Assembly (NCBI RefSeq): GCF_013407925.2
Contig: NZ_CP060201.1
Span: forward strand, 5,503,001-5,567,000
Source: Pseudomonas protegens
GTDB lineage: Bacteria; Pseudomonadota; Gammaproteobacteria; Pseudomonadales; Pseudomonadaceae
DNA length: 64,000 bases
Direction: 5' to 3'
Shown: one piece after another, positions 1-64,000 of the stretch
Position numbering within the stretch: position 1 is the first letter of the stretch
Layout: each line of letters begins with the position of its first letter
The notes under the pieces: generated by a model
Told to the model about the DNA's origin: nothing
What the model saw: only the letters and a program-made list of their open reading frames with translations
Databases searched by the model: none
Program-made: the position numbers and the translations under genes

Positions 1-1056
1 AAGGAAAGCACCGCGCCGGCCCTCAAGGCCCTGGCCGAGCATGGCGTGGCGGTGAAAGTGCTGACCGGCGACAACGAGCTGGTGACGGCCAAGATCTGCC
101 GCGAAGTGGGCCTGGAGCAGCAGGGCCTGCTGATGGGCAACGACATCGAGCGCATGAGCGACGAGCAACTGGCCAAGGCGGTGGAAACCACCAATGTCTT
201 CGCCAAGCTGACCCCGACCCACAAGGAACGGATCGTCCGCCTGCTCAAGGCCAACGGCCATGTGGTGGGGTTCATGGGCGACGGGATCAACGATGCGCCG
301 GCGCTGCGCACCGCCGACATCGGTATTTCGGTGGACAGCGCGGTGGACATCGCCAAGGAAGCGGCGGACATCATCCTCCTGGAAAAGAGCCTGATGGTGC
401 TGGAGGAGGGCGTGCTGGAAGGGCGCCGGACCTTCGCCAACATGCTCAAGTACATCAAGATGACCGCCAGCTCGAACTTCGGCAACGTGTTCTCGGTGCT
501 GGTGGCCAGTGCCTTCATCCCGTTCCTGCCGATGCTGCCGATGCACCTCCTGGTGCAGAACCTGCTGTATGACATTTCGCAGATCGCCATTCCCTTCGAC
601 AACGTCGACGAGGACATGCTCAAGCAACCCCAGCGCTGGCAGCCGGCGGACGTCGGGCGCTTCATGATGTTCTTCGGGCCGATCAGCTCGATCTTCGACA
701 TCACCACCTTTGCCCTGATGTGGTACGTGTTCGACGCCAACACCCCGGACCACCAGACCCTGTTCCAATCCGGCTGGTTCGTGGTCGGGCTGCTGACCCA
801 GACCCTGATCGTGCACATGATCCGCACGCCGAAGATTCCGTTCCTGCAGAGCCGCGCGGCCACGCCGCTGCTGGTGATGACCGGGATCATCATGGCGGTG
901 GGGATCTTCCTGCCGATGGGCCCTTTGGCGCACTACTTCAAGCTGCAGGCGCTGCCGTCGCTGTACTTCGTGTTCCTGCCGCTGATCCTGCTGGCCTACA
1001 TGATCCTGACCCAGGCGGTGAAGGGCTTCTACGTGCGCCGCTTCGGCTGGCAATAG
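1..1056 (+). CDS. mgtA: Magnesium-translocating P-type ATPase, C-terminal part (5' end outside window)
   Basis: The reading frame is open from base 1, so this is the last 351 residues of a longer protein. It carries the P-type ATPase P-domain signatures TGDN (about residue 22) and GDGINDAP (about residue 93), followed by six hydrophobic membrane segments with the pattern of MgtA/MgtB-class importers. The family pumps Mg2+ across the inner membrane using ATP. The phosphorylated DKTGT motif lies upstream of the window. An MgtC-family gene follows about 110 bases downstream, the usual partner of Mg2+ ATPases, which supports the mgtA assignment over a Ca2+ or K+ pump. Confidence 0.92.
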   Translation, partial: KESTAPALKALAEHGVAVKVLTGDNELVTAKICREVGLEQQGLLMGNDIERMSDEQLAKAVETTNVFAKLTPTHKERIVRLLKANGHVVGFMGDGINDAPALRTADIGISVDSAVDIAKEAADIILLEKSLMVLEEGVLEGRRTFANMLKYIKMTASSNFGNVFSVLVASAFIPFLPMLPMHLLVQNLLYDISQIAIPFDNVDEDMLKQPQRWQPADVGRFMMFFGPISSIFDITTFALMWYVFDANTPDHQTLFQSGWFVVGLLTQTLIVHMIRTPKIPFLQSRAATPLLVMTGIIMAVGIFLPMGPLAHYFKLQALPSLYFVFLPLILLAYMILTQAVKGFYVRRFGWQ

Positions 1057-1062
1057 TGGAGT

Positions 1063-1093
1063 AGCGGCAAGCTTTAAGCGGCAAGCGGCAAGT
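1063..1093. repeat. Short GGCAAGC-type degenerate repeat
   Basis: The unit GCGGCAAG occurs three times with a CTTTAA interruption just after the mgtA stop. Related GCAAGC-rich strings follow other genes in this window, at about 30889, 34172, 42664 and 43731. Confidence 0.5.
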
Positions 1094-1165
1094 TTCGAGT
1101 TCGTGGCGTACAGCTTGTAACGTGCGGCTTGTAGCTTGTCGCCAGCAGCCAAGAGGACCTTCGCC

Positions 1166-1882
1166 ATGCAAGCCCTGCACAACATCAACCTGGACTCGCT
1201 GATCGACACCCTGGTCAGCCTCAGCGCGGCCTTCATCCTCGGTGGCCTGATCGGCTTCGAGCGCCAGTACCGGCAGCGCACCGCGGGCTTGCGCACCAAC
1301 GTGCTGGTGGCGGTGGGCGCGGCGATCTTCGTCGACATGGCCAACCGCCTGGGCGGTGCCGACGGCGCGGTGCGGGTGGTGGCCTACGTGGTGTCGGGCA
1401 TCGGCTTTCTCGGCGCCGGGGTGATCATGCGCGAGGAGGGCAACGTCCGTGGCCTGAACACCGCGGCCACCCTCTGGGCCTCGGCGGCGGTGGGCGCCTG
1501 CGCTGGCGCCGACCTGATCCTCGAGGCGTTGCTCGGCACGCTGTTCGTGCTGGCCGCCAATACCCTGTTGCGGCCGATCGTCAACAACATCAACCGCCAG
1601 CCGCTGGACGTGATCTCGGCGGAGGTCACCAACATCGTCTACGTGATTGCCCACCGTTCGAAACAGAAGGCGGTGTTCGCCCTGCTGGAAGCCGAGCTGG
1701 AACGCAGCAACTACCCGGCCAGCGATGTCGATGTGCATGCCTTTGGCAATGACGATGTGGAGATCGAGGCGACCCTGGCCAGCACCTCGGTGGACGGTGA
1801 CGAACTGGACGCGCTGGTGGCGCGGCTGTCCACCTCGGCCCTGGTGCAGCAGGCGTTCTGGAGCCCGAGCACCACCGAGTGA
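1166..1882 (+). CDS. mgtC: MgtC/SapB-family membrane protein
   Basis: The 238-residue protein starts at the ATG preceded by AAGAGGACC, giving an N-terminus MQALHNIN; an earlier TTG at 1136 is less likely. The N-terminal two thirds holds several hydrophobic helices with the MgtC signatures GLIGFERQYRQ and GIGFLGAGVIMRE. The last third is soluble and resembles the ACT-like C-terminal domain of full-length MgtC. In other bacteria MgtC supports growth at low Mg2+ and survival in macrophages, partly by acting on the F-type ATP synthase. It sits directly behind a Mg2+ ATPase, so both are probably induced by Mg2+ limitation. Confidence 0.88.
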   Translation: MQALHNINLDSLIDTLVSLSAAFILGGLIGFERQYRQRTAGLRTNVLVAVGAAIFVDMANRLGGADGAVRVVAYVVSGIGFLGAGVIMREEGNVRGLNTAATLWASAAVGACAGADLILEALLGTLFVLAANTLLRPIVNNINRQPLDVISAEVTNIVYVIAHRSKQKAVFALLEAELERSNYPASDVDVHAFGNDDVEIEATLASTSVDGDELDALVARLSTSALVQQAFWSPSTTE

Positions 1883-2206
1883 CCATTGTGCGTTGACGGC
1901 CTTGCGCGGTCTTTCTCGGTTCTCAGAGGCGTGTGCCGGTTTACAGGAAAAGCCTTACATCAAAACAAGACCGTGCCCGTCTGCAAAAAGCGGGTGGCGA
2001 TTTAAGGTAGTGGACAACCTTTTACCGAGATGGCGATCGGAACTGTGTGACAGCTGACTTGTCCGAAAAAATCGTCAGCAAGCCCATTCTGGGCGTGGTT
2101 TTCAGATTAATCCTAGAGAAAACCCTATGACACTTCCCTAGCCTTCTACCGATCTAGGAGGAAGGCCGGCAGTCGCCGGTCGTAGTCTCAAAAGCAGGAT
2201 CCAGAA
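1883..2206. other. Intergenic stretch upstream of the receiver-domain gene
   Basis: I see no gene here. Two small inverted repeats precede the next start codon: GCCTTC (2141-2146) with GAAGGC (2161-2166), and CCGGC/GCCGG at about 2165-2178. They could shape the 5' leader of the receiver gene. I do not recognise a regulatory motif. Confidence 0.3.
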
Positions 2207-2659
2207 ATGTCCAATAGAGCGCTGCGCATACTGATTGCCGATGATCAACATTTTCATCGGATGCAGATCGAACGAACCCTGAATCAACTCAATTACTACC
2301 GCATTGCCCCCGTGCACACGCTGGAGGAACTGCTTTCGCTGGTGGAGTACGCCTGCGATCCGTTCGATCTGCTGATCATCAACGGCACCCTGGCCACCCA
2401 CAGCGGTTTCGATCTGCTGGATTTCTGCCTGGACAACCCCCAGCTCGGTCACGCCCTGATCTACGACAGCCAGTGCTTTCCTCCCATTCCCAGCAGCCTG
2501 CGGCACCGGATCCAGGCCAGTCGCGCCGAGTTGCCGGACAGCGACGCGATCCGGCGCCTGATGCAGCAGATCGATCCACCGGTGTTCAGGAGCCCCAGGT
2601 CGGGCATTCAGTGGCTGCCGGAACTGCAGCACGGCGGCTGGCGCGCCAGTGCCAATTGA
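2207..2659 (+). CDS. Degenerate CheY-like receiver protein lacking the phospho-acceptor Asp
   Basis: This 150-residue protein is a stand-alone receiver-like domain. It begins with the beta-1/acidic pair pattern LRILIADDQ (Asp12-Asp13), but the position expected to hold the phosphorylated Asp is Asn59 in DLLIING. The conserved Lys before the last helix is also not recognisable. No DNA-binding or enzymatic domain follows. By family knowledge such pseudo-receivers work without phosphorylation, through protein-protein contacts. AGGATCC precedes the ATG, and a strong terminator follows, so it looks monocistronic. Its partner is unknown. Confidence 0.75.
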   Translation: MSNRALRILIADDQHFHRMQIERTLNQLNYYRIAPVHTLEELLSLVEYACDPFDLLIINGTLATHSGFDLLDFCLDNPQLGHALIYDSQCFPPIPSSLRHRIQASRAELPDSDAIRRLMQQIDPPVFRSPRSGIQWLPELQHGGWRASAN

Positions 2660-2677
2660 TTGAATCGCGCTCTATGC

Positions 2678-2706
2678 AAAACGGCATCCCCAGGGATGCC
2701 GTTTTA
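2678..2706 (+). terminator. Rho-independent terminator
   Basis: A near-perfect hairpin (AAAACGGCATCCC pairing with GGGATGCCGTTTT) ends in a T-run, 19 bases after the receiver stop codon. The A-run on the other arm lets it also serve the convergent LysR gene. Confidence 0.85.
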
Positions 2707-2750
2707 CGTTGCGCTGCGGGCAAGGCGTCGCCGATGGAGCCGGCGTCGGC

Positions 2751-3656
2751 TCAGGCCATGTCGCTGTGGCTGAACTCCTCGCCGAGAAAGTCGATCAGGC
2801 TGCGCACCGAAGGCAGCAGGCCACGGCGCGACGGGAAGATCGCATGCACGATCCCGCAGCGCGGCGCCCAGCCGGGCACCAGTTCCTGCAGGCGTCCGGC
2901 GTCCAGGTCTTGGCGAACCACCACCTTGGGCAGGTGGACGATACCGATGCCCGCCAGCACCGCATGCCGCAGCGCCAGCAAGTCATCGGTGACCATCCGC
3001 GGCCGGTGGCGAATCAGCGCCTCGGCGCCGTCCGGCCCCAGCAGCTGCCATTGATAGTCGCGCTGCGCCGCTCCCCAATGCAGGCTCGGCAGGCCGCTGA
3101 GATCGGCCGGTGCCGCCGGGCTCGACAGGCGCTGGAGAAAGTCCGGATGCCCCACCAGGCACTGGGTGCTGTTGCCCAGCACCTTCATCACCAGGTCGGT
3201 GTTTTCCAGGGGCGGGAAGCGCACCCGCAGGGCAATGTCGAAACCTTCGTGGATCAGGTCGACCCGGCGATTGGTGCTTTCGATGAACAGCTCCACCAGC
3301 GGGTACTTGAGCATGAAGCGGGTCAGCATCGGCCCGACCCAGGAATTGAGCAGCGCCGTGGGGCAGGCCACCCGCACCAGGCCCTGGGGTTCGGAGCGAT
3401 TGCGTTCGATGACTTCCGCCGCGCCCTCGGCTTCGACCCGCATGGCCAGGCAGCGCTGGTAATACTCCTGGCCGATCTCGGTCAGGGAGCAATGACGGCT
3501 GGTGCGCTGGATCAGGCGCACGCCGAGGCGCTCCTCCAACTGGGCAATTCGCCGGCTGAGCTTGGACTTGGGCATGTCCAGGGCCCGCCCGGCCGCGGCA
3601 AATCCCCGGTGCTCGACCACTTGGGTGAAGTAGTAGAGGGTGTTCAGGTCTTCCAA
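2751..3656 (-). CDS. LysR-family transcriptional regulator
   Basis: The 301-residue protein has an N-terminal winged helix-turn-helix (residues 1-60, FTQVVEHRGFAAAGRALD followed by RRIAQLEERLGVRL) and a periplasmic-binding-protein-like effector domain. It is divergent from a pirin gene, with about 100 bases between the two starts. A palindrome GTTCT-N6-AGAAC lies immediately upstream of its start codon and is a good autoregulatory site. LysR-type proteins usually regulate the divergent gene, so pirin and the following YcaC-like hydrolase are the likely targets. The inducer cannot be read from sequence. Confidence 0.9.
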   Translation of the reverse strand: MEDLNTLYYFTQVVEHRGFAAAGRALDMPKSKLSRRIAQLEERLGVRLIQRTSRHCSLTEIGQEYYQRCLAMRVEAEGAAEVIERNRSEPQGLVRVACPTALLNSWVGPMLTRFMLKYPLVELFIESTNRRVDLIHEGFDIALRVRFPPLENTDLVMKVLGNSTQCLVGHPDFLQRLSSPAAPADLSGLPSLHWGAAQRDYQWQLLGPDGAEALIRHRPRMVTDDLLALRHAVLAGIGIVHLPKVVVRQDLDAGRLQELVPGWAPRCGIVHAIFPSRRGLLPSVRSLIDFLGEEFSHSDMA

Positions 3657-3660
3657 GATC

Positions 3661-3676
3661 GTTCTCCAAATAGAAC
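3661..3676. promoter_or_regulatory. Putative LysR operator, GTTCT-N6-AGAAC
   Basis: A perfect 5+5 inverted repeat (GTTCTCCAAATAGAAC) lies in the divergent promoter region between the LysR and pirin genes, abutting the LysR start. The spacing fits a LysR-type T-N11-A-like site. Binding is inferred. Confidence 0.5.
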
Positions 3677-3756
3677 GCTAAGGGCGATTTTCGCAGTCTA
3701 GCGCGGCAAAGGTGCGAGTTTTAAGGTGTGCCCATCAGAAAGTTCTGGAGGGCAAC

Positions 3757-4632
3757 ATGAAAAACATCATTGGTATCTACACCGCTCCCCGGCCCCATTG
3801 GGTCGGCGACGGCTTCCCGGTCCGCACCCTGTTTTCCTACGACAACCTGGGCCAGCACATCAGCCCGTTCCTGCTGCTGGATCATGCCGGACCCGCGCAA
3901 TTCAGCCCCACCAGCGCCCGCCGTGGCGTCGGTGAGCATCCCCATCGCGGTTTCGAAACGGTGACCATCGTCTACGACGGCGAAGTGGAGCATCGCGACT
4001 CCACCGGCAGCGGCGGCAAGATCGGCCCGGGCGACGTGCAGTGGATGACCGCGGCCTCGGGGATCCTCCACGAGGAGTTCCATTCCGCCGACTTCGGCCG
4101 GCGTGGCGGCAACCTGGAAATGGTCCAGCTGTGGGTCAACCTGCCGGCGAAGGACAAGCTGGCCGCGCCCGGTTACCAGACCATCGTCGCGGCGGACATC
4201 CCGCAGATCCCCCTGCCTGGACACGCCGGCAGCCTGCGCCTGATCGCCGGTGAGTTCGACGGCCAGCAGGGTCCGGCCCGCACCTTCACCCCGATCGATG
4301 TCTGGGACCTGCGCTTGCAGTCCGGCAAGCACCTGGAGCTGCCCCTGAAGGCGGGGCGCAACACCGCCCTGGTGCTGCTGCGTGGCGCCTTGCAGGTCAA
4401 TGGCCGGGAGCGGGTGGAGCAAGGGCAACTGGCGCTGTTTGAGCACGACGGCGACCTGATCAGCCTGCAAGCCAGCAACGACGCCATTGTGCTGCTGCTC
4501 AGCGGCGAGCCCATCGACGAACCCATCGTCGGCCACGGCCCGTTCGTGATGAACAGCGAAGCGGAAATTCATCAGGCCTTCATCGACTTCCAGTCGGGAC
4601 GCTTCGGCCGGATGGACGCAGGCGGTCACTGA
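3757..4632 (+). CDS. Pirin-family protein
   Basis: The 291-residue bicupin starts at the ATG after CTGGAGGG. The N-terminal cupin contains the pirin signature with the metal ligands: HPHRGFET, then HRDSTG, and ILHEEF at about residues 109-114. Some pirins are Fe-dependent quercetin dioxygenases and others act as redox-sensitive regulatory partners, so the reaction cannot be fixed from sequence. The gene is followed by an isochorismatase-fold hydrolase and is divergent from a LysR regulator, forming a compact module. The start at 3712 in the same frame lacks a ribosome binding site. Confidence 0.88.
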   Translation: MKNIIGIYTAPRPHWVGDGFPVRTLFSYDNLGQHISPFLLLDHAGPAQFSPTSARRGVGEHPHRGFETVTIVYDGEVEHRDSTGSGGKIGPGDVQWMTAASGILHEEFHSADFGRRGGNLEMVQLWVNLPAKDKLAAPGYQTIVAADIPQIPLPGHAGSLRLIAGEFDGQQGPARTFTPIDVWDLRLQSGKHLELPLKAGRNTALVLLRGALQVNGRERVEQGQLALFEHDGDLISLQASNDAIVLLLSGEPIDEPIVGHGPFVMNSEAEIHQAFIDFQSGRFGRMDAGGH

Positions 4633-4696
4633 CCGGCTGCACTGGCGCGGCTCGCATCGGCCACTAGGCTTTGGCAGTCGCGCGCTACACCCCGAC

Positions 4697-4723
4697 GCCC
4701 GCCCTTGCCCCGGCGGGGCGGGC
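4697..4723 (+). terminator. GC-rich hairpin after pirin
   Basis: GCCCGCCC (4697-4704) pairs with GGGCGGGC (4716-4723) in the gap between pirin and the YcaC-like gene. No clear T-run follows, so it may be an mRNA-stabilising hairpin or a weak terminator. Confidence 0.35.
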
Positions 4724-4778
4724 CATGGGTTTCATTCCCGCCGGGTCATCCGGCATCGATCATTAGCGAGGACTCACC

Positions 4779-5405
4779 ATGACTAACGCCTACCAACGTC
4801 TCGACAAGGAAAACGCCGCCGTGCTGCTGGTGGATCACCAGGCCGGCCTGCTGTCGCTGGTCCGCGATATCGAGCCCGATCGTTTCAAGAACAACGTGCT
4901 GGCCCTGGCCGACCTGGCCAAGTACTTCAAGCTGCCGACCATCCTCACCACCAGTTTCGAAACCGGCCCCAACGGCCCGCTGGTGCCGGAGCTCAAGGCG
5001 CTGTTTCCCGACGCGCCCTACATCGCCCGGCCGGGCCAGATCAACGCCTGGGACAACGAAGACTTCGTCAAGGCGATCAAGGCCACCGGCAAGAAGCAAC
5101 TGATCATCGCCGGGGTGGTCACCGAGGTGTGCGTGGCGTTCCCGGCACTCTCGGCCCTGGAGGAGGGGTTTGAAGTGTTCGTGGTCACCGACGCTTCCGG
5201 CACCTTCAATGCCCTGACCCGGGATTCGGCCTGGAACCGCATGTCCAATGCCGGCGCGCAACTGATGACCTGGTTCGGCCTGGCCTGCGAGCTGCATCGC
5301 GACTGGCGCAACGACGTCGAAGGCCTGGCGACCCTGTTCTCCAACCACATCCCGGACTACCGCAACCTGATGACCAGCTACAACACCCTGACCCAGGGCA
5401 AATAA
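4779..5405 (+). CDS. ycaC: YcaC-like isochorismatase-superfamily hydrolase
   Basis: The 208-residue protein is very similar in recollection to E. coli YcaC over its whole length. It has the isochorismatase-fold catalytic Asp19 (LLVDHQAG) and nucleophile Cys118 (GVVTEVCVAFP). These enzymes hydrolyse amide or related bonds; the physiological substrate of YcaC is not established. It lies 146 bases downstream of pirin in the same direction and probably belongs to the same LysR-controlled group. A 17-bp perfect hairpin follows. Confidence 0.88.
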   Translation: MTNAYQRLDKENAAVLLVDHQAGLLSLVRDIEPDRFKNNVLALADLAKYFKLPTILTTSFETGPNGPLVPELKALFPDAPYIARPGQINAWDNEDFVKAIKATGKKQLIIAGVVTEVCVAFPALSALEEGFEVFVVTDASGTFNALTRDSAWNRMSNAGAQLMTWFGLACELHRDWRNDVEGLATLFSNHIPDYRNLMTSYNTLTQGK

Positions 5406-5450
5406 GCTCCTGGCGCGGCGGATCGCAGCCCAGCCGGAGCCTGCGAAAAC

Positions 5451-5490
5451 CAACCGGCGGTGAGGGCGTGCATGCCCTCACCGCCGGTTG
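5451..5490 (+). terminator. Long perfect hairpin downstream of ycaC
   Basis: A 17-bp perfect inverted repeat (arms 5451-5467 and 5474-5490, loop GTGCAT) starts about 45 bases after the ycaC stop. It lacks a T-run but is stable enough to end or protect the transcript. Confidence 0.6.
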
Positions 5491-5615
5491 TGCGTTGGCC
5501 ATGCGCGGCACAGTCTGGCACTGGCGGCAGGCGCCGCGCCCTGGGCCTTTGCAGCTATACCTGCTCCTGTGCCTTTCGTGAGATCGTGCCGCCATTGTCC
5601 TGCTGGAGTTACCCG

Positions 5616-7058
5616 ATGCTTGCCCCCTTTGCCGATCACCTGCTGTTGGCCGCGCTGGCGCTGTTGCTTTTGGATCTGGCCCTTTGGCACCTGATCGGCC
5701 GCCAGGGCGATCGCTGGAAGCTGGCGGTGCGGGTGCTGATCTTTTGCCTGTACAGCCTGATGCTGTTCAACCAGGGCCTGAGCCCGATGCAGACCGCGCC
5801 CTGGCCGGACGATGTACCGCTGCACCTGGCGGCCACCGGTTTGCAGATCGGTTGGTGGCTGTTCGGCGCGCGGACCCTGACGGTGCTGCTGGGCACCCTG
5901 ATGATGCAGCGGGTCGGCCACACCGGGCGGCTGTTGCAGGACCTGATGGGCGCCCTGATCTTCCTGATCGCCATCATCGCCGCCCTGGCCTACGTGCTGG
6001 ACCTGCCGGTCAAGGGCGTGCTGGCCACCTCCGGAGCCTTGGCGATCATCGTCGGCCTGGCCCTGCAAAGCACCCTCAGCGACCTGTTTTCCGGGCTGGT
6101 GCTCAATACCACCAAGCCCTACCAGATCGATGACTGGATCGCCATCGACGGCACCGAGGGCCGGGTGGTGGACATCGACTGGCGGGCGACCCGGCTGCAG
6201 ACCTCCCAGGGCAGCATGGTGGTGATCCCCAACTCCCTGGCGTCCAAGGCCAAGATCACCAACTTCAGCCGCCCCAGCGATATCTATGGATTGTCCATCA
6301 GCGTGCAGGTCAGCCCCCACGCTCGCCCGCAAAAGGTCATCGAGGCCCTGGAGCGGGCCATGCTTGGCTGCCGTTTCCTGCTCGCCACCCCGGCCCCCAG
6401 CGTGGCCCTGAAAAGCTCCACCAGCAGCGGCGCGGAATACGAGATCAGCGGCTTCGTCGCCACCATGGGGCAGAAGCGCGAGGTGCGAAACCAGCTGTTC
6501 GACCTGGCCTTCCGTCATCTGCAGGCCAGCGGCATCAGCCTGCTGTCCAGCGACGAGCCGGTGCAGAACCCGGCGCTGTCCCGACCCCGGGCGCTGCTGG
6601 ACGCCTCCAGTATCTTTTCCACCTTGCGCCAGGAAGAGAAGGACACTTTCAGCCAGAACATGCAGTTGCAGACCTTCCGCGCCGGCGAAGTCATCCTGCC
6701 GGCGGGGGCGGTCAGCGATCACCTGTTCATCATCGAATCCGGCGTGGTGTCGGTGACTATGCAGCGCGACGGCAAACCCTTTGAAGCCGGACGCATGGGC
6801 CCGGGCGAAGTGATTGGCGAAGCGGGCGTGGTGGCCGAACAGGCCACGGTCGCGCAGTTCTCGGCCAAGACCTTCTGCAGCCTGTACCGCATCGACAACG
6901 AGTTCCTCAAACCCTGCCTTGACGCCCGCCACGACATCGGCGACGCGATGAAGAACCTGCTGGATTTCCGCCAGCACATTGCCCAGAGCCTGGTTCAGAC
7001 ACCGCCCGCACCGGTGGCGAAAAAGGGCTTTCTGCAGTGGTTGCGCAGCCGCACCTGA
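5616..7058 (+). CDS. MscS-type mechanosensitive channel with C-terminal cyclic-nucleotide-binding domain
   Basis: The 480-residue protein starts at the ATG after CTGGAG. Residues 1-150 hold four to five membrane helices, the last being the pore-lining helix (TSGALAIIVGLALQSTLSDLFSG). An MscS beta-domain follows (IDGTEGRVVDIDWRATRLQT, VVIPNS). From about residue 335 there is a cyclic-nucleotide-binding fold (FSQNMQLQTFRAGEVILPAG, DHLFIIESGVVSV, GPGEVIGEAG). This is the architecture called bCNG channels, where ligand binding rather than tension may gate. The nucleotide is not predictable here. Upstream and downstream genes are unrelated. Confidence 0.88.
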   Translation: MLAPFADHLLLAALALLLLDLALWHLIGRQGDRWKLAVRVLIFCLYSLMLFNQGLSPMQTAPWPDDVPLHLAATGLQIGWWLFGARTLTVLLGTLMMQRVGHTGRLLQDLMGALIFLIAIIAALAYVLDLPVKGVLATSGALAIIVGLALQSTLSDLFSGLVLNTTKPYQIDDWIAIDGTEGRVVDIDWRATRLQTSQGSMVVIPNSLASKAKITNFSRPSDIYGLSISVQVSPHARPQKVIEALERAMLGCRFLLATPAPSVALKSSTSSGAEYEISGFVATMGQKREVRNQLFDLAFRHLQASGISLLSSDEPVQNPALSRPRALLDASSIFSTLRQEEKDTFSQNMQLQTFRAGEVILPAGAVSDHLFIIESGVVSVTMQRDGKPFEAGRMGPGEVIGEAGVVAEQATVAQFSAKTFCSLYRIDNEFLKPCLDARHDIGDAMKNLLDFRQHIAQSLVQTPPAPVAKKGFLQWLRSRT

Positions 7059-7077
7059 GGCGTCCCGGCGCGGTTTC

Positions 7078-7842
7078 TCATTTGAAATACGCCCGCGGCG
7101 TGGTCCCGGTCATGGCCTTGAAGAAGGCGATAAAGATGCTGTCACTGGCAAAGCCCAGTTCGAAGGCGGTGTAGCCGATGCTGCGGCCGGTGGCGAGCAG
7201 TTCGATGGCGCGCATCAGCCGCCATTGCTGGCGCCACTGCTGGTAACCCAGGCCGGTTTCGCGCTGGAAGATCCGGCCGATGGTGCGGCTGCTGGCGCCG
7301 ACCCGGGTGGCCAGCACTTGCAGCTCCGGTGGCAGGCACTGCAGGTCGTCCAGCAGCGGTTGCAGGCGTTTGTCCCGGGGCAGGGGCAAGGACAGTGGCT
7401 GGTGCAGCGCGGCACCGATTTCTTCGAGGCACAGGCCCAACAGGTGCGGGTAGCGGCCCTGGCTCCAGTCGCAATCGAACGCCGCCAGGGCCATGGGTTC
7501 CAGCACGGCGCGCAGTAGGGGGCTGACATCAATCACCGCCACGTCCGCCGGCAGGCGCGGACTGAGTTCGACGCTGAAATACAGCGAGCGGTAATCCACG
7601 CTCTGCTGCATTTGCGCCCGGTGCTGCACCCCGCCGGGAATCCAGGCCGCCCGCGAGGGCGGCAACAGGCACAGGCGGTCGGCCAGGGTGATCCGGGTGC
7701 AGCCCTGGCGGGTGTACAGCAGTTGTCCGCGTCGGTGCCGGTGCAGGCCGGAATCATGATCGCCGAGGGTGGCGGCAATGCCGATCACTGGCGCGCTGAA
7801 GGGGTCCGGGTCGAAGCGTGCCTGGGGATCGAGCCATGCCAT
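7078..7842 (-). CDS. AraC-family transcriptional regulator
   Basis: The 254-residue protein has an N-terminal cupin-like sensor (HRHRRGQLLYTRQGC) and a C-terminal pair of helix-turn-helix motifs (LATRVGASSRTIGRIF; IGYTAFELGFASDSIFIAFFKAMTG). The start at MAWLDPQ is preferred, because a longer frame to 7974 would run into the divergent MFS gene. The layout resembles E. coli NimR/NimT, where an AraC regulator represses a divergent drug exporter, so control of the neighbouring MFS gene is likely. Confidence 0.87.
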   Translation of the reverse strand: MAWLDPQARFDPDPFSAPVIGIAATLGDHDSGLHRHRRGQLLYTRQGCTRITLADRLCLLPPSRAAWIPGGVQHRAQMQQSVDYRSLYFSVELSPRLPADVAVIDVSPLLRAVLEPMALAAFDCDWSQGRYPHLLGLCLEEIGAALHQPLSLPLPRDKRLQPLLDDLQCLPPELQVLATRVGASSRTIGRIFQRETGLGYQQWRQQWRLMRAIELLATGRSIGYTAFELGFASDSIFIAFFKAMTGTTPRAYFK

Positions 7843-7942
7843 GTTTGTCCGATTTCCACTGTTTGTTGGCGGGATTGCGATAATACGCCAGCCTCGCCTG
7901 CCTAGAATCGCCGGCATATTTTTTTTTGCCGAGTCCCGCCTG

Positions 7943-9073
7943 ATGAACCGCCGCTCCCTGTTACCCCTGGCCATGGCCCTGCTGATGTTTCCGCAGATCG
8001 CCCAGACCCTCTACAGCCCGGCCTTGAACGACCTTGGCCGGGCCTTTGGCGTGGCCCCGGCACAGGCGGCCCAGAGCCTTTCGGTGTTTGTCCTGGGCTT
8101 TGCCCCGGGGGTGTTGCTCTGGGGCCGGGTGAGTGATCGCTGGGGCCGGCGCCCGGCCTTGCTCGGCGGTCTGGCGCTGTATGCCCTGGCGCTGGGGCTG
8201 GAGTTGCAGGTGCAGCGTTTCAGCGCGCTGTTGCTGTGCCAGGCCCTGGCGGCCCTGGGCGCGGCGGCGGGCTCGGTGGTGACCCAGACCCTGCTGCGCG
8301 ACCTGTTTCGCGGTGGCGAGCTGGTGCGGGTGTTTTCCCTGGTGGGCATGCTGCTGGCGGCGAGCCCGGCGATTGGCCTGTTCAGCGGCTCCGCGCTGGT
8401 GCACGCCTGGGGTTACCGGGGCGCCCTGACCGGCTTGTTGCTGCTGGCCCTGGCCTTGCTCGGCTGGTGCGCCCGGGCCTTGCCGGAAACCCGTCCGCCG
8501 GCGCAGCCCCGGGTGCCCCTGGTCGCGACCCTGTGGCAAATGCTCGGCGATCCGGGCATCTGGCGGTCGGCGCTGCTGGTGGCGCTGTTCAATATTGCGC
8601 TGCTCAGCTACTACAGCCTCGGGCCATTCCTGTTTCGCGATCTGGGGCAGGACGAGCCAGGGTTCGGCTACAGCGGCGTGGCCCTGGCCCTGGCTTCCGG
8701 GTTGGGCGCCTGGCTCAACCGCCGGCTGTTGGGCCGTGGCTGGAACAGTGCAACCCTGCTGCGGCTGGCGGCCCTGGCGGTGACCGTCGGCGGCCTCGGG
8801 GTGACGGCCTTGCAGCACAGCCTGTGGCTGGTGCTGCCGATGCTCGGGGTGGTGCTGGGCTTTGGCCTGGCGATCCCGAACATTCTCGGCTCGGCCCTGG
8901 CGGCCTACAGCGACCGGCTGGGCAGTGCCGGGGCCTGGTTCGGCCTGTTCTATTACCTGCTGATCGGTGCCGGCCTGCTGCTGGTGGGCTGGGGACAGGC
9001 CCTGGGCCCGAGCCTTGGCCTGTGCGGTGTGGCGGCCTTGCTGCTGTGCCTGGGCGCGGGCCGCTGCCGATGA
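7943..9073 (+). CDS. MFS transporter, Bcr/CflA-like drug exporter
   Basis: The 376-residue protein has about 12 hydrophobic segments and the MFS loop motif GRVSDRWGRRPALLGG after the second one. The N-terminal pattern QIAQTLYSPALNDLGRAFGV is typical of the Bcr/CflA branch of proton-driven exporters. Its start lies about 100 bases from the divergent AraC gene, which is the probable regulator. The substrate is unknown. The opposite strand contains long open frames that are composition artefacts. Confidence 0.85.
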   Translation: MNRRSLLPLAMALLMFPQIAQTLYSPALNDLGRAFGVAPAQAAQSLSVFVLGFAPGVLLWGRVSDRWGRRPALLGGLALYALALGLELQVQRFSALLLCQALAALGAAAGSVVTQTLLRDLFRGGELVRVFSLVGMLLAASPAIGLFSGSALVHAWGYRGALTGLLLLALALLGWCARALPETRPPAQPRVPLVATLWQMLGDPGIWRSALLVALFNIALLSYYSLGPFLFRDLGQDEPGFGYSGVALALASGLGAWLNRRLLGRGWNSATLLRLAALAVTVGGLGVTALQHSLWLVLPMLGVVLGFGLAIPNILGSALAAYSDRLGSAGAWFGLFYYLLIGAGLLLVGWGQALGPSLGLCGVAALLLCLGAGRCR

Positions 9074-9125
9074 ATCCGGGGTTTGCGACACACGGTCGCC
9101 CCGGATGCCGCGAAGGGGCCATTGT

Positions 9126-9139
9126 TTGACCATGATCAA
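9126..9139. promoter_or_regulatory. Anr/FNR-type box upstream of the alcohol dehydrogenase
   Basis: The sequence TTGAC-CATG-ATCAA differs at one position from the FNR/Anr consensus TTGAT-N4-ATCAA. It is centred about 90 bases upstream of the dehydrogenase ATG. Low-oxygen activation of that gene is inferred. Confidence 0.65.
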
Positions 9140-9221
9140 GCCGCTGCCCGGCGCATCCGCGCAGCCTGTCGGCTGATCCGTGCAATGGCGCACCCCCTTC
9201 CCGCAAATGGAGAACGGCAAC

Positions 9222-10295
9222 ATGGCCAAGATGAAAGCCGCGGTATTCGTGGAAAAGAACCGCATCGTCCTGGAAGACAAGGACATCCCCGAAATCGGTC
9301 CGCTGGACGCCCTGGTGCGCATCACCACCACCACGATCTGCGGCACCGACGTGCACATCCTGCGGGGCGAGTATCCGGTGGCCAAGGGCCTGACCATCGG
9401 CCACGAGCCGGTGGGCGTGATCGAGCGCCTGGGCTCCCAGGTCCGTGGTTTCCATGAGGGCCAGCGGGTGATCGCCGGGGCCATCACCCCCAGCGGCCAG
9501 AGCTACGCCTGCCTGTGTGGCTGTGGCTCCCAGGACGGCCCGGACACCCGCCACGGCTTTCGCGCCACCGGCGGCTGGAAGTTCGGCAACACCATCGACG
9601 GCTGCCAGGCCGAATACGTGCGGGTGCCGGACGCCCTGGCCAACCTGTGCCCGATCCCCGACGGCCTGAGCGACGAGGAAGTGCTGATGTGCCCGGACAT
9701 CATGTCCACCGGCTTCTCCGGCGCCGAGCGCGCCGAAGTCAATATCGGCGACAGCGTGGCGGTGTTCGCCTTGGGCCCCATCGGCCTGTGCGCGGTGGCC
9801 GGGGCCCGGCTCAAGGGCGCCACCACCATCATCGGCGTCGACACCGTGGCCGCGCGCCTGAGCGTGGCGCGCGGGCTGGGGGCGACCCATGTGGTGGACT
9901 TCAAGCAGGGCGACGTGGTCAAGCAGATCATGGACCTCACCGACGGCCGCGGGGTCGATGTGTCGATCGAGGCCCTGGGCACCCAGGGCACCTTCGAATC
10001 GGCGCTGCGGGTGCTGCGTCCGGGGGGCAAGCTGTCGAGCCTGGGGGTCTACTCCAGTGATCTGCGCATCCCTGTGGATGCCTACGCCGCCGGCCTCGGC
10101 GACCTGAGCATCCTCAGCACCCTGTGCCCCGGCGGCAAGGAGCGCATGCGCCGGCTGATGGAGGTGGTCGCCAGTGGCCAGGTCGACCTCAAGCCCCTGG
10201 TCACTCACCGCTTCAAGCTCGATGACATCGAGGCCGCCTACGAGCTGTTCGCCAGCCAGCGCGACGGCGTCATGAAAATCGCCATCACGCCATGA
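9222..10295 (+). CDS. Zinc-dependent medium-chain alcohol dehydrogenase
   Basis: The 357-residue protein starts at MAKMKAAVF after GGAGAACGG. It shows the MDR zinc site (TICGTDVHIL, GHEPVGVIE), a Cys-rich structural-zinc-like segment (CLCGCG) and a Rossmann nucleotide-binding region (VAVFALGPIGLCAVAGARL). The overall pattern resembles the class of NADP-dependent secondary alcohol dehydrogenases rather than horse-liver-type enzymes. An Anr-like box lies upstream and a universal stress protein follows 89 bases downstream with its own box. A role in anaerobic redox balancing is therefore inferred. The natural alcohol is unknown. Confidence 0.87.
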   Translation: MAKMKAAVFVEKNRIVLEDKDIPEIGPLDALVRITTTTICGTDVHILRGEYPVAKGLTIGHEPVGVIERLGSQVRGFHEGQRVIAGAITPSGQSYACLCGCGSQDGPDTRHGFRATGGWKFGNTIDGCQAEYVRVPDALANLCPIPDGLSDEEVLMCPDIMSTGFSGAERAEVNIGDSVAVFALGPIGLCAVAGARLKGATTIIGVDTVAARLSVARGLGATHVVDFKQGDVVKQIMDLTDGRGVDVSIEALGTQGTFESALRVLRPGGKLSSLGVYSSDLRIPVDAYAAGLGDLSILSTLCPGGKERMRRLMEVVASGQVDLKPLVTHRFKLDDIEAAYELFASQRDGVMKIAITP

Positions 10296-10313
10296 CCCGC
10301 GCACCGGGTGGCC

Positions 10314-10327
10314 TTGATGCATATCAA
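10314..10327. promoter_or_regulatory. Perfect Anr/FNR box upstream of the universal stress protein gene
   Basis: TTGAT-GCAT-ATCAA matches the FNR/Anr consensus exactly. It is centred about 64 bases before the ATG, which would place it near -41.5 of a transcript start at about 10362, the class II activation position. Confidence 0.8.
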
Positions 10328-10384
10328 GGCGCCCGGGCCCGTCTGCCTCGACACTTTGGCCATTACCGTCCAAGGAGGTTCACC

Positions 10385-11296
10385 ATGAGCCAGTACCAGC
10401 GCCTGCTGCTGATTGCCGATCCCCAGCAGCACCAATCCCCCGCGGCTCGTCGCGCCGCCGCCCTGGCCCAGGCCACTGGCGCAGCGCTGCATGCCCTGGT
10501 GTTCGTCGAACCGCCAGCGCGCACCTACCTGTGGGAAGAACACCTGGAAGACAGCGAACGCCAGGCCTACCTGCAACGCCATGAACGCTGGTTGCAGGTG
10601 GAGGCCGAATGGATGCGCGAGCAGGGCGTCGAGGTCACCACCCAGGTGATCTGGAGCACCCAGGTGCTCAAGGACATGCTGGCCTACATCGACGAGTTCC
10701 AGCCCGACCTGCTGATCAAGGACGTGACCTTGGAATCGGCCCTCAAGCGGGTCTTCGTCACCCCCCTGGATTGCCACCTGCTGCGCGAGGCACCGGTGCC
10801 GGTGCACCTGGTCAACGACGCCCCGCACAAACTGCCCCGGCGCATCGTCGCCGCCGTCGACCCGGCCCAGTCCGACACCCAGATCCGCGGCCTCAATGGC
10901 CTGATCATCCAGACCGCCAACGCCTTGGCCCTGCAATGCGATGCCCAGCTGCACCTGCTGTATGCCTACGACCTGATGCCGATGCTCGATGGCGTGGCGC
11001 CAGTGGCGTCCACCGCCTGGAGCGTCAACTGCCTGGACGAGCTGCGCGAGTCCCTGCACAAGGAGTTCGAACGCCTGGGCGATGAATACAACGTGCCCCA
11101 GGAATTTCGCCACTTCATCATGGGCCCGCCGGTGCCGGGCATTGCCCAGTTTGTCGACGAGTACCTGGTGGACGTGGTGGTCATGGGCACCGTGCACCGC
11201 ACCGGCTTTGGCCGGCTGATCGGCAGCACCACCGAGCGTGCCCTGTACTCGATGCCGGGCAGCATCCTGGCGGTGAAGGCGCTGAGCCCGAACTGA
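10385..11296 (+). CDS. Tandem universal stress protein (UspE-like)
   Basis: The 303-residue protein contains two consecutive Usp domains, about residues 1-145 and 155-303. The second has the ATP-binding pattern GTVHRTGFGRLIGSTTERAL; the first lacks a clear version of it. The start codon follows a very good ribosome binding site (AAGGAGG). A perfect Anr box upstream predicts induction under oxygen limitation, as known for several Pseudomonas Usp proteins that support anaerobic survival. It is convergent with a Crp/Fnr-family regulator. Confidence 0.9.
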   Translation: MSQYQRLLLIADPQQHQSPAARRAAALAQATGAALHALVFVEPPARTYLWEEHLEDSERQAYLQRHERWLQVEAEWMREQGVEVTTQVIWSTQVLKDMLAYIDEFQPDLLIKDVTLESALKRVFVTPLDCHLLREAPVPVHLVNDAPHKLPRRIVAAVDPAQSDTQIRGLNGLIIQTANALALQCDAQLHLLYAYDLMPMLDGVAPVASTAWSVNCLDELRESLHKEFERLGDEYNVPQEFRHFIMGPPVPGIAQFVDEYLVDVVVMGTVHRTGFGRLIGSTTERALYSMPGSILAVKALSPN

Positions 11297-11329
11297 AATC
11301 CCCGCCTTGACCCCCGGCCGCGGCGAGCT

Positions 11330-12103
11330 TCAGCCCGGCTCGCTGCCCTGGCTGCCGGGCAGGTACGGCAGCAGCCGTGCGGTTTCCTTGCGCACCACCG
11401 CGTAGCACTCGCAACTGAGCTGTTCCAGGCGAGGCCGGTCGAGGACGCTGATGCGTCCGCGGCTGTACTCGATGATGCCCTGGCGCTGCAGTTTGCCGGC
11501 GGCCTCGGTGACCCCTTCACGGCGCACCCCGAGCATGTTGGCGATCAACTCCTGGGTCATCACCAGTTGGTTGCCCGGCAGGCGGTCCAGGGACAGCAAC
11601 AGCCAGCGGCACAGTTGCTGGTCGATGGAATGATGGCGGTTGCACACCGCGGTCTGGGCCATCTGGGTGATCAGCGACTGGGTGTAGCGCAGCATCAGCA
11701 GGAGCATCTCGCCGTGGCGGTTGAACTCGTCCTTGAGACGCTGCCCCGGCAGGCGCAAGGCATGCCCGGCGCTCTGCACGATGGCCCGGCTGGTGGTGCT
11801 CTCGCCGCCCATGACCAGGGACACCCCCACCAGCCCTTCGTTGCCCACCACGGCGATTTCCGCCGAAGCGCCGTTCTCCATCAGGTACAGCAGCGACACC
11901 ACCGCGTCCGTGGGGAAATACACGTGACGCGGGATATCCCCGGACTCGTAGAGCACCTGGCCCAGGCTCAGGGCCACCGGCTTGAGATGGGGCAGCAGGC
12001 GCTCCTGCACCGCGGCCGGCAGTGCATTGAGCAAGTGGTTGGGCCCGAGCCCAAGGTTGTCGAACATCTCAGAACCACCGGATGGCAAGGCGTCAGCGCT
12101 CAC
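11330..12103 (-). CDS. Crp/Fnr-family regulator without an Fe-S cysteine cluster
   Basis: The protein is about 257 residues: a cyclic-nucleotide-binding-like beta-barrel (VLYESGDIPRHVYFPTDAVVSLLYLMENG) followed by a Crp-type winged helix (VMTQELIANMLGVRREGVTEAAGKL). The N-terminus lacks the cysteine set that binds 4Fe-4S in FNR/Anr, so it is not the oxygen sensor acting on the neighbouring boxes. The start is uncertain: GTG at 12103, or ATG at 12067 giving MFDNLG. The ligand is unknown. Confidence 0.82.
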   Translation of the reverse strand: MSADALPSGGSEMFDNLGLGPNHLLNALPAAVQERLLPHLKPVALSLGQVLYESGDIPRHVYFPTDAVVSLLYLMENGASAEIAVVGNEGLVGVSLVMGGESTTSRAIVQSAGHALRLPGQRLKDEFNRHGEMLLLMLRYTQSLITQMAQTAVCNRHHSIDQQLCRWLLLSLDRLPGNQLVMTQELIANMLGVRREGVTEAAGKLQRQGIIEYSRGRISVLDRPRLEQLSCECYAVVRKETARLLPYLPGSQGSEPG

Positions 12104-12135
12104 TCAGGGTAGTCCAGGGCGTTGCCCGCTGTCTG

Positions 12136-15100
12136 TCATGGCGCCGGCTCGGTGATGACCGCTGTCGGGGAATGCCCGGTCTGCGGGGGCGCGGCGCTGA
12201 CGGGCCAGGTCAGTAGCACCTGGCGCGTAATGCCGTCGTCCAGCAGTGGTATGGCCAGATCCGGCAGCGGCCGGCCGTCCAGGCTCAGGCTGAGGGGGGC
12301 GCCGGGGCTCTGGCGCACGTCGATGTGGTAGAGCGTTTCGCCAAACCGGTAGTCCAGGCTGTAGCCCGGCCAATGAGCCGGGATCACCGGCTCGATGAAC
12401 AGCTGCTCGCCTTCGCGACGCAGCCCCAGCAACGACTCGACGATCAGCCGGTACATCCAGCCCGCCGAGCCGGTGTACCAGCTCCAGCCGCCGCGCCCGG
12501 TGTGGGGTGCCACGCCATAGACATCGGCCGCCACCACATAGGGCTCGACCCGGTAGGTGGCCACCTGCTCGGCGCTGCGTCGACTGGCCGGGTTGATCAT
12601 GTGCAGCAGTTCCCAGGCCCGGGCGCTGTCCCCCAGGCGGGCGAAGGCCATGCTGGCCCAGACTGCCGCGTGGGTGTACTGGCCACCGTTCTCCCGCACC
12701 CCGGGCACGTAGCCCTTGATATAGCCCGGGTCCAGCGGGCTGTGGGCGAACGGTGGGTCCAGCAGCAGCACCACGCCGCTGCCCCGGCGTACCAGGTGCC
12801 GGTCCAGGGAGTCCATGGCCTGGTGCTGGCGGGCGTCGCTGGCGGCGGCGGACAGCACCGACCAGCTCTGGGCGATGGAGTCGATGCGGCATTCCTGGTT
12901 GTCGGCGGAGCCCAGGAGCTGACCGTCATCGAACCAGGCGCGGCGATACCACTGTCCGTCCCAGGCCTGGCTGTCGAGGGCCGTGCGCAAGGCGAGGGCC
13001 TGCTCGCGGCAGGCCCGGGCGAAGGCCGGATCGGCATGCTGCTCGGCGGTCACGGCGAACCGCTGCAGCACCTCGTGGCTGAAGAACCCCAGCCACACGC
13101 TTTCCCCCAGGCCCCGTTCGCCGACCCGGTTCATGCCGTCGTTCCAGTCCCCGGTGCCCATCAGTGGCAAACCGTGGACGCCGCGCCGGCTGCCGTGCTC
13201 GATGGCCCGCTGACAGTGGCGGTAGAGGCTCTCCCGCAGCCCGCTGGCCTGGGGCAGGTCGTAGTAGGACTCTTCCCCGGGATTGAGCTGGCGACCTTCC
13301 AGGTAACCCACCTCGACCTCCAGCACGCTGCGATCGCCGGTGATCTGCACGTAGCGGCTGGTGGCCAGGGGCAGCCAGAGGAAGTCGTCGGAGCAGCCGG
13401 TGCGCACCCCGCGATTCTGCGGCGGGTGCCACCAGTGCTGCACGTCACCCTCGGGGTATTGGTGGGCGGCGCACAGCAGCAGGTGTTCGCGGGCCAGGGC
13501 CGGCTCGGCGTGGATCATCGCCATGCTGTCCTGCAACTGGTCGCGAAAACCGATGGCGCCGCCGGACTGGTAGAAACCGCTGCGGGCCCAGAAGCGGCAG
13601 GCGATGGTCTGGTACATCAGCCAGCCGTTGGCCATGACATCGATGGCCGGTTCCGGGGTGCGTACCTGAACGCTGCCCAGGCTGCGTCGCCAGTGCCGGT
13701 GCACCGCCTCAAGCTCGCTCTGGGCCATCTGGCTGCCGCGGTATTGCAGGACTCGCCGGGTCGCCGCCTTGGCGTCCGTTTCCGCCCCCAGGCGGAACAG
13801 CACCTCCTGGCTCTGGCCGTCGGCCAGTTCCACGGCGACCTGCATCGCCGCGCACGGGTCGAAGCCGGCGCCGGAGCGTCCGGACAAACGCCCGCGGGTC
13901 AAGGCCGCCGGCGCCGCAAGGCTGCCGTTGCGGCCGATGAACTCACTGCGATCGCCGGTGAAACTGCGCAGCGCCGAGTCGCTGTCGAGAAACGCCACAT
14001 GCCCGGAAAACTCCATGTTGTAGGGGTTGCGGGCGAACAGGGCGCCACTGACCGGATCGCTTTCAGTGACCACGTGCATGGCCGAACGGCCGCGCAATTC
14101 CCCCAGCACCCATTCCACGTAGCAGGTCACCGTCAGGCGCCGTGGCCGGCCGCTGCGGTTGCCGATCTTCAGCCGCGAGAACTTGATCGGCGCGTCCACC
14201 GCGACGTACACCGTCAGCTCGCTGTGGATGCCGTTCTCCTCATGCTCGAACACGCTGTAGCCAAAGCCGTGGCGGGTGCGGTAGCTGCCGCTGCCGGGGC
14301 AGGGCTGCGGGGTGGGCGACCAGACCTGGCCGCTGTCTTCGTCGCGCAGGTACAGGGCTTCGCCGCTGGGGTCGCTGACCGGGTCGTCGTGCCAGGGGCT
14401 GAGGCGGTATTCGTGGGCGTTTTCGCGCCAGCTGTAGGCGCCGCCGCTTTCCGAGATCACCGTGCCGAACTGCGGGTTGGCCAGCACGTTGGCCCAGGGT
14501 GCCGGGGTCGGTTGCCCGGGGTTGAGGCTGATCAGGTATTCGCGGCCGTCTTTGCTGAAGCCGCCGTAGGGCGTGTCCAGGATCAGTTCCGGCAGCGGCG
14601 CTGGCGGGGCACTGCCGGCCGGTTGCGGCAGGCGCACCAGGGGCGCCTCCAGGCGCGGCAGCGAGGGATCGGCGCGGCGCCGGTGGACCTGCTCGGCGAG
14701 GCTGCCGCGGCTGTCGCTGATCACGAGGCGCGCCACCGCCAGGATCAGGATGCGGTCTTCGCCGGACAGTTGCTGGGCCGGACGCACAAAGATGCCCCCG
14801 GGACGGTCGATCAGGCTGGCTTCGCTGCCGGAGGTCACCAGGCCCATGATCAGGTCCTGGAGCTGCTGGCGGTAGCCGACCTGATCCTCGTTCCAGATCA
14901 CCAGGTCCACCGCCAGGCCTTTCTGCCGCCAGTAGGCGTGGGCCTTGATCAGTTGCTGCACCAGAGTGATGTTGGCCAGATCGCCCACTTGCAAAAGGAC
15001 GATCGGCAGGTCGCCGGAAATGCCCTGGCCCCAGAGTCCGGACTGGCTGCGTCGGTTGGCCAGTAGCAGGCTGCTGTCGGCCCGCAGGCTGGCGTTGGCA

Positions 15101-18100
15101 TACAGCAGCGAGGCGGCCATCTGCTGGTACAGCCGGGCTTCGGCCAGGGACGCGTTGAGCTGGCGCAACAGCACCTGGCTGTGGGTCCAGGCCAGGTCGA
15201 AGACCCGGTCCGCCAGGTGTCGGTCGCGGTATTTGTGGATCAGTTGCAGGCAGTGTTCGCGGCTCTCGGCAACCCCGGTCACCAGGTCGATGGTGGCGCT
15301 CTGGCCGGGGTCGAGGGTGATCCGGCAGCGGATGGCGACGATCGGGTCGAGCACCGGCCCGGCGCTGCCCGAGAGCCGTTCGACCTGCGGGTCCAGGGCC
15401 TGGGGCGCGGCCAGATCGCGACCGCGACCAATAAAGCGCGCGCGGTCGGTTTCATAGGAGATGGCGTCAATGTCCACACCGTGCGCCGCCAGCAGGTGGC
15501 ACAGCCACGGCACCGGCTGCTCCTGAGCCCGTGGCCGACGGCTGCAGACGATGGCCTGCAGGCTGGGCAGCAGTTCGGTTTCGATGAACAGGTTGCTGAA
15601 GGCCGGGTGGGCCGCATCGCTCTGGGCCGGGGCCAGGACCACCTCGGCGTAGCTGGTGAGCTCGATGCTGCGGCGCCCCCGGGCCCGGTTGCACAGGTGC
15701 AGGCGGCGCAGTTCGATGGGGTCTTCGGGGGAGACGACGATTTCCAGATGGCTGTCGAAGTCCCGTTCACGCACCCGGAACTCGGCCCGGGCATCGGTGA
15801 AGATCGCCTCGAAATGCTCGGGGCGGCGGCGGGTCGGTTGGTAGGCCGCGGACCAGAAGTCGCCGCTGGCCACGTCCCGCAGGTAGCAGAACTGGCCCCA
15901 GTGATCGCGGGTCGGGTCTTCGTGCCAGCGGGTCACCGCCAGTTCGTTGCAGCGGCTGTAGCCGCCACCGGCGCTGCTGAGCATCAGGTGGTAGTGACCG
16001 TTGGACAGCAGCTGCACCGCCGGGCGCTTGCGGTCTGGGTCGGCGAACACCCGCAGTTTGTTTTCGTGGGCCCGGGCCGCTTCGTCGGCTTCTGGAGCAC
16101 CGGCGGCGTGCAGGTACTGGGCGGCGGTTTTCGGCACCCGTTCCTGCAGCAGCAGGGCGATGGCCTGGAACTGCGGATCGGATTCGAAGCGCCGTTGCAT
16201 GGGCTGGTCCAGCAGCAACCAGGCCAGGGCCAGCAGGCTCATGCCCTGGTGGTGGGCCATGAACGACTGCACCACCACCTGGTGCTGTCCCCGGGGCAGG
16301 CGCGACTCGGTGTAGTCCACCGCTTCATACAGGCCGAAGCGTCCCGCCAGCCCCAGCTGGGCGAGGCGCTGCAGATTCTGGCAGGCCGCCTGGTGCGCCA
16401 CCATCAATGCCAGGACGCTGGCGTAGGGCGCCACCACCCGCTCGGCGCCGAGGCCGCGCTTGAGCCCCAGGCCCGGCACGCCGAAGGCCCGGTACTGATA
16501 GTTGAACTGGCTGTCGAGGGTGTTGTAGCCCGACTCGGACACGCCCCAGGGCAGGCCCTGTTGCTGGCCGTACTCGATCTGCAGGGCCACCGCGGCGCGG
16601 CAGGTCTGGTCCAGCAGGGTGCCCTGGTAGCTGGGCATCACCAGCATCGGCATCAGGTACTCGAACATCGAGCCGGTCCAGGACAGCAGCACCGGGGTGC
16701 CGGCGCTGCTGGTCAGCAGGCGGCCGAGGGCGAACCAGCTTTCCTGGGGCAGTTGCCCCTGGGCGATGGCGACAAAGTGGGTCAGGCGCACTTCCGAGGC
16801 CAAGAGGTCGTAGTAGCCGGCATCCAGGCGGTGCTCTTCGGCGTTGTAGCCGATCACCAGCAAATGCCGGCGGGTGTCGTAGAGAAAGCCGAAGTCCATC
16901 TGCGCCATGGCGGTCACGCTTTCCAGCAGGCGGCCGGCGCAGTTGACGCGTTCCAGCGCCCGTTCGCGCACCGCGATGATCCGTTCACGGTGCATCGGCA
17001 GCCAGTAGTCCGGGTCCAGTTGCGCCAACTGGCGCCAGCTCAGGGTGCCGAAGCGGCGGCCGTCGGCCAGGGGCGGCAGGCAGCGCCAGTGCAGTTCGTC
17101 ATGCAGGTCCTGGCATTGCGCGACCAGTGCCGAGCGCCAGTAGCCCACATCGTCCGTGGTTGCGCCCGGGGCCTGGGTCGCGTCCTCGGCAATGCGTTGC
17201 AGCAGCCCGAGCAAGGCATCCGGGGCGACGTCCGCGTGCAGGCTCAGGTGCTCATGCACGGCGCGGGTTTCCAGGCGCCAGCGCAGCACCGGGGCGGTGT
17301 CCTGGCCGGCCGCCGTGAGGGCGTCCTGGAACACATCGAGGCTGTCCTGCAGGCCGTTGGCGATCTGCAGCAGGTCCGGCGGGCTGTCCACCAGGGCCTG
17401 CAGGCCGGGGCGCAGGGTCAGCAGCAGGCCTGCCAGGTTGCCGCTGTCCACGGTGGACACATAGCGCGGCGGCAGAGGTTGCAGGCTCTGGGTGTCGTAC
17501 CAGTTGTAGAAGTGCCCGCGATAACGTTCCAGGCGGCCCATGCTGGCCAGCATCTGCTCCAGGCGCTGCAACAGCCGCTGGCTGCTCAGGTAGCCGAAGT
17601 CGTGGGCCGTCAGGTGCGCCAGCAGGGCCAGTCCGAGGTTGGTCGGCGAGGTGCGATGGGCAACCCGGCGCTGGGGTTGTTCCTGCAGGTTGTCCGGGGC
17701 CAGCCAGTGGTCCTCGGGGCCGACGTACTGGTCGAAAAAGCCCCAGGTGCGACGGGCCAGACTGCGCAGAAAACGCCGCTGGGCGGCGGATGGCACGAAG
17801 GCCACCTGGCTCGCCGGGCGGCTCAGCCACCAGGCCAGGGCCGGCCCGGCCAGCCAGGCCAGGAGCAGCGGCGCGGCCATCAGCAGTTGCGGCTGCGGCC
17901 ACAGCAACCCCGCCAGCAGCAGGGCCAGCAGCGGGCCGATCCACATCCGTCGGTACAGTTGCAGCAGGCTGTCGTCCGGGCCGCGTTCGGCTTCCCGCGA
18001 GGGCTGCCATTGCAGGCGATAGTGTTTGCTGATGCCCATGCGCCACAGCGCGCGGCCCATGGCCTCCAGGCTGTAGGCGGCCTCATAGGGCAACCAGGCC

Positions 18101-20826
18101 AGGGGCAGCAGGGCCCGCGACAGGTGCTGGCCGGCGCTGCCCAGGGCGGCGCTCAGTTGTTGCAGCACCGGCACTTCCGGGGTGTTGTGCAGCAGCTCGC
18201 GCAAGGCCGCGGACAGCGGCATCACCAGCAGCACAATCAGCACCGCCAGGGTCCAGGCCAAGGGCTGTTCGGTGCCCAGCCAGCCCCACAGCAGCATGCC
18301 CAGCAAGGCCATCGGCTCCAGGCTGCGGCGCAGGTTGTCGAGGATCTTCCAGCGTGCCAGCGGGCTCAGGCGATTGCTTTCCAGGCCGCCGCCGGCCTTG
18401 GGCGACCAGGGCAGGAGCCAGGGCAGCAGTTGCCAGTCGCCGCGAATCCAGCGCTGGCGGCGTTTGACGTCGGCGCTGTAGCGCGCCGGGTATTCCTCGA
18501 ACAGCTGCACATCGCTGAGCAGCCCGGAGCGGGCATAGCAGCCCTCGATAAGGTCGTGGCTGAGAATCCGGTTGTCGGCAAAGCGCCCGCCCAGGGTCTG
18601 TTCGAACGTATCCAGGGCATAGATGCCCTTGCCGACGAAGGAGCCTTCCTGAAACAGATCCTGATAGACGTCCGACACCGCGCGGGTATAGGGATCGATC
18701 CCGGCATCGCTGGCGAACAGCCGGGAATAGGCACTGCGCGCGGTGCTCGACAGGCTGATGCCGACCCGCGGCTGGAGAATCCCGTAGCCGCTGACGATGC
18801 GCCCGCTCAGCGGATCGGTCTGGGGCCGGTTCAGCGGGTGGTCCATGGCGCCCACGCATTGCTGGGCCACGTCCCGCGGCAGTTGGGTGTCGCTGTCCAG
18901 GGTGATGACGTAGGTGATCTCGGGCAGGGCCTGGATATCGCCGACGATCAGCGAGAAGCGCTCCTGGCCCCGGCCGCGCAGCAGGGCGTTGAGGTCTTCG
19001 AGCTTGCCGCGCTTGCGCTCGTGGCCCATCCAGCAGTATTCGGCGGGGTTCCACAGGCGTGGCCGGTGCAGCAGGTAGAAACGATCCACCGCCTCTTCGG
19101 GGTACTTCAGGTTCAGCGCCTCGATGCGTTGTCGGGCCAGCGCCAGCAGGGCGGTGTCGCCGTCCAGGGTTTCGCTGGGGGCGTCGAGAAAGTCGCTGAG
19201 CAGGGCGAAGTACAGCTGGGCATCGCGGTTGGCCAGAAAGCGCACTTCCAGGCCTTCCACCAGTTCTTCGACATCCGCCGCGTTGCCGAACAGGCAGGGC
19301 ACCGCCACCAGGGTCCGGGCCCGGGGCGCAATGCCTTCGCTGTAGTCCAGGCGCGGCAGAATGCCCGGGGCCACGGTCAGGGTCACCAGGCCGTTGATCA
19401 GGCCGATGGCCAGGCGGCTGGCCAGCAGCAGCGCCGGCACCGCCCACAGCGCCAGCCAGTAATGACCGGGGGCGGCTTCCTGATACAGGGCGTCGAGAAA
19501 CGGCCAGGCAAACAGCGCCGAGAGCAGCATCACCGGCCCCAGGAAAAAGCCCAGGGGCGCCTGGGTCAGCAGGCGTCGGCCGCGTTCGGCCAGGGGCACA
19601 CGGGCCTGGATCTGCTGCTCCAGGGTGCGGCGTCCGGCGCCGATCAGGTAATGCCCGACGTGGCCGGCCACGGCTTCCGGGGCGTCGGCGCGGTAGTGGG
19701 CCTGGGCCAGTTCGATGCACTGCCGGGCCACCTGCTGTTCGCTCAGGGGACAGTGGCGGGCCAGGCGTTCGAGCACATGCCGGTAATGGTCGCGGGTGGC
19801 GAAGTCCATGCGCCGGTAGACCTTGGCCGGGTCCTCCTGCAGTTCATGTTCGACCCGGCTCATCAGCTCGACGAACTCGCGCCAGTTGCTGGCCGAGAGC
19901 AGGCGCAGACTGGAAATGCTGTTGCTGATGGACACCTGGTCGGCGGCCTGCTGCTGGGCGTCGAGCTGCACCAGGCGCTCGATGTTCAGCCCGGTTTCCC
20001 CCAGCAGTTGTTCGATCCAGGCCAGGGGCAGCACCAGGGCGGCGTTCTGCCCTTGCAGGCGGCGCGCCAGTTCGGCGACGAAGGCGGCGCTCATGGGCGG
20101 CGCCGAGCGGGCCATGTCGGCCACCGCCAGCACCACGCTCTTGGCGTCCTGCTCGGCGGTTTCCATCAGGCGGTCGGCCCAGTCGTTGGCCAGATTGCGC
20201 TCGCTCCAGTTGGCCATGACCCGAAAGGCCACGCGTCGCAGGTTCTCGATCAGGGCCAGGCGCAACATGATCGGGATCGCCCACAGCTCGCCGAGCATCA
20301 GCGGGGTGACGCTCTGGTAGCTGTCGACAAAGCGCCCCAGGCTTTCGCTGTCGACCCGGCCGTCGCCGTGGGAAATGGTTTCCAGGGCAATGTCGTAGAC
20401 CCGCGGCAGGCCCGCCGACTGACCGTTGGCCAGGCGCGGCAACTGCCGGCTGTAGCCCCGGGGCAGGTGGGTGCGGGTGATGCGGATCTGCTCTTCCAGC
20501 AGGTAGTAGTTGTCCAGCAGCCACTCGGCGGCGGGGGTGGCTCGGGGCGAGTTGCCGCTGGCGGCGGTCAGGCTCTTGCAGCAACTGGCCAGGGCGCTGG
20601 CGTTGTCCGCCAGGCGTGCCAGCAGCCAGTCCGGAGTGCGACTGCGACTCAGGCGGTGCTGTTGCGCCAGCAGGGTGCCGTGGCTGGCCATCTGTTCACT
20701 GCTGAACAATTCCGAGCGCAGCGGCGCCTGGTATTCGACGCGCTTGCGCGAGGCCTTCCATTGGCCGTATCTGGCGGCGGGCAGCCGCCAGAACCTCAGG
20801 AATGCGTGGGTCCAATGACTGTCCAT
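12136..20826 (-). CDS. ndvB: Cyclic beta-1,2-glucan synthase (NdvB/ChvB/Cgs type), 2,896 residues
   Basis: The start MDSHWTHAF is preceded by AAGGA. Membrane helices lie near residues 425-490, 825-870 and 965-1000. Between them is a processive glycosyltransferase domain with the DxD motif LDSDTQLP (about 640) and RWIRGDW (about 790). A glucoamylase-like region follows (GVSESGYNTLDSQF, about 1425). The C-terminal half carries two GH94/GT36-type sandwich modules and a catalytic barrel with GTGDWNDGMNRVG (about 2556). In Rhizobiales this architecture initiates, elongates and cyclises periplasmic beta-1,2-glucan and controls its length. The length matches the Brucella/Agrobacterium enzymes, and no frameshift is visible. 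It stands alone, with no export ABC gene (NdvA) in the window. Confidence 0.93.
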   Translation of the reverse strand: MDSHWTHAFLRFWRLPAARYGQWKASRKRVEYQAPLRSELFSSEQMASHGTLLAQQHRLSRSRTPDWLLARLADNASALASCCKSLTAASGNSPRATPAAEWLLDNYYLLEEQIRITRTHLPRGYSRQLPRLANGQSAGLPRVYDIALETISHGDGRVDSESLGRFVDSYQSVTPLMLGELWAIPIMLRLALIENLRRVAFRVMANWSERNLANDWADRLMETAEQDAKSVVLAVADMARSAPPMSAAFVAELARRLQGQNAALVLPLAWIEQLLGETGLNIERLVQLDAQQQAADQVSISNSISSLRLLSASNWREFVELMSRVEHELQEDPAKVYRRMDFATRDHYRHVLERLARHCPLSEQQVARQCIELAQAHYRADAPEAVAGHVGHYLIGAGRRTLEQQIQARVPLAERGRRLLTQAPLGFFLGPVMLLSALFAWPFLDALYQEAAPGHYWLALWAVPALLLASRLAIGLINGLVTLTVAPGILPRLDYSEGIAPRARTLVAVPCLFGNAADVEELVEGLEVRFLANRDAQLYFALLSDFLDAPSETLDGDTALLALARQRIEALNLKYPEEAVDRFYLLHRPRLWNPAEYCWMGHERKRGKLEDLNALLRGRGQERFSLIVGDIQALPEITYVITLDSDTQLPRDVAQQCVGAMDHPLNRPQTDPLSGRIVSGYGILQPRVGISLSSTARSAYSRLFASDAGIDPYTRAVSDVYQDLFQEGSFVGKGIYALDTFEQTLGGRFADNRILSHDLIEGCYARSGLLSDVQLFEEYPARYSADVKRRQRWIRGDWQLLPWLLPWSPKAGGGLESNRLSPLARWKILDNLRRSLEPMALLGMLLWGWLGTEQPLAWTLAVLIVLLVMPLSAALRELLHNTPEVPVLQQLSAALGSAGQHLSRALLPLAWLPYEAAYSLEAMGRALWRMGISKHYRLQWQPSREAERGPDDSLLQLYRRMWIGPLLALLLAGLLWPQPQLLMAAPLLLAWLAGPALAWWLSRPASQVAFVPSAAQRRFLRSLARRTWGFFDQYVGPEDHWLAPDNLQEQPQRRVAHRTSPTNLGLALLAHLTAHDFGYLSSQRLLQRLEQMLASMGRLERYRGHFYNWYDTQSLQPLPPRYVSTVDSGNLAGLLLTLRPGLQALVDSPPDLLQIANGLQDSLDVFQDALTAAGQDTAPVLRWRLETRAVHEHLSLHADVAPDALLGLLQRIAEDATQAPGATTDDVGYWRSALVAQCQDLHDELHWRCLPPLADGRRFGTLSWRQLAQLDPDYWLPMHRERIIAVRERALERVNCAGRLLESVTAMAQMDFGFLYDTRRHLLVIGYNAEEHRLDAGYYDLLASEVRLTHFVAIAQGQLPQESWFALGRLLTSSAGTPVLLSWTGSMFEYLMPMLVMPSYQGTLLDQTCRAAVALQIEYGQQQGLPWGVSESGYNTLDSQFNYQYRAFGVPGLGLKRGLGAERVVAPYASVLALMVAHQAACQNLQRLAQLGLAGRFGLYEAVDYTESRLPRGQHQVVVQSFMAHHQGMSLLALAWLLLDQPMQRRFESDPQFQAIALLLQERVPKTAAQYLHAAGAPEADEAARAHENKLRVFADPDRKRPAVQLLSNGHYHLMLSSAGGGYSRCNELAVTRWHEDPTRDHWGQFCYLRDVASGDFWSAAYQPTRRRPEHFEAIFTDARAEFRVRERDFDSHLEIVVSPEDPIELRRLHLCNRARGRRSIELTSYAEVVLAPAQSDAAHPAFSNLFIETELLPSLQAIVCSRRPRAQEQPVPWLCHLLAAHGVDIDAISYETDRARFIGRGRDLAAPQALDPQVERLSGSAGPVLDPIVAIRCRITLDPGQSATIDLVTGVAESREHCLQLIHKYRDRHLADRVFDLAWTHSQVLLRQLNASLAEARLYQQMAASLLYANASLRADSSLLLANRRSQSGLWGQGISGDLPIVLLQVGDLANITLVQQLIKAHAYWRQKGLAVDLVIWNEDQVGYRQQLQDLIMGLVTSGSEASLIDRPGGIFVRPAQQLSGEDRILILAVARLVISDSRGSLAEQVHRRRADPSLPRLEAPLVRLPQPAGSAPPAPLPELILDTPYGGFSKDGREYLISLNPGQPTPAPWANVLANPQFGTVISESGGAYSWRENAHEYRLSPWHDDPVSDPSGEALYLRDEDSGQVWSPTPQPCPGSGSYRTRHGFGYSVFEHEENGIHSELTVYVAVDAPIKFSRLKIGNRSGRPRRLTVTCYVEWVLGELRGRSAMHVVTESDPVSGALFARNPYNMEFSGHVAFLDSDSALRSFTGDRSEFIGRNGSLAAPAALTRGRLSGRSGAGFDPCAAMQVAVELADGQSQEVLFRLGAETDAKAATRRVLQYRGSQMAQSELEAVHRHWRRSLGSVQVRTPEPAIDVMANGWLMYQTIACRFWARSGFYQSGGAIGFRDQLQDSMAMIHAEPALAREHLLLCAAHQYPEGDVQHWWHPPQNRGVRTGCSDDFLWLPLATSRYVQITGDRSVLEVEVGYLEGRQLNPGEESYYDLPQASGLRESLYRHCQRAIEHGSRRGVHGLPLMGTGDWNDGMNRVGERGLGESVWLGFFSHEVLQRFAVTAEQHADPAFARACREQALALRTALDSQAWDGQWYRRAWFDDGQLLGSADNQECRIDSIAQSWSVLSAAASDARQHQAMDSLDRHLVRRGSGVVLLLDPPFAHSPLDPGYIKGYVPGVRENGGQYTHAAVWASMAFARLGDSARAWELLHMINPASRRSAEQVATYRVEPYVVAADVYGVAPHTGRGGWSWYTGSAGWMYRLIVESLLGLRREGEQLFIEPVIPAHWPGYSLDYRFGETLYHIDVRQSPGAPLSLSLDGRPLPDLAIPLLDDGITRQVLLTWPVSAAPPQTGHSPTAVITEPAP

Positions 20827-21239
20827 GTTTTCCTTGGCATAACAGAGCCGTACCTCGGCACGGGGTGCGAGGGAGGGCCGGGAGCGGGGCGTGCGGTCAA
20901 ATCGATGCACCGTCGCGACGAACGTTTCAGGCAAAAAGCTGCAACCTTGACGGTGGCGGCCAGGGGGGAGGGTGTCTGTGCGCTGGGGCACATAGGCGCA
21001 CGATCTGCCTGTCTGCTGGATGGGGTGTGCCTGCCCTTGTAGGCGCTGCCGAAGGCTGCGAACGGGCGAGCATCGCCGGGCCAGTTGGCGCGGGTCAGGT
21101 ACAGCGCCGATACGAAAACAGGGCGACGGGACGGTGAGCGGGCAGGTTGCTGACAGGCTAACCCGGGGGAACAAACAGCCTCGCCACAGAGCCGTGGCTG
21201 TTTCAGAGAGTGCTGAAAGGTGCTTGGAACTACGCCGAT
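20827..21239. other. Intergenic region upstream of ndvB
   Basis: I see no convincing gene in these 413 bases. It must contain the ndvB promoter. A REP-like string lies at about 21038-21063, and an 8-bp inverted repeat AAACAGCC (21173-21180) / GGCTGTTT (21196-21203) sits near the start of the conserved leader block. Confidence 0.4.
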
Positions 21240-21353
21240 TCGCTTTCTTTTGTAAGGCAAATCCGAGAAACTGCCGGCCGCTTGAATGCGCCGGGTGAGC
21301 GGGCTAGGGTGCTGGAGCCATCGCCCAATCGATGGCTCGGATGTGCAAGTCCG
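21240..21353 (+). promoter_or_regulatory. Conserved promoter block A, copy 1
   Basis: This 114-base block is nearly identical to 42741-42854. It contains a sigma70-like pair, TTGAAT (21282-21287) and TAGGGT (21305-21310), spaced 17 bases. A 9-bp hairpin GAGCCATCG / CGATGGCTC (21315-21323 with 21330-21338) follows at the expected transcript start, then CGGA-TGTGCAAG-TCCG. The promoter call is inferred. Confidence 0.6.
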
Positions 21354-21418
21354 GTCATGTCGGCGCATCGTTGTCAAAAGCAGTTTCCGGGCTTTCTTGC
21401 CCTTCGTTTCTGCGTTAT

Positions 21419-21523
21419 GGCAGCCGTGCGTGGGAGACTTTCGAGTCTGCCGGGTTCCGATATGCCCGGTCTTGCACACCTGCGCACGGCTGCCACCTTA
21501 TTCGTGTGCAAGCGAACGGTGGC
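21419..21523 (+). promoter_or_regulatory. Structured 5' leader, block B copy 1 (candidate cis-acting RNA)
   Basis: Helix P1 is 12 bp (GGCAGCCGTGCG at 21419-21430 with CGCACGGCTGCC at 21483-21494). Inside it are P2, AGACT-TTCG-AGTCT (21435-21448), and P3, CCGGG/CCCGG (21450-21454, 21465-21469), then CTTGCACA (21471-21478). Downstream is TTCG-TGTGCAAG-CGAA (21501-21516), whose loop is the exact complement of CTTGCACA. GCCACC/GGTGGC (21492-21497, 21518-21523) overlaps P1 and offers a competing helix. The second copy conserves all of these apart from single mismatches in the last two helices. No named RNA family was recognised. Confidence 0.65.
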
Positions 21524-21555
21524 GGCTCCCATGAGTTTCATATCGGAGTTTGACC

Positions 21556-21855
21556 ATGAAAAAGATTGTCCCCGATCCCCCCACGTCCTATCGCGATCCC
21601 CAACTCAAGGCCGCCAACGCCACCCTGCGCGTGGCTCTGGCCCGGCAACCACAGGACCCGGCGCTGTTCCAGCGCAACACCCAGGCCAAAGCCGTTACAC
21701 CCGACTCGCTGTTCAGCGTGCGCGAAGGCGTCAGCGCTGAAGAGGCGCTGGTGCATGTGGCGTTGTTGCTCAAATGCGCCGAGGAGGTCTGCGATGAAAT
21801 CACCCAGCAGGGCAGCGGCATCGAGCGCGGGCTGATCTGGTCCATGGTGCATTAG
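21556..21855 (+). CDS. DUF3077-like small protein, copy 1, apparently truncated by TAG
   Basis: This 99-residue product begins MKKIVPDPPTSYRDP and matches the paralogue at 43053 along its length (LFSVREGV, EEALVHVALLLKCAEEV, LIWSMVH). At 21853-21855 copy 1 has TAG where copy 2 has TCG. The frame then continues for 23 more sense codons (VEMARAVVEALLDARPQ...) to TGA at 21925, still resembling copy 2, so the TAG looks like a recent single-base change. The domain label is from memory of small Pseudomonas proteins; the function is unknown. A structured leader of about 300 bases precedes it. Confidence 0.75.
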   Translation: MKKIVPDPPTSYRDPQLKAANATLRVALARQPQDPALFQRNTQAKAVTPDSLFSVREGVSAEEALVHVALLLKCAEEVCDEITQQGSGIERGLIWSMVH

Positions 21856-22192
21856 GTAGAGATGGCCCGGGCGGTGGTGGAGGCGTTGCTGGACGCCCGC
21901 CCGCAAGGCTTGCATCGCCTGGGCTGACGCTTTCGCTGGCAAGCCAGCTCCTACGGAGGGAGACACCGCTTCAGCGGCGGGCCGGCCGCAAGGCCGCCGT
22001 CGCGCTTGATCTGCCTGCATCTTCAACCCGCTGCAAAAACCAAGCGCCCGCACTTTAGTTCTGGTCCGATCCTCGGCCCTTCGGGCCTCGGTTATAAAGC
22101 TCGCCACAACCTCACCGCTGGCGGCTCCTTGCGTTTGGCTCGCCATGATTGGGTGATTTTCCAGTGCTTTTTTCACTGTTAATCTTGCCGCC
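21856..22192. other. Intergenic region with REP-like palindromes
   Basis: The first 72 bases are the remnant 3' coding end of copy 1. A REP element around 21930-21956 contains GCTGGC-AA-GCCAGC, typical of fluorescent pseudomonads. Further palindromes are GGCC-GCAA-GGCC near 21983 and GGCCC-TTC-GGGCC near 22076. The rest holds the promoter region of the DUF2946 gene. Confidence 0.55.
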
Positions 22193-22579
22193 ATGACCCA
22201 AGCCCCCTCACATCGCCCTCACATTGCCTGGACGCTGTATTTCTGCGTGCTGTTCAACGTGTTCGTCTGCGGTCTGGGTCATGGACAGATGGCGGCACTG
22301 GAGATCACCGGCGTTGGCGGGCAGTTCTGTCACGCCCTGGGCGAATCGGCATCGACCCTGGATGAAGGCCCCAGCGACAACACCCGCCCCGGCACCCTGG
22401 GGGCTTTTGTCTGTCCCCTGTGTTCGGCGGTGAGCCTCGGGCTGGGGTTGCTGTTCTGCTTGACCTGGCTGCTGCTGGGGCGACGCTCGGCGCGGGTCAA
22501 GGTCGAGCAGCGCAGCAAGGCGCCGCCGCGTTACTCCTGGCCGTCACTCAATCCTCGGGCTCCTCCTCTGCGCGCCTAG
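22193..22579 (+). CDS. DUF2946-type membrane protein
   Basis: The 128-residue protein has an N-terminal hydrophobic segment (TLYFCVLFNVFVCGLGHGQM) and a second one with FVCPLCSAVSLG. Both the cysteine pair and the layout match DUF2946 proteins, which are commonly encoded next to TonB-dependent receptors, often copper-related. It is followed in the same direction by such a receptor and a PepSY membrane protein. A role in metal handling is inferred from context only. Confidence 0.7.
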   Translation: MTQAPSHRPHIAWTLYFCVLFNVFVCGLGHGQMAALEITGVGGQFCHALGESASTLDEGPSDNTRPGTLGAFVCPLCSAVSLGLGLLFCLTWLLLGRRSARVKVEQRSKAPPRYSWPSLNPRAPPLRA

Positions 22580-22619
22580 CGCTGCTGCGCGACGGCCCAG
22601 GCCGCCGCGTCTTTTTCAT

Positions 22620-22681
22620 CCCCCGGTACTTTCCTGCGGTCGCCATGGCGACGGCGGCCGGGGGCTGTTCGATGATTTTTT
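22620..22681 (+). terminator. Nested hairpin and T-run between DUF2946 and the receptor gene
   Basis: CCCCCGG (22620-22626) pairs with CCGGGGG (22658-22664) and encloses the palindrome GTCGCCATGGCGAC (22639-22652). A T-run follows at 22676-22681, just before the receptor start. It may be an attenuator or a terminator with read-through. Confidence 0.4.
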
Positions 22682-22694
22682 CGAGTCCGAGTCC

Positions 22695-24863
22695 ATGACG
22701 TTCCCTTATCGCTCCTCCAGCTGCGCGGCGCTGTGCTGTGCGCTGTCGTTCAATGCCCTGGCCGATGCCCCATTGCAATTGCCGCAGACGCGCATCAGCG
22801 CCGACGAGCTGCCGCAACCCGGCCTGCAACTGGATACCCAGACCAGCACCGGTTCACGCCTGGGCCTGACCCCGCGGGAAACCCCGGCGTCGGTCAACGT
22901 GGTCAACCGCCAGCAGATCGAGCAGCGCGGCGCCGCCAACACCCAGGACATCCTGGCCAGCGTGCCGGGGATGAACGCGGCGGCATCGCCGGGCATTCCG
23001 GGGTTCGTCTCCTATCGCGGATTTTCCGGGCCGCAGATCACCCAGCTGTTCAACGGCATCAGCGTGCAATACGACTCCATCGCCGCCCGTCCCGTGGACA
23101 GCTGGATCTACGATCGGGTCGAGGCGGTGGGCGGGCCGTCGAGCTTTCTCTATGGCACCGGCGCGGTGGGCGGTTCGATCAACTACATCACCAAGCTGCC
23201 TTCGCGCACCGAGTCGTTCAATGAAGGGCGGGTCAGCTATGGCTCCTTCGACAGCCGCGAAACTTCCTTCGGTTTCAACCATGCGCTGAACGACGGCGCC
23301 GGGCCGCGGCACTACGCGCGCTTCGATGTCAGCCACACCAGCAGCAACGGTTATGTCGACCGCGAGCAGCGCGATGCCTGGACCACGGCGTTTTCCCTGC
23401 TGACGGATTTCAACGACCAGCTGTCCCACACCCTGGCCTACGAGTACCAGAACGAAAGCGTCGACAGCCCTTACTGGGGCACGCCAGCGCTGAACCCCCT
23501 GGGGGGCAAGATGGAAGTGGACAAGCGCCGGCGTTTCGAGAACTACAACGTCAGCGACGGTCGCTATGAACAGCGGGTGCAGTGGTTGCGCTCGATCATC
23601 GATTATCAGCTCGATGAGCGCACTTCGCTGCGCAACACCCTGTACCACTACAACGCCGATCGCGAATACCGCAACCTGGAAAACTACGCCTACAACAGTG
23701 ACAACAGCCAGGTGCTGCGTTCCGGCATCCTGCTTCAGCGCCACGCCCAGGAACTCAACGGCAACCGTTTCGAGCTGATGCATCACAACTCGCTGTTCGG
23801 CCTCGACAGCCAGTGGTCGGCGGGCCTCGACTACAGCCACAACGTGATGAGCAACTACCCGCGCTCGGTGTCGGGCACGCTGCCTGGCGTTGCGCCGGGC
23901 GACTTCGATCCGGGCAGTTTCTGGGACTTGCCGGGCATGCAGCGCGGCTTCGAGAAGAACCGCCGCAACCAGGTGGACACCTGGGCCCTGTTCCTGGAAA
24001 ACCGCCTGCAACTGACCGATCGCCTGTCCCTGCTCAGTGGCTTGCGCCATGACCAGATCGACCTGCAAGTGACCAACTACCGCGCCGTCACCGAAGCCAA
24101 CCCGGCGTTCTTCCAGCGCAAATACCGCCCCACCACCGGGCGCCTGGGGCTGGTCTATGAGCTGACCCCAGCGGCCAACGTCTACGTGCAATACAGCACC
24201 GCCGCCGATCCGCCGTCGGGCATCCTGACCACCGCCAGCTACGGGCAGGTGCGCGACTTTGACCTCAGCACCGGCAACCAGTGGGAGATCGGCAGCAAGT
24301 TCGATTTCCTCGATGGCCGTGGCTCGGCGACCCTGGCGGCCTACCGCATCGAGCGCAAGAACCTGTCCACCGCCGACCCGAGCAACCCCGGCAGCAGCCA
24401 GCCGGTGGGCCAGCAATCGTCCCGCGGTGTGGAGCTGGCCGGTTCGTTGCGGGTCACGCCCAAGCTGTTGGCCGAAGGCAACCTGGCCTATGTCGATGCC
24501 CAGTACGACGAGTTCTATGAAAACGTCGGCGGGCGCCCGGTGTCGCGCAAGGGCAACAGCCCCACCAACACCCCGGACAAGGTGGCCAACCTGTGGCTGA
24601 GCTATGACCTTGCCCCGTCCTGGCACGTGGGCGGCGATGCGCGCTACGTGTCGTCGATGTACGCCAACGCGGCCAACACCCGCTATGCGCCGGCCTACAC
24701 GATCTTCGGCGCATTCGTCGGCTACCAGCTCAATGCCGATACGCGGATCACCGGCCGGGTGCGCAACCTCACCGATCAGGTCTACGCCCGCACCACGGGG
24801 CAAACCCAGCTGTACCTGGGGGCGCCACGGACCTTCGAGCTGGCGCTGCAAACGCGCTTTTAA
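22695..24863 (+). CDS. TonB-dependent siderophore/metal-chelate receptor
   Basis: The 722-residue outer-membrane protein has a signal peptide ending near residue 24 (ALSFNALADA). A plug domain follows (ETPASVNVVNRQQIEQRGAA, DILASVPGM, YRGFSGPQI, VEAVGGPSSFLYGTGAVGGSINYITK). The beta-barrel ends LALQTRF with the C-terminal Phe required for outer-membrane assembly. No N-terminal signalling domain and no FecIR pair are present, so it is a plain transporter. The flanking DUF2946 and PepSY genes suggest metal-chelate uptake with reductive release at the inner membrane; the ligand is unknown. Confidence 0.9.
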   Translation: MTFPYRSSSCAALCCALSFNALADAPLQLPQTRISADELPQPGLQLDTQTSTGSRLGLTPRETPASVNVVNRQQIEQRGAANTQDILASVPGMNAAASPGIPGFVSYRGFSGPQITQLFNGISVQYDSIAARPVDSWIYDRVEAVGGPSSFLYGTGAVGGSINYITKLPSRTESFNEGRVSYGSFDSRETSFGFNHALNDGAGPRHYARFDVSHTSSNGYVDREQRDAWTTAFSLLTDFNDQLSHTLAYEYQNESVDSPYWGTPALNPLGGKMEVDKRRRFENYNVSDGRYEQRVQWLRSIIDYQLDERTSLRNTLYHYNADREYRNLENYAYNSDNSQVLRSGILLQRHAQELNGNRFELMHHNSLFGLDSQWSAGLDYSHNVMSNYPRSVSGTLPGVAPGDFDPGSFWDLPGMQRGFEKNRRNQVDTWALFLENRLQLTDRLSLLSGLRHDQIDLQVTNYRAVTEANPAFFQRKYRPTTGRLGLVYELTPAANVYVQYSTAADPPSGILTTASYGQVRDFDLSTGNQWEIGSKFDFLDGRGSATLAAYRIERKNLSTADPSNPGSSQPVGQQSSRGVELAGSLRVTPKLLAEGNLAYVDAQYDEFYENVGGRPVSRKGNSPTNTPDKVANLWLSYDLAPSWHVGGDARYVSSMYANAANTRYAPAYTIFGAFVGYQLNADTRITGRVRNLTDQVYARTTGQTQLYLGAPRTFELALQTRF

Positions 24864-24872
24864 CCTGAGCCG

Positions 24873-24896
24873 GCGGGGCGCCTGACAGCGCCCCGC
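24873..24896 (+). terminator. GC-rich hairpin between receptor and PepSY genes
   Basis: GCGGGGCGC and GCGCCCCGC form a 9-bp perfect stem around CTGACA, 10 bases after the receptor stop. No T-run directly follows, so it may protect or attenuate the polycistronic mRNA. Confidence 0.45.
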
Positions 24897-24933
24897 GCCT
24901 CTGTGAGATGGCTGTTTTTGTGAGAGGCCTGCG

Positions 24934-26418
24934 ATGAAGCGTTATCTGTACCTCTGGCACCGTTGGCTGGGCATTGTCGCCTGCCTGTTTATGGCCCTGT
25001 GGTTTATCTCCGGGGTGGTGATGCTGTATGTCGGCTACCCCAAACTGACCCCCGCCGAGCGTCTGGCGCATTTGCCAGTGCTGGTCCTGGAGCGGGAGGG
25101 GGTCGACCTGGAGCAGGTGCTGCACGCCGCCGATCCCGAGCAGGCGCCGTCGAGCATCCGCCTGACCACGGTGGCCGGCGCGCCGCGTTACATCCTCGAA
25201 TACCCGGGGCCGCGCAAGGTGGCGATCGAGGCCGACAGTGGCCTGCAGGCGTTGCCCACTGACCGGGTCGAGGCCCTGGCGGCGGCCCGGCAATTCGCGC
25301 CGGGGGTGGCGGTGCGCGATCGCGGCGCGGTACAGGGCGACATGTGGAGCCAGTCCCGGGCCCTGGACGCCGACCGGCCCTTGCACCGGGTGGCCACCGC
25401 CGATGCCGAGCGCCGCCTGTTGTATGTCTCGGGCAGCACCGGCGAGGTGGTGCGCGACGCCACCGCCACCGAGCGCGGCTGGAACTGGATCGGGGCCTGG
25501 CTGCACTGGCTGTACCCGCTGCGCGGCATCGGCATCGATGGCGCCTGGGGGCCGATCGTCACTTACCTGTCCCTGGCCGCGACCCTGATGACCGTGCTCG
25601 GCCTGGCCGTGGGCGTGCTGCGCTGGCGCTTCACGCGCACCTATCGCAACGGCTCGCACTCGCCGTACCAGGGCTTTGCCCGCTGGCATCACCTGGGCGG
25701 CCTGTTGTTCGGGGTACTGGCCATCACCTGGATTTTCAGCGGCCTGATGTCGATGAACCCGTGGCAGATCTTCAGCAGCGCCCAGCCCTTGTCGCTGGCC
25801 GCCTATCAGGGCGCACCGCTGCACCCGGCGGCCTTTCCCCTGAGCGCGAGCCAGGCCCTGCAGCGCTTTGCCGACGACGGCCTGAAGGCCCGGGAGCTGG
25901 AGTGGCGGATGATCGGCGCCAAGGGCTACGTCATCGGCTACGACGGCGCCGGGCGCACACGGATTCTGTCCATGGCCGACCAACAGGTCTTGCGCCAGTT
26001 CAGCCCGGGCACCTTGCAGCAGGCCGCCTGGGCCATCCGCCCCGAGCGGCCGATGATCGTCCAGCAACTGACGGCCTACGACTTCTATTACTACGCCCGC
26101 GAGCCCCACAGCATGATGGGCCACCTGCAGCAGCGCCTGCCGGTGCTGCGGGTGCGCTTCGACGACCCGGCCCAGACCTGGCTGCACCTGGACCTGCACA
26201 CCGGCGCGGTGGTCAGTCAACTGGACCAGCCGCGCCGCGCCTCGCGCTGGCTGTTCGCCCTGTTGCACAGCTGGGACTGGCTGCCCCTGCTGGCCAACCG
26301 GCCACTGTGGGATGTTTGGATGATTGTGTTCAGCGTCGGTGGTTTGCTGATCAGTGGCACCGGGGTGGTGCTGGGCTGGCGGCGCCTGGGACGTTCGTTG
26401 GGTAGAGTCCGGCGTTGA
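24934..26418 (+). CDS. PepSY-associated transmembrane protein (ferric/metal-chelate reductase-like)
   Basis: The 494-residue inner-membrane protein has one N-terminal helix (residues 10-33), central helices near 203-230 and 250-273, and a last one near 460-484. Large periplasmic PepSY-type regions lie between them. Histidines in or near the helices (LWHRWLG, WLHWLYP, RWHHLGG, LLHSWDW) could bind heme, as proposed for FoxB/PiuB-like proteins that reduce ferrisiderophores. It lies 70 bases after a TonB-dependent receptor and probably works with it. Confidence 0.82.
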   Translation: MKRYLYLWHRWLGIVACLFMALWFISGVVMLYVGYPKLTPAERLAHLPVLVLEREGVDLEQVLHAADPEQAPSSIRLTTVAGAPRYILEYPGPRKVAIEADSGLQALPTDRVEALAAARQFAPGVAVRDRGAVQGDMWSQSRALDADRPLHRVATADAERRLLYVSGSTGEVVRDATATERGWNWIGAWLHWLYPLRGIGIDGAWGPIVTYLSLAATLMTVLGLAVGVLRWRFTRTYRNGSHSPYQGFARWHHLGGLLFGVLAITWIFSGLMSMNPWQIFSSAQPLSLAAYQGAPLHPAAFPLSASQALQRFADDGLKARELEWRMIGAKGYVIGYDGAGRTRILSMADQQVLRQFSPGTLQQAAWAIRPERPMIVQQLTAYDFYYYAREPHSMMGHLQQRLPVLRVRFDDPAQTWLHLDLHTGAVVSQLDQPRRASRWLFALLHSWDWLPLLANRPLWDVWMIVFSVGGLLISGTGVVLGWRRLGRSLGRVRR

Positions 26419-26564
26419 GGCGAGGCAGTAGCTATACGCCGATCTGGATCAGGGTTATGGCGTATTTCTGCGGCCTATTAGCGATTTAAACCACCGCTCC
26501 CGTCCCCAACGGTGATAATGCCCGCCTGAAAATTGACCCACTGCCAACGGAGCCCGTCGCGCCC

Positions 26565-27095
26565 ATGTTCGTCATCACCCCGCAGGACCCTGAGACTTAC
26601 CGGCGGCAAACCCGTCGCAGCACTTTGATCATCGCGCTGGTGTTCATCGCCCTGGCCATGCTGTTTTCCAGCGCCGCGGTGGCGCTGTTCGGTCAGCCGG
26701 GGGGCGACAATCTGGTGTGGAACGCGGCGGGGGTGTTCACCGGTCTGCTGATCAGCGCGGCGCTGTTGCGCAGTGTGTTCTGGAGCAAGCCGTGGATGGC
26801 CGCGGCGGTCTATGGCTGGCGTCTCAAGCGCAGTCTGATGCGGGTGACCAATGTCATGCATCAGGTCACCGCCGGGGTGGCGGCGGGCGATCCGGCGGCG
26901 CTCAAGCTGCTGCGTTTCTATCACCTGGGGCTGCTGCAGATGCATCAGCTGGACGCCAACTCCAGCGCCCACGGGCAGATGCTGGGCGAGGTGGAGCGGC
27001 ATCTGGCGCTGCTGGCCGAGCAGGGTATCGATCCGCAGCAGGAGCGCCTTGAGGCGTCATGGCTGGAGGCGGTGAAGCGGCACAAGGCCGCGTGA
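26565..27095 (+). CDS. DUF3087-family membrane protein
   Basis: The 176-residue protein has two N-terminal membrane helices (residues 22-45 and 52-72, LIIALVFIALAMLFSSAAVALF and NAAGVFTGLLISAALL), then a cytoplasmic helical part. The start motif MFVITPQDPETYRRQTRRS is characteristic of DUF3087 in pseudomonads. The function is unknown. It is preceded by AACGGAG and ends at a GC-rich hairpin shared with the convergent patatin gene. Confidence 0.75.
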   Translation: MFVITPQDPETYRRQTRRSTLIIALVFIALAMLFSSAAVALFGQPGGDNLVWNAAGVFTGLLISAALLRSVFWSKPWMAAAVYGWRLKRSLMRVTNVMHQVTAGVAAGDPAALKLLRFYHLGLLQMHQLDANSSAHGQMLGEVERHLALLAEQGIDPQQERLEASWLEAVKRHKAA

Positions 27096-27100
27096 GGGGC

Positions 27101-27126
27101 GCCCGGGCGTTGCTGCAAGCCCGGGC
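27101..27126. terminator. Bidirectional GC hairpin between convergent genes
   Basis: GCCCGGGC (27101-27108) is repeated as its own complement at 27119-27126, around a 10-base loop, between the DUF3087 and patatin stop codons. Confidence 0.5.
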
Positions 27127-27135
27127 GGCGCCTGC

Positions 27136-29778
27136 CTATTGCAGGTAGCGCCACAAGGCCTGGGCCATCGCGCTGGGCTGGCACTGGGTGCCGAACAGTT
27201 GCTGGCCGATGCTCAGGCCCAGTTGCCGGTAACTCTCGAACTGTGCCTCGTCGAAAAACTGGTCCACGGTGCTCTGGTTGGGAAAGCTCGGGTTGGTCCG
27301 GGCGTAGTTGAGTACGTCCGGCGTCAGTCCGGCAATCAGCCGCGGCTTGAGCACCAGGATCCGGCAATGGGGCGTCTGGCACAGGTCATCCTCGCGGTCC
27401 GGGGAGTGGGCATGGACATTCAGCAGCAGGGCGCATTTCTGGTTGTCGGCGCTCGGCGGCTGGCGAAACTCTTCCAGGCTGGCAAATACCGTCTTCAACT
27501 GCGGATGGCTCAGCACGCCGGGGTCTTCGCGGATCTCCAGGGCCTGATCGATGCGCGCCAGGCGCACCAGGTTGGCCAGGTCGTCGAACTGGTAGTCGGG
27601 GTCGCAGCCGGCGTCGCAGGTGATGATCAACTCAACCTTGCGCCCTTGGCGCAGCAGTTCGTAGGTACCGGTGTTCTCAAAGTGTCCGCCGTCCGACAGG
27701 TACTGGTAGTCGCGGCGGTAGCCGTGAAAGCGCGCGGTCAGTTCATAGAACAGGTAGGCCTGGGTGCTGTAGCGGATCCACGGCTTGAGGTCGCGGGGCG
27801 CCCATTGCTGTTGCCCGGGGTCGAGGAAGTGGCTGGGCCACCACAGGCCCAGGCGCACGTTGGCCAGCCCCAGCACCAGCGACATGCCGAGGCTGGTGGC
27901 GCGGCCCAGGCCGGTGCTGAAGGCTGCGCCGGAAACGCCGATCCACTGGCCCAGGGTCAGCGGACGCATGATTTCCGAGGCCGGGCCATGCTCGAGGTCG
28001 CGGCGATAGGCCTGGCCGTCGAGGAGGTAGCGCTCTGCCGGGCACTGGCTGGTTGGCGCCGGGCTGTCGGGGGCCCAGTTCGGCGCGATGCACAGCGGCT
28101 TGCCCTTGCGGTCGCGCTGCACCAGCTGTTCGGCCGGGTCGACGGTGAGGTTCATGGTGACGTTGATCAGGTGCACCGGGCCGGCGCTGGGGCTGGCGTA
28201 GTACTGCTGCAGCGACAGGTCGTCGCTGGACATCGGCTCGGCCACGCTCATGTAGGTGCGGCGCTGTTGCGCCGGGCCGTTGAAGCGCCGGCCATTGGAG
28301 GCGCCGAGGTAGGCGCGGGTCAGGCGTGCCGAGTAGAAGGCCTGCAGCGACGAGGTGTTGAGAAAACCGATGAAGCGCCCGCTGAGGTGGGTCAGCAAGG
28401 CCGCCAGCAGGCTCAGCGCCGCGAGTCGCCAGGCCACCGCGTGCTCGCCGGCAATCACGGCGCCGTCGTAGGCGATCCATTGCACCAGCAAGGCCCAGCA
28501 CAGACACAGCAGGCTCAGCAGCAGGCCACCGGCCAGCAGCGCGAGCAGGTCCAGCGGTAGCCTGTGCATCCAGCCCGGCAGGCTCTTTTCATCCTTGAGC
28601 AAGGCCAGGCGCCGCACCAGCCAGACCACCGCGATCAGCGCCAGCAGGCTGCCCAGGGCCCGCAGGTCATGCAGGTAGCGATACAGCGCCTGGGCCGCGG
28701 TCACCAGCAGGGCGAGGAACCCCAGCACCGCCACAGCGGCCATGGCCCGACCCAGGGCCCGGGTGATCTGCACCCGATAGTTGCGCACGCTGTTGGCGCA
28801 GGCGTTGTCCTTGGCCGGGTCGCGGTTGTCGGCCAGGCGCTTCACCAGTTGCCGGGTGATCAGCAAGGCGCCACTGCCCACCAGGGCGCCGGCCAGGGTC
28901 AGGGCGCCCACCGCGTGCCACTGGGCCAGCCCGTAGGCCAGGGCGCCACCGAGCCACAGGCCGCCGACCACGCCGAGCATGCTCCGGTACGCCGCGTTGC
29001 CCAGGCTCGGCGGCCGGTCCAGGTCGCCCTGGGGAATGATCAGCCAGTACGCCACGGCGCAGGGCAGGGCGAACAGCACCCCGGCCATCAGCGGCCAGAG
29101 CAGCAGGCTGGCGTGACTGAGCACCTGGAACAGGGTCAGCAGACTGAGCACCAGCAGGATCGGCAGGCCGATCATGGCCTGCAGCGACAGCCAGTTGCGC
29201 CAGGTCATGGCCAGGGCGTAGAGCATGTCGCCGGAGCCGGTGGGGGTCAGGTAGCGACCGTTCTCCCGCAACCAGGCCATGGGGCCCTGGCCCACGGGCT
29301 GCTGGGCGTAGTCGACGCCGGTGCTGATACGCCCCGGCGGTTCGAAGCGCAGGGCCTGGTAGGCATCGCGGGCCGCCTGGGCCACCGGGTCCTGGGAGGT
29401 CGGCTGGCGCAGGCGCCCGGGGAGGAACAGGCTGGAGAAGAAACCGCCGATGTAGCCGCCGCCACTGACCGTGGACAGGTAGTCGATGCGCGACAGCAGG
29501 CTGTGCTCGGCATCGGCATCGGCATCGGCATCGGCATCGGCATCGGCGCCGGTGGCCGGCGGCGCTGGTCGGGTGCTCGCGCTGGGCGCCGGGGCCCGGG
29601 CCATGGCTTGCAGGACGCCCAGGCAGAAGGTTGCGCTGCGGATGCCGCCGCCGGACAGCGCCAGGCCCCAGTTGCCACGGGCGGCCGGGGTGTGCCCGGG
29701 CACTTCCTGGCCCAGGCTCAGGCGTCGAAAGCGGATGCGTTGGTGCTCGATCTGGTACGGGTTCTGGTCGGGTGTCAT
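27136..29778 (-). CDS. Large membrane patatin-like phospholipase
   Basis: The protein is 880 residues from MTPDQNPYQIE; an upstream start at 29829 is possible. The patatin oxyanion motif SGGGIRSAT lies near residue 40, the nucleophile motif TVSGGGYIGG near 105 and the catalytic Asp motif SDGGHFENTG near 700. Between the nucleophile and Asp parts are several hydrophobic helices (roughly 195-460), so the hydrolase is split by a membrane region. An in-frame (GGCATC)6 repeat encodes an Asp-Ala run before the nucleophile. The substrate is unknown; the family cleaves acyl chains from lipids. Confidence 0.82.
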   Translation of the reverse strand: MTPDQNPYQIEHQRIRFRRLSLGQEVPGHTPAARGNWGLALSGGGIRSATFCLGVLQAMARAPAPSASTRPAPPATGADADADADADADAEHSLLSRIDYLSTVSGGGYIGGFFSSLFLPGRLRQPTSQDPVAQAARDAYQALRFEPPGRISTGVDYAQQPVGQGPMAWLRENGRYLTPTGSGDMLYALAMTWRNWLSLQAMIGLPILLVLSLLTLFQVLSHASLLLWPLMAGVLFALPCAVAYWLIIPQGDLDRPPSLGNAAYRSMLGVVGGLWLGGALAYGLAQWHAVGALTLAGALVGSGALLITRQLVKRLADNRDPAKDNACANSVRNYRVQITRALGRAMAAVAVLGFLALLVTAAQALYRYLHDLRALGSLLALIAVVWLVRRLALLKDEKSLPGWMHRLPLDLLALLAGGLLLSLLCLCWALLVQWIAYDGAVIAGEHAVAWRLAALSLLAALLTHLSGRFIGFLNTSSLQAFYSARLTRAYLGASNGRRFNGPAQQRRTYMSVAEPMSSDDLSLQQYYASPSAGPVHLINVTMNLTVDPAEQLVQRDRKGKPLCIAPNWAPDSPAPTSQCPAERYLLDGQAYRRDLEHGPASEIMRPLTLGQWIGVSGAAFSTGLGRATSLGMSLVLGLANVRLGLWWPSHFLDPGQQQWAPRDLKPWIRYSTQAYLFYELTARFHGYRRDYQYLSDGGHFENTGTYELLRQGRKVELIITCDAGCDPDYQFDDLANLVRLARIDQALEIREDPGVLSHPQLKTVFASLEEFRQPPSADNQKCALLLNVHAHSPDREDDLCQTPHCRILVLKPRLIAGLTPDVLNYARTNPSFPNQSTVDQFFDEAQFESYRQLGLSIGQQLFGTQCQPSAMAQALWRYLQ
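29509..29544. repeat. Hexanucleotide repeat (GGCATC)6 inside the patatin gene
   Basis: Six perfect GGCATC units, read on the minus strand as alternating Asp-Ala. Copy-number changes would keep the frame and alter only linker length. Confidence 0.9.
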
Positions 29779-29959
29779 GGACCTTCCTTGGGAGACGGAG
29801 GGGCTGCGGTCCGCGCCGCGCCCCGGCAAGCGCCCGGCAGGATAGCGGATGTCGGGGGACGCTGTGCAAGCTCCGGGTGCCTGGGGCGGGCGCGACCGCG
29901 GCGGGCTCGGCTTCGCGGCGCCAGGGGCATTGGGCTTGTGCGGTTCGCAAGTGCTCAGG

Positions 29960-30098
29960 GGAATTGATGCGCCGAATGCATGGGAAAACGCCCTTGGTTA
30001 TAACGTTAGATTTTATTTATATAAATGGACATAAGCATTAGCCGCTATGCTGCCGCCAGTTTTTCACCTGGCCGCGTGATCTGTAGGGTTTTTTATCG
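29960..30098 (+). promoter_or_regulatory. AT-rich promoter region of the TauE/SafE gene
   Basis: The stretch around 30001-30040 is strikingly AT-rich (TTTTATTTATATAAATGG) compared with its GC-rich surroundings. It must carry the promoter of the exporter gene. A CysB-type site is possible but not demonstrable by eye. Confidence 0.45.
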
Positions 30099-30881
30099 AT
30101 GGATGTGGGTAATTTCGGTTTTGTAATCGCAGGCCTGGTAGTGGGATTTATCGTCGGCATGACCGGGGTCGGAGGCGGCTCGCTGATGACCCCGATCCTG
30201 CTCTGGTTCGGCATCAACCCGGCCACGGCGGTGGGCACTGACCTGCTGTACGCCGCCATCACCAAGTCCGGTGGGGTGCTGGTGCATCAGAAGAACCGCA
30301 ATATCGACTGGCGCATCACCGGCTGGCTGACCCTGGGCAGCGTGCCGGCGGTGCTGGCCACCCTGTGGTTTTTGAACAACCTGGACTCCGATCCCCACGC
30401 CTTGAACGCGGTGATCAAGCAGGGGCTGGGCTTTGTCCTGCTGCTCACGGCCCTGGCCATCGTGTTCAAGAAAAAGCTCATGGCCTTCGCCCAGCGCCAC
30501 GGCAAGGATTACCAGCCCAGCCCCGGCGGCCTCAACGGCCTGACCGTGGTCACCGGGCTGATCCTCGGCACCATGGTCGCCCTGACCTCCATCGGCGCCG
30601 GCGCCCTGGGCACCGTGGCGCTGTTCATTCTCTATCCGTTCCTGGCCACCAAGCGCCTGGTGGGCACCGAGATCGCCCACGCCGTGCCGCTGACCCTGGT
30701 GGCCGGCCTGGGCCACGCCAGCATGGGCAACATGGACTGGCACCTGCTGGGCTTCCTGCTGATGGGCTCGCTGCCGGGGATCTGGATCGGCAGCCACATG
30801 ACCGGGCGGATTTCCGACGAGATCCTGCGCCCATGCCTGGCGGTCATGCTGTTCTCCATCGGCTACAAGCTGGCCTTTTAA
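30099..30881 (+). CDS. TauE/SafE-family sulfite/organosulfonate exporter
   Basis: The 260-residue polytopic protein has the two TauE/SafE repeats, starting with VVGFIVGMTGVGGGSLMTPIL and later LILGTMVALTSIGAGALGTV, about eight membrane helices in all. The family exports sulfite, sulfoacetate or related anions. No sulfur-metabolism gene is adjacent, so the substrate is open. The gene is monocistronic, with an AT-rich promoter region upstream and a convergent LysE gene downstream. Confidence 0.87.
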   Translation: MDVGNFGFVIAGLVVGFIVGMTGVGGGSLMTPILLWFGINPATAVGTDLLYAAITKSGGVLVHQKNRNIDWRITGWLTLGSVPAVLATLWFLNNLDSDPHALNAVIKQGLGFVLLLTALAIVFKKKLMAFAQRHGKDYQPSPGGLNGLTVVTGLILGTMVALTSIGAGALGTVALFILYPFLATKRLVGTEIAHAVPLTLVAGLGHASMGNMDWHLLGFLLMGSLPGIWIGSHMTGRISDEILRPCLAVMLFSIGYKLAF

Positions 30882-30914
30882 ACGCAGCGGCAAGCCGCAA
30901 GCAAAAAGCACCTG

Positions 30915-31535
30915 TCAGTTGCGGCGGTAGAGTGCCAAAAATGCCGCCAGCGACAGCATGCTCGCGCCGCAGCATTGATTGAGCCGGCGCATGCCGCTGG
31001 CGGTGAGGAATTTCGCCGCCTGCACCCCGCCCGCGGCATACAGGCCCATCACCAGCACTTCCACCAGCGCGGTGACCAGCGCCAGGGTGGCGTACTGGAT
31101 GAAGATCGGCTGGGCGGGGTCGACGAATTGCGGCAGAAAAGCCGTGAAAAACAGCAGCACCTTGGGGTTGGTCATGGCCACCGAGAAGCTGCGCCGGAAC
31201 ACCTCGCCACGCCGCGAGCCGGCCCGCACCTGCTGGGCGTCGAGGGCCTGTGGGGCGCTGCGCCAGAGCTGGATGCCGAGCCAGGCCAGGTAGCACACGC
31301 CGACCCATTTCAAGACCATGAACAATGGCTGCGAAGCCATCAGCATCGCCCCCAATCCCAGGCCCACGGCGGCAATGATCAGCACATCCGAGAGCGCCGC
31401 GCCGGCCATGCCCACCGCCACCAGCTGGCGATTGCGCGAGGTGCCGTTGGCCATGGCCAACAGCGAGGTCGGGCCGGGGATCAGCGCGCCGATAAAGCAG
31501 CTTGAGGTGTAGAGCAGCAGGGTGGTGGTGTTCAT
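30915..31535 (-). CDS. LysE-family amino-acid exporter
   Basis: The 206-residue protein starts MNTTTLLLYTSSCF and has five to six membrane helices with the LysE/RhtB signature ALIPGPTSLLAMANG near residue 20. The family exports amino acids or homoserine-lactone-like metabolites. The substrate is not predictable. A longer frame to 31655 is open but lacks family homology. It is divergent from a hybrid kinase gene about 200 bases away. Confidence 0.87.
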   Translation of the reverse strand: MNTTTLLLYTSSCFIGALIPGPTSLLAMANGTSRNRQLVAVGMAGAALSDVLIIAAVGLGLGAMLMASQPLFMVLKWVGVCYLAWLGIQLWRSAPQALDAQQVRAGSRRGEVFRRSFSVAMTNPKVLLFFTAFLPQFVDPAQPIFIQYATLALVTALVEVLVMGLYAAGGVQAAKFLTASGMRRLNQCCGASMLSLAAFLALYRRN

Positions 31536-31737
31536 CGCGGTGTTCTCGTCGGGCGGGTGGCACAGTCGACGCAGCATGCACCAGCGCGGTGCGGGTTTAA
31601 AGGCATCCGCCGGCGCCCTGGCGTCCGGGTTTGAATCGGCTTCGCGGTTTGCCAACTTCTGCGGATTCCCAGGGTCAGTTATCCTGAGCCGGCCTCAGGC
31701 ATGCAGTGCCGCCCCTTTCCTCTTGTGTGATGTGTTC

Positions 31738-34170
31738 ATGACTCGTTCTCCTCCCCGTGGTGCCGCTCCCCAGACCTTGCGCGGTGGCCAGACCGGTGCC
31801 GCGATCCGCCAGTACGACTGGTCGCACACCGCCGTGGGCCCGCGGGAGCATTGGCCGAGCCTGTTGCACAGCACCTTGAGCCTGGTGCTTGAGTCCCCCG
31901 AGAGCCTGTACCTGCTGTGGGGCCCGCAGAAGCAGTTCTTCTTCAACGACGCCTATCGCCCGGTGCTTGGGCCGCGCCTGGACAACGCCCTGGGGCAAAC
32001 CATCGAGACGCTCTGGGCCGATGCCTGGCCGGATGTGCAGCCGATGGTGGAGCAGGCCTTCCTCGGGCATTCGTGCCGGCACGAAGACCTGCCGGTGAAC
32101 ATGCAGCGCTACCCCGGCGAGGAATTGACCTGGTGGTCGTTCTCCATGAGCCCGGTGTTCGACGAGCGCCAGGAGCAGGTGCTGGGGGTGCTCTGTCATA
32201 CCGTGGAAACCACCGAAAGGGTCCTTCTGGGTCAGCATGCCCGGCGCACCGAGGCCCATCTGCGGGAAACCCGCGAGCTCAATACCCGGGTGCTGGCCAG
32301 CAGCAATGACTGCATCAAGGTGCTGGACCTCGATGGCCGCTTGTCGTTCATGAGCGAGGGCGGGCTGCGGGTCATGGAAGTCAGCGACTTCAATGCGATT
32401 GTCGGCTGCCCCTGGCCGGACTTCTGGCAGGGCCAGGGCAACCTCGAAGCCCGGGCGGCGATTGCCGCGGCCCAGGCCGGCGAGTCGGCGCGGTTCCAGG
32501 GCGCGGCCAATACCCTGGCCGGCACCGCCCGATGGTGGGATGTGCAGGTCACGCCCATGCTCGATGCCAGCGGCCGGCCGGAGAAGATCCTCTGCATCTC
32601 GCGGGACATCAGCGCCACCCGCGCGGCCGAGGAAGAGCTGCGCCGCCTGAATGAATCCCTGGAGCAGCGGGTCCAGGCGCGCACCCAGGAGCGGGACCGG
32701 ATCTGGCAGCTGTCCACAGACCTGATGCTGGTGGCGGACTTCGACGGCCGCATCGTCGCGGTCAATCCGGCCTGGACCGCGTTGCTCGGCTGGCCGCGCG
32801 ACGAGCTGGAGGGCCGCAGCTTCTACGATTTCATCCATCCCCAGGACCGCGCCGCGGCCGCCAGCGCCAGTGCCGAACTGGCCCGGGGGCAGAGCTATTC
32901 CCGGGTGGAAAACCGCTTTCTGCACCAGGACGGCAGCTATCGCTGGGTGTCCTGGAGCGCGGTGCCCGACCCGCAGCATATCCATGCCGTGGGCCGTGAC
33001 ATGCAGGCCGAGCGCGAGGCGGCGCAAGCCCTGCGCAAGACCGAGGACATCCTGCGTCAGGCGCAGAAGATGGAGGCGGTGGGGCAGCTCACCGGCGGCG
33101 TGGCCCACGACTTTAACAACCTGCTGACGGTGATCCGTTCGTCCACCGACCTGTTGCGCCGCAACCTCAGCGAGGAGCGCCGACAGCTGTACATCGAGGC
33201 CATTTCCGACACCGTCGACCGCGCCAGCAAACTCACCGGCCAGCTGCTGGCCTATGCCCGCCAGCAGAACCTGCGTCCGGAAACCTTCGACGTCGGCGCC
33301 AGCGTGCAACTGGTGGCGCAGATGATCAATCCGTTGATCGGCGCTTGCATCGAGCTGCGTCTGGAGCTGCCGGAACAGCCCTGCCACACCCATGCCGATG
33401 TCGGTCAGTTCGACACCGCGCTGATCAATATGGCGGTCAATGCCCGCGACGCGATGCAGGGCGAAGGCTTGCTGGTGATTGCCGTGGAGCGGGTGACGCA
33501 GATTCCCGCCACCGCCGGGCAGGGCGCCCAGGTCGGGGATTTTGTCGCGGTGTCGCTGACCGATACCGGGGCCGGCATCGACCCGCAGCAGATCGAGCGG
33601 ATCTTCGAGCCGTTCTTCACCACCAAGGAGGTGGGCAAGGGCACCGGCCTGGGGCTGTCCCAGGTGTTCGGTTTCGCCAAGCAGTCCGGCGGCGGCCTGG
33701 AGGTCCATAGCCGGCCCGGGCAGGGCACGCGCTTTACCCTGTACCTGCCGCGCACCGAAGCCTTGGCCGGCACGCCGCTGCCGGCCGGCCCGGTGGCGCT
33801 GCCGGCGGATGGGCAGGGCGCCACACTGCTGGTGGTGGAGGACAATCCGCAAGTGGGACGGCTGCTGGCCCAGTCCCTCAACGAACTGGGGTATCAGGTC
33901 GAGTGGGCCACCAGCGCCGCCGAGGCGCTGCGTCGCCTGAGTCAGGAGCAGGGCCGGTTCCAGGCGGTGTTTTCCGATGTGGTGATGCCCGGCATGAGCG
34001 GTATCGAACTGGCCGGGCGGATCCGCAGCGACTACCCCGGGTTGCCGGTGATCCTCACCAGCGGCTACAGCCCGGCCCTGGCCGAAGGCCGCACCCGGGA
34101 GTTCGTGTTTCTGCAGAAACCCTACTCGATCGCCGAACTGGCCCAAGCCATCGATAGCTGCAGGCGCTAG
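31738..34170 (+). CDS. PAS-domain hybrid sensor histidine kinase
   Basis: The 810-residue soluble protein has three PAS-like regions (about 45-170, 180-300, 310-430). A HisKA domain follows with the H-box GGVAHDFNNLLTVI (His near 456), then an HATPase_c domain (NARDAM, DTGAGIDPQ, GKGTGLGLSQV). The C-terminal receiver carries its phospho-acceptor Asp near residue 746 (FSDVVMPGMSG). No membrane segment is visible, so it senses a cytoplasmic signal. No output regulator is adjacent. The start MTRSPPRG is chosen because the N-terminus then matches the first PAS region directly. Confidence 0.88.
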   Translation: MTRSPPRGAAPQTLRGGQTGAAIRQYDWSHTAVGPREHWPSLLHSTLSLVLESPESLYLLWGPQKQFFFNDAYRPVLGPRLDNALGQTIETLWADAWPDVQPMVEQAFLGHSCRHEDLPVNMQRYPGEELTWWSFSMSPVFDERQEQVLGVLCHTVETTERVLLGQHARRTEAHLRETRELNTRVLASSNDCIKVLDLDGRLSFMSEGGLRVMEVSDFNAIVGCPWPDFWQGQGNLEARAAIAAAQAGESARFQGAANTLAGTARWWDVQVTPMLDASGRPEKILCISRDISATRAAEEELRRLNESLEQRVQARTQERDRIWQLSTDLMLVADFDGRIVAVNPAWTALLGWPRDELEGRSFYDFIHPQDRAAAASASAELARGQSYSRVENRFLHQDGSYRWVSWSAVPDPQHIHAVGRDMQAEREAAQALRKTEDILRQAQKMEAVGQLTGGVAHDFNNLLTVIRSSTDLLRRNLSEERRQLYIEAISDTVDRASKLTGQLLAYARQQNLRPETFDVGASVQLVAQMINPLIGACIELRLELPEQPCHTHADVGQFDTALINMAVNARDAMQGEGLLVIAVERVTQIPATAGQGAQVGDFVAVSLTDTGAGIDPQQIERIFEPFFTTKEVGKGTGLGLSQVFGFAKQSGGGLEVHSRPGQGTRFTLYLPRTEALAGTPLPAGPVALPADGQGATLLVVEDNPQVGRLLAQSLNELGYQVEWATSAAEALRRLSQEQGRFQAVFSDVVMPGMSGIELAGRIRSDYPGLPVILTSGYSPALAEGRTREFVFLQKPYSIAELAQAIDSCRR

Positions 34171-34171
34171 G

Positions 34172-34206
34172 CGGCAAGCTTGGCGCTGGCCGCTTACAGC
34201 TTGCCG
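34172..34206. terminator. Hairpin between convergent kinase and pcs genes
   Basis: CGGCAAGCT (34172-34180) pairs with AGCTTGCCG (34198-34206). The arm is one of the GCAAGC-type strings seen behind other genes in the window and overlaps the pcs stop codon. Confidence 0.55.
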
Positions 34207-34916
34207 CTGTTCCTCACCCATTCCTGGGCCGAACGCCACAGGCAGATCCCCAGGAAATAGGCCGAGGCCGCCAGCCACAGGCCCATGATCGACGGGCTGT
34301 GCAATGGGTGGCTGAGGATCAGCAGCGCGCCACTGAGCAGCCAGACGAAGGTCACGATGATGTTCAGCCCCATCCACTTGCGCACCCGGAACGGATGCAG
34401 GAACTGCAGCCGAGTGGCGGTCAGCAAGGCCAGGGCGAAGATGCTCAGCAAGCTCAGCCAGGGGCCGGGCTCGATCAGGTAGAAACACAGGGCGACCACG
34501 TTCCAGGCCGCGGGAAAACCCTGGAAGTAGTTATCGTGGCTCTTCATGTTGACGTTGCAGAAGCACAGCAGCGATGACAGCAGGATCAGCGAGGTAGCCA
34601 GCAGCGCGCTGTACTCCGGCAGGGGAATGTAGCGGTAGATGAACAGCGCCGGAATGAACACGTAGGTCAGGTAGTCGATCACCAGGTCCAGCACCGAGCC
34701 GTCGATGTTGGGCAGCACCGAGCGGGTGTTGACCTTGCGCGCCAGGGAGCCGTCGACGCCGTCCACCAGCAGCGCCACCCCCAGCCATAGCAGGCAGGCC
34801 TTGGGCTGGTTGTCGAACAGCGCCAGGGTGGCGAGCAGGGCACTGACCACACCGGTGGCGGTAAAGCCATGGGCGCCCCAGGCTTTGATTCTGGCGATCT
34901 GCAGGGTCGATATCAC
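34194..34916 (-). CDS. pcs: Phosphatidylcholine synthase
   Basis: The 240-residue polytopic protein carries the CDP-alcohol phosphotransferase signature DG-x2-AR followed by the G-x3-D-x3-D part (VDGSLAR ... GSVLDLVID). Its overall sequence (ARIKAWGAHGFTATGVVSALLATLALF) matches bacterial Pcs, which condenses choline with CDP-diacylglycerol to form phosphatidylcholine in the inner membrane. This is typical of host-associated pseudomonads and rhizobia. It is not linked here to choline-uptake genes. Confidence 0.92.
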   Translation of the reverse strand: MISTLQIARIKAWGAHGFTATGVVSALLATLALFDNQPKACLLWLGVALLVDGVDGSLARKVNTRSVLPNIDGSVLDLVIDYLTYVFIPALFIYRYIPLPEYSALLATSLILLSSLLCFCNVNMKSHDNYFQGFPAAWNVVALCFYLIEPGPWLSLLSIFALALLTATRLQFLHPFRVRKWMGLNIIVTFVWLLSGALLILSHPLHSPSIMGLWLAASAYFLGICLWRSAQEWVRNSGKL

Positions 34917-35137
34917 AGGGCGTGTCTCCGGCGGCTGAGGGGGCCTGTAGTGCCCGCGTTGCTCAAGGGCGGCGCGGGTCCAGGTTGCAGTAATCGACCG
35001 AGAAGCCTGGCAGAAGGTTCAGCGCGATCCTGCAAGCAGGCCCTTGTCGCAACCCTTGGCCGCCGCATGCCCGGCCTGGCCGGGGCCAGCGGTCGAGGGG
35101 ATTTTCAGAGTTTAGGCGCGATGGCCGAAGCAACAAG
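34917..35137. other. Intergenic region upstream of pcs
   Basis: No gene is visible. The segment should hold the pcs promoter (minus strand). No specific motif was recognised. Confidence 0.3.
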
Positions 35138-35176
35138 AAAAACGCCACCTGGCGTTGAAGGCCGGTGGCGTTTTTT
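35138..35176 (-). terminator. Terminator of ampC
   Basis: AAAAACGCCACC (35138-35149) pairs with GGTGGCGTTTTT (35164-35175) around a 14-base loop. On the minus strand the stem is followed by a T-run, about 40 bases after the ampC stop. Confidence 0.85.
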
Positions 35177-35214
35177 ATCGGGCGCAGCAGGGGGCACGGT
35201 GTTGTGCAGCTCGG

Positions 35215-36387
35215 TTACTTTGCCGCCTCCAGGGCGTTGAGCAGCGCATGGGCGGCCTTGATCCGTTCCTCGTTGGGGTAGTTCTTGTTGGCCAGCAGGA
35301 CGATGCCGATCTGCTTGCTCGGGACAAACACTACGTAAGCGCCGAAGCCGCTGGTGGAGCCGGTCTTGTTGTACAAGGCGTCGGCCTTGGGCGGTTGGGC
35401 TGGAGTCAGCCACTCTACCGGGTGCGGTTTGAGGGCCATTGGCGACGAGTTGCCTGCCATCAGCCGCGCCAGCGGCACCGGGTAGGCATAGCGTTCCCAG
35501 CCCAGGCCCTGGGTCATGTCGCCGACCCGGTAATAGCCGCTCTGGGTGCTGGCGATGGCTTTTTGCAGGGTGTCGTCCAACGGCTGCGGTTGCAGGTTGT
35601 CGGCAATGAACTGCAGCAGGTCCGGGGCACTGGTCTTGACCCCGTAGGCCTCGGCGTCCAAGGGACCTGGGCTGACCCGGATCGGCTTGTTCTGCTTGTC
35701 ATAGCCCTGGGCGTAGTGGGCCTGCTGCTCCTTGGGCACCCTGATGTAGCTGTGCTTGAGCCCCAGTTTGGGGAACAGGCTCTTTTCCAGCAGTTGATCG
35801 TAGGGCTGGCCCAGGCTGCGGGCGGCGAGGTAGCCGAGCAGGCCGATGCTGGGGTTGGAGTACAGGCGCTGGGTGCCCGGGCTGAAGGTGGGCTTCCAGG
35901 TGTTGTAGTAATCCAGGATCTTGTCTTCGCCCTGGACCTCATCGGGGAACTGCAGCGGCAGGCCACCGGCACTGTAGGTGCCCAACTGCAACAGGCTGAT
36001 GCCGTCGAAGGCGCTGCCGCGCAGGGCCGGCCAGTACTGGCTGGCTTGGTCCTCGAGGGCCAGCTTGCCGCTGGCCTGGGCGTAGCCGGCCAGGGTCGCG
36101 CTGAAGGTCTTGCTCACCGAACCCACTTCGAACAGGGTGTCGTTGTCCACCGGCTGTTGATTGTCCTTGGAGGCAAGGCCGTAGTTAAAGTAATGTCGCT
36201 TGCCGTTGGCGATGATCGCCACTGCCATGCCTGGAATGTCCTGCTGCTGCATCAGCGGACGGATAGTGGCATCCACGGATGTTTTCAGGCGGCTGTCCTG
36301 GGGGTTCTCGGCCAGGGCGTCGACGCTGCCGAGGAGCAGTACACAGGCGCTGATGATGCCTAATCCGGTTGAGGTTTTATGGCGCAT
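35215..36387 (-). CDS. ampC: Class C beta-lactamase AmpC
   Basis: The 390-residue precursor has a signal peptide (ends near SVDALAEN, residue 26). The class C active-site motifs are Ser90-Val-Ser-Lys93, Tyr176-Ser-Asn178 and Lys341-Thr-Gly. It hydrolyses penicillins and cephalosporins in the periplasm. The gene is divergent from ampR, the canonical inducible arrangement driven by cell-wall fragments. The start MRHKTS is chosen because it gives a normal signal peptide; the frame is open further upstream. Confidence 0.95.
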   Translation of the reverse strand: MRHKTSTGLGIISACVLLLGSVDALAENPQDSRLKTSVDATIRPLMQQQDIPGMAVAIIANGKRHYFNYGLASKDNQQPVDNDTLFEVGSVSKTFSATLAGYAQASGKLALEDQASQYWPALRGSAFDGISLLQLGTYSAGGLPLQFPDEVQGEDKILDYYNTWKPTFSPGTQRLYSNPSIGLLGYLAARSLGQPYDQLLEKSLFPKLGLKHSYIRVPKEQQAHYAQGYDKQNKPIRVSPGPLDAEAYGVKTSAPDLLQFIADNLQPQPLDDTLQKAIASTQSGYYRVGDMTQGLGWERYAYPVPLARLMAGNSSPMALKPHPVEWLTPAQPPKADALYNKTGSTSGFGAYVVFVPSKQIGIVLLANKNYPNEERIKAAHALLNALEAAK

Positions 36388-36611
36388 GATGGGCTGTTTT
36401 CCATGGGTTCTGATTTTTTTGCCGCCTATTCCCAGCGGCTTTCCGGCTTCGGGGTTCTTTGCGGAAACCCCGGGGCGCAGTGCTCGCGGAGTCTTCCCGG
36501 GAAGGGCGAACGTGGTCAGCGCTGCGCGAGCGAGGCCAATGTAGGCAGTCTGCGCAGGATCGGCAAACGACGATATTTCGCAGGAGCCATTAGAAAAACT
36601 AGGGAATGCCC
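36388..36611. promoter_or_regulatory. ampC-ampR divergent promoter region
   Basis: About 220 bases separate the two starts. By family knowledge AmpR binds here to repress or activate ampC and to regulate itself. I could not single out the operator by eye. Confidence 0.6.
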
Positions 36612-37487
36612 ATGCTCCGTCCACACCTGCCCTTGAACGCGCTGCGGGCTTTCGAAGCCTCGGCCCGTCATTTGAGTTTCACCCGCGCGGCCATCGAGCT
36701 GTGCGTGACCCAGGCGGCGGTCAGCCATCAGGTCAAGAGCCTGGAGGCCCAGCTCAAGGTCACCCTGTTCAAGCGTCTGCCCCGGGGGCTGATGCTCACC
36801 AGCGAAGGCGAGACGCTGTTGCCGGTGCTGCGCGAGTGCTTTGACCGCATCGCCCAGACCCTCGGGCGCTTCGACGGCGGGCACTACCGCGAGGTGCTGA
36901 CGGTGGGCGCCGTAGGCACTTTCGCGGTCGGCTGGTTGCTGCCGCGCCTGGGGGACTTCCAGGCCCGCTATCCGTTTATCGACTTGCGCCTGAGCACCAA
37001 CAACAACCGGGTCGACGTGGCCGCCGAGGGCCTGGACTACGCCATCCGTTTTGGCACGGGAGCCTGGCACGGCATCGAGGCCCTGGAGCTGTTGCAGGCG
37101 CCGCTGTCGGTGCTGTGCGTGCCGGAGATCGCCCGTCAGTTGCACAGCCCGGCGGACCTATTGGGCCAGACCCTGCTGCGTTCCTACCGCACCGACGAGT
37201 GGCCGCAGTGGTTCCAGGCGGCGGGACTGGGCAGCAACAGCCTGCTGCCCCAGAGCATTGTCTTCGACTCGTCCCTGGGCATGCTCGAAGCCGCCCTGCA
37301 GGGCCTGGGCGTGGCCCTGGCGCCGCCCTTGATGTTTGCGCGGCAACTGGCCAGTGGCGCGGTGGTGCAGCCGTTTGACATCGGCATCGTCACCGGTAGC
37401 TATTGGCTGACGCGCTTGCAGTCGCGGGCGCAGACCCCCGCCATGGACGCCTTCAAGGCCTGGCTGCTGGAGGCGCTGGCGGCCTAG
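36612..37487 (+). CDS. ampR: LysR-type regulator AmpR
   Basis: The 291-residue protein beginning MLRPHLPLNALRAFEAS is close to P. aeruginosa AmpR, which starts at the equivalent residue. An ATG six bases upstream is possible, but AGGGA is better spaced for this one. The helix-turn-helix is ARHLSFTRAAIELCVTQAAVSHQV; the effector domain includes LSTNNNRVDVAAEGLDYAIRFG. AmpR switches between repressor and activator according to bound UDP-MurNAc-pentapeptide or anhydro-muropeptides. Adjacent divergent ampC confirms the role. Confidence 0.94.
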   Translation: MLRPHLPLNALRAFEASARHLSFTRAAIELCVTQAAVSHQVKSLEAQLKVTLFKRLPRGLMLTSEGETLLPVLRECFDRIAQTLGRFDGGHYREVLTVGAVGTFAVGWLLPRLGDFQARYPFIDLRLSTNNNRVDVAAEGLDYAIRFGTGAWHGIEALELLQAPLSVLCVPEIARQLHSPADLLGQTLLRSYRTDEWPQWFQAAGLGSNSLLPQSIVFDSSLGMLEAALQGLGVALAPPLMFARQLASGAVVQPFDIGIVTGSYWLTRLQSRAQTPAMDAFKAWLLEALAA

Positions 37488-37493
37488 GCCCCA

Positions 37494-37709
37494 TCAATAG
37501 CGCCAATGCCCCGGCGTCCAGACCCACTGGCCGGCGTGCCAGCGGTAATGCCCGGCGACCCAGTGGTAGTTCGGCGCCGGCGCTATCGGTATCACTTCAA
37601 CCATGGGCGGTGGTGGCGGCCGACGTGGATGGACCGGCTCCACTACGCAGCCGGCCAGGGTGCTGCCAAGCAAGGTGGCAATGAGGACGCTTTGGATAAC
37701 ACGGCGCAT
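37494..37709 (-). CDS. YXWXGXW-repeat lipoprotein
   Basis: The 71-residue precursor has a lipoprotein signal with lipobox LAGC at about residues 18-21. A Pro-rich linker follows, then aromatic repeats YHWVAGHYRWHAGQW and VWTPGHW. Such repeats occur in small surface or periplasmic proteins of unknown function. It lies downstream of the sigma-factor operon in the same direction, 94 bases after the CpxP-like gene, and a related repeat protein starts that operon. Confidence 0.75.
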   Translation of the reverse strand: MRRVIQSVLIATLLGSTLAGCVVEPVHPRRPPPPPMVEVIPIAPAPNYHWVAGHYRWHAGQWVWTPGHWRY

Positions 37710-37803
37710 GCTGGGTTTCCTTGAGAAGTGACAGTGAACCCGCGGTAATCGCGGGCGCTTGATCATTGAACGCGGCCCGGGGCTGAATCCGTCGCCGAGT
37801 CTT

Positions 37804-38283
37804 TCAATCGCGATTGGCCGCGCGGTTTTTCCCCGGGTTTCGCAGGTACATGGATTCCACCAGTTGCTGGCGCTCCCTGAGCGACAGGCCGCCGGCAAAA
37901 TTGGCCAGGGCCTCATCCACCCGGGCCCGCAGGGCGATGTCGGCCTCGCGGGATTTGCCCAGCTCGGCGTCCAGGGCACGGCGGTCCAGTGTTTCGGCCC
38001 CCAGCTCGCGAACCACCCCCTGGCGGGCCTCGCGCCCGGCAATGATCAGCGGCTGGCTGTCGATGCGGGTCTGGCGCAACAGTTGGCGCAACTGGCGCCG
38101 GCGTTCTTCCGGCATCTGCGCCATGGCTTGGCGCAGGCCCTGTTGCGGCATCGCCAGGACCTGGCTCGATTTGGGCTGGCCGAACCATTGGTAGAGGCCG
38201 CCGGCGACGCCGCCGATCAGGAACACGTTGAGCAGCAGCGACAGCAGCAGCAAGGTTTTCAGTGGGCGGGGGTACAGGTTCAC
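37804..38283 (-). CDS. Periplasmic CpxP/CnrX-like sensor protein lacking His and Cys
   Basis: The 159-residue protein has one N-terminal membrane anchor (residues 9-30). Its mainly helical periplasmic domain has the pattern of the periplasmic heavy-metal sensor/CpxP-Spy superfamily (MPEERRRQLRQLL, GLSLRERQQLVESMYL). There is not a single His or Cys, so the classical CnrX-type metal site is absent. Its start overlaps the stop of the preceding gene by four bases. The likely role is a periplasmic input to the anti-sigma/sigma pair encoded just upstream. Confidence 0.65.
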   Translation of the reverse strand: MNLYPRPLKTLLLLSLLLNVFLIGGVAGGLYQWFGQPKSSQVLAMPQQGLRQAMAQMPEERRRQLRQLLRQTRIDSQPLIIAGREARQGVVRELGAETLDRRALDAELGKSREADIALRARVDEALANFAGGLSLRERQQLVESMYLRNPGKNRAANRD

Positions 38284-38717
38284 TGTTCGGCCTCCTCGGC
38301 ATTGATGCTCAGGACGAATTCCGCGTCGCTCTGGTCCAGCACACTGGGCAAGGCCTCGGCGGAGGGCGGCAGCGGCAGGCTCAGGGTCACCGCCAGCATG
38401 CCGGCGGCGGCGCCGCTGAGGCCGACCCCGATCCAGCCCAGGGAGGTCAGCCAGCCGGCATAGCGCTGCCAGAGCGTCGGTGCCGGCGGGTGCAGCACTG
38501 CCGTGGCGATGATCTGCCGCACCAGTGCCGGGCTTGGTTCGGGCACCCGGTAACTGTCCAGCCGAGTGTCGAGCCAGCGCGCCTGTTGCAGCACTTGCCG
38601 GGCCGTGGCATGCCCGGTGTCGAGCAGGGCCTGGGCCTGGGCGCGCTCGGCGCTGGGCCAGCGTTGCAGGTCTGCGCCATAGGCGTCGGCCAGGTACGCA
38701 AAGCGTTCGGGGGTCAT
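38280..38717 (-). CDS. Single-pass membrane protein, candidate anti-sigma factor
   Basis: This 145-residue protein has about 85 cytoplasmic residues (MTPERFAYLADAYGADLQRWP), one membrane helix near residues 90-112 and a short acidic periplasmic tail. It matches no family I can name with confidence. Its four-base overlaps with the ECF sigma gene upstream and the CpxP-like gene downstream make an anti-sigma role the best inference. Confidence 0.6.
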   Translation of the reverse strand: MTPERFAYLADAYGADLQRWPSAERAQAQALLDTGHATARQVLQQARWLDTRLDSYRVPEPSPALVRQIIATAVLHPPAPTLWQRYAGWLTSLGWIGVGLSGAAAGMLAVTLSLPLPPSAEALPSVLDQSDAEFVLSINAEEAEQ

Positions 38718-39331
38718 GGTTTTCTCCTTCCTGAGAGGTCCGCGCCGGGGGCCTCGGCGAGGTGGCTGCGCAGGGTGCGTCGGGCCCGCGACAGCAGGCT
38801 TTCCAGGGCCTCGACGCTGATGTTCATCAGCGCGGCGGCCTCGGTGTTGGACAGCTCCTGGTAGTACTGCAGGACGATCGCCTCGCGCTGGCGCTCCGGC
38901 AGCCGGTCCAGGGCCTGGGCCATGCGTCGCTGCTGGCTTTGGGCTTCCAGCTGCTGTTCCGGCGTGGGGCCGCTGTCCGGCGCCTCGATGGCCTCCTCGC
39001 TGTCGGCTTGCAGGTGGTCCTTGCGCCGGCGCAGGCGGTCATAGCACAGGTTCAGAGCGACCCGGTGCAGCCAGGTGTCGAAGCGCGCCTGCTCGCTGCG
39101 CCAGTGCGCGGCCTGTTTCCAGATCCGCAGAAAACTCTCCTGGGCGATGTCCCGGGCTTCGTCGGCGTCACCCAGCAAGCGGCTGGCCAGGGCCAGCAGG
39201 CGCGGCAGCTTGCGGGTGACCATTTCTTGCACGGCCTGGGCGTCGTTGTTGCCGATGCGGGCCAGCAACTCCAGATCCGGGTCGGTTTCGTTCAAATCGG
39301 CGGTTCTCGCTGCGGTGATGGGGCGATCCAA
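38714..39331 (-). CDS. ECF-type RNA polymerase sigma factor
   Basis: The protein is up to 205 residues. Region 2 (RLLGDADEARDIAQESFLRIWKQAAHWR, RFDTWLHRVALNLCYDRLRRRK) and region 4 (LDRLPERQREAIVLQYYQELSNTEAAALMNISVEALESLLSRARRTLR) are complete. The frame has no ATG before region 2. The start must be TTG, at 39331 or at 39295; neither has a strong ribosome binding site, suggesting weak or coupled translation. A YXWXGXW-repeat gene ends 12 bases upstream. An anti-sigma-like gene overlaps its end. Confidence 0.87.
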   Translation of the reverse strand: MDRPITAARTADLNETDPDLELLARIGNNDAQAVQEMVTRKLPRLLALASRLLGDADEARDIAQESFLRIWKQAAHWRSEQARFDTWLHRVALNLCYDRLRRRKDHLQADSEEAIEAPDSGPTPEQQLEAQSQQRRMAQALDRLPERQREAIVLQYYQELSNTEAAALMNISVEALESLLSRARRTLRSHLAEAPGADLSGRRKP

Positions 39332-39343
39332 AAGAGCGCGTGT

Positions 39344-39661
39344 TCAACGCAGCCAATGGCCTTCGATCCAGTACCAGTTCGGCCCGCGGGCCTGCCAGTG
39401 CCCGGGCACCCACTGGCCACGGCGCATCACCGGCTGCCAGTGGCCCGGCACCCAGACATAGCCGCGTCCATGCCAGCGCCAGTGGCCGCGATCCCAGGCA
39501 TAACCGGGCCGGGCCATGGGCGCCGCTTCGTAGCGCATGGGCGGCGGAGCTTGTTGAATGATCACGGTCTGGGCGAAGACCGGGCTGCCGATCAGGGCCG
39601 TGAAGGCCAGGGGGATCAGCAGCAGGGTACGAAGACGTGGCAGACAACGGGCAAGCTTCAT
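39344..39661 (-). CDS. Exported YXWXGXW-repeat protein
   Basis: The 105-residue precursor has a signal peptide cleaved near SPVFAQ (residue 30). Five or so tryptophan-rich repeats follow (YAWDRGHWRWHGRGYVWVPGHW, QWVPGHW, WYWIEGHW). It is the first gene of the sigma-factor operon and ends 12 bases before the sigma start. The function is unknown. Placement suggests that it is controlled with, and perhaps by, the sigma factor. Confidence 0.75.
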   Translation of the reverse strand: MKLARCLPRLRTLLLIPLAFTALIGSPVFAQTVIIQQAPPPMRYEAAPMARPGYAWDRGHWRWHGRGYVWVPGHWQPVMRRGQWVPGHWQARGPNWYWIEGHWLR

Positions 39662-39954
39662 GATGACTCCTTCAGGCCTGCGTTCGCTGTTGAACGCAGC
39701 TGATGGGTTCAACGATAGATGGCCGAAGAATCCGTCGCGGGGAAATGAATTTTTATCCGGGCCCGGTTCAACCGCGGTTCAGCCAGCGGCCAGGGTTGCG
39801 ACACGGCGCGGGGCGCGGCGGATGAAAAAATTTCGGCGGTGGCGGCGACGGAAGTTGCCCGGGCGCGCCGTTCAATCGGTAACCCTGTGCAGCGCCGGCG
39901 AGGTTGGCCAGCGCCGCAGAGCGGTCGTATCACTGAACCCTTGAGGAATTCATC

Positions 39955-40071
39955 ATGTCCCGTCGTATTGCACTGCTGATTGTCATGGCCACGATGCTGT
40001 CTTTGGGGGGCTGCGTGGTTTACCCCGGGCACTATCACGGCTGCTGCTACCGCTATGGCTACTACCGCTAG
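39955..40071 (+). CDS. Tiny lipoprotein, 38 residues
   Basis: The ATG follows TTGAGGAATTC. The product MSRRIALLIVMATMLSLGGC has a complete lipoprotein signal with lipobox LGGC. Only about 18 residues are left after cleavage, rich in Tyr, His and Cys (YPGHYHGCCYRYGYYR). It is divergent from the YXWXGXW/sigma operon. The composition suggests metal binding or cell-surface packing, but the function is unknown. Confidence 0.6.
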   Translation: MSRRIALLIVMATMLSLGGCVVYPGHYHGCCYRYGYYR

Positions 40072-40207
40072 GGCGCGGGGCCGCGCGCCGGCGTGGCCCG
40101 GGGTGCTTGGCTAAGCCCCATGGGCCCGGCACAATCCTCGACCTTGCCGGGCAGGCAGCGGCGTCGCGCCGATGGCGGGCTTGCCCCGGGCGTGGGGAGG
40201 AAGGTGG

Positions 40208-41014
40208 ATGCCCGTCTTGAAACAGCAGGACCAGGACCCGGACGCGATTGCACGTCCGGTATGTGCCCTGCGCATCTCGACCCAAGAACAGCGCTGGGAA
40301 CGGCCATGGCACAGCCATCGCAAGGCCCAGCTGCTGTTTCCCGCGGGCGGCGTGCTCAGTTGCGAGAGCGCCGAAGGCCTGTGGCTGGCGCCGCCGCAGT
40401 GCGCGGTATGGATTCCCAGCGCGATCGAGCATCGGGTCCAGGGGCTGGAGAACGCCCAGGGCTATTGCCTGTTGGTCAAGCCCGAGCACGCCCGTTCGCT
40501 GCCTCAGGCCTGCTGCACCCTGGTGATGTCGCCGCTGTTGCAGGAGTTGCTCAAGCGCTGTGCGCAACTGCCGTTCCTGTATGACCAGGACGGCGCCGCC
40601 GGGCGCCTGGTCGCGGTGACCCTGGATGAGCTGGCGGTTGCGCCCCGCGAGCAGATCCACCTGCCCATGCCCCGGCACGCACAACTGCGGCGTCTGGCCC
40701 AGCAGATCCTTGAACAGCCGCAACGGCGCCTGAGCCTCGGGCAATGGGGCGAGCAGATCGGCCTCAGCGAACGCAGCCTGAGCCGCTTGATCGTGGCCGA
40801 GACCGGCCTGAGTTTCGGCCGCTGGCAGCGTCAGTTGCACATCCTCCTGGGGCTTGAGCAATTGGGCCGGGGCGACTCGGTGGAGCGTGTGGCCCTGACC
40901 CTGGGCTATGACAGCGCCAGCGCCTTTATCCGCATGTTCAAGAAAGCCGTGGGCCAGCCGCCGGGGCGGTTTTTTGCCGAACGTCGCCAAGCCCTGGAAA
41001 ACCACGCCCTGTAG
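40208..41014 (+). CDS. AraC-family transcriptional regulator
   Basis: The 268-residue protein starts at MPVLKQQDQ after GAGGAAGG. The N-terminal cupin-like sensor includes WHSHRKAQLLFPAGG. The C-terminal DNA-binding domain has the two AraC helix-turn-helix motifs (LGQWGEQIGLSERSLSRLI; SVERVALTLGYDSASAFIRMFKKAVGQPP). No clear target lies next to it; the genes around are unrelated. The ligand is unknown. Confidence 0.86.
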   Translation: MPVLKQQDQDPDAIARPVCALRISTQEQRWERPWHSHRKAQLLFPAGGVLSCESAEGLWLAPPQCAVWIPSAIEHRVQGLENAQGYCLLVKPEHARSLPQACCTLVMSPLLQELLKRCAQLPFLYDQDGAAGRLVAVTLDELAVAPREQIHLPMPRHAQLRRLAQQILEQPQRRLSLGQWGEQIGLSERSLSRLIVAETGLSFGRWQRQLHILLGLEQLGRGDSVERVALTLGYDSASAFIRMFKKAVGQPPGRFFAERRQALENHAL

Positions 41015-41235
41015 CCGCTGCCGAGCCCGCGAGGCTGCGAAAAGGCCCGCAGGGCCTTGCCTGGCGATGCCTCGTCAAACTCACGATCGCGGTGGCCGCC
41101 AGGTCAGAGTGCCGCCTGTGGCAGTGGCAATATCTGGCTGGATTGGTCAATAACTTGTCGATCTCGGCTGATGCGGACAATGTTTCTCGGGAAGATGATA
41201 AGCATTCTTGTTTGTTAGATTCTTGAGGTGTTCCC
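41015..41235. other. Intergenic region upstream of a hypothetical gene
   Basis: No gene is seen. The last 80 bases are relatively AT-rich and include TGATAAGCATTCTTG, a weak Fur-box-like sequence, before the downstream ATG. Confidence 0.25.
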
Positions 41236-41652
41236 ATGTACTTCGATCATCAGCATTTTCCCCTGGTCTGGATGCGTCGCGCCGAGGACGCAGGGCAGCC
41301 GGGCGTCGACCCTTTCCAGCAGTTGGAGGGGCTTATGCAGCGGGCCCAGGCCTTTGTCCTGATGAGTGATCTGATGCCTGAGCCCGAGCAGCGCAACAGC
41401 GCTCGGAGCCAGGCGTTGCTCAAGCAGGGTTCGTTGTGGATGAAGCGCAACAAGGCGGCGATCCGCCGCTGGATCAAGGCGATGATCGTCATTGCCCCGC
41501 AGCCGGAGACACAGGCCCGGGTCGAGGCGTTTGCCGACAGCTATGAAAAGTTCTGGGGCTATCCGCTGCTGCACAGTGCCTCGCCGCTGGCCGCAGCCGC
41601 CCTGGCCCAGCAGCTGCTGCGTCCGCCGCGAGTCAACCCGCACAACTGGTAG
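41236..41652 (+). CDS. Hypothetical protein, 138 residues
   Basis: I do not recognise the family. The protein is soluble, with a Trp/Lys-rich centre (LKQGSLWMKRNKAAIRRWIKAMIVI) and a C-terminal pattern EKFWGYPLLHSASPLAAAALAQQLL. TTGAGGTG precedes the ATG, and codon use matches its neighbours, so it looks like a real gene. It is convergent with a GNAT acetyltransferase gene. Confidence 0.65.
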   Translation: MYFDHQHFPLVWMRRAEDAGQPGVDPFQQLEGLMQRAQAFVLMSDLMPEPEQRNSARSQALLKQGSLWMKRNKAAIRRWIKAMIVIAPQPETQARVEAFADSYEKFWGYPLLHSASPLAAAALAQQLLRPPRVNPHNW

Positions 41653-41663
41653 TTCCAGCCACT

Positions 41664-42110
41664 TCAGCTGCGCAGGTGCTCGGGGAGGTTGGCGGTGAGC
41701 ACCTTGCCCATGCTGACCCGGGGTTCAACCTGATAACCCAGGGCCTGGTAGAAGCCCTGCACCGCGGCGTTGCTGCTGAGGATCTGCAGGTTGATCTTCA
41801 GGCAGCCACGGGCGCCCAGGGCCTGTTCGCCGTGGCGCACCAGGGCCCGGCCGGTGCCGAGTCGGCGCTGTTGCGGGTCCACCGCCAGGGAGTACAGCCA
41901 GCCACGGTGGCCGTCGTAGCCGGCCATCAGGGTGCCGATGACCTGCCCTGAGGCCAGGGCGACGAAGAACAGCCCGTCGTCCACGGCGAGCTTGCGCTCG
42001 ATGGCCAGCTCCGGGGTGTTGTGGACGCTGTCGTAACCGAAGACGCGTTTCCACAGCTCGATCACGGGCTGGCGGTGCTGGGTGTTGTCGTACTCGATCA
42101 GTTGGATCAT
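41664..42110 (-). CDS. GNAT-family N-acetyltransferase
   Basis: The 148-residue protein has the GNAT acetyl-CoA-binding motif A (LAVDPQQRRLGTGRALVRHGEQAL) and the typical C-terminal segment SSNAAVQGFYQALGYQVEPR. The acceptor substrate is unknown. It overlaps no other gene; a small exported-protein gene lies 50 bases upstream in the same direction, so co-transcription is possible. Confidence 0.85.
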   Translation of the reverse strand: MIQLIEYDNTQHRQPVIELWKRVFGYDSVHNTPELAIERKLAVDDGLFFVALASGQVIGTLMAGYDGHRGWLYSLAVDPQQRRLGTGRALVRHGEQALGARGCLKINLQILSSNAAVQGFYQALGYQVEPRVSMGKVLTANLPEHLRS

Positions 42111-42160
42111 GGCGTGGGCTCGGCAAGGGGGGAGCTATGGGCGGTGGCGGCTGGCAGGTT

Positions 42161-42604
42161 TCAGTCCTGATGGCCGGGCCAGGTTTCGGTGGGGAAGTAG
42201 GCCTCCAGCCCCGGCTCGCGGTGGTCCACGCCGTTCCGGGTCCAGTAGCAGCTCAGGCGCGAATAGTTGTCCAGGTCACCGCGGACCAGGCAGGTGGCGG
42301 CGTGCCCCGGCCAGTTGAAACGCAAGACATCGGCCTCGGCCATGCGGGCGCGTTCCACTTTGCCGACGGCGGTGGTGGTCTTGCCGTTGACGGTCTTGAC
42401 CAGGGTCAGGGCCTGGTTCTCGTAGCGGATCAGCGCAGTGCCGGCGTAGGTCGGGCCGCCGTCCGGCTCCTTGCCGATCAGCATGAACTGGCCGGGCACC
42501 ATGCTGTAGTAGATGTGCAGGTCCTGGTCCTGTTTTGGCGCGGCCTGGGCCGCGAGGCTGGCCAGCAGCAGGCCGAGAAGGGGGGCGCGGGAGAACGGCG
42601 GCAT
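42161..42604 (-). CDS. Hypothetical exported protein, 147 residues
   Basis: A signal peptide (LLGLLLASLAAQAA, cleavage near residue 22) is followed by a globular domain of about 125 residues with two cysteines (ATCLVRG, LSCYW) that could form a disulfide. The family was not recognised. The location is probably the periplasm. It may be co-transcribed with the downstream GNAT gene. Confidence 0.65.
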   Translation of the reverse strand: MPPFSRAPLLGLLLASLAAQAAPKQDQDLHIYYSMVPGQFMLIGKEPDGGPTYAGTALIRYENQALTLVKTVNGKTTTAVGKVERARMAEADVLRFNWPGHAATCLVRGDLDNYSRLSCYWTRNGVDHREPGLEAYFPTETWPGHQD

Positions 42605-42663
42605 TGGTGCTCACTCCTGTTGAGGCGGGGGGCATGATTCCAGACTTGGCGGGGCAGATAGTA

Positions 42664-42690
42664 GCAAGCAGCAAGCAGCAAGCAGCAAGT
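42664..42690. repeat. Tandem heptamer array (GCAAGCA)4
   Basis: Three perfect GCAAGCA units and a partial fourth lie between the exported-protein gene and conserved block A copy 2. Confidence 0.8.
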
Positions 42691-42740
42691 GGTGAGCTTG
42701 GAGCGGAGGTGGGCTTAAAGGTCGTTATGGCGGGGTTTGG

Positions 42741-42854
42741 TCGCTTTCTTTTGTAAGGCAAATCCGAGAAACTGCGGGCCGCTTGAATGCGCCTGGTGGG
42801 CGGGCTAGGGTGCCTGGGCCATCGCCAAATCGATGGCTCGGATGTGCAAGTCCG
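42741..42854 (+). promoter_or_regulatory. Conserved promoter block A, copy 2
   Basis: This block is nearly identical to 21240-21353, with the same TTGAAT/TAGGGT promoter-like pair. The 5' hairpin is GGGCCATCG/CGATGGCTC, where one A-to-G change keeps a G-U pair. It ends in CGGA-TGTGCAAG-TCCG (loop 42843-42850). Confidence 0.6.
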
Positions 42855-42916
42855 AACTCTGCAAAGGCGCACAAGCGATCAGCACTGATTGATCGTTTTC
42901 ATGTCCGCTGCGTTAT

Positions 42917-43023
42917 GGCGGCCGTGCGTGGGAGATCTTCGGATCTGCCGGGTGTCCTTGCAGACTCGGTCTTGCACACCTGCGTACGGCTGCCACCTTA
43001 TTCGTGTGCAAGCGATCGGTGTC
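42917..43023 (+). promoter_or_regulatory. Structured 5' leader, block B copy 2 (candidate cis-acting RNA)
   Basis: P1 is GGCGGCCGTGCG (42917-42928) with CGTACGGCTGCC (42983-42994); both differences from copy 1 keep G-U pairs. P2 is AGATC-TTCG-GATCT (42933-42946), with two compensatory pair changes relative to copy 1. CTTGCACA is at 42971-42978 and the second TGTGCAAG loop at 43005-43012. A two-base length difference from copy 1 shifts every reading frame while the helices stay intact. Confidence 0.65.
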
Positions 43024-43052
43024 GGCTCCTTTTATCTGCAAGGAGTTTGACC

Positions 43053-43442
43053 ATGAAAAAGATCGTTCCCGATCCACCGACTTCCTATCGTGATCCCCAG
43101 CTCAAGGCCGCCAATGCGTCCTTGCGTGAAGCGTTGGCCCGGCATCCATTGGACCCTGCGACGTTCCAGTTCAAGACCACGGCCCAGGCCGTTGCACCCG
43201 ACTCGCTGTTCAGCGTGCGCCCGGGCGTGGGCGTCGAGGAGGCGCTGGTGCATGTGGCGTTGCTGCTTAAATGCGCCGAGGAGGTCAGTGATGAAATCAC
43301 CCGCCAGGGTAGTGGCCTGGAGACCGGGTTGATCTGGTCCATGGTGCATTCGGTGGAGATGGCGCGGGCGGTGGTGGAGGCATTGCTCGATGGTGCTCCG
43401 AGAGATCCTGTTGGCCTGGGTTCTCCGGCGTTGTTGGAGTAG
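43053..43442 (+). CDS. DUF3077-like small protein, copy 2 (full length)
   Basis: The 129-residue protein starts at the ATG after AAGGAG. A continuous upstream frame through the leader is dismissed because copy 1 does not conserve it. Features are a Pro-rich N-terminus (MKKIVPDPPTSYRDP), a central LFSVRPGVGVEEALVHVALLLKCAEEV segment and a C-terminal amphipathic helix (SMVHSVEMARAVVEALL). It is all soluble, with no enzyme motif. The domain label is from memory. It is a paralogue of the copy at 21556, with the same upstream RNA leader. The function is unknown. Confidence 0.75.
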   Translation: MKKIVPDPPTSYRDPQLKAANASLREALARHPLDPATFQFKTTAQAVAPDSLFSVRPGVGVEEALVHVALLLKCAEEVSDEITRQGSGLETGLIWSMVHSVEMARAVVEALLDGAPRDPVGLGSPALLE

Positions 43443-43730
43443 GCGGGGATGGGGGGCATATCCGTTGCTGCGGGTGTGGCCGCTGGCGGTTTCGCCCTTA
43501 CGGCGAGTGACTTTGAAAAGCCCAAAGTCACCAAAGGCTTCTGCCCCCGCATCCGGCGCCTCGCCTAGGCTCGGCGTTCCCTCGTTCCGGCATTGCTCCG
43601 GGGGCACGCCGCCCCAGGCCATCCATGGCCTGGGGCGGCTAGCTCGGCATCCTTGCCGAGCTGCCCCCTGCGCAATGCCTGCACTCGGCCTCCTGAAGGG
43701 GCAGCAAGATCAAAAGCCAAAGACTTAGCT
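43443..43730. repeat. Composite palindromic repeat element
   Basis: No gene is seen. Three strong hairpins occur in a row: GTGACTTTG/CAAAGTCAC (43507-43531), a 14-bp stem with loop TCCA (43608-43639) and AGCTCGGCA/TGCCGAGCT with loop TCCT (43641-43662). The layout resembles the BIME/REP-like elements found behind genes in fluorescent pseudomonads. Confidence 0.65.
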
Positions 43731-43792
43731 GCAAGCCGCAAGCCGCAAGCCGCAAGCTTGGAGCTTGGAGCTTGGAGCTTGGAGCTTGGCGC
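43731..43792. repeat. Back-to-back heptamer arrays GCAAGCC and TTGGAGC
   Basis: Four GCAAGCC units (the last incomplete) run into four TTGGAGC units and one TTGGCGC, immediately after the MFS stop codon on the minus strand. Confidence 0.85.
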
Positions 43793-44944
43793 TTACAGCT
43801 TGAGTATTCTGCCGCTGGCGGCCACTGCCAACAGCAGCACGGCGATCAGGCCGAAGGCCGCGCTCAGGCTGCTGCCATGGGCGATGAAGCCGATGACCGC
43901 CGGGCCGGCCAGGATGCCGGCATAGCCCAGGGTGGTGATGGCCGGCACGGCGATGTTTTCCGGCATGACTCGCTGTTTGCCCACGGCGGTGTAGAGCACC
44001 GGCACGATGTTCGAGCAACCCGCGCCCACCAGGGCATAGCCCAGCAGCGCCGCTTCCCAGGCCGGGGTCAGGGTCGCCAGCAGCAGGCCGACGGCGGCGG
44101 TGCTGCCGCCGATGATGATCACCCGGCGTGCGCCCAGGCGCTGGACGATGGCATCGCCGGTCAGGCGGCCCAGGGTCATGGTCAGGGCAAAGGCCGCGTA
44201 ACCCAGGCCGGCGTAGGCCGCATCCAGGTTGCGCTCGGCGGTGAGGAACACCGCGCTCCAGTCCAGTACCGCGCCTTCGGCGAGAAACACCACAAAGCAC
44301 AGGCAGCCAATGAACAGCACCACGCCATGGGGCACGGCAAAGGCCGGGCCCGAGCTCTGGCTGCCGTAGGGCAGCATGTGCGGCGCGGCCTTGAGCAGGG
44401 CCAGCAGCATCAGGGCAATCACCACCAGGGTCGCGCCCAGTGGCGACAGGCCCAGGCCGAGCAAGGCGCTGACCCCGGCGGCGCCGACGATCCCGCCGAG
44501 GCTGAACAGCCCGTGAAAGCCCGACATCATGGTCTTGCCGCTGGCGCGCTCGACGATCACCGCCTGCAGGTTGACCGTGGAATCCACGCCGCCCAGGCCG
44601 GCGCCGAACAGGAACAGCGCGGCCATCAACAGCGGGATCGAGGTCAGGGTCGCCAGCAAGGGCAGGGCCAGGCAGATCAGCAAGGTGCCGCCGGCCATCA
44701 CCCGACGGCAGCCGAAACGTCCGGCCAGGGCCCCGGCAATCGGCATCGCCAGGATCGAACCCACCCCCAGGCACAACAGCAACAGGCCCAGTGTGCCTTC
44801 GTCGAGCCCGGCCCGGGCCTTGGCGTAGGGCACCAGCGGGGCCCAGGCGGCAATACCGAAACCGGCGATGAAAAAGGCGATGCGGGTGGACATCTGTTCG
44901 AGGCGGCCAGGGGTGGCCTGGAAGTGGGTGTTGCTGGCAGTCAT
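43793..44944 (-). CDS. MFS transporter, YbjJ/FucP-like
   Basis: The 383-residue protein starts at MTASNTHFQ after AAGGA and has about 12 membrane helices. Segments such as GAGLGGVDSTVNLQAVIVERASGKTMMSGFHGLFSLGG match the YbjJ-type branch of the major facilitator superfamily, which handles sugars or unknown solutes. It is divergent from an Lrp-family regulator 233 bases away, which probably controls it. An amino-acid-related substrate is possible but unproven. Confidence 0.84.
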   Translation of the reverse strand: MTASNTHFQATPGRLEQMSTRIAFFIAGFGIAAWAPLVPYAKARAGLDEGTLGLLLLCLGVGSILAMPIAGALAGRFGCRRVMAGGTLLICLALPLLATLTSIPLLMAALFLFGAGLGGVDSTVNLQAVIVERASGKTMMSGFHGLFSLGGIVGAAGVSALLGLGLSPLGATLVVIALMLLALLKAAPHMLPYGSQSSGPAFAVPHGVVLFIGCLCFVVFLAEGAVLDWSAVFLTAERNLDAAYAGLGYAAFALTMTLGRLTGDAIVQRLGARRVIIIGGSTAAVGLLLATLTPAWEAALLGYALVGAGCSNIVPVLYTAVGKQRVMPENIAVPAITTLGYAGILAGPAVIGFIAHGSSLSAAFGLIAVLLLAVAASGRILKL

Positions 44945-45177
44945 AAAAATCCTTGGCGATGAAACTCGCTGCCGGCCACCTGATGCCCCCATGGCGTGAT
45001 GGCGGCCGGGTCGGGGATTGTGACAAATCCAGCCGGTGAAGGTTGCAGTCATCGTCGGGGCGGCGGGCCAGGGCGGCAAATAATCCTGCGCAAGCCGGCG
45101 GTTTGTTTCGCATAATCGGTCGCTTTGCACAAAAACATTGCTGCGCGTGCCGTTCGCCCCCCGGAGTTTTCCTGCCC

Positions 45178-45648
45178 ATGAATGCCAGTCTCGACGCCTA
45201 TGACCTGAAGTTGCTCGCCGAGCTGCAGCGTGACGCCAGCACCGCGCAAAGCGAACTCGGGCTGCGGGTCAACCTGTCCACCGCCGCGGTCAACCGGCGG
45301 CTCAAGCGCCTCTGCGACGAGGGCGTGATCGAGCGCTACAGCGCCATCGTCGCGCCGGATGCCCTGGGGCACGAGCTGAGCATCATCGTCGAGGTGGAAG
45401 TGGAGAGTGAGCGCATCGACCAGATCGACGCGCTCAAGCGCAGCTTCCAGGCCTGCCCCCAGGTCCAGCAGTGCTACTACGTGGCCGGCGAGTGCGACTT
45501 CGTGCTGATTTTCTGCGTGCGCAACATGGCCCAGTACACCCAGCTGACCCGCGAGCTGTTCTTCGACAACGCCAACGTCAAGCGCTTCAAGACCCTGGTG
45601 GCGATGAACCGGGTCAAGGTCGGCCTGGACGTGCCCACCACCGGTTGA
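45178..45648 (+). CDS. Lrp/AsnC-family transcriptional regulator
   Basis: The 156-residue protein has an N-terminal winged helix (LDAYDLKLLAELQRDASTAQSELGLRVNLSTAAVNRRLKRL) and a C-terminal RAM ligand-binding domain (QCYYVAGECDFVLIFCVRNMAQYTQL). The family responds to amino acids. It is divergent from an MFS gene and followed 151 bases later by a DapF-like gene, so either may be regulated. The start MNASLDAY is preceded by CCGGAG. Confidence 0.9.
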   Translation: MNASLDAYDLKLLAELQRDASTAQSELGLRVNLSTAAVNRRLKRLCDEGVIERYSAIVAPDALGHELSIIVEVEVESERIDQIDALKRSFQACPQVQQCYYVAGECDFVLIFCVRNMAQYTQLTRELFFDNANVKRFKTLVAMNRVKVGLDVPTTG

Positions 45649-45799
45649 CGTTCAGGGTGCTTGCGGCGCTGGCCCGAGAACAGCCACAAGCCCCGGACCT
45701 GCTGCGGCAGGTGGCGTTGGCCGGGCCGGCGTTGCCCTCTGGTGGAGCCGCGGCATTCTCCGTAATGTCAGCGGCTGGTTTTTTTCTGGAGGCGGTGTG

Positions 45800-46795
45800 A
45801 TGGCGGCGTTCTACGATGCACGGGGCAATCTCTATGGTGTGGTGGCGCCCGCTGCGCTGCGCGGCCTGGGAATTGCCTTGCCCGACAACGCGGCCCAGGC
45901 GGCCCGGGACCGGCGCCTGTGGGCGGAACAGGCGATCGCCGCGCTCTGCGACTGGGCGCCGGGCACCCGCCCGCCCGGGGCCAAGGCCCACCGCTGCGAC
46001 GGTCTGCTGGTGGGGCCGTTCCAGGCTCGGGCGCCCTTCGATCTGTTGATCGTCAACACCGACGGCACCCTGGCCGAGCGCAGCGGCAATGGCCTGACGA
46101 TCTTTTCCCAGGCCCTGGCCGAACAGGGCCTGCTGGCCACCCAGGGACCGACGCTGTTGCAGGTGCATCACGATCAACCCACCGGCGCCTCGCCGCTGGC
46201 CACGGTGGTGGAGCCGGCGCAAGTGGCGGGGCAGCAGGGCTTCTGGCTGGATCTGGGCCAGCCGTCCTTCGGGCCCGAGGCGGTCGCGGCGATGGGCGTG
46301 CAAGCCGTGACCTTCAACGGTCGCGAGCTGAGCCGAGTGGCGCCGTTGCAGGCGTTGAACCCGCTGTGGGAGCAGAGCCAGTTCGTGCGCATCGGCAACC
46401 CTCACTGCGTGACCCTGGTGGAGGAGGCCGAGGCCTTGCCGAGCAACCCGCAGATGCTCCAGGCGCCCCTGACCGAGGGCCTGACCGCCGTCGCCTTTGC
46501 CTGGCCTCAGGGCCGCGGCGAGCCGTGCCCGGCGGGGGTCAACCTGCAATGGGCGATGCGCCAGTCGGCGCAGCGCATCGTCGCCCGGGTGTTCGAGCGC
46601 GGCGAAGGGCCGACCGCGTCGTCGGGCACCAGCGCCAGCGCCGTGGCTTGCGCGGCGTGGCGGGTGGGCTGGGTCCAGGCCGGACGGGTCGAAGTGCTGA
46701 TGCCTGGCGGCACTGCGCCCTTGATGTTGCAAGAGCGCGATGGCGTGTTGACCCGGGTGAGCCTGTTCGGCACGGCGCAGGCACTGCCTGAGTGA
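45800..46795 (+). CDS. DapF-fold protein with both catalytic cysteines replaced by serine
   Basis: The 331-residue protein starts at the ATG after CTGGAGG. It aligns with diaminopimelate epimerase at ARGNLYG, NTDG, GNPHC and FERGEGPT. The first catalytic Cys motif (QCGNG in DapF) reads RSGNG, Ser95. The second (ACGSGA) reads SSGTSA, Ser275. Two-base epimerisation needs both thiols, so ordinary DAP epimerase activity is unlikely; another isomerase, a dehydratase-like or a binding role is possible. The housekeeping dapF is expected elsewhere. It follows an Lrp-type regulator in the same direction. Confidence 0.75.
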   Translation: MAAFYDARGNLYGVVAPAALRGLGIALPDNAAQAARDRRLWAEQAIAALCDWAPGTRPPGAKAHRCDGLLVGPFQARAPFDLLIVNTDGTLAERSGNGLTIFSQALAEQGLLATQGPTLLQVHHDQPTGASPLATVVEPAQVAGQQGFWLDLGQPSFGPEAVAAMGVQAVTFNGRELSRVAPLQALNPLWEQSQFVRIGNPHCVTLVEEAEALPSNPQMLQAPLTEGLTAVAFAWPQGRGEPCPAGVNLQWAMRQSAQRIVARVFERGEGPTASSGTSASAVACAAWRVGWVQAGRVEVLMPGGTAPLMLQERDGVLTRVSLFGTAQALPE

Positions 46796-46904
46796 GGACG
46801 CCTAAGTGGCGGTAGCGGAGTGCAAAACGGCGGGAGTTTCTATAGGGTGGCGGCCCTCGCGGCTCGTCTCTGGATACAGCCCGCATTTACCGAAAGGACT
46901 CGAC

Positions 46905-47564
46905 ATGCAAAAGGGAACGCCCCGCCGCGCTTTGCTCAAAGGCACGCTCATGGCCTTGGGGGCTGCGGTCGCTGGCAGCCTGGGCGGCTGCCTGACCAGT
47001 AGGCTGTACGAAAGCCGAGCCAGCAACGAGGTCTATACCGAAACCGTCAGCCAGTTCTACATCACGGCGGACGCGCAGAGCTTTGTCATCCTTGGCAAGC
47101 GCTATCACTACTTGGTGAGGGTCGATCCTGAGTTGCTCAAGGCCATCAAGTCGGACCTGCATGGAAAAATGCAGGCCGAGTTTTCGCCGATCCTCGTCAA
47201 TGCGTGGCAGAACCTGGAGGGCGAGCTGGTCCTGAGGATTCCCGAGCCGGACCGGCTCGACGCCAGGCAGATCGATGAAGCCCGGGCGTTGGGCTTCGTC
47301 GTCGCAAGGTCGCAGAACGCCCTGCTGCACCGCTATGCCATTCGCGGCAGCCGCTTTGAGTCCAAGCGGGATATCAGCGCCTACCCGGCCAACCCGTTGA
47401 ACAGCACCTACACCCTGAATTTCTCGGCGTACCGCGAGAAGAGCAAGGTCGGCCAGGTGCTGCTGACGCCGGTCACCCTCACCGCGGACGGCGTGTTGAC
47501 GATCCTTGCCCTGCCGCTGTTGCCGGTGGCGTTCATGGCGGCCCGGCCGTTTCGGGTCAAGTAG
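46905..47564 (+). CDS. Hypothetical lipoprotein
   Basis: The 219-residue protein starts at MQKGTPRRALLKG after AAAGGA. The N-terminus combines an RR-type leader with a lipobox LGGC near residue 28, so it may be exported by Tat or Sec and lipidated. The mature part is about 190 residues with no recognised domain. It ends with a hydrophobic stretch (VLTILALPLLPVAFMAARPF) that could anchor it or pack in a barrel. No neighbour suggests a function. Confidence 0.65.
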   Translation: MQKGTPRRALLKGTLMALGAAVAGSLGGCLTSRLYESRASNEVYTETVSQFYITADAQSFVILGKRYHYLVRVDPELLKAIKSDLHGKMQAEFSPILVNAWQNLEGELVLRIPEPDRLDARQIDEARALGFVVARSQNALLHRYAIRGSRFESKRDISAYPANPLNSTYTLNFSAYREKSKVGQVLLTPVTLTADGVLTILALPLLPVAFMAARPFRVK

Positions 47565-47576
47565 GCATCGCCACCG

Positions 47577-48833
47577 TCAGTCGCCGGCCAGTTGCACCTG
47601 GGCCATCTGCCGTTGCATCAGCACCTTGCCGTGGCGGATCGAGTACAGCGGCAAGCCCTGGCTGCGGAGCATTTCGTAGTCGCTGTCGGCCGAGAGGATC
47701 AGCAGGTTCGCCGGGCGGCCCTCCTCGATGCCGTAACCCTCGCCCAGGGCCAGGGCCTTGGCGCTGTTGTCGGTGACCAGGTCCAGAGCGCTTTGCAGGT
47801 TGCTGTAGCCGAGCATGTGGCAGATGTGCAGGCCGGCTTCGAGCACCCGCAGGATGTTGCCGTTACCCAGGGGGTACCAGGGATCGACGATCGAGTCCTG
47901 GCCGAAGCAGACGTTCATCCCGGCATCCAGCAGCTCCTTGACCCGGGTCACGCCGCGGCGTTTCGGGAAGCTGTCGAAGCGCCCCTGCAGGTGAATGCTC
48001 TCGGTGGGGCAGGAGACGAAGCTGATGCCCGAATGCCCGAGCAGGCGAAACAGCTTGGCGCAGTAGGCGTTGTCGTAGGAGCCCATGGCGGTGGTGTGGC
48101 TGGCGCTGACCCGTGAGCCCATGTCGCGGCTGCGGGCTTCTTCGGCCAGCACTTCGAGAAAGCGCGAGTGCGGGTCGTCGGTTTCGTCGCAGTGCACGTC
48201 CACCAGGCAACCGGTGCGTTCGGCCAGGTCCATGAGGAATTTCACCGAACTCACGCCCTGGTCGCGGGTGTATTCGAAGTGCGGAATGCCGCCCACCACG
48301 TCGGCGCCCAGGCGGATGGCTTCCTCCATCAGTTCGCGACCGTTGCGGAACGATTCGATGCCCTCTTGAGGGAAGGCGACGATCTGCATATCGATCAGGT
48401 GCCCGGTCTGCTCGCGCACTTCGAGCATGGCCTTGAGGGCGGTGAGGTCGGGATCGGTGACGTCGACATGGGTGCGCACGTGCTGGATACCGTGGGCGGC
48501 CAGGGCGCGAATGGTCTTGTGGGCGCGGGTGCGGGTGTCTTCGGCGGTGATGCTGGCCTTGCGTTCGCCCCAGCATTCGATGCCTTCGAACAGGGTGCCG
48601 CTCATGTTCCAGCGCGGCTCGCCGGCGGTCAGGGTGGCGTCCAGGTGAATGTGCGGTTCGACGAAGGGCGGCACCACCAGGTTGCCAGCGGCATCCAGGT
48701 GTTCGGGGCCGAAGGCCGGCGCGGCGGTGGGAGCGTCCGGGCCTTGCAGGACAATGCGGGCGATGCGGCCGTTTTCCAGGTGCAGTTGGTGCAGACCTTC
48801 ACGGTGGCGCAGGCGGGCGTTGGTGATCAGCAT
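47577..48833 (-). CDS. codA: Cytosine deaminase
   Basis: The 418-residue amidohydrolase has the metal motif FVEPHIHLDAT near residue 60 and further ligands in HCDETDD and SASHTTAM, followed by GQDSIVDPWYPLGNGN. This set is characteristic of E. coli CodA, which deaminates cytosine to uracil and ammonia. The cytosine permease gene lies upstream in the same direction, separated by 181 bases containing a strong hairpin. It therefore belongs to a pyrimidine-salvage unit. Confidence 0.92.
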   Translation of the reverse strand: MLITNARLRHREGLHQLHLENGRIARIVLQGPDAPTAAPAFGPEHLDAAGNLVVPPFVEPHIHLDATLTAGEPRWNMSGTLFEGIECWGERKASITAEDTRTRAHKTIRALAAHGIQHVRTHVDVTDPDLTALKAMLEVREQTGHLIDMQIVAFPQEGIESFRNGRELMEEAIRLGADVVGGIPHFEYTRDQGVSSVKFLMDLAERTGCLVDVHCDETDDPHSRFLEVLAEEARSRDMGSRVSASHTTAMGSYDNAYCAKLFRLLGHSGISFVSCPTESIHLQGRFDSFPKRRGVTRVKELLDAGMNVCFGQDSIVDPWYPLGNGNILRVLEAGLHICHMLGYSNLQSALDLVTDNSAKALALGEGYGIEEGRPANLLILSADSDYEMLRSQGLPLYSIRHGKVLMQRQMAQVQLAGD

Positions 48834-48912
48834 CGGGGCAATTCCTCGAGTCGGGCAATCAGTGGTGGCGCCGTGAGATCCGGGCGCTGGCCCTTGTCCC
48901 ACGGTCATTGGA

Positions 48913-48955
48913 CTGTCCCTGCGCCGGCCGTGACCGGGCCGCTGGGCAGGGACAG
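48913..48955 (-). promoter_or_regulatory. Strong hairpin between codB and codA
   Basis: CTGTCCCTGC (48913-48922) pairs with GCAGGGACAG (48946-48955), enclosing a second GC-rich inverted repeat. There is no T-run. It may set relative expression of codA by attenuation or mRNA processing. Confidence 0.5.
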
Positions 48956-49014
48956 GGTGTTGCGTGACCGGGCCATGATAGACCCGGAGCGCGTCGAATG
49001 AGCAAGGCGCGGGT

Positions 49015-50280
49015 TCAGCCCCGGGCCTCGGCGCCGGCGCTGGAGCGCGCGCCGCGCCAGGCGCTGAACAGCACATGACTCAGGCTGGCCACGGCGATGC
49101 CCACCAGCGGTGCGACCCAGGGCGAGCAGAACGCCGCCAGGGTGCCCAGGCCGTAGGCGGCCAGGCCCGGCCAGTTCCAGTCCGGCAACTGGCTGTCGGC
49201 CAGACGCGGGTAGCGGCCGCGCCAGCGGTAGAAGAAGTCGGCCATGATCACCCCGCCAATCGGCGGAATCACCGTGCCCAGCAGCACCAGGTAGGGCACC
49301 AGCAAGTCGTACATGCCGAGCATCGCCAGCAGGGTGCCGATCAGCGCGCCCACCAGGGTCACGGTCTTGCGCCGGTCGGTGCGCAGCAGGTTGCAGCCGG
49401 CCACGGCGAAGTTGTAGATGGTGTTGTCCTGGGTGCTCCAGATGTTCAACAGCAGCATGGCCATGGCGGCCGTGGCAAAGCCCTGCAGCAACAGCACTTC
49501 GACCACGTCCGGCTGCTGGTAGACGATGGCGCCGTAGGCCCCGATCAGCACCATCAGGCCATTGCCGAGGCAGAAGCCGATCAGGCTGGCGCTGACCGCC
49601 ACCCGCGCCGAGCGCGAGAAACGGGTCCAGTTGGTGGCTTGGGTCGCACCGCTGACAAAGGTGCCGAACACCAGGGTCAGGGCGGTGGACAGGTCCAGGC
49701 TGGCGCTGCGGGCCAGCAGGCCGTCCAGGCCGCCGACCTGGGTGGTCGCCACCGCCATCGACAGCACCAGCAGCAGGCCCATGGCCGGCACCGCGATCCA
49801 CGACAGGATCTCCAGGCCGCGATAACCGATATAGGCGGTGGCGCAGAAGGCCATGCCGAACAGCAGCATCAGCCCCAGCACCGCGCCCGGATCGAGCTGG
49901 AAGTACTTGCCCAGCACCACCGCGGCGGTGGCGGTGCCCCAGGCGTACCAGCCGATCTGGGTGAAACCCAGGATCAGGTCGCTGAGCTTGCTGCCCCGCT
50001 CACCGAAGCAGAAGCGCCCCATCAGCACCGTGTTCAGCCCGCTCTTGAAGGCGATGTAGCCCAGGCTCGCGGCGTAGATTCCCAGCAGCAAGTTGCCGAC
50101 CAGGATCACCAGCAGCAGGGTGGTGAAGTCGAACGCCACCCCCAGCTTGCCGCCGGCGAACATGGTGGCGGTGAAGAAGGTGAAGCCCAGCAGCACCATG
50201 GCCATGGAGGCCAGGCCCTTGCGGGCGTGCTGTGGAACTTCGCTCAAGGGGTAGTCGTTGCCGGGTTGGTGCTGGTTCAT
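49015..50280 (-). CDS. codB: Cytosine permease
   Basis: The 421-residue protein starts MNQHQPGNDYPLSEVP and has about 12 membrane helices of the NCS1 nucleobase:cation symporter family. QATNWTRFSRSARVAVSASLIGFCLGNG is close to CodB. It imports cytosine for deamination by CodA, encoded next. A longer frame to 50445 lacks family homology. A regulator is not obvious; the XRE gene upstream on the same strand looks tied to a different membrane protein. Confidence 0.9.
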   Translation of the reverse strand: MNQHQPGNDYPLSEVPQHARKGLASMAMVLLGFTFFTATMFAGGKLGVAFDFTTLLLVILVGNLLLGIYAASLGYIAFKSGLNTVLMGRFCFGERGSKLSDLILGFTQIGWYAWGTATAAVVLGKYFQLDPGAVLGLMLLFGMAFCATAYIGYRGLEILSWIAVPAMGLLLVLSMAVATTQVGGLDGLLARSASLDLSTALTLVFGTFVSGATQATNWTRFSRSARVAVSASLIGFCLGNGLMVLIGAYGAIVYQQPDVVEVLLLQGFATAAMAMLLLNIWSTQDNTIYNFAVAGCNLLRTDRRKTVTLVGALIGTLLAMLGMYDLLVPYLVLLGTVIPPIGGVIMADFFYRWRGRYPRLADSQLPDWNWPGLAAYGLGTLAAFCSPWVAPLVGIAVASLSHVLFSAWRGARSSAGAEARG

Positions 50281-50451
50281 GGGCCTGTCCCTGGTCGCAG
50301 TGATGCCACGCTGTTGCAGACGCCGTGCCAATCCTTGACGGCAGGGCCGGGCGCCCCAGCAGTTATAGCCGATGCCCGTGCCCCTGCACCGGGTGCCTGT
50401 GGCCCAGGGGCGAAAGAAGTGCACCCCCGGGCCAGATTGGTTCACCGGCAG

Positions 50452-50649
50452 TCAGTCCGCGTCGGGAGTGAAAATGCTTTCAATGGGCATCTCGAAGGCC
50501 CGGGCAATCTTGAATGCCAGGGGCAGGCTGGGGTCGTAGCGCCCGGTCTCGATGGCATTCACCGTCTGCCGGGACACCTCTAGCCGGGTGGCCAGTTCGG
50601 CCTGGGACCAGCCTTTGAGGGTGCGCAGTTCGCGCAGTTGGTTGTTCAT
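50452..50649 (-). CDS. Small XRE-family regulator (YgzD-like)
   Basis: The 65-residue protein is essentially a single Cro/C1-type helix-turn-helix (LKGWSQAELATRLEVSRQTVNAIETGRYDPSLPLAFKIARAF). Its start overlaps the stop of the membrane-protein gene by four bases, so the two are translated together. Pairs of this kind are widespread; the membrane partner may control the regulator's availability. A palindrome upstream of the pair is the likely binding site. Confidence 0.85.
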   Translation of the reverse strand: MNNQLRELRTLKGWSQAELATRLEVSRQTVNAIETGRYDPSLPLAFKIARAFEMPIESIFTPDAD

Positions 50650-51020
50650 CGGTAGCGCCGCACGCCGGCCACCGTGGCCAGGGCCCAGACCAGGCCCATC
50701 ACGGGCCATACGTAGAACATCGAGAGCCGGGGCAGGCCGGCGGTTTCCAGGAAGCCGTAGCTGAAGGTGATCAGCGCGGTGCAGACAAAGGACAGACCCA
50801 AAGCTTCGAGCTGGATGCGCCGGGCCAGTTCGTCCATGCGCCGCAACTGGCGGACCACCGCCAGGGCCATGGCCACCATGGGGATCACCGGCACCAGGGC
50901 CAGGGCGATCTTGCCCGGGCCCGGGTTCAGGTCCGCCAGCCAGTGGCTGCTCAAAATCACGCAGGCGATGTAGGCCAGCAAGGCCAGGCTGAATTCGACG
51001 AAATAGCGTTTGCTGCCCAT
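50646..51020 (-). CDS. Four-helix membrane protein paired with the XRE regulator
   Basis: The 124-residue protein starts MGSKRYFVEF after GGAGATTGCCC. Four hydrophobic helices are visible (LALLAYIACVILSSHW; IALALVPVIPMVAMALAVV; LSFVCTALITFSYGF; FYVWPVMGLVWALATVAG), with a basic loop in the middle. The family was not recognised by name. The four-base overlap with the XRE gene makes a functional pair very likely. Confidence 0.75.
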   Translation of the reverse strand: MGSKRYFVEFSLALLAYIACVILSSHWLADLNPGPGKIALALVPVIPMVAMALAVVRQLRRMDELARRIQLEALGLSFVCTALITFSYGFLETAGLPRLSMFYVWPVMGLVWALATVAGVRRYR

Positions 51021-51036
51021 GGGCAATCTCCTTTTA

Positions 51037-51097
51037 GTAAAGTGTCCTTTACATTAGGCGGGGCGTTTTTCCATGTCCAGGTTGCTTTACATTGGCG
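51037..51097. promoter_or_regulatory. Palindromic operator and repeated half-site upstream of the membrane/XRE pair
   Basis: GTAAAG-TGTC-CTTTAC (51037-51052) is a perfect 6+6 palindrome 17 bases upstream of the start codon. The half-site CTTTACATT followed by GGCGG appears again at 51085-51097. Autoregulation by the XRE protein is the natural inference. Confidence 0.6.
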
Positions 51098-51106
51098 GTG
51101 TCACGC

Positions 51107-51730
51107 TCAGTCGAACAGGGCCACGCTGCGCCGGCCCGCGTGGAAGTCGAAGGCCTCCTGAATATCCCGTTCAACGGTGCGGCCCAGGGAAAGCGGCGGC
51201 AACTGGTCGGGGGCGAAGAAGCCGGCCTCGGTGGCTTCGCTGCCGGCTACCGGGGCCGGGCCGCCGTGGCGCTCGCAGAGAAAGTACAGCTTGTAGAAGT
51301 CGCGGTGATCGGCCTTGTAGGGGCCCTTGGCCTTGTGCCGGACGCCGTACAAGGCGCGTACCGACACCTCGAGCCCGGCTTCTTCGTGGATTTCCTTGAT
51401 CACGTTTTCGCTGGCCGACAGGCCGACGTCGGCATAACCCCCGGGCAGGGCCCAGAGGCCGTCGTGCTGTTCGCGCACTAGCAGAATCTTGCCGTCCTCG
51501 ATCAGCGCGCCGCGCACTTCGACCATCGGCGTCGAGTAGCGCTGGGCAAAGTCCGAAACCAGATCGGTGATGCGTTCCAGGGGCACGTTGCCCAGTTGCG
51601 CGAGCATGTCGTGGGCGATGTCGGCGATTTCCTGGTAGCGCTCGCGGTCGTGCACGTCCTGGCAAAAGTGCAGGCCGGTGGAGGCGATGGCTTGCAGGCG
51701 TTTGGCGTGGGTCAGCCAGTGGCTTTCCAT
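51107..51730 (-). CDS. NUDIX hydrolase with N-terminal helical domain
   Basis: The 207-residue protein has an N-terminal helical region (residues 1-65, of the Nudix_N type) and a NUDIX domain. The Nudix box GGYADVGLSASENVIKEIHEEAG keeps the EIHEEAG metal site but has Leu where the first Glu of the consensus usually stands. It probably hydrolyses a nucleoside-diphosphate derivative such as ADP-ribose or a sugar nucleotide; this is not determinable from sequence. It stands alone. Confidence 0.85.
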   Translation of the reverse strand: MESHWLTHAKRLQAIASTGLHFCQDVHDRERYQEIADIAHDMLAQLGNVPLERITDLVSDFAQRYSTPMVEVRGALIEDGKILLVREQHDGLWALPGGYADVGLSASENVIKEIHEEAGLEVSVRALYGVRHKAKGPYKADHRDFYKLYFLCERHGGPAPVAGSEATEAGFFAPDQLPPLSLGRTVERDIQEAFDFHAGRRSVALFD

Positions 51731-51831
51731 GGGAGGGGTTCCTGCGACGTCAGAGAGAAGGCGCTTGTTTTAAGCCCTTGGCGAGCAGGGAGCAAGCACC
51801 ACGCCGTGGCAGGCGGCGTGGTGCTGTTGGA

Positions 51832-52799
<968 letters not shown>

Positions 52800-52803
<4 letters not shown>

Positions 52804-53789
52804 TGGGCGGACTCCGGGGCGGCCAGCCAGCAGGCGCTCTTGCGCTGCTCGCAGGCGTTGATCGAATGCAGCGGTGGCCGTTGGGCACACACCGCCATGG
52901 CCTGCGGGCAGCGCTCGCGGAAGGTGCAGCCAGCGGGCAGGTGGGCGAGGTTCGGCACCTGCCCGGGAATGGTCAGCAGCGGCGCGCCGGGGGCCACCTG
53001 TTCCGGCAGGCCGCTGAGCAGGCCGCGGGTGTAGGGATGCTGTGGGTCGAGCATGACCTGGGCGGTGCTGCCTTGCTCCACCACGGCGCCGGTGTACATC
53101 ACATAGACCCGGTCGCAGAACTGCGAGACCACCGCCATATCGTGGGTGATCAAGAGGATCGCGGTGCCCCGTTGCCGGGCCTTCTCGCGCAGCAACAGCA
53201 GCACCTGGCGCTGCACGGTGACGTCCAGGGCAGTGGTCGGCTCGTCGGCAATCAGCAACTGCGGATCGCAGGAAAATGCCAGGGCGATCATCACCCGCTG
53301 GCGCATGCCGCCGGACAGCTCGAAGGGGTAGGCCTGGAGCACCTGCTCGGGGTCGGCAATGTGCATGTCCCGCAGCAGGGCGATGGCCTTGGCCCGGGCC
53401 TGGTCCTGGCTCAGGCGCTGGTGATGGATGATCACGTCGAGCATCTGCCGGCCGATGCGCCGGGTCGGGTTGAGGGCGGTCATCGGCTCCTGGAAGATCA
53501 TCGCTGCGTCGCGGCCACGGATCTGCAGCAGCTGCTTTTCCGGGGTGGCGAGCATGTCCCGGCCCAGCAGGCTCAGGCTGCCGGAGGTGACGCGGTAGCT
53601 GCGCTCGGGCAGCAGGCGCAGGCTGAGCATGGCGGTCACCGACTTGCCCGAGCCGGATTCGCCGACCACGCCGACGATTTCCCCCGGGTTGACGTGCAGC
53701 GACACGCCGTTGAGGGCCTGTACGTTGCTGCGGTAGGCGGGGAATTCCAGGCTCAGGTTGTCGATGTTGAGAACGGCGGATGAGCTCAT
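52800..53789 (-). CDS. ddpD: Peptide ABC transporter ATPase, DdpD/DppD-like
   Basis: The protein is 329 residues from MSSSAVLNID; an ATG six bases upstream overlaps the permease stop but has a poorly spaced ribosome binding site. Walker A is GESGSGKSV, the signature ELSGGMRQRVMIAL, Walker B LLIADEPTTALD, and the C-terminal extension includes CTFRERCPQAMAVC. It pairs with DdpF as the second nucleotide-binding subunit. Confidence 0.85.
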
Positions 53790-53791
53790 GG

Positions 53792-54691
53792 TCATTTCCC
53801 CTGTTGCCGTGGATCGAGCAGGTCACGGATGCCGTCACCCAGCAGGTTGAAGCCGGTGGCGGTGAACAGGATCGCCAGCCCGGGAAAGGTCGAGTACCAC
53901 CAGTTGTCGAGGATGAAGTTGCGCCCGGTAGCCACCATCGCCCCCCATTCGGCGGTGGGCTGTTGCGCCCCCAGGCCGATGAAGCCCAGGGCCGAGGCCA
54001 TGAGGATGGCGCTGCCGATGTCCAGGCTCAGTTGCACCAGCAATGGCGGCATGGCGTTGCGCCCTACGTGCCAGCTGACGATGTGCCAGCGCCCGGCGCC
54101 GTAGGTCTGGGCCGCCTTGACGTAGCCCATCTGGCGGATGCTCAGGGCCTGGCCCCGGGCCAGGCGCACGTAGAACGGAATGCGCACCAGGGTGATCGCC
54201 AGCATGGCGTTGAACAGGCTCGGGCCCAGGGCGGCGGCCAGGGCCATGATCAGCACCAGCGACGGCACCGAGAGCATGATGTCCATCAGGCGCATGATCA
54301 GGCTGTCGAAGCGCCCGCCGATGATCCCCGACAGGCAGCCCAACAGGCCCCCGGCCAGGCATGAGGCGAAGGCCACGAACAGGCCCACGCCCACCGACTG
54401 GCGGCTGCCGTGGAGCACCCGGCTGAACAGGTCGCGGCCGACTTCGTCGGTGCCGAACCAGTGGGCGGCGCTGGGGGCGGCCAGGCGCTGGGCCAGGTTC
54501 AGGGCATTGGGGTCATGGCTCGACAGCCAGGGCGCAAAGGCCATGCACAACAGCACCAGCAGGGTCATGCACAGCCCGGCGATGGTCAGCGGACTTTGCC
54601 GCACGCGGTAGCCCAGGTAGGCCAGGCGCGTACGCCAGCCGCTGGCCTGGGCGGTGGGTTGTGGCAGGGGAACGATCAAGGGAGCGGACAT
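53792..54691 (-). CDS. ddpC: Peptide ABC transporter permease, DdpC/DppC-like
   Basis: The 299-residue permease has an N-terminal helix with the OppC-type segment, then the pattern HWFGTDEVGRDLFSRVLHGSRQS and five further helices. The permease loop containing AAQTYGAGRWHIVSWHV is present. One base separates its start from the upstream permease gene. It forms the membrane channel with DdpB. Confidence 0.87.
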   Translation of the reverse strand: MSAPLIVPLPQPTAQASGWRTRLAYLGYRVRQSPLTIAGLCMTLLVLLCMAFAPWLSSHDPNALNLAQRLAAPSAAHWFGTDEVGRDLFSRVLHGSRQSVGVGLFVAFASCLAGGLLGCLSGIIGGRFDSLIMRLMDIMLSVPSLVLIMALAAALGPSLFNAMLAITLVRIPFYVRLARGQALSIRQMGYVKAAQTYGAGRWHIVSWHVGRNAMPPLLVQLSLDIGSAILMASALGFIGLGAQQPTAEWGAMVATGRNFILDNWWYSTFPGLAILFTATGFNLLGDGIRDLLDPRQQGK

Positions 54692-54692
54692 C

Positions 54693-55709
54693 TCAACTTA
54701 CCTCGCCAATGCGCGGGTCGATCACCCGGTACAACAGGTCGATCGCCATGTTCAGCAGCACATAAATGAACGACACCAGGATGGCGAAGCCCATCACCGC
54801 CGGGAAATCCAGGGCCTGGATCGACTTCACCACGTAGGCGCCCATGCCCGGCCAGGCGAACACCGTCTCGGTCAGCACCGCGCCGTACAGCAGATCGCCG
54901 AGGGTCAGGCCGAGCACCGTCACCGAGGGGATCAGCGCATTGGGCAGGGCGTGGCGCAGGATCACCGCCCAGCGCGACAGGCCGTAGGCCCGGGCGGTGC
55001 GGATGTAGTCCTCGCCGAGCTGGTCGAGCATCGCCGAGCGGATCTGCCGCGCCACCACCCCGAGGTTGACGAAACCCAGGGTCACGGCGGGCAGGATCAG
55101 GTGCTGCAGGGCATTGAAAAACAGCGGGATGTCCCCGGCCAGCAGCGAATCGATCAGGTAGAAGCCGCTGATGGTTGGCGGCGGCTCCAGGCCTTCGTCC
55201 AGGCGCCCGCTGCCGGGCAGCCAGCCCAGGTTGCCGTAGAACAGCAGGATCAGCCCCAGGCCCAGCCAGAACGCCGGGGTGGAGATCCCGGTGACCGCCA
55301 GGGTGCGGGCGATCTGGTCGATAAAGCGGTTGTGGTAGACCGCCGACAGCACCCCCAGCGGCACGCCCACCAGCACCGACAGCAGCAGGGCGGCCAGGGC
55401 CAGCTCCAGGGTGGCCGGGAAGAAGGTCTGCAGGTCCTCCAGCACCGGGCGGCTGGTGCGGATCGAAGTGCCCAGGTCGCCGTGCAGCAGGTCGAGCATG
55501 TAGCGCCCGTATTGCTGGTACAGCGGCAGGTCCAGGCCCAGTTGGTGGCGGATGTTCTGCACGATGGCATCGCTGGCCCGGTCGCCGGCGATCAGCCGCG
55601 CCGGGTCACCGGGAATCAGGTGCGAGATGGTGAAGGTAATCAGCGAAACCCCGATCACGACCAGCAACAGGCCGAGCAGGCGTTTGCGCAACATATTCAG
55701 GAAGGCCAT
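54693..55709 (-). CDS. ddpB: Peptide ABC transporter permease, DdpB/DppB-like
   Basis: The 338-residue permease has the OppB-type N-terminus (LLGLLLVVIGVSLITFTISHLIPGDPARLIAG), a periplasmic loop and five more helices. The cytoplasmic EAA-like loop contains YIRTARAYGLSRWAVILRHALPNAL. It lies 119 bases after the binding-protein gene and directly before ddpC. Confidence 0.87.
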   Translation of the reverse strand: MAFLNMLRKRLLGLLLVVIGVSLITFTISHLIPGDPARLIAGDRASDAIVQNIRHQLGLDLPLYQQYGRYMLDLLHGDLGTSIRTSRPVLEDLQTFFPATLELALAALLLSVLVGVPLGVLSAVYHNRFIDQIARTLAVTGISTPAFWLGLGLILLFYGNLGWLPGSGRLDEGLEPPPTISGFYLIDSLLAGDIPLFFNALQHLILPAVTLGFVNLGVVARQIRSAMLDQLGEDYIRTARAYGLSRWAVILRHALPNALIPSVTVLGLTLGDLLYGAVLTETVFAWPGMGAYVVKSIQALDFPAVMGFAILVSFIYVLLNMAIDLLYRVIDPRIGEVS

Positions 55710-55827
55710 GAGGCAACCTCGTTAACGCTTGACGAACGGCAGGGGCCATAACGGCCCCGCAGCGGGGACACGGCCACCCGGCGCCGGCCCGGTTCAGGGG
55801 CTGGCGACGGGGATTGCAGGGCCGGTC

Positions 55828-57405
55828 CTACTTGCTGATTTCGGCGATGTTGAACACCTGTTCCAGCATCGGATGGAACACGTAGCCCTTCACCGAATCG
55901 CGCATCGGCAGGCTGTAGTTCTTCTGGTACAGGTAGGCGTAGACGTTGTCCTTGAGGACGATCTTCTGCGCCTTCTGGTACAGCTCGATGCGCTGGGCGG
56001 TGTCGTTGGTGGCCGCCGCCTCGCGGATCAGGCTGTCGACTTCCGGGTTGCTGTAGAACGAGCGGTTGCCCGGCAGGCCTTGCAGGCTGGAGTCGAACCA
56101 GAAGTTCATGAACATGTAGGGGTCGGCGAAGTCCGGGCTCCAGGAGCCGATGGCCACGTCGTAGTCACCCTTGCCGACCCGTTCACGCATGGTGGCGTTG
56201 GCCAGTTTTTCCATCTTCAGGTTGATGCCCAGGGGCGCCAGGCCCGCTTGCAGGGTCAGGCCGATGGACTCCCAGTTGGCGTCCTTGTCCGAGTACAGGT
56301 AGGTCAGGTTGCTGATCTTCTGCGGCACCTTGGCCAGGCTGGCCTTGGCGCCGTCCAGATTCTGCTGCATCAGCGGCAGGCTTGGGTCGTGGGCCCACAT
56401 GCCGTCGGGGATCGGCCCGTTCATCAGCTTGGCCTGGCCCTTGAGGATGCCGTCGACGATGCCTTTGTAGTCGATGGCCTGGACCAGTGCCTGGCGCGCC
56501 TCGACGTTGTCCAGGGGCGCACGCTGGTTGTTCAGGTACAGGTAGTTGACCCGCAGCGAGGGGAAGGTCTGGATCACCACCCCGGACTTGCCGGCCAGGG
56601 TGCCGAGCTGGTCTTCGGGCATGTCCTCGATGATGTCCAGGTCGCCGCGTTCCAGTTGCAGGCGGCGCACCGAGGCCTCGCTGATGATCTTGATCACCAC
56701 CTTGTTCAGGCTCGGCTTGGGGCCTGCGTAGTAGCTGTTGGGTTCCAGCGTCAGCGCCTGGCCTTTCTGCCAGTTGCTCAGGCGGAAGGCCCCGGAGCCG
56801 GCGGTGTGGGTCGAGAGGTAGGCGTTGACGTCTTCGCCCTTGTTGGCCACGTCCGGGTTGATGATGCCGCCGCCGTTGTGGGCCAGGGTGTAGAGGAAGG
56901 GCGCGTAGGGCTTCTTCAGGGTGAAGCGCACGGTCAGCGGGTCGACCACGGCCACGCTCATGTCATCCGGGAAAGCCCCGGACGGGCCTTGCTTGAGCTG
57001 CATCAGGCGGTCGAAGGAGAACTTCACTGCGGCGGCGTCCACCGGCTTGCCGTCGTCGAACTTGTTGCCCGGCTTGAGCTTGAAGTCCCAGGTCAGGTTG
57101 TCGGCGGAGGTGCTCCAGCTCTCGGCCAGGTCGCCCTGGACTTCGGTGCTGCCCTTGCCGTTCTCGACCTTGTAGGTCACCAGCTTCTGGTAGGCCGGGT
57201 AGGTCACGGCCCAGTCGTTGTTGTCGATGGTCACGGCCGGGTCGAGGGTCTGCGGGTCGGCGGCCTTGCCGATCATCAGGGTGTCCTTGGGCGCGGCGGC
57301 GCTGGCCGCCTGCCAGGTGCCCAGGCTCAGGGCGGCGCACAGCAGCGACAGGGCGACACGGGTGGACAGACGCACATCAGGGTTATTGCGCAGATTGGGG
57401 GTCAT
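55828..57405 (-). CDS. ddpA: Periplasmic peptide-binding protein, DdpA/DppA-like
   Basis: The 525-residue precursor starts MTPNLRNNPD after AAGGA, with a signal peptide ending near ASAAAP (about residue 31). It is a family-5 extracellular solute-binding protein (GKAADPQTLDPAVTIDNNDW, DGKPVDAAAVKFSFDRLM). It delivers the peptide to the DdpBC channel. The ligand is inferred from the ddpX neighbour rather than from binding-site residues. Confidence 0.85.
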   Translation of the reverse strand: MTPNLRNNPDVRLSTRVALSLLCAALSLGTWQAASAAAPKDTLMIGKAADPQTLDPAVTIDNNDWAVTYPAYQKLVTYKVENGKGSTEVQGDLAESWSTSADNLTWDFKLKPGNKFDDGKPVDAAAVKFSFDRLMQLKQGPSGAFPDDMSVAVVDPLTVRFTLKKPYAPFLYTLAHNGGGIINPDVANKGEDVNAYLSTHTAGSGAFRLSNWQKGQALTLEPNSYYAGPKPSLNKVVIKIISEASVRRLQLERGDLDIIEDMPEDQLGTLAGKSGVVIQTFPSLRVNYLYLNNQRAPLDNVEARQALVQAIDYKGIVDGILKGQAKLMNGPIPDGMWAHDPSLPLMQQNLDGAKASLAKVPQKISNLTYLYSDKDANWESIGLTLQAGLAPLGINLKMEKLANATMRERVGKGDYDVAIGSWSPDFADPYMFMNFWFDSSLQGLPGNRSFYSNPEVDSLIREAAATNDTAQRIELYQKAQKIVLKDNVYAYLYQKNYSLPMRDSVKGYVFHPMLEQVFNIAEISK

Positions 57406-57500
57406 GCCGGTTTCCTTGATCATTCGATGTTGGGAAGTTCGTCAGGTTTTTTATAAAAGCTATAACCGGGCAGTTGTTGCTGAAGCGGTGTTGCAGTACG

Positions 57501-57540
57501 ACCGGCTTGGGGCAGTGGGCTGCCTGTTGTTGTGGCCGGT
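57501..57540 (-). promoter_or_regulatory. Hairpin between ddpX and ddpA
   Basis: ACCGGC (57501-57506) pairs with GCCGGT (57535-57540) and encloses GGCAG/CTGCC. In E. coli-like operons such a structure can stabilise the abundant binding-protein message or partly stop upstream transcription. Confidence 0.4.
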
Positions 57541-57554
57541 TGGGGAACGGGAGA

Positions 57555-58112
57555 TCAGTGTTCGAAGGGCTGGTCGTGCTCCTGGATCAGGGGAAAGTCC
57601 TCGGCGTTGGGCAGCTCGTAGTGCCACCACTCGGTGGGGATCGCCTCGAAGCCGGCGCTGAGCATGATCCCCAGCAGCATCAGGCGATTGCGCTGCACCT
57701 GGGGCGGCAGGTCGCGGTAGAACTGGTGCGACTTGGGCTCCATGGCATCGAAGGCGGTGCCCATGTCCAGGGGCTGGCCCGATTCATCCACCAGGGTCAG
57801 GTCCACGGCCACGCCCCGGGTGTGGTGCGAGCCCAGGCGCGGATCGCGCACGTAGTCCGGGTTGGGCAGGGCCTGCCACAGCAGTTGCTGGGCGTAGGCC
57901 GGGCGATAGGCGTCGTAGATGCGCAGGCCCAGGCCGGCCATGCGCGCCAGCTGGCTGGCCTTGTACAGGCAGGCCGCGGCGTCCTTGTGCAGCAGGCAGC
58001 GGGCGTTGCGGTAGATCACCTGGCCGGCCAGGTTGTCGGCGCTGGCGTAGACCAGGTCGATTTCCAGTTGGTGGCGCTGGGCGTCGATTTCGACAAGGGG
58101 GCTGTTGTTCAC
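57555..58112 (-). CDS. ddpX: D-alanyl-D-alanine dipeptidase
   Basis: The 185-residue enzyme has the VanX/DdpX zinc motif S95-x-H97-x-x-G-x-A-x-D104 (SHHTRGVAVD). The catalytic Glu161 and the third zinc ligand His164 lie in EWWHYEL, and the substrate-positioning Arg in DAYRP. No signal peptide is seen, so it acts in the cytoplasm on imported D-Ala-D-Ala, releasing D-alanine. It starts 32 bases after the RpiR regulator gene and is followed by the transporter genes in the E. coli ddpXABCDF order. Confidence 0.9.
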   Translation of the reverse strand: MNNSPLVEIDAQRHQLEIDLVYASADNLAGQVIYRNARCLLHKDAAACLYKASQLARMAGLGLRIYDAYRPAYAQQLLWQALPNPDYVRDPRLGSHHTRGVAVDLTLVDESGQPLDMGTAFDAMEPKSHQFYRDLPPQVQRNRLMLLGIMLSAGFEAIPTEWWHYELPNAEDFPLIQEHDQPFEH

Positions 58113-58144
58113 TCACTCACTCCATCTTGGGGCACGCTTGAAGG

Positions 58145-59005
58145 TCAGGATTCGAACTGGCCGAAGGCTTCCTGCAACGCTCGGTTCTTCGCCAGGCGCT
58201 CATCCAGGCGCGCGCCATAGCCCTCGGCCACGGCGGACACCATCAGGTTGAACAGGCAGGTCAGCGGCGCCAGGGAATCCCAGAACTGGCCGACATCGGT
58301 TTTCAGTTGCAGCAGGTCCAGCGGGTAGTCCCGGGCCCAGGGGCACTGCAGGTCGGTGACCAGGGCCAGGGGCAGGGCGTTGGCGTTGGCCACTTCGCAG
58401 AAGGTCTGGGTGATGGCGGAGTAGGCGCGAAAGTCGGAAATGATCGCGTAGGGCTTGGCGAAGCCCGAGTTCAGGGTTTCCGCGTAGATGCCCGACAGGC
58501 CGTCGACGTAGTAGACCTTGGGCCGGATGTATTCCAGGTGGCTGTGGAAGGCATTGAGGATGCCCCGGGTCGACTGGATGCCGATGATGAACACCGCGTC
58601 GGCCTCGACGATCTGCCGCACGATGTCGGCGAACACCTGGCTGCGGGCCAGGCCGTAGACGTGCTGGATGGCCTCGATCTCGCGATGCATCGAGCGCTCC
58701 AGGGCGTCGTCCTGATGCGCCTCGCTGCGAAACGCGCCAAGCCGGTCGGTGATCAGCCAGGAGGCCGGGGCATCGCCGCGCAGGCCTTGCTTGACGTCAT
58801 CCAGGTTGCGGTAGCCCAGCGAGCGCAGGAAGCGCCCCACGGAAATGCCGGTGGTGCCGGCTTGCTGGGCGATGCTGTCGGCAGTCTCGAAGGGCAATTG
58901 CTGGAGGTTGGCCAGCAGGTAGGTGGCGATGCGCTTGCCGGTGGGCGTCAGGCTTGCAAACTGCTGTTCCAGGGTGACTTGGAAACTGTTCTTGTCCATG
59001 ACCAT
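58145..59005 (-). CDS. RpiR/MurR-family regulator with SIS domain
   Basis: The protein is about 286 residues, with an N-terminal HTH_6 domain (LTPTGKRIATYLLANLQQLPFETADSIAQQAGTTGISVGRFLRSLGY) and a C-terminal SIS domain (VFIIGIQSTRGILNAFHSHLEY). The family senses phosphosugars, including MurNAc-6-P in MurR, which fits a link to cell-wall recycling. It is the first gene of the ddp operon. A second ATG six bases downstream is an equally possible start. The palindrome ATGAATTTCAT upstream is a candidate operator. Confidence 0.88.
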   Translation of the reverse strand: MVMDKNSFQVTLEQQFASLTPTGKRIATYLLANLQQLPFETADSIAQQAGTTGISVGRFLRSLGYRNLDDVKQGLRGDAPASWLITDRLGAFRSEAHQDDALERSMHREIEAIQHVYGLARSQVFADIVRQIVEADAVFIIGIQSTRGILNAFHSHLEYIRPKVYYVDGLSGIYAETLNSGFAKPYAIISDFRAYSAITQTFCEVANANALPLALVTDLQCPWARDYPLDLLQLKTDVGQFWDSLAPLTCLFNLMVSAVAEGYGARLDERLAKNRALQEAFGQFES

Positions 59006-59026
59006 CTCGCCAGGGCTTCGCGGAAA

Positions 59027-59073
59027 ATGTTATATGAATTTCATTTTTGTAATTCGTGTTAGAAACATAACAT
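59027..59073. promoter_or_regulatory. Promoter/operator region of the ddp operon
   Basis: This AT-rich segment has three nested symmetries. ATGTTAT (59027-59033) pairs with ATAACAT (59067-59073). The 11-base palindrome ATGAATTTCAT spans 59034-59044. GAATT (59036-59040) pairs with AATTC (59051-59055). A site for the RpiR-type regulator is inferred. Confidence 0.55.
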
Positions 59074-59146
59074 CGGCCTTCGCGACAAAACAAGGCTTTT
59101 GTCCGATGGGGTCGTTTTCGGCAGAAAGTGACGCTGCTGGTTATCT

Positions 59147-59653
59147 TCAGTGGGCCGCAGGGGTTGCGTTCAACCAGTGCCCGAGGTCACCGATGGCTGT
59201 TTCCACACAGGTGCTGCGACCGCTCCAGGTGCAGGCCAGCATCAGGTTGCGCGGCAGATTGAAGTCTTCCACCGCAAAGCCTTGGGCATCATGGCCCTGG
59301 GCGTCATGGGGCACCTGCTGGCGCAGGGTCGCGGGGCCGCTGAAGTAGGCCCACACCGGCTTGCCCAGGGCGATGGCCACGCCCACTTCAAAGGCGGTGC
59401 CGGAATCCGGCTCCAGGCCGCGAAAGTCGTTGAGGTTGGCCAGCAGAGCGTCGCAGCCGCGGATCATGGCCAGGTTCTGCTGGCAGATCCACTGCGCGGT
59501 GGCTTCTGGCGAGAGGTGCTGCGGCGCCTGGTGATCCAGGGGGAACAGGCCGTGCAGGCCCTGGGCGCTGCACAGTTGCTTGAGGTACTTGCCATGGGCC
59601 AGGGCGTCGCTGCGAAACACATCGAAACCGGCGAGGTAGATACGTGGGCTCAT
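59147..59653 (-). CDS. Nucleoside 2-deoxyribosyltransferase
   Basis: The 168-residue protein starts MSPRIYLAGFDVFR. It has the family signature of an N-terminal Asp/Tyr pocket (IYLAGFDVF), CDALLANLNDFRG, and the catalytic Glu in SGTAFEVGVAIALGKPVWAY. The enzymes move deoxyribose between bases and serve nucleoside salvage. The gene has no obvious operon partner; queD lies further along on the same strand. Confidence 0.86.
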   Translation of the reverse strand: MSPRIYLAGFDVFRSDALAHGKYLKQLCSAQGLHGLFPLDHQAPQHLSPEATAQWICQQNLAMIRGCDALLANLNDFRGLEPDSGTAFEVGVAIALGKPVWAYFSGPATLRQQVPHDAQGHDAQGFAVEDFNLPRNLMLACTWSGRSTCVETAIGDLGHWLNATPAAH

Positions 59654-59791
59654 GGGCAGCTGGATCTCTTCTGTGGCGAGGGAGCATGCTCGCGCTGGGG
59701 GGCAGCGCCCCCCCAAAGGCGGTAAACGCGGTACTCCCGGCCGATCACTGATTCGGCGTCACCAGCGCTGCCCAGCCGCGCAGGGCACGGC

Positions 59792-60148
59792 TTATTCGCC
59801 GCGATAGATGCAGCCGCTGGTGCAGGTTTCGTGGATGCGGATCGCGCTCAGCTCCGGCAGCAACGGCTTGAGCTCGTTCCAGATCCACTTGGCCAGGACT
59901 TCGCTGGTGGGGTTTTCCAGGCCGGGGATGTCGTTCAGGTAGTTGTGGTCCAGGCGCTCGTAAAGCGGTTTGAAGATCGCCTTGATTTCCGAGAAGTCGC
60001 GAATCCAGCCGGTGTGCGCGTCGACCTCGCCACTGAGGTGGATCGCCACCTTGAACGAGTGGCCGTGCAGGCGGCCGCACTTGTGGCCCTCGGGCACGAA
60101 AGGCAGGCGATGGGCGGATTCGAAGGTAAATTCTTTGAAGATTTCCAC
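59792..60148 (-). CDS. queD: 6-carboxy-5,6,7,8-tetrahydropterin synthase QueD
   Basis: The 118-residue protein has the PTPS-family zinc ligands ([14 protein letters not shown]), the catalytic Cys in [10 protein letters not shown] and the C-terminal [11 protein letters not shown]. It converts dihydroneopterin triphosphate to 6-carboxytetrahydropterin, the second step of queuosine precursor synthesis. It stands apart from other que genes in this window. The length is typical. Confidence 0.92.
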
Positions 60149-60276
60149 AGTGTCGGTCAGCTCTGTCAGGTGGCGTCGCCCGCGGGCGAGTTGAGGCAGG
60201 CGGCGAGTTTATCAGCTTGGCTCCCAGGCTGCGGAAAAACCCTGACTAAAGGGTCAATGCACAGCCCGGGGCGGAT

Positions 60277-61356
60277 TCACAGGCTCTGCAGGCGCTCGCC
60301 CAGGCGGTTCTGCGCCGCCAGTTCGAGGAATTCGTCGCCCAGGCGCCGGCTTTCGTCCATGGCGCTGCGCCAGTATTTTTGCCGGCCGGCATCGTCGCCC
60401 ATGAAGCGCTTGAAGTCGTTGCGGTCCGGCAGCTTGCCGTAGGGCAGGCGCGCCAGGTATTCCTTCGACGGCGCCAGCAGCAGGACGTCGCGCAGGCGTT
60501 CGGGGCTGGCGCGGCGCCAGGGCAGGGTCTTGTCGAACCAGCCGGGGATCACCCGGTCGGTGAAGTGCGGGTAGAGCACGATGTCGCTGCCGCTGTAGGG
60601 CAGGTCCAGGTGGTAGTCCAGCAGGCCGCCGTCGCGGAAGGTGCCGGCCCCGGCGCCGGGCAGTTCGCGCACGCCCTGCATGACCATGGGGATCGAGCCC
60701 GAGGCCAGCAGCGCCTGGCGCAGGTTGCCGCGATCCAGGGGCACGAAGCGCGAGGGGAAGTCCTCCAGGGCCTGCAGCGGCGGGGCCAGGCGCGGGTCGT
60801 GCAGCACCAGGCGCTCGAAGTGCCGCGACAGCCGCGCGCGGCCCCGCAGGTTGTCGGCGATCACCGAGGACAGGCCCAGGCCAAGGCGCCCGCGATGATC
60901 GTCCGCCAGCAGGCCGTGGCTTTTGACCACCATGATGTTCAGTCGGTAGTGAGGGTTGTCGAGGATCGACGCGTCGCGGCCATCGAGCAGGTCGTCGAGC
61001 ATGCGCTGGGAGCTGTGGCTGATCTGCGCCATGCTCACGCCCTTGGCGAAAGTCTGGGCGTTGTACAGCTGGCCCAGGCGGCGGATGCCTTCGGCGGCGT
61101 CCGGCAGGCAGGCGCTGGCGAAGCGCCAGGAACCCACTGAAGCACCGATCAGCGAGCGCTCGCGGGGCGCGGCGGGCAGCCATTCACCGAACAGCGCCAG
61201 GTCCAGGCCCTGAATGCCCAGGGCCTTGGGGCCGCCGGCGGCGCCCGGCAAGGTGCCGACTTCGCCGGCGTGCAGGCCTTGGCGGCGGATGCGGGCCAGG
61301 GCGCGGGGGCCGGCCTTGAGGGTCAGGGCGGGAAACTTGATATGGATGGCGGTCAT
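60277..61356 (-). CDS. Patatin-like phospholipase
   Basis: The 359-residue soluble protein has the patatin oxyanion stretch GGPKALG near residue 41, the nucleophile motif GASVGSW near 71 and the catalytic Asp in FRDGGLLDYHL near 240. It lacks a signal peptide or membrane helices and is much shorter than the membrane patatin at 27136. The substrate is unknown. It is divergent from a PepSY two-component operon. Confidence 0.84.
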   Translation of the reverse strand: MTAIHIKFPALTLKAGPRALARIRRQGLHAGEVGTLPGAAGGPKALGIQGLDLALFGEWLPAAPRERSLIGASVGSWRFASACLPDAAEGIRRLGQLYNAQTFAKGVSMAQISHSSQRMLDDLLDGRDASILDNPHYRLNIMVVKSHGLLADDHRGRLGLGLSSVIADNLRGRARLSRHFERLVLHDPRLAPPLQALEDFPSRFVPLDRGNLRQALLASGSIPMVMQGVRELPGAGAGTFRDGGLLDYHLDLPYSGSDIVLYPHFTDRVIPGWFDKTLPWRRASPERLRDVLLLAPSKEYLARLPYGKLPDRNDFKRFMGDDAGRQKYWRSAMDESRRLGDEFLELAAQNRLGERLQSL

Positions 61357-61518
61357 ACCGGGCTCACTCTTGAATCAGCCGCCGAGTATAGAGAACCCGG
61401 GCGCCGGGGGCCGAGTGAAAGTTCTGTCAGGCCGATGATGGCGATTCAGTTTCAATTAAGTTGCCTTGGGTATCGTCGGCGGCATCGGCTTTTTGGCCTG
61501 CGACTTTGGAGAACCGCC

Positions 61519-61839
61519 ATGAAAACCCTGACCGCGCTGTTCAGCGCCAGCCTCATCGCTCTGACCACCAGCCTGGTCGCCAGCCCGGCCCATGCCCGCG
61601 ACCTGGGCCCGGACGAAGCCCTGCGGCTGCGCGACGCTGGTACCATTGTGTCCTTTGAAAAACTCAATGCCACGGCCCTGTCCCGGCATCCTGGGGCGAG
61701 CATCAGTGAAACCGAGCTGGAAGAGGAGTACGGCAAGTACATCTACCAGGTTGAACTGCGCGACCCGCAGGGACTGGAATGGGACCTGGAACTGGACGCG
61801 GTGAGCGGCCAGGTTCTCAAGGATCATCAGGACACTTAA
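61519..61839 (+). CDS. Small exported PepSY-domain protein, first of a tandem pair
   Basis: The 106-residue precursor has a signal peptide cleaved near PAHARD (residue 27) and a single PepSY domain (EALRLRDAGTIVSFEKLNATAL, LEEEYGKYIYQVELRD, LELDAVSGQVLKD). Its stop overlaps the next start (TAATG). It heads an operon of two PepSY proteins, a response regulator and a kinase. The arrangement recalls bqsPQRS/carRS of P. aeruginosa, so a periplasmic accessory to the kinase is likely. Confidence 0.85.
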   Translation: MKTLTALFSASLIALTTSLVASPAHARDLGPDEALRLRDAGTIVSFEKLNATALSRHPGASISETELEEEYGKYIYQVELRDPQGLEWDLELDAVSGQVLKDHQDT

Positions 61840-62153
61840 TGAACCGGACTCTGCGCATCGCCGGCAGCTGCGCCGCCCTGGCGCTGCTGTTCTGCTCCCT
61901 GGCCATGGCCCGCGACCTGGACCAGGACGAGGCTCTGCGCCTGCGCCAGCGGGGGGTGATCCTGCCCCTGGAGCAATTGCTCAAGCAGGCCCTGGACCGT
62001 TACCCCGGGGCCCGGCTGCTGGAAGCCGAGCTGGAGGAAAAACATGATCTGTACATTTATGAGGTCGAGCTGTTGACCCTGGACGGCGTGGTCCGCGAGC
62101 TGGACCTGGACGCCGCCACCGGGCGCCTGTTGAAAGATGAGGAAGACGACTGA
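61839..62153 (+). CDS. Small exported PepSY-domain protein, second of a tandem pair
   Basis: The 104-residue protein is clearly paralogous to the preceding one (both contain ARDL, DEALRLR, a YPGA/HPGA turn, YIY-VEL and LLKDEED/VLKDHQD). The signal peptide ends near AMARD. Start and stop codons overlap with both neighbours (TAATG, TGATG), so expression is translationally coupled. It probably arose by tandem duplication within the operon. Confidence 0.85.
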
Positions 62154-62821
62154 TGCGCCTGCTTGTGGTGGAAGATCACGTATCCCTGGCCGATGAACTG
62201 CTCGAAGGCCTGAAACTCCAGGGCTACGCCGTGGACTGGCTGGCCGACGGCCGCGACGCGCTGTACCAGGGCGCCAGCGAACCCTACGACCTGATCATTC
62301 TCGACCTCGGCCTGCCCGGGGTGCCGGGCCTGGACGTGTTGCGCCAGTGGCGCGCGGACGGGCTGGCGACCCCGGTGCTGGTGCTCACCGCCCGCGGTTC
62401 CTGGGCCGAGCGCATCGAGGGGCTCAAGGCCGGCGCCGACGATTACCTGAGCAAGCCTTTTCATCCCGAGGAGCTGCACCTGCGGGTCCAGGCCCTGCTG
62501 CGGCGCTCCCACGGCCAGGCCAATCAGCAGACCTTGCAAGCCGCCGGGTTGCACCTGGATGAAGGCCGGCAATGCGTGGTTCGCGACGGCCAGGACGTGC
62601 TGCTGACCGCCGCCGAGTTCCGCCTGCTGCGCTATTTCATGCTGCACCCGCAGCAGATCCTGTCCAAAAGCCACTTGGCCGAACACCTCTACGACGGTGA
62701 AACCGAGCGTGATTCCAACGTCCTTGAAGTCCACGTCAACCACCTGCGGCGCAAGCTGGGCCGCGAGGTGATCGAAACCCGCCGCGGCCAGGGCTACCTG
62801 TTCGGCGGGACTGATTCGTGA
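62153..62821 (+). CDS. OmpR-family response regulator (BqsR/CarR-like)
   Basis: The 222-residue regulator has a receiver with acidic pair Glu7-Asp8 and phospho-acceptor Asp51 ([11 protein letters not shown]), the Lys in DYLSKPF, and a winged-helix output domain ([36 protein letters not shown] end). The kinase start (GTG) overlaps its stop. BqsR/CarR of P. aeruginosa, which respond to Fe(II) or Ca2+, have the same gene context. Identity with them is inference. Confidence 0.9.
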
Positions 62822-64000
62822 GGTCGATCCAGCGGCGCCTGAGCCTGGGCCTGATCACGGTGATGCTGGTGGTCGGTCTGGTGCTGGCCCAGACCAGCCT
62901 CTGGCTGTTCGAAGTGGGCCTGCAGCGTTACCTGGAGGCCGGGCTGCGGGAAGACAGCGAGAGCCTGCTGCTGGCGCTGGTGCGGGGGCCGCAAGGCTTG
63001 CAGCTGGACGAGCGGCGCCTGTCGCCGGCCTATCAGCGGCCCTTTTCCGGGCATTACTTTCGTATCGATTTTGCCGACGTGCATTGGCGTTCCCGTTCCC
63101 TGTGGGATCAGGAGCTGCCGCAGCTGCAGCGCGCCGGCCTGCAAAGCGACCTGCAACTGGGGCCGGAAGGCCAGCAACTGCTGGTGCTGCGCAGTGACTA
63201 CAAGCGCCTCGGGCAATCGATCTCGATCAGCGTGGCCCAGGACTACACCCCGGTGCGCGAGAGCTTCCAGCGCATGCGTCAGGTCGGTCTTGGCCTGGGG
63301 CTGGCCGGGTTGCTGCTGATCCTGCTGCTGCAGCGCATGACCGTGCGCCGGGCCCTGCGTCCCCTGGAAACCGCCCGTGAGCAGATCGCCCAGTTGCAGC
63401 AGGGCCAGCGCTCGCAACTGGACGCCCAGGTGCCGCTGGAGCTGGAGCCGTTGGTGGCGCAGATCAACCATTTGCTGGCCCACACCGAGGACAGCCTGAA
63501 CCGCTCGCGCAACGCCCTGGGCAACCTTGGCCACGCCTTGAAAACCCCGCTGGCGGTACTCCTGAGTCTGGCGTCGGGGCCCAAGCTCGAGGGCCACCCC
63601 GAGGTGCGCAGGGTGTTGCTGGAGCAATTGCAGCAGGTGCAGCAACGCCTCAATCGCGAACTCAACCGCGCGCGGCTGGCGGGGGATGCGTTGCCCGGGG
63701 TGCTGTTCGAATGCGATGCCGAACTGCCGGGCTTGCTGGCGACCTTGAACATGATCCATGGCCAGCACCTGGACTTGAGTTACCAGGCGCCACCGGGGCT
63801 GCGCCTGCCCTGGGACCGGGAAGACCTGCTGGAGCTGCTGGGCAATCTGCTGGACAACGCCTGCAAATGGGCCGATGCCCAGGTGCGCCTGAGCATCGAG
63901 GAGCGGCCGCAGGGCTTTTGCCTGCGGGTGGAGGACGACGGCCCGGGTATTCCCGAAGCGCGGCGTAGCGAGGTGTTCAGTCGCGGCGCACGGCTGGATG
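62818..64000 (+). CDS. Sensor histidine kinase, BqsS/CarS-like, 3' end outside window
   Basis: The frame starts with GTG overlapping the regulator stop and runs off the window after about 394 residues. It has a first membrane helix (residues 10-32), a periplasmic domain of about 120 residues, a second helix near 160-177 and an H-box [12 protein letters not shown]. An N-box ([12 protein letters not shown]) and the start of the G-box (DDGPGIPEA) follow. The periplasmic segment contains R44-E-D-S-E48, an RExxE motif of the type linked to iron sensing in BqsS. Confidence 0.88.

Follow-up and report, generated by a model that had tools for sequence, protein, structure and literature searches.

Two C4 antisense cassettes in the window

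The window analyzed here, a stretch of 64,000 nucleotides of the Pseudomonas protegens genome (contig NZ_CP060201.1, positions 5,503,001 to 5,567,000), contains two small DUF6124/DUF3077-like genes that are preceded by similar leaders, as direct reading of the sequence at both places confirmed. At each locus, an upstream motif and a putative sigma70-like promoter are followed by two hairpins, a folded core and the ribosome-binding site of the gene (Table 1). The stretch from 21240 to 21555, originally treated as one leader, starts approximately 40 nucleotides upstream of the promoter -35 box and is therefore not one leader RNA.

Table 1. Features of the two leaders and their genes, with positions counted from the first nucleotide of the window
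Copy	Feature	Position	Strand	Basis or remark
1	Upstream motif TTGTAAGGCAAATCCGAGA	21250..21268	+	Common to other such loci
1	Putative sigma70-like promoter, TTGAAT-17-TAGGGT	21282..21310	+	By eye; kept in copy 2
1	c4-a1b1 (RF03163)	21304..21357	+	33.1 bits, gathering score 46.7, E 1.4e-6 in 601 nt
1	P0 hairpin core	21317-21336	+	Within RF03163 match
1	a1 hairpin (a1 21342-21349)	21338-21353	+	Within RF03163 match
1	b1, complementary to C4 P3 loop	21353..21366 (core 21356-21363)	+	Best own match; first of 27 both ways (also copy 2)
1	C4 antisense RNA	21413..21500	+	RF01695, 77.9 bits, E 1.6e-13
1	C4 P1	21419-21430/21483-21494	+	
1	C4 P2	21435-21448	+	
1	C4 P3	21450-21469	+	
1	b' loop (in P3)	21455-21464	+	
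1	a'	21471-21479	+	
1	a2, exact a' complement, 9 bp	21504..21512	+	Sequence
1	b2, overlaps Shine-Dalgarno, complement of b'	21539..21548	+	Sequence, pairing test
1	DUF6124/DUF3077-like gene, 99 aa, early TAG 21853-21855	21556..21855	+	Pfam matches below cut-off
2	Upstream motif	42751..42769	+	Sequence match
2	Putative sigma70-like promoter, TTGAAT-17-TAGGGT	42783..42811	+	By eye
2	P0 hairpin and a1 hairpin (a1 42843-42850), c4-a1b1-like	42816..42854	+	RF03163, 40.4 bits, L025:1395-1448
2	b1	42858..42867	+	Pairing test
2	Weak antiterminator-like hairpin (CGC-ACAA-GCG), overlapping hairpin, then TTTT	42868..42899	+	Looser scan only
2	C4 antisense RNA	42911..43000	+	RF01695, 66 bits, E 1.4e-10
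2	C4 P1	42917-42928/42983-42994	+	
2	C4 P2	42933-42946	+	
2	C4 P3	42948-42969	+	
2	b' (in P3)	42955-42964	+	
2	a'	42971-42979	+	
2	a2	43004..43012	+	Sequence
2	b2, overlaps Shine-Dalgarno	43035..43044	+	Sequence, pairing test
2	DUF3077/DUF6124-like gene, 129 aa, predicted helical hairpin	43053..43442	+	PF11275, 20.7 bits, cut-off 21
	TwoAYGGAY Rfam match	43602-43666	-	50.9 bits, cut-off 43

In an Rfam scan, the folded core matched C4 antisense RNA (RF01695) in both leaders, with scores of 77.9 and 66 bits against a cut-off of 45. The hairpin and the 12-bp helix that the earlier note had called P2 and P1 are P2 and P1 of C4, and its 5' hairpin corresponds to the initial hairpin of c4-a1b1 (RF03163), matches to which were found at both copies in a permissive scan, under the gathering score (33.1 and 40.4 versus 46.7 bits). 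No match to isrK (RF01394) was obtained at either copy in a covariance-model scan. The earlier note had read the leaders as an RNA family in its own right, a reading against which it would have counted a match to a known Rfam family. Since C4 matches both copies, we rejected a new family; what stood of this reading is a structured leader with real covariation that is repeated in genome and genus. A riboswitch was also considered, for which no support was seen; Rfam types C4 as an antisense RNA gene. The feature is real, well supported and of a known kind, a C4 cassette. As far as we could see, what is new here is how large the family is in the genus, its link with DUF3077/DUF6124-type genes and the fact that C4 matches the Shine-Dalgarno sequence in a locus-private manner.

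Following the annotated phage P1 record, we refer to the P3 loop as b'. In copy 1, this loop contains the complement of CATATCGGA, which overlaps the Shine-Dalgarno sequence of the gene, and in copy 2 it is complementary to TCTGCAAGGA. The two copies share one a' sequence, CTTGCACAC, whose pairing partners are GTGTGCAAG (a2, downstream) and TGTGCAAG (a1, upstream). By sequence, then, a' and b' are complementary to a2 and b2, with b2 at the ribosome-binding site, as is characteristic of C4. The TTAT-GG context that surrounds the annotated start of C4 in P1 is also kept.

Further upstream is TTGTARGSNNNNTCCGNGA, which in copy 1 ends 13 bp before the -35 box. It occurs 12 times without a mismatch in the genome: 10 of these sites precede C4 loci, one precedes a C4-less DUF6124 gene (locus L131) and one a cut C4 locus (L132). 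When up to one mismatch was allowed, 18 matches were found, versus 19 for a reversed-pattern control. Possibly, this element is the binding site of a regulator shared by these loci.

Helices P1 and P2 covary

Hairpin P2 reads AGACT-TTCG-AGTCT in copy 1 and AGATC-TTCG-GATCT in copy 2, which bears out the two compensatory pair changes reported before. In the 12-bp helix P1, the two differing positions do keep G-U pairs (A-U to G-U and G-C to G-U), as had been claimed, but these changes are one-sided and not compensatory. The pairing of the 5' hairpin (21315-21338 and 42816-42839 at full extension) was indeed kept via an A-U to G-U change, and, with C4 measuring 88 nucleotides in copy 1 and 90 in copy 2, the two-base length difference between the copies was found as well.

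Support from a larger alignment was obtained with 40 C4 sequences (26 from this genome, 4 from congeners, 9 from the class outside the genus and that of phage P1), across which both helices hold. Counting was restricted to P1 and P2, because the alignment shifts the 3' arm of P3. Standard pairs made up 97.5% of these helices, double changes were seen in 15 of 17 pairs, and cells with changes on both sides numbered 139, versus 34 in shuffles. The corresponding covariation score was 0.703, versus 0.232 in shuffles (0/500) and at most 0.255 in slid controls. The covariation of P1 and P2 exceeds chance.

C4 tends to fit the Shine-Dalgarno region of its own gene

The strongest covariation, missed in the earlier note, links the P3 loop of C4 with the Shine-Dalgarno region. 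Across 27 loci of this genome, the ungapped score of b' against its own Shine-Dalgarno region averaged 20.76, versus 12.49 with other loci; the own target came first at 20 of the 27 loci (i.e., not at the remaining 7), and none of 100,000 permutations, which ignore relatedness among loci, reached the own mean. Similarly, with 80 loci from other genomes of the genus added (107 in total), the means were 22.67 and 13.42 (0/20,000 permutations), with the own target first at 68 loci, in the top three at 88 and not first at 39, in a sample that leans to strong C4s because the additional loci were taken from 84 first-listed matches of other genomes (2 at contig ends and 2 others were left out). Not included in the pairing counts were the decayed loci L027 and L028 and L030, which has no real C4. 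This loop-only scoring replaced an initial analysis of duplex energies over the whole P3 segment after the result of the latter, which was noisy, had been seen (own target first at 12/27; permutation, 0/100,000); the whole-P3 set of 27 loci contained L027 and not L029, and the loop-only set contained L029 and not L027.

The b' pairing has a median length of 11 positions and covers the Shine-Dalgarno-like purine core at 100 of the 107 loci, with as many as 80 different pairing words among them. Weaker signals, each of which nevertheless beat all 20,000 permutations, were found for b' with b1 (18.59 versus 14.52; own site first at 19/107), a' with a2 (17.50 versus 13.72; 10/107) and a' with a1 (19.09 versus 15.72; 17/107). 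In the close paralogues L013, L022, L024 and L025, which have nearly the same leader, b', b1 and b2 differ together, and each b' fits best, in both directions, with the b1 and the Shine-Dalgarno sequence of the same locus. Judged by these sequences, the evident C4 target is the ribosome-binding site on the same transcript. Cross-reactions (at least 18 points and at least 90% of the own score) were predicted for 15 of 702 non-own pairs in this genome, so insulation would be good, not complete.

Overlapping antiterminator- and terminator-like hairpins in a subset of loci

At many loci, b1 is directly followed by a short hairpin, the 3' arm of which is also the 5' arm of a next hairpin that precedes a U tract, all before C4. 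Examples are GGCGC-ACAG-GCGCC and GCGCC...GGCGCTTTTTTT at L001 and GCGG-ACAA-CCGC and CCGC...GCGGTATTTTTG in phage P1. A first scan found such pairs at 47 of 107 loci, versus 148 of 2140 shuffles. In a looser scan, devised after this result and with L039 left out (not located in the clipped locus), 53 of 107 loci in the genus (versus 11.4% of shuffles) and 10 of 17 loci outside it, including P1 (versus 9.8%), contained a pair. The arm sequences vary between P1, this genus and other genera; the overlap is constant. Of the two window copies, copy 1 had no such pair in either scan, whereas copy 2, which failed the first, was accepted by the looser scan on the basis of a weak hairpin. This looser scan was passed by 12 of the 27 loci of this genome.

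Pairing of b' with b1 would be expected to open the first hairpin and thereby to favor the terminator. We have kept this putative attenuation as a feature of a subset of loci. According to the accessible part of a report on IsrK (PMC4825925), the short IsrK RNA ends at a terminator and the readthrough mRNA, with alternative folds, is translationally inactive. The idea that a processed downstream RNA acts on termination, like the CI RNA of P4, was raised there, but a coexpression result did not bear it out, so attenuation has a precedent in that system and not a proof.

Spread in genome, genus and class

The 6.82-Mb single-contig genome contains 28 C4 loci above the cut-off, 24 of which have a c4-a1b1 match (E<=0.01; 11 above the gathering score). 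Matches to isrK were found at nine loci of this genome (E<=0.01), two of them (L001 and L003) above the cut-off. Among the 119 genomes of the genus, 109, this one included, have a C4 match (E<=1e-4) and 10 do not; 46 have at least 20 matches, with the highest counts being at least 33 per genome. The Pfam model PF11275 matched in 92 of the 119 (E<=1e-4). At the level of the class, C4 (E<=1e-7) was found in 12 of 229 genomes including this one, that is, in 11 of 228 others, one of which belongs to the same family.

Two further observations concern individual loci. First, L010 and L019 (3365-3367k) are tandem C4-DUF6124 cassettes, approximately 1 kb apart, with different b' loops. Second, besides the TwoAYGGAY match in the window, there are similar matches in the vicinity of L021, L024 and L029, of which L029 is a C4 locus below the cut-off.

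Genes downstream of the leaders

The copy 1 gene is cut short by an early in-frame TAG: its close paralogues (L022, L024 and L025) encode 118 to 129 aa, and the sequence therefore suggests that the gene may be decaying while its C4 pairing is retained. For the copy 2 protein, the named relatives of which are nearly all from Pseudomonas, an AlphaFold model (pLDDT 77.9) contains two long helices (residues 61-84 and 91-114), for which Foldseek returned no PDB match at E<=0.001.

The small DUF3077-like genes proposed earlier as targets are often, not always, what follows. At 67 of 109 loci, the downstream gene belongs to one of three home-made classes with profiles seeded from this genome's own loci: 28 DUF6124-like, 20 DUF3077 and 19 without a Pfam name (three members of this last class were scanned, with no Pfam match). 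At the other 42, including the two decayed loci of this genome, another or a decayed gene is found; among these are a Bro-N gene (L061, E 1.4e-11) and, by eye, several look-alikes. In genomes from outside the genus, Rha (L038), Bro-N (L043 and L047) and SymE-family (L046) genes follow C4. Given this range of genes, C4 seems to be a portable leader that became linked to genes of several kinds. The L046 gene (PF08845, E 7.4e-13) belongs to a toxin family described as type I toxin-antitoxin. At L001, L003 and L016, the Shine-Dalgarno sequence is followed by a short open reading frame (ORF), the end of which overlaps the start of the DUF3077 gene, an arrangement that recalls the overlapping annotated ORFs of icd-ant1 in P1.

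Relatives of DUF3077 and DUF6124 were found neither in viral contigs (two scans) nor in phage records (two tblastn searches). A DUF3077 protein did match phrog_36471 (E 1.7e-16), so a phage relative exists in that library.

Three DUF3077/DUF6124-type genes in this genome are without C4. At two of these, L131 (751k) and L134 (2322k), a c4-a1b1-like stretch is joined almost directly to an intact DUF6124-type gene, as if, judging by the arrangement, C4 had dropped out between b1 and b2, which resemble each other. At the third, L133, no C4-type leader was found for the DUF3077-like gene; a partial match to the PrrF sRNA (L133 1-80, minus strand, 64.8 bits with a gathering score of 90), clipped by the end of the stretch, lies just downstream of that gene. 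At L132, a cut C4 appears, by eye, to be fused to the gene end.

Relation to known C4-type systems

The annotated P1 record has the order a1 (48255-48261), b1 (48269-48276), c4 (48343-48419), a2 (48423-48429), b2 (48452-48459) and icd. The window copies resemble the C4 of P1 and P7 (RF01695 with RF03163) in fold, in the a1-b1-C4-a2-b2 order and in the location of b2 at the Shine-Dalgarno sequence, and the P1 leader carries an overlapping hairpin pair of the kind seen at about half of the genus loci. In contrast to P1 and P7, the cassettes described here are chromosomal, are present in 28 copies in this genome, have a different b' at most loci and mostly precede DUF3077/DUF6124-type genes rather than icd-ant. 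The downstream antirepressor of the P1-type c4-icd-ant operon is absent at the window copies, the gene there being DUF6124/DUF3077-like.

Salmonella prophage Gifsy-1 likewise has a terminated leader, IsrK (RF01394), before a processed RNA (STnc1160, probably C4-like) and a small ORF coupled to the next gene, as described in the accessible part of PMC4825925. It differs in its cargo, there given as a predicted antirepressor, and the window copies have no isrK match. For Acinetobacter baumannii, 21 C4-like Group 1 sRNAs with variable loops were reported, likewise many C4 copies in one chromosome, and their targets are left open in the part of that report available (PMC5320573); the a' loop is said to vary in that species, whereas here b' evidently targets the Shine-Dalgarno sequence of its own downstream gene. 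By description, the CI RNA of satellite phage P4 is also similar, being a processed antisense RNA between complementary sequences (seqA and seqC) that acts on transcription termination (as summarized in PMC4825925). C4 had already been predicted in Pseudomonadales, among others (stated in PMC5320573), and the available part of PMC2864571 lists it for Proteobacteria and phages, with c4-a1b1 as a separate motif. Among the matches listed in our literature search, the coverage of which mostly excludes subscription journals, no paper was, by title, on C4 in Pseudomonas, and one mentioned DUF3077.

A model for the cassettes and its alternatives

We consider it probable that both leaders are chromosomal C4 antisense cassettes that mediate self-encoded, locus-private translational repression, with attenuation in a subset of loci. 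Transcription would start just upstream of the P0 hairpin and run through a1, b1, C4, a2 and b2 into the small DUF6124/DUF3077-like gene. C4 is predicted to fold into P1, P2 and P3, with a' pairing to a2 and the P3 loop b' to b2; since b2 is the Shine-Dalgarno region of the gene, the latter pairing would block translation. Processing to approximately 77 nucleotides by RNase P is a trait of C4 antisense RNA, and a processed C4 could target further molecules of this mRNA in trans. With b' words that differ between loci, the cassettes in one cell would be largely insulated from each other. At approximately half of the loci, b'/b1 pairing would additionally break the antiterminator and favor the terminator before C4, a putative feedback on transcription.

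The alternative that survives best, which we regard as unlikely though far from negligible, is a purely cis-acting leader in which a'/a2 and b'/b2 pair within one molecule and form a lock on the ribosome-binding site that a signal opens, with no diffusible C4. All complementarity that we examined lies within one transcript, locus-private pairing would be expected here too, and the translationally inactive IsrK readthrough mRNA, with its alternative folds, would fit (PMC4825925, accessible part). However, C4 forms a self-contained domain closed by a P1 helix of its own and has kept the TTAT-GG context of the P1 C4 start, and far more reads were reported over C4 than upstream for the C4-like RNAs of A. 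baumannii (PMC5320573, available part).

Alternatively, chromosomal C4s might serve immunity by targeting incoming phage mRNAs with C4-controlled antirepressors, as the C4 of P1 and P7 does. This role, proposed among others for A. baumannii in the available part of PMC5320573, is in line with the Bro-N and Rha antirepressor-type genes that C4 precedes elsewhere and, at L061, in the genus, but it seems quite unlikely, since b' fits the Shine-Dalgarno sequence of the neighboring gene better than those of other loci and the main target therefore looks local. Improbable, too, is an antitoxin-like cassette in which C4 silences toxic small proteins, comparable to type I toxin-antitoxin systems: while the SymE-family gene at L046 and the annotation of the first C4-controlled gene of P1 as an inhibitor of cell division point in this direction, the protein is modeled as a simple helical hairpin to which no PDB structure was significantly similar, and intact C4-less DUF6124-type genes (L131 and L134) in the same genome show that such a gene can exist without C4, an argument against a strong toxin. 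Finally, although L027 and L028 are decayed, L132 is cut and copy 1 has an early stop, it is very improbable that the cassettes are decayed, functionless prophage remnants, with pairing kept while sequences differ, with C4 in 109 of 119 genus genomes (46 of them with at least 20 matches) and with no relative of the DUF3077 and DUF6124 queries in viral contigs or phage records.

A bolder reading of the antisense cassettes, which we regard as less likely than not, is that the whole genus co-opted the C4/IsrK switch of phages and expanded it to a network of dozens of genes per cell, gated by antisense RNA and insulated from one another, with a separate short code for each locus at b1, b' and b2. 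By combining attenuation with translational control, these switches would drive a fast-evolving superfamily of small helical hairpins largely without phage counterparts. For the pairing partner of chromosomal multicopy C4 RNAs, the question left open for A. baumannii in the available part of PMC5320573, the present data offer a testable answer: the ribosome-binding site of the following gene. The loci also provide dozens of natural RNA pairs that stay separate within one cell, useful for studies of antisense specificity, and they point at a large, little-studied protein superfamily.
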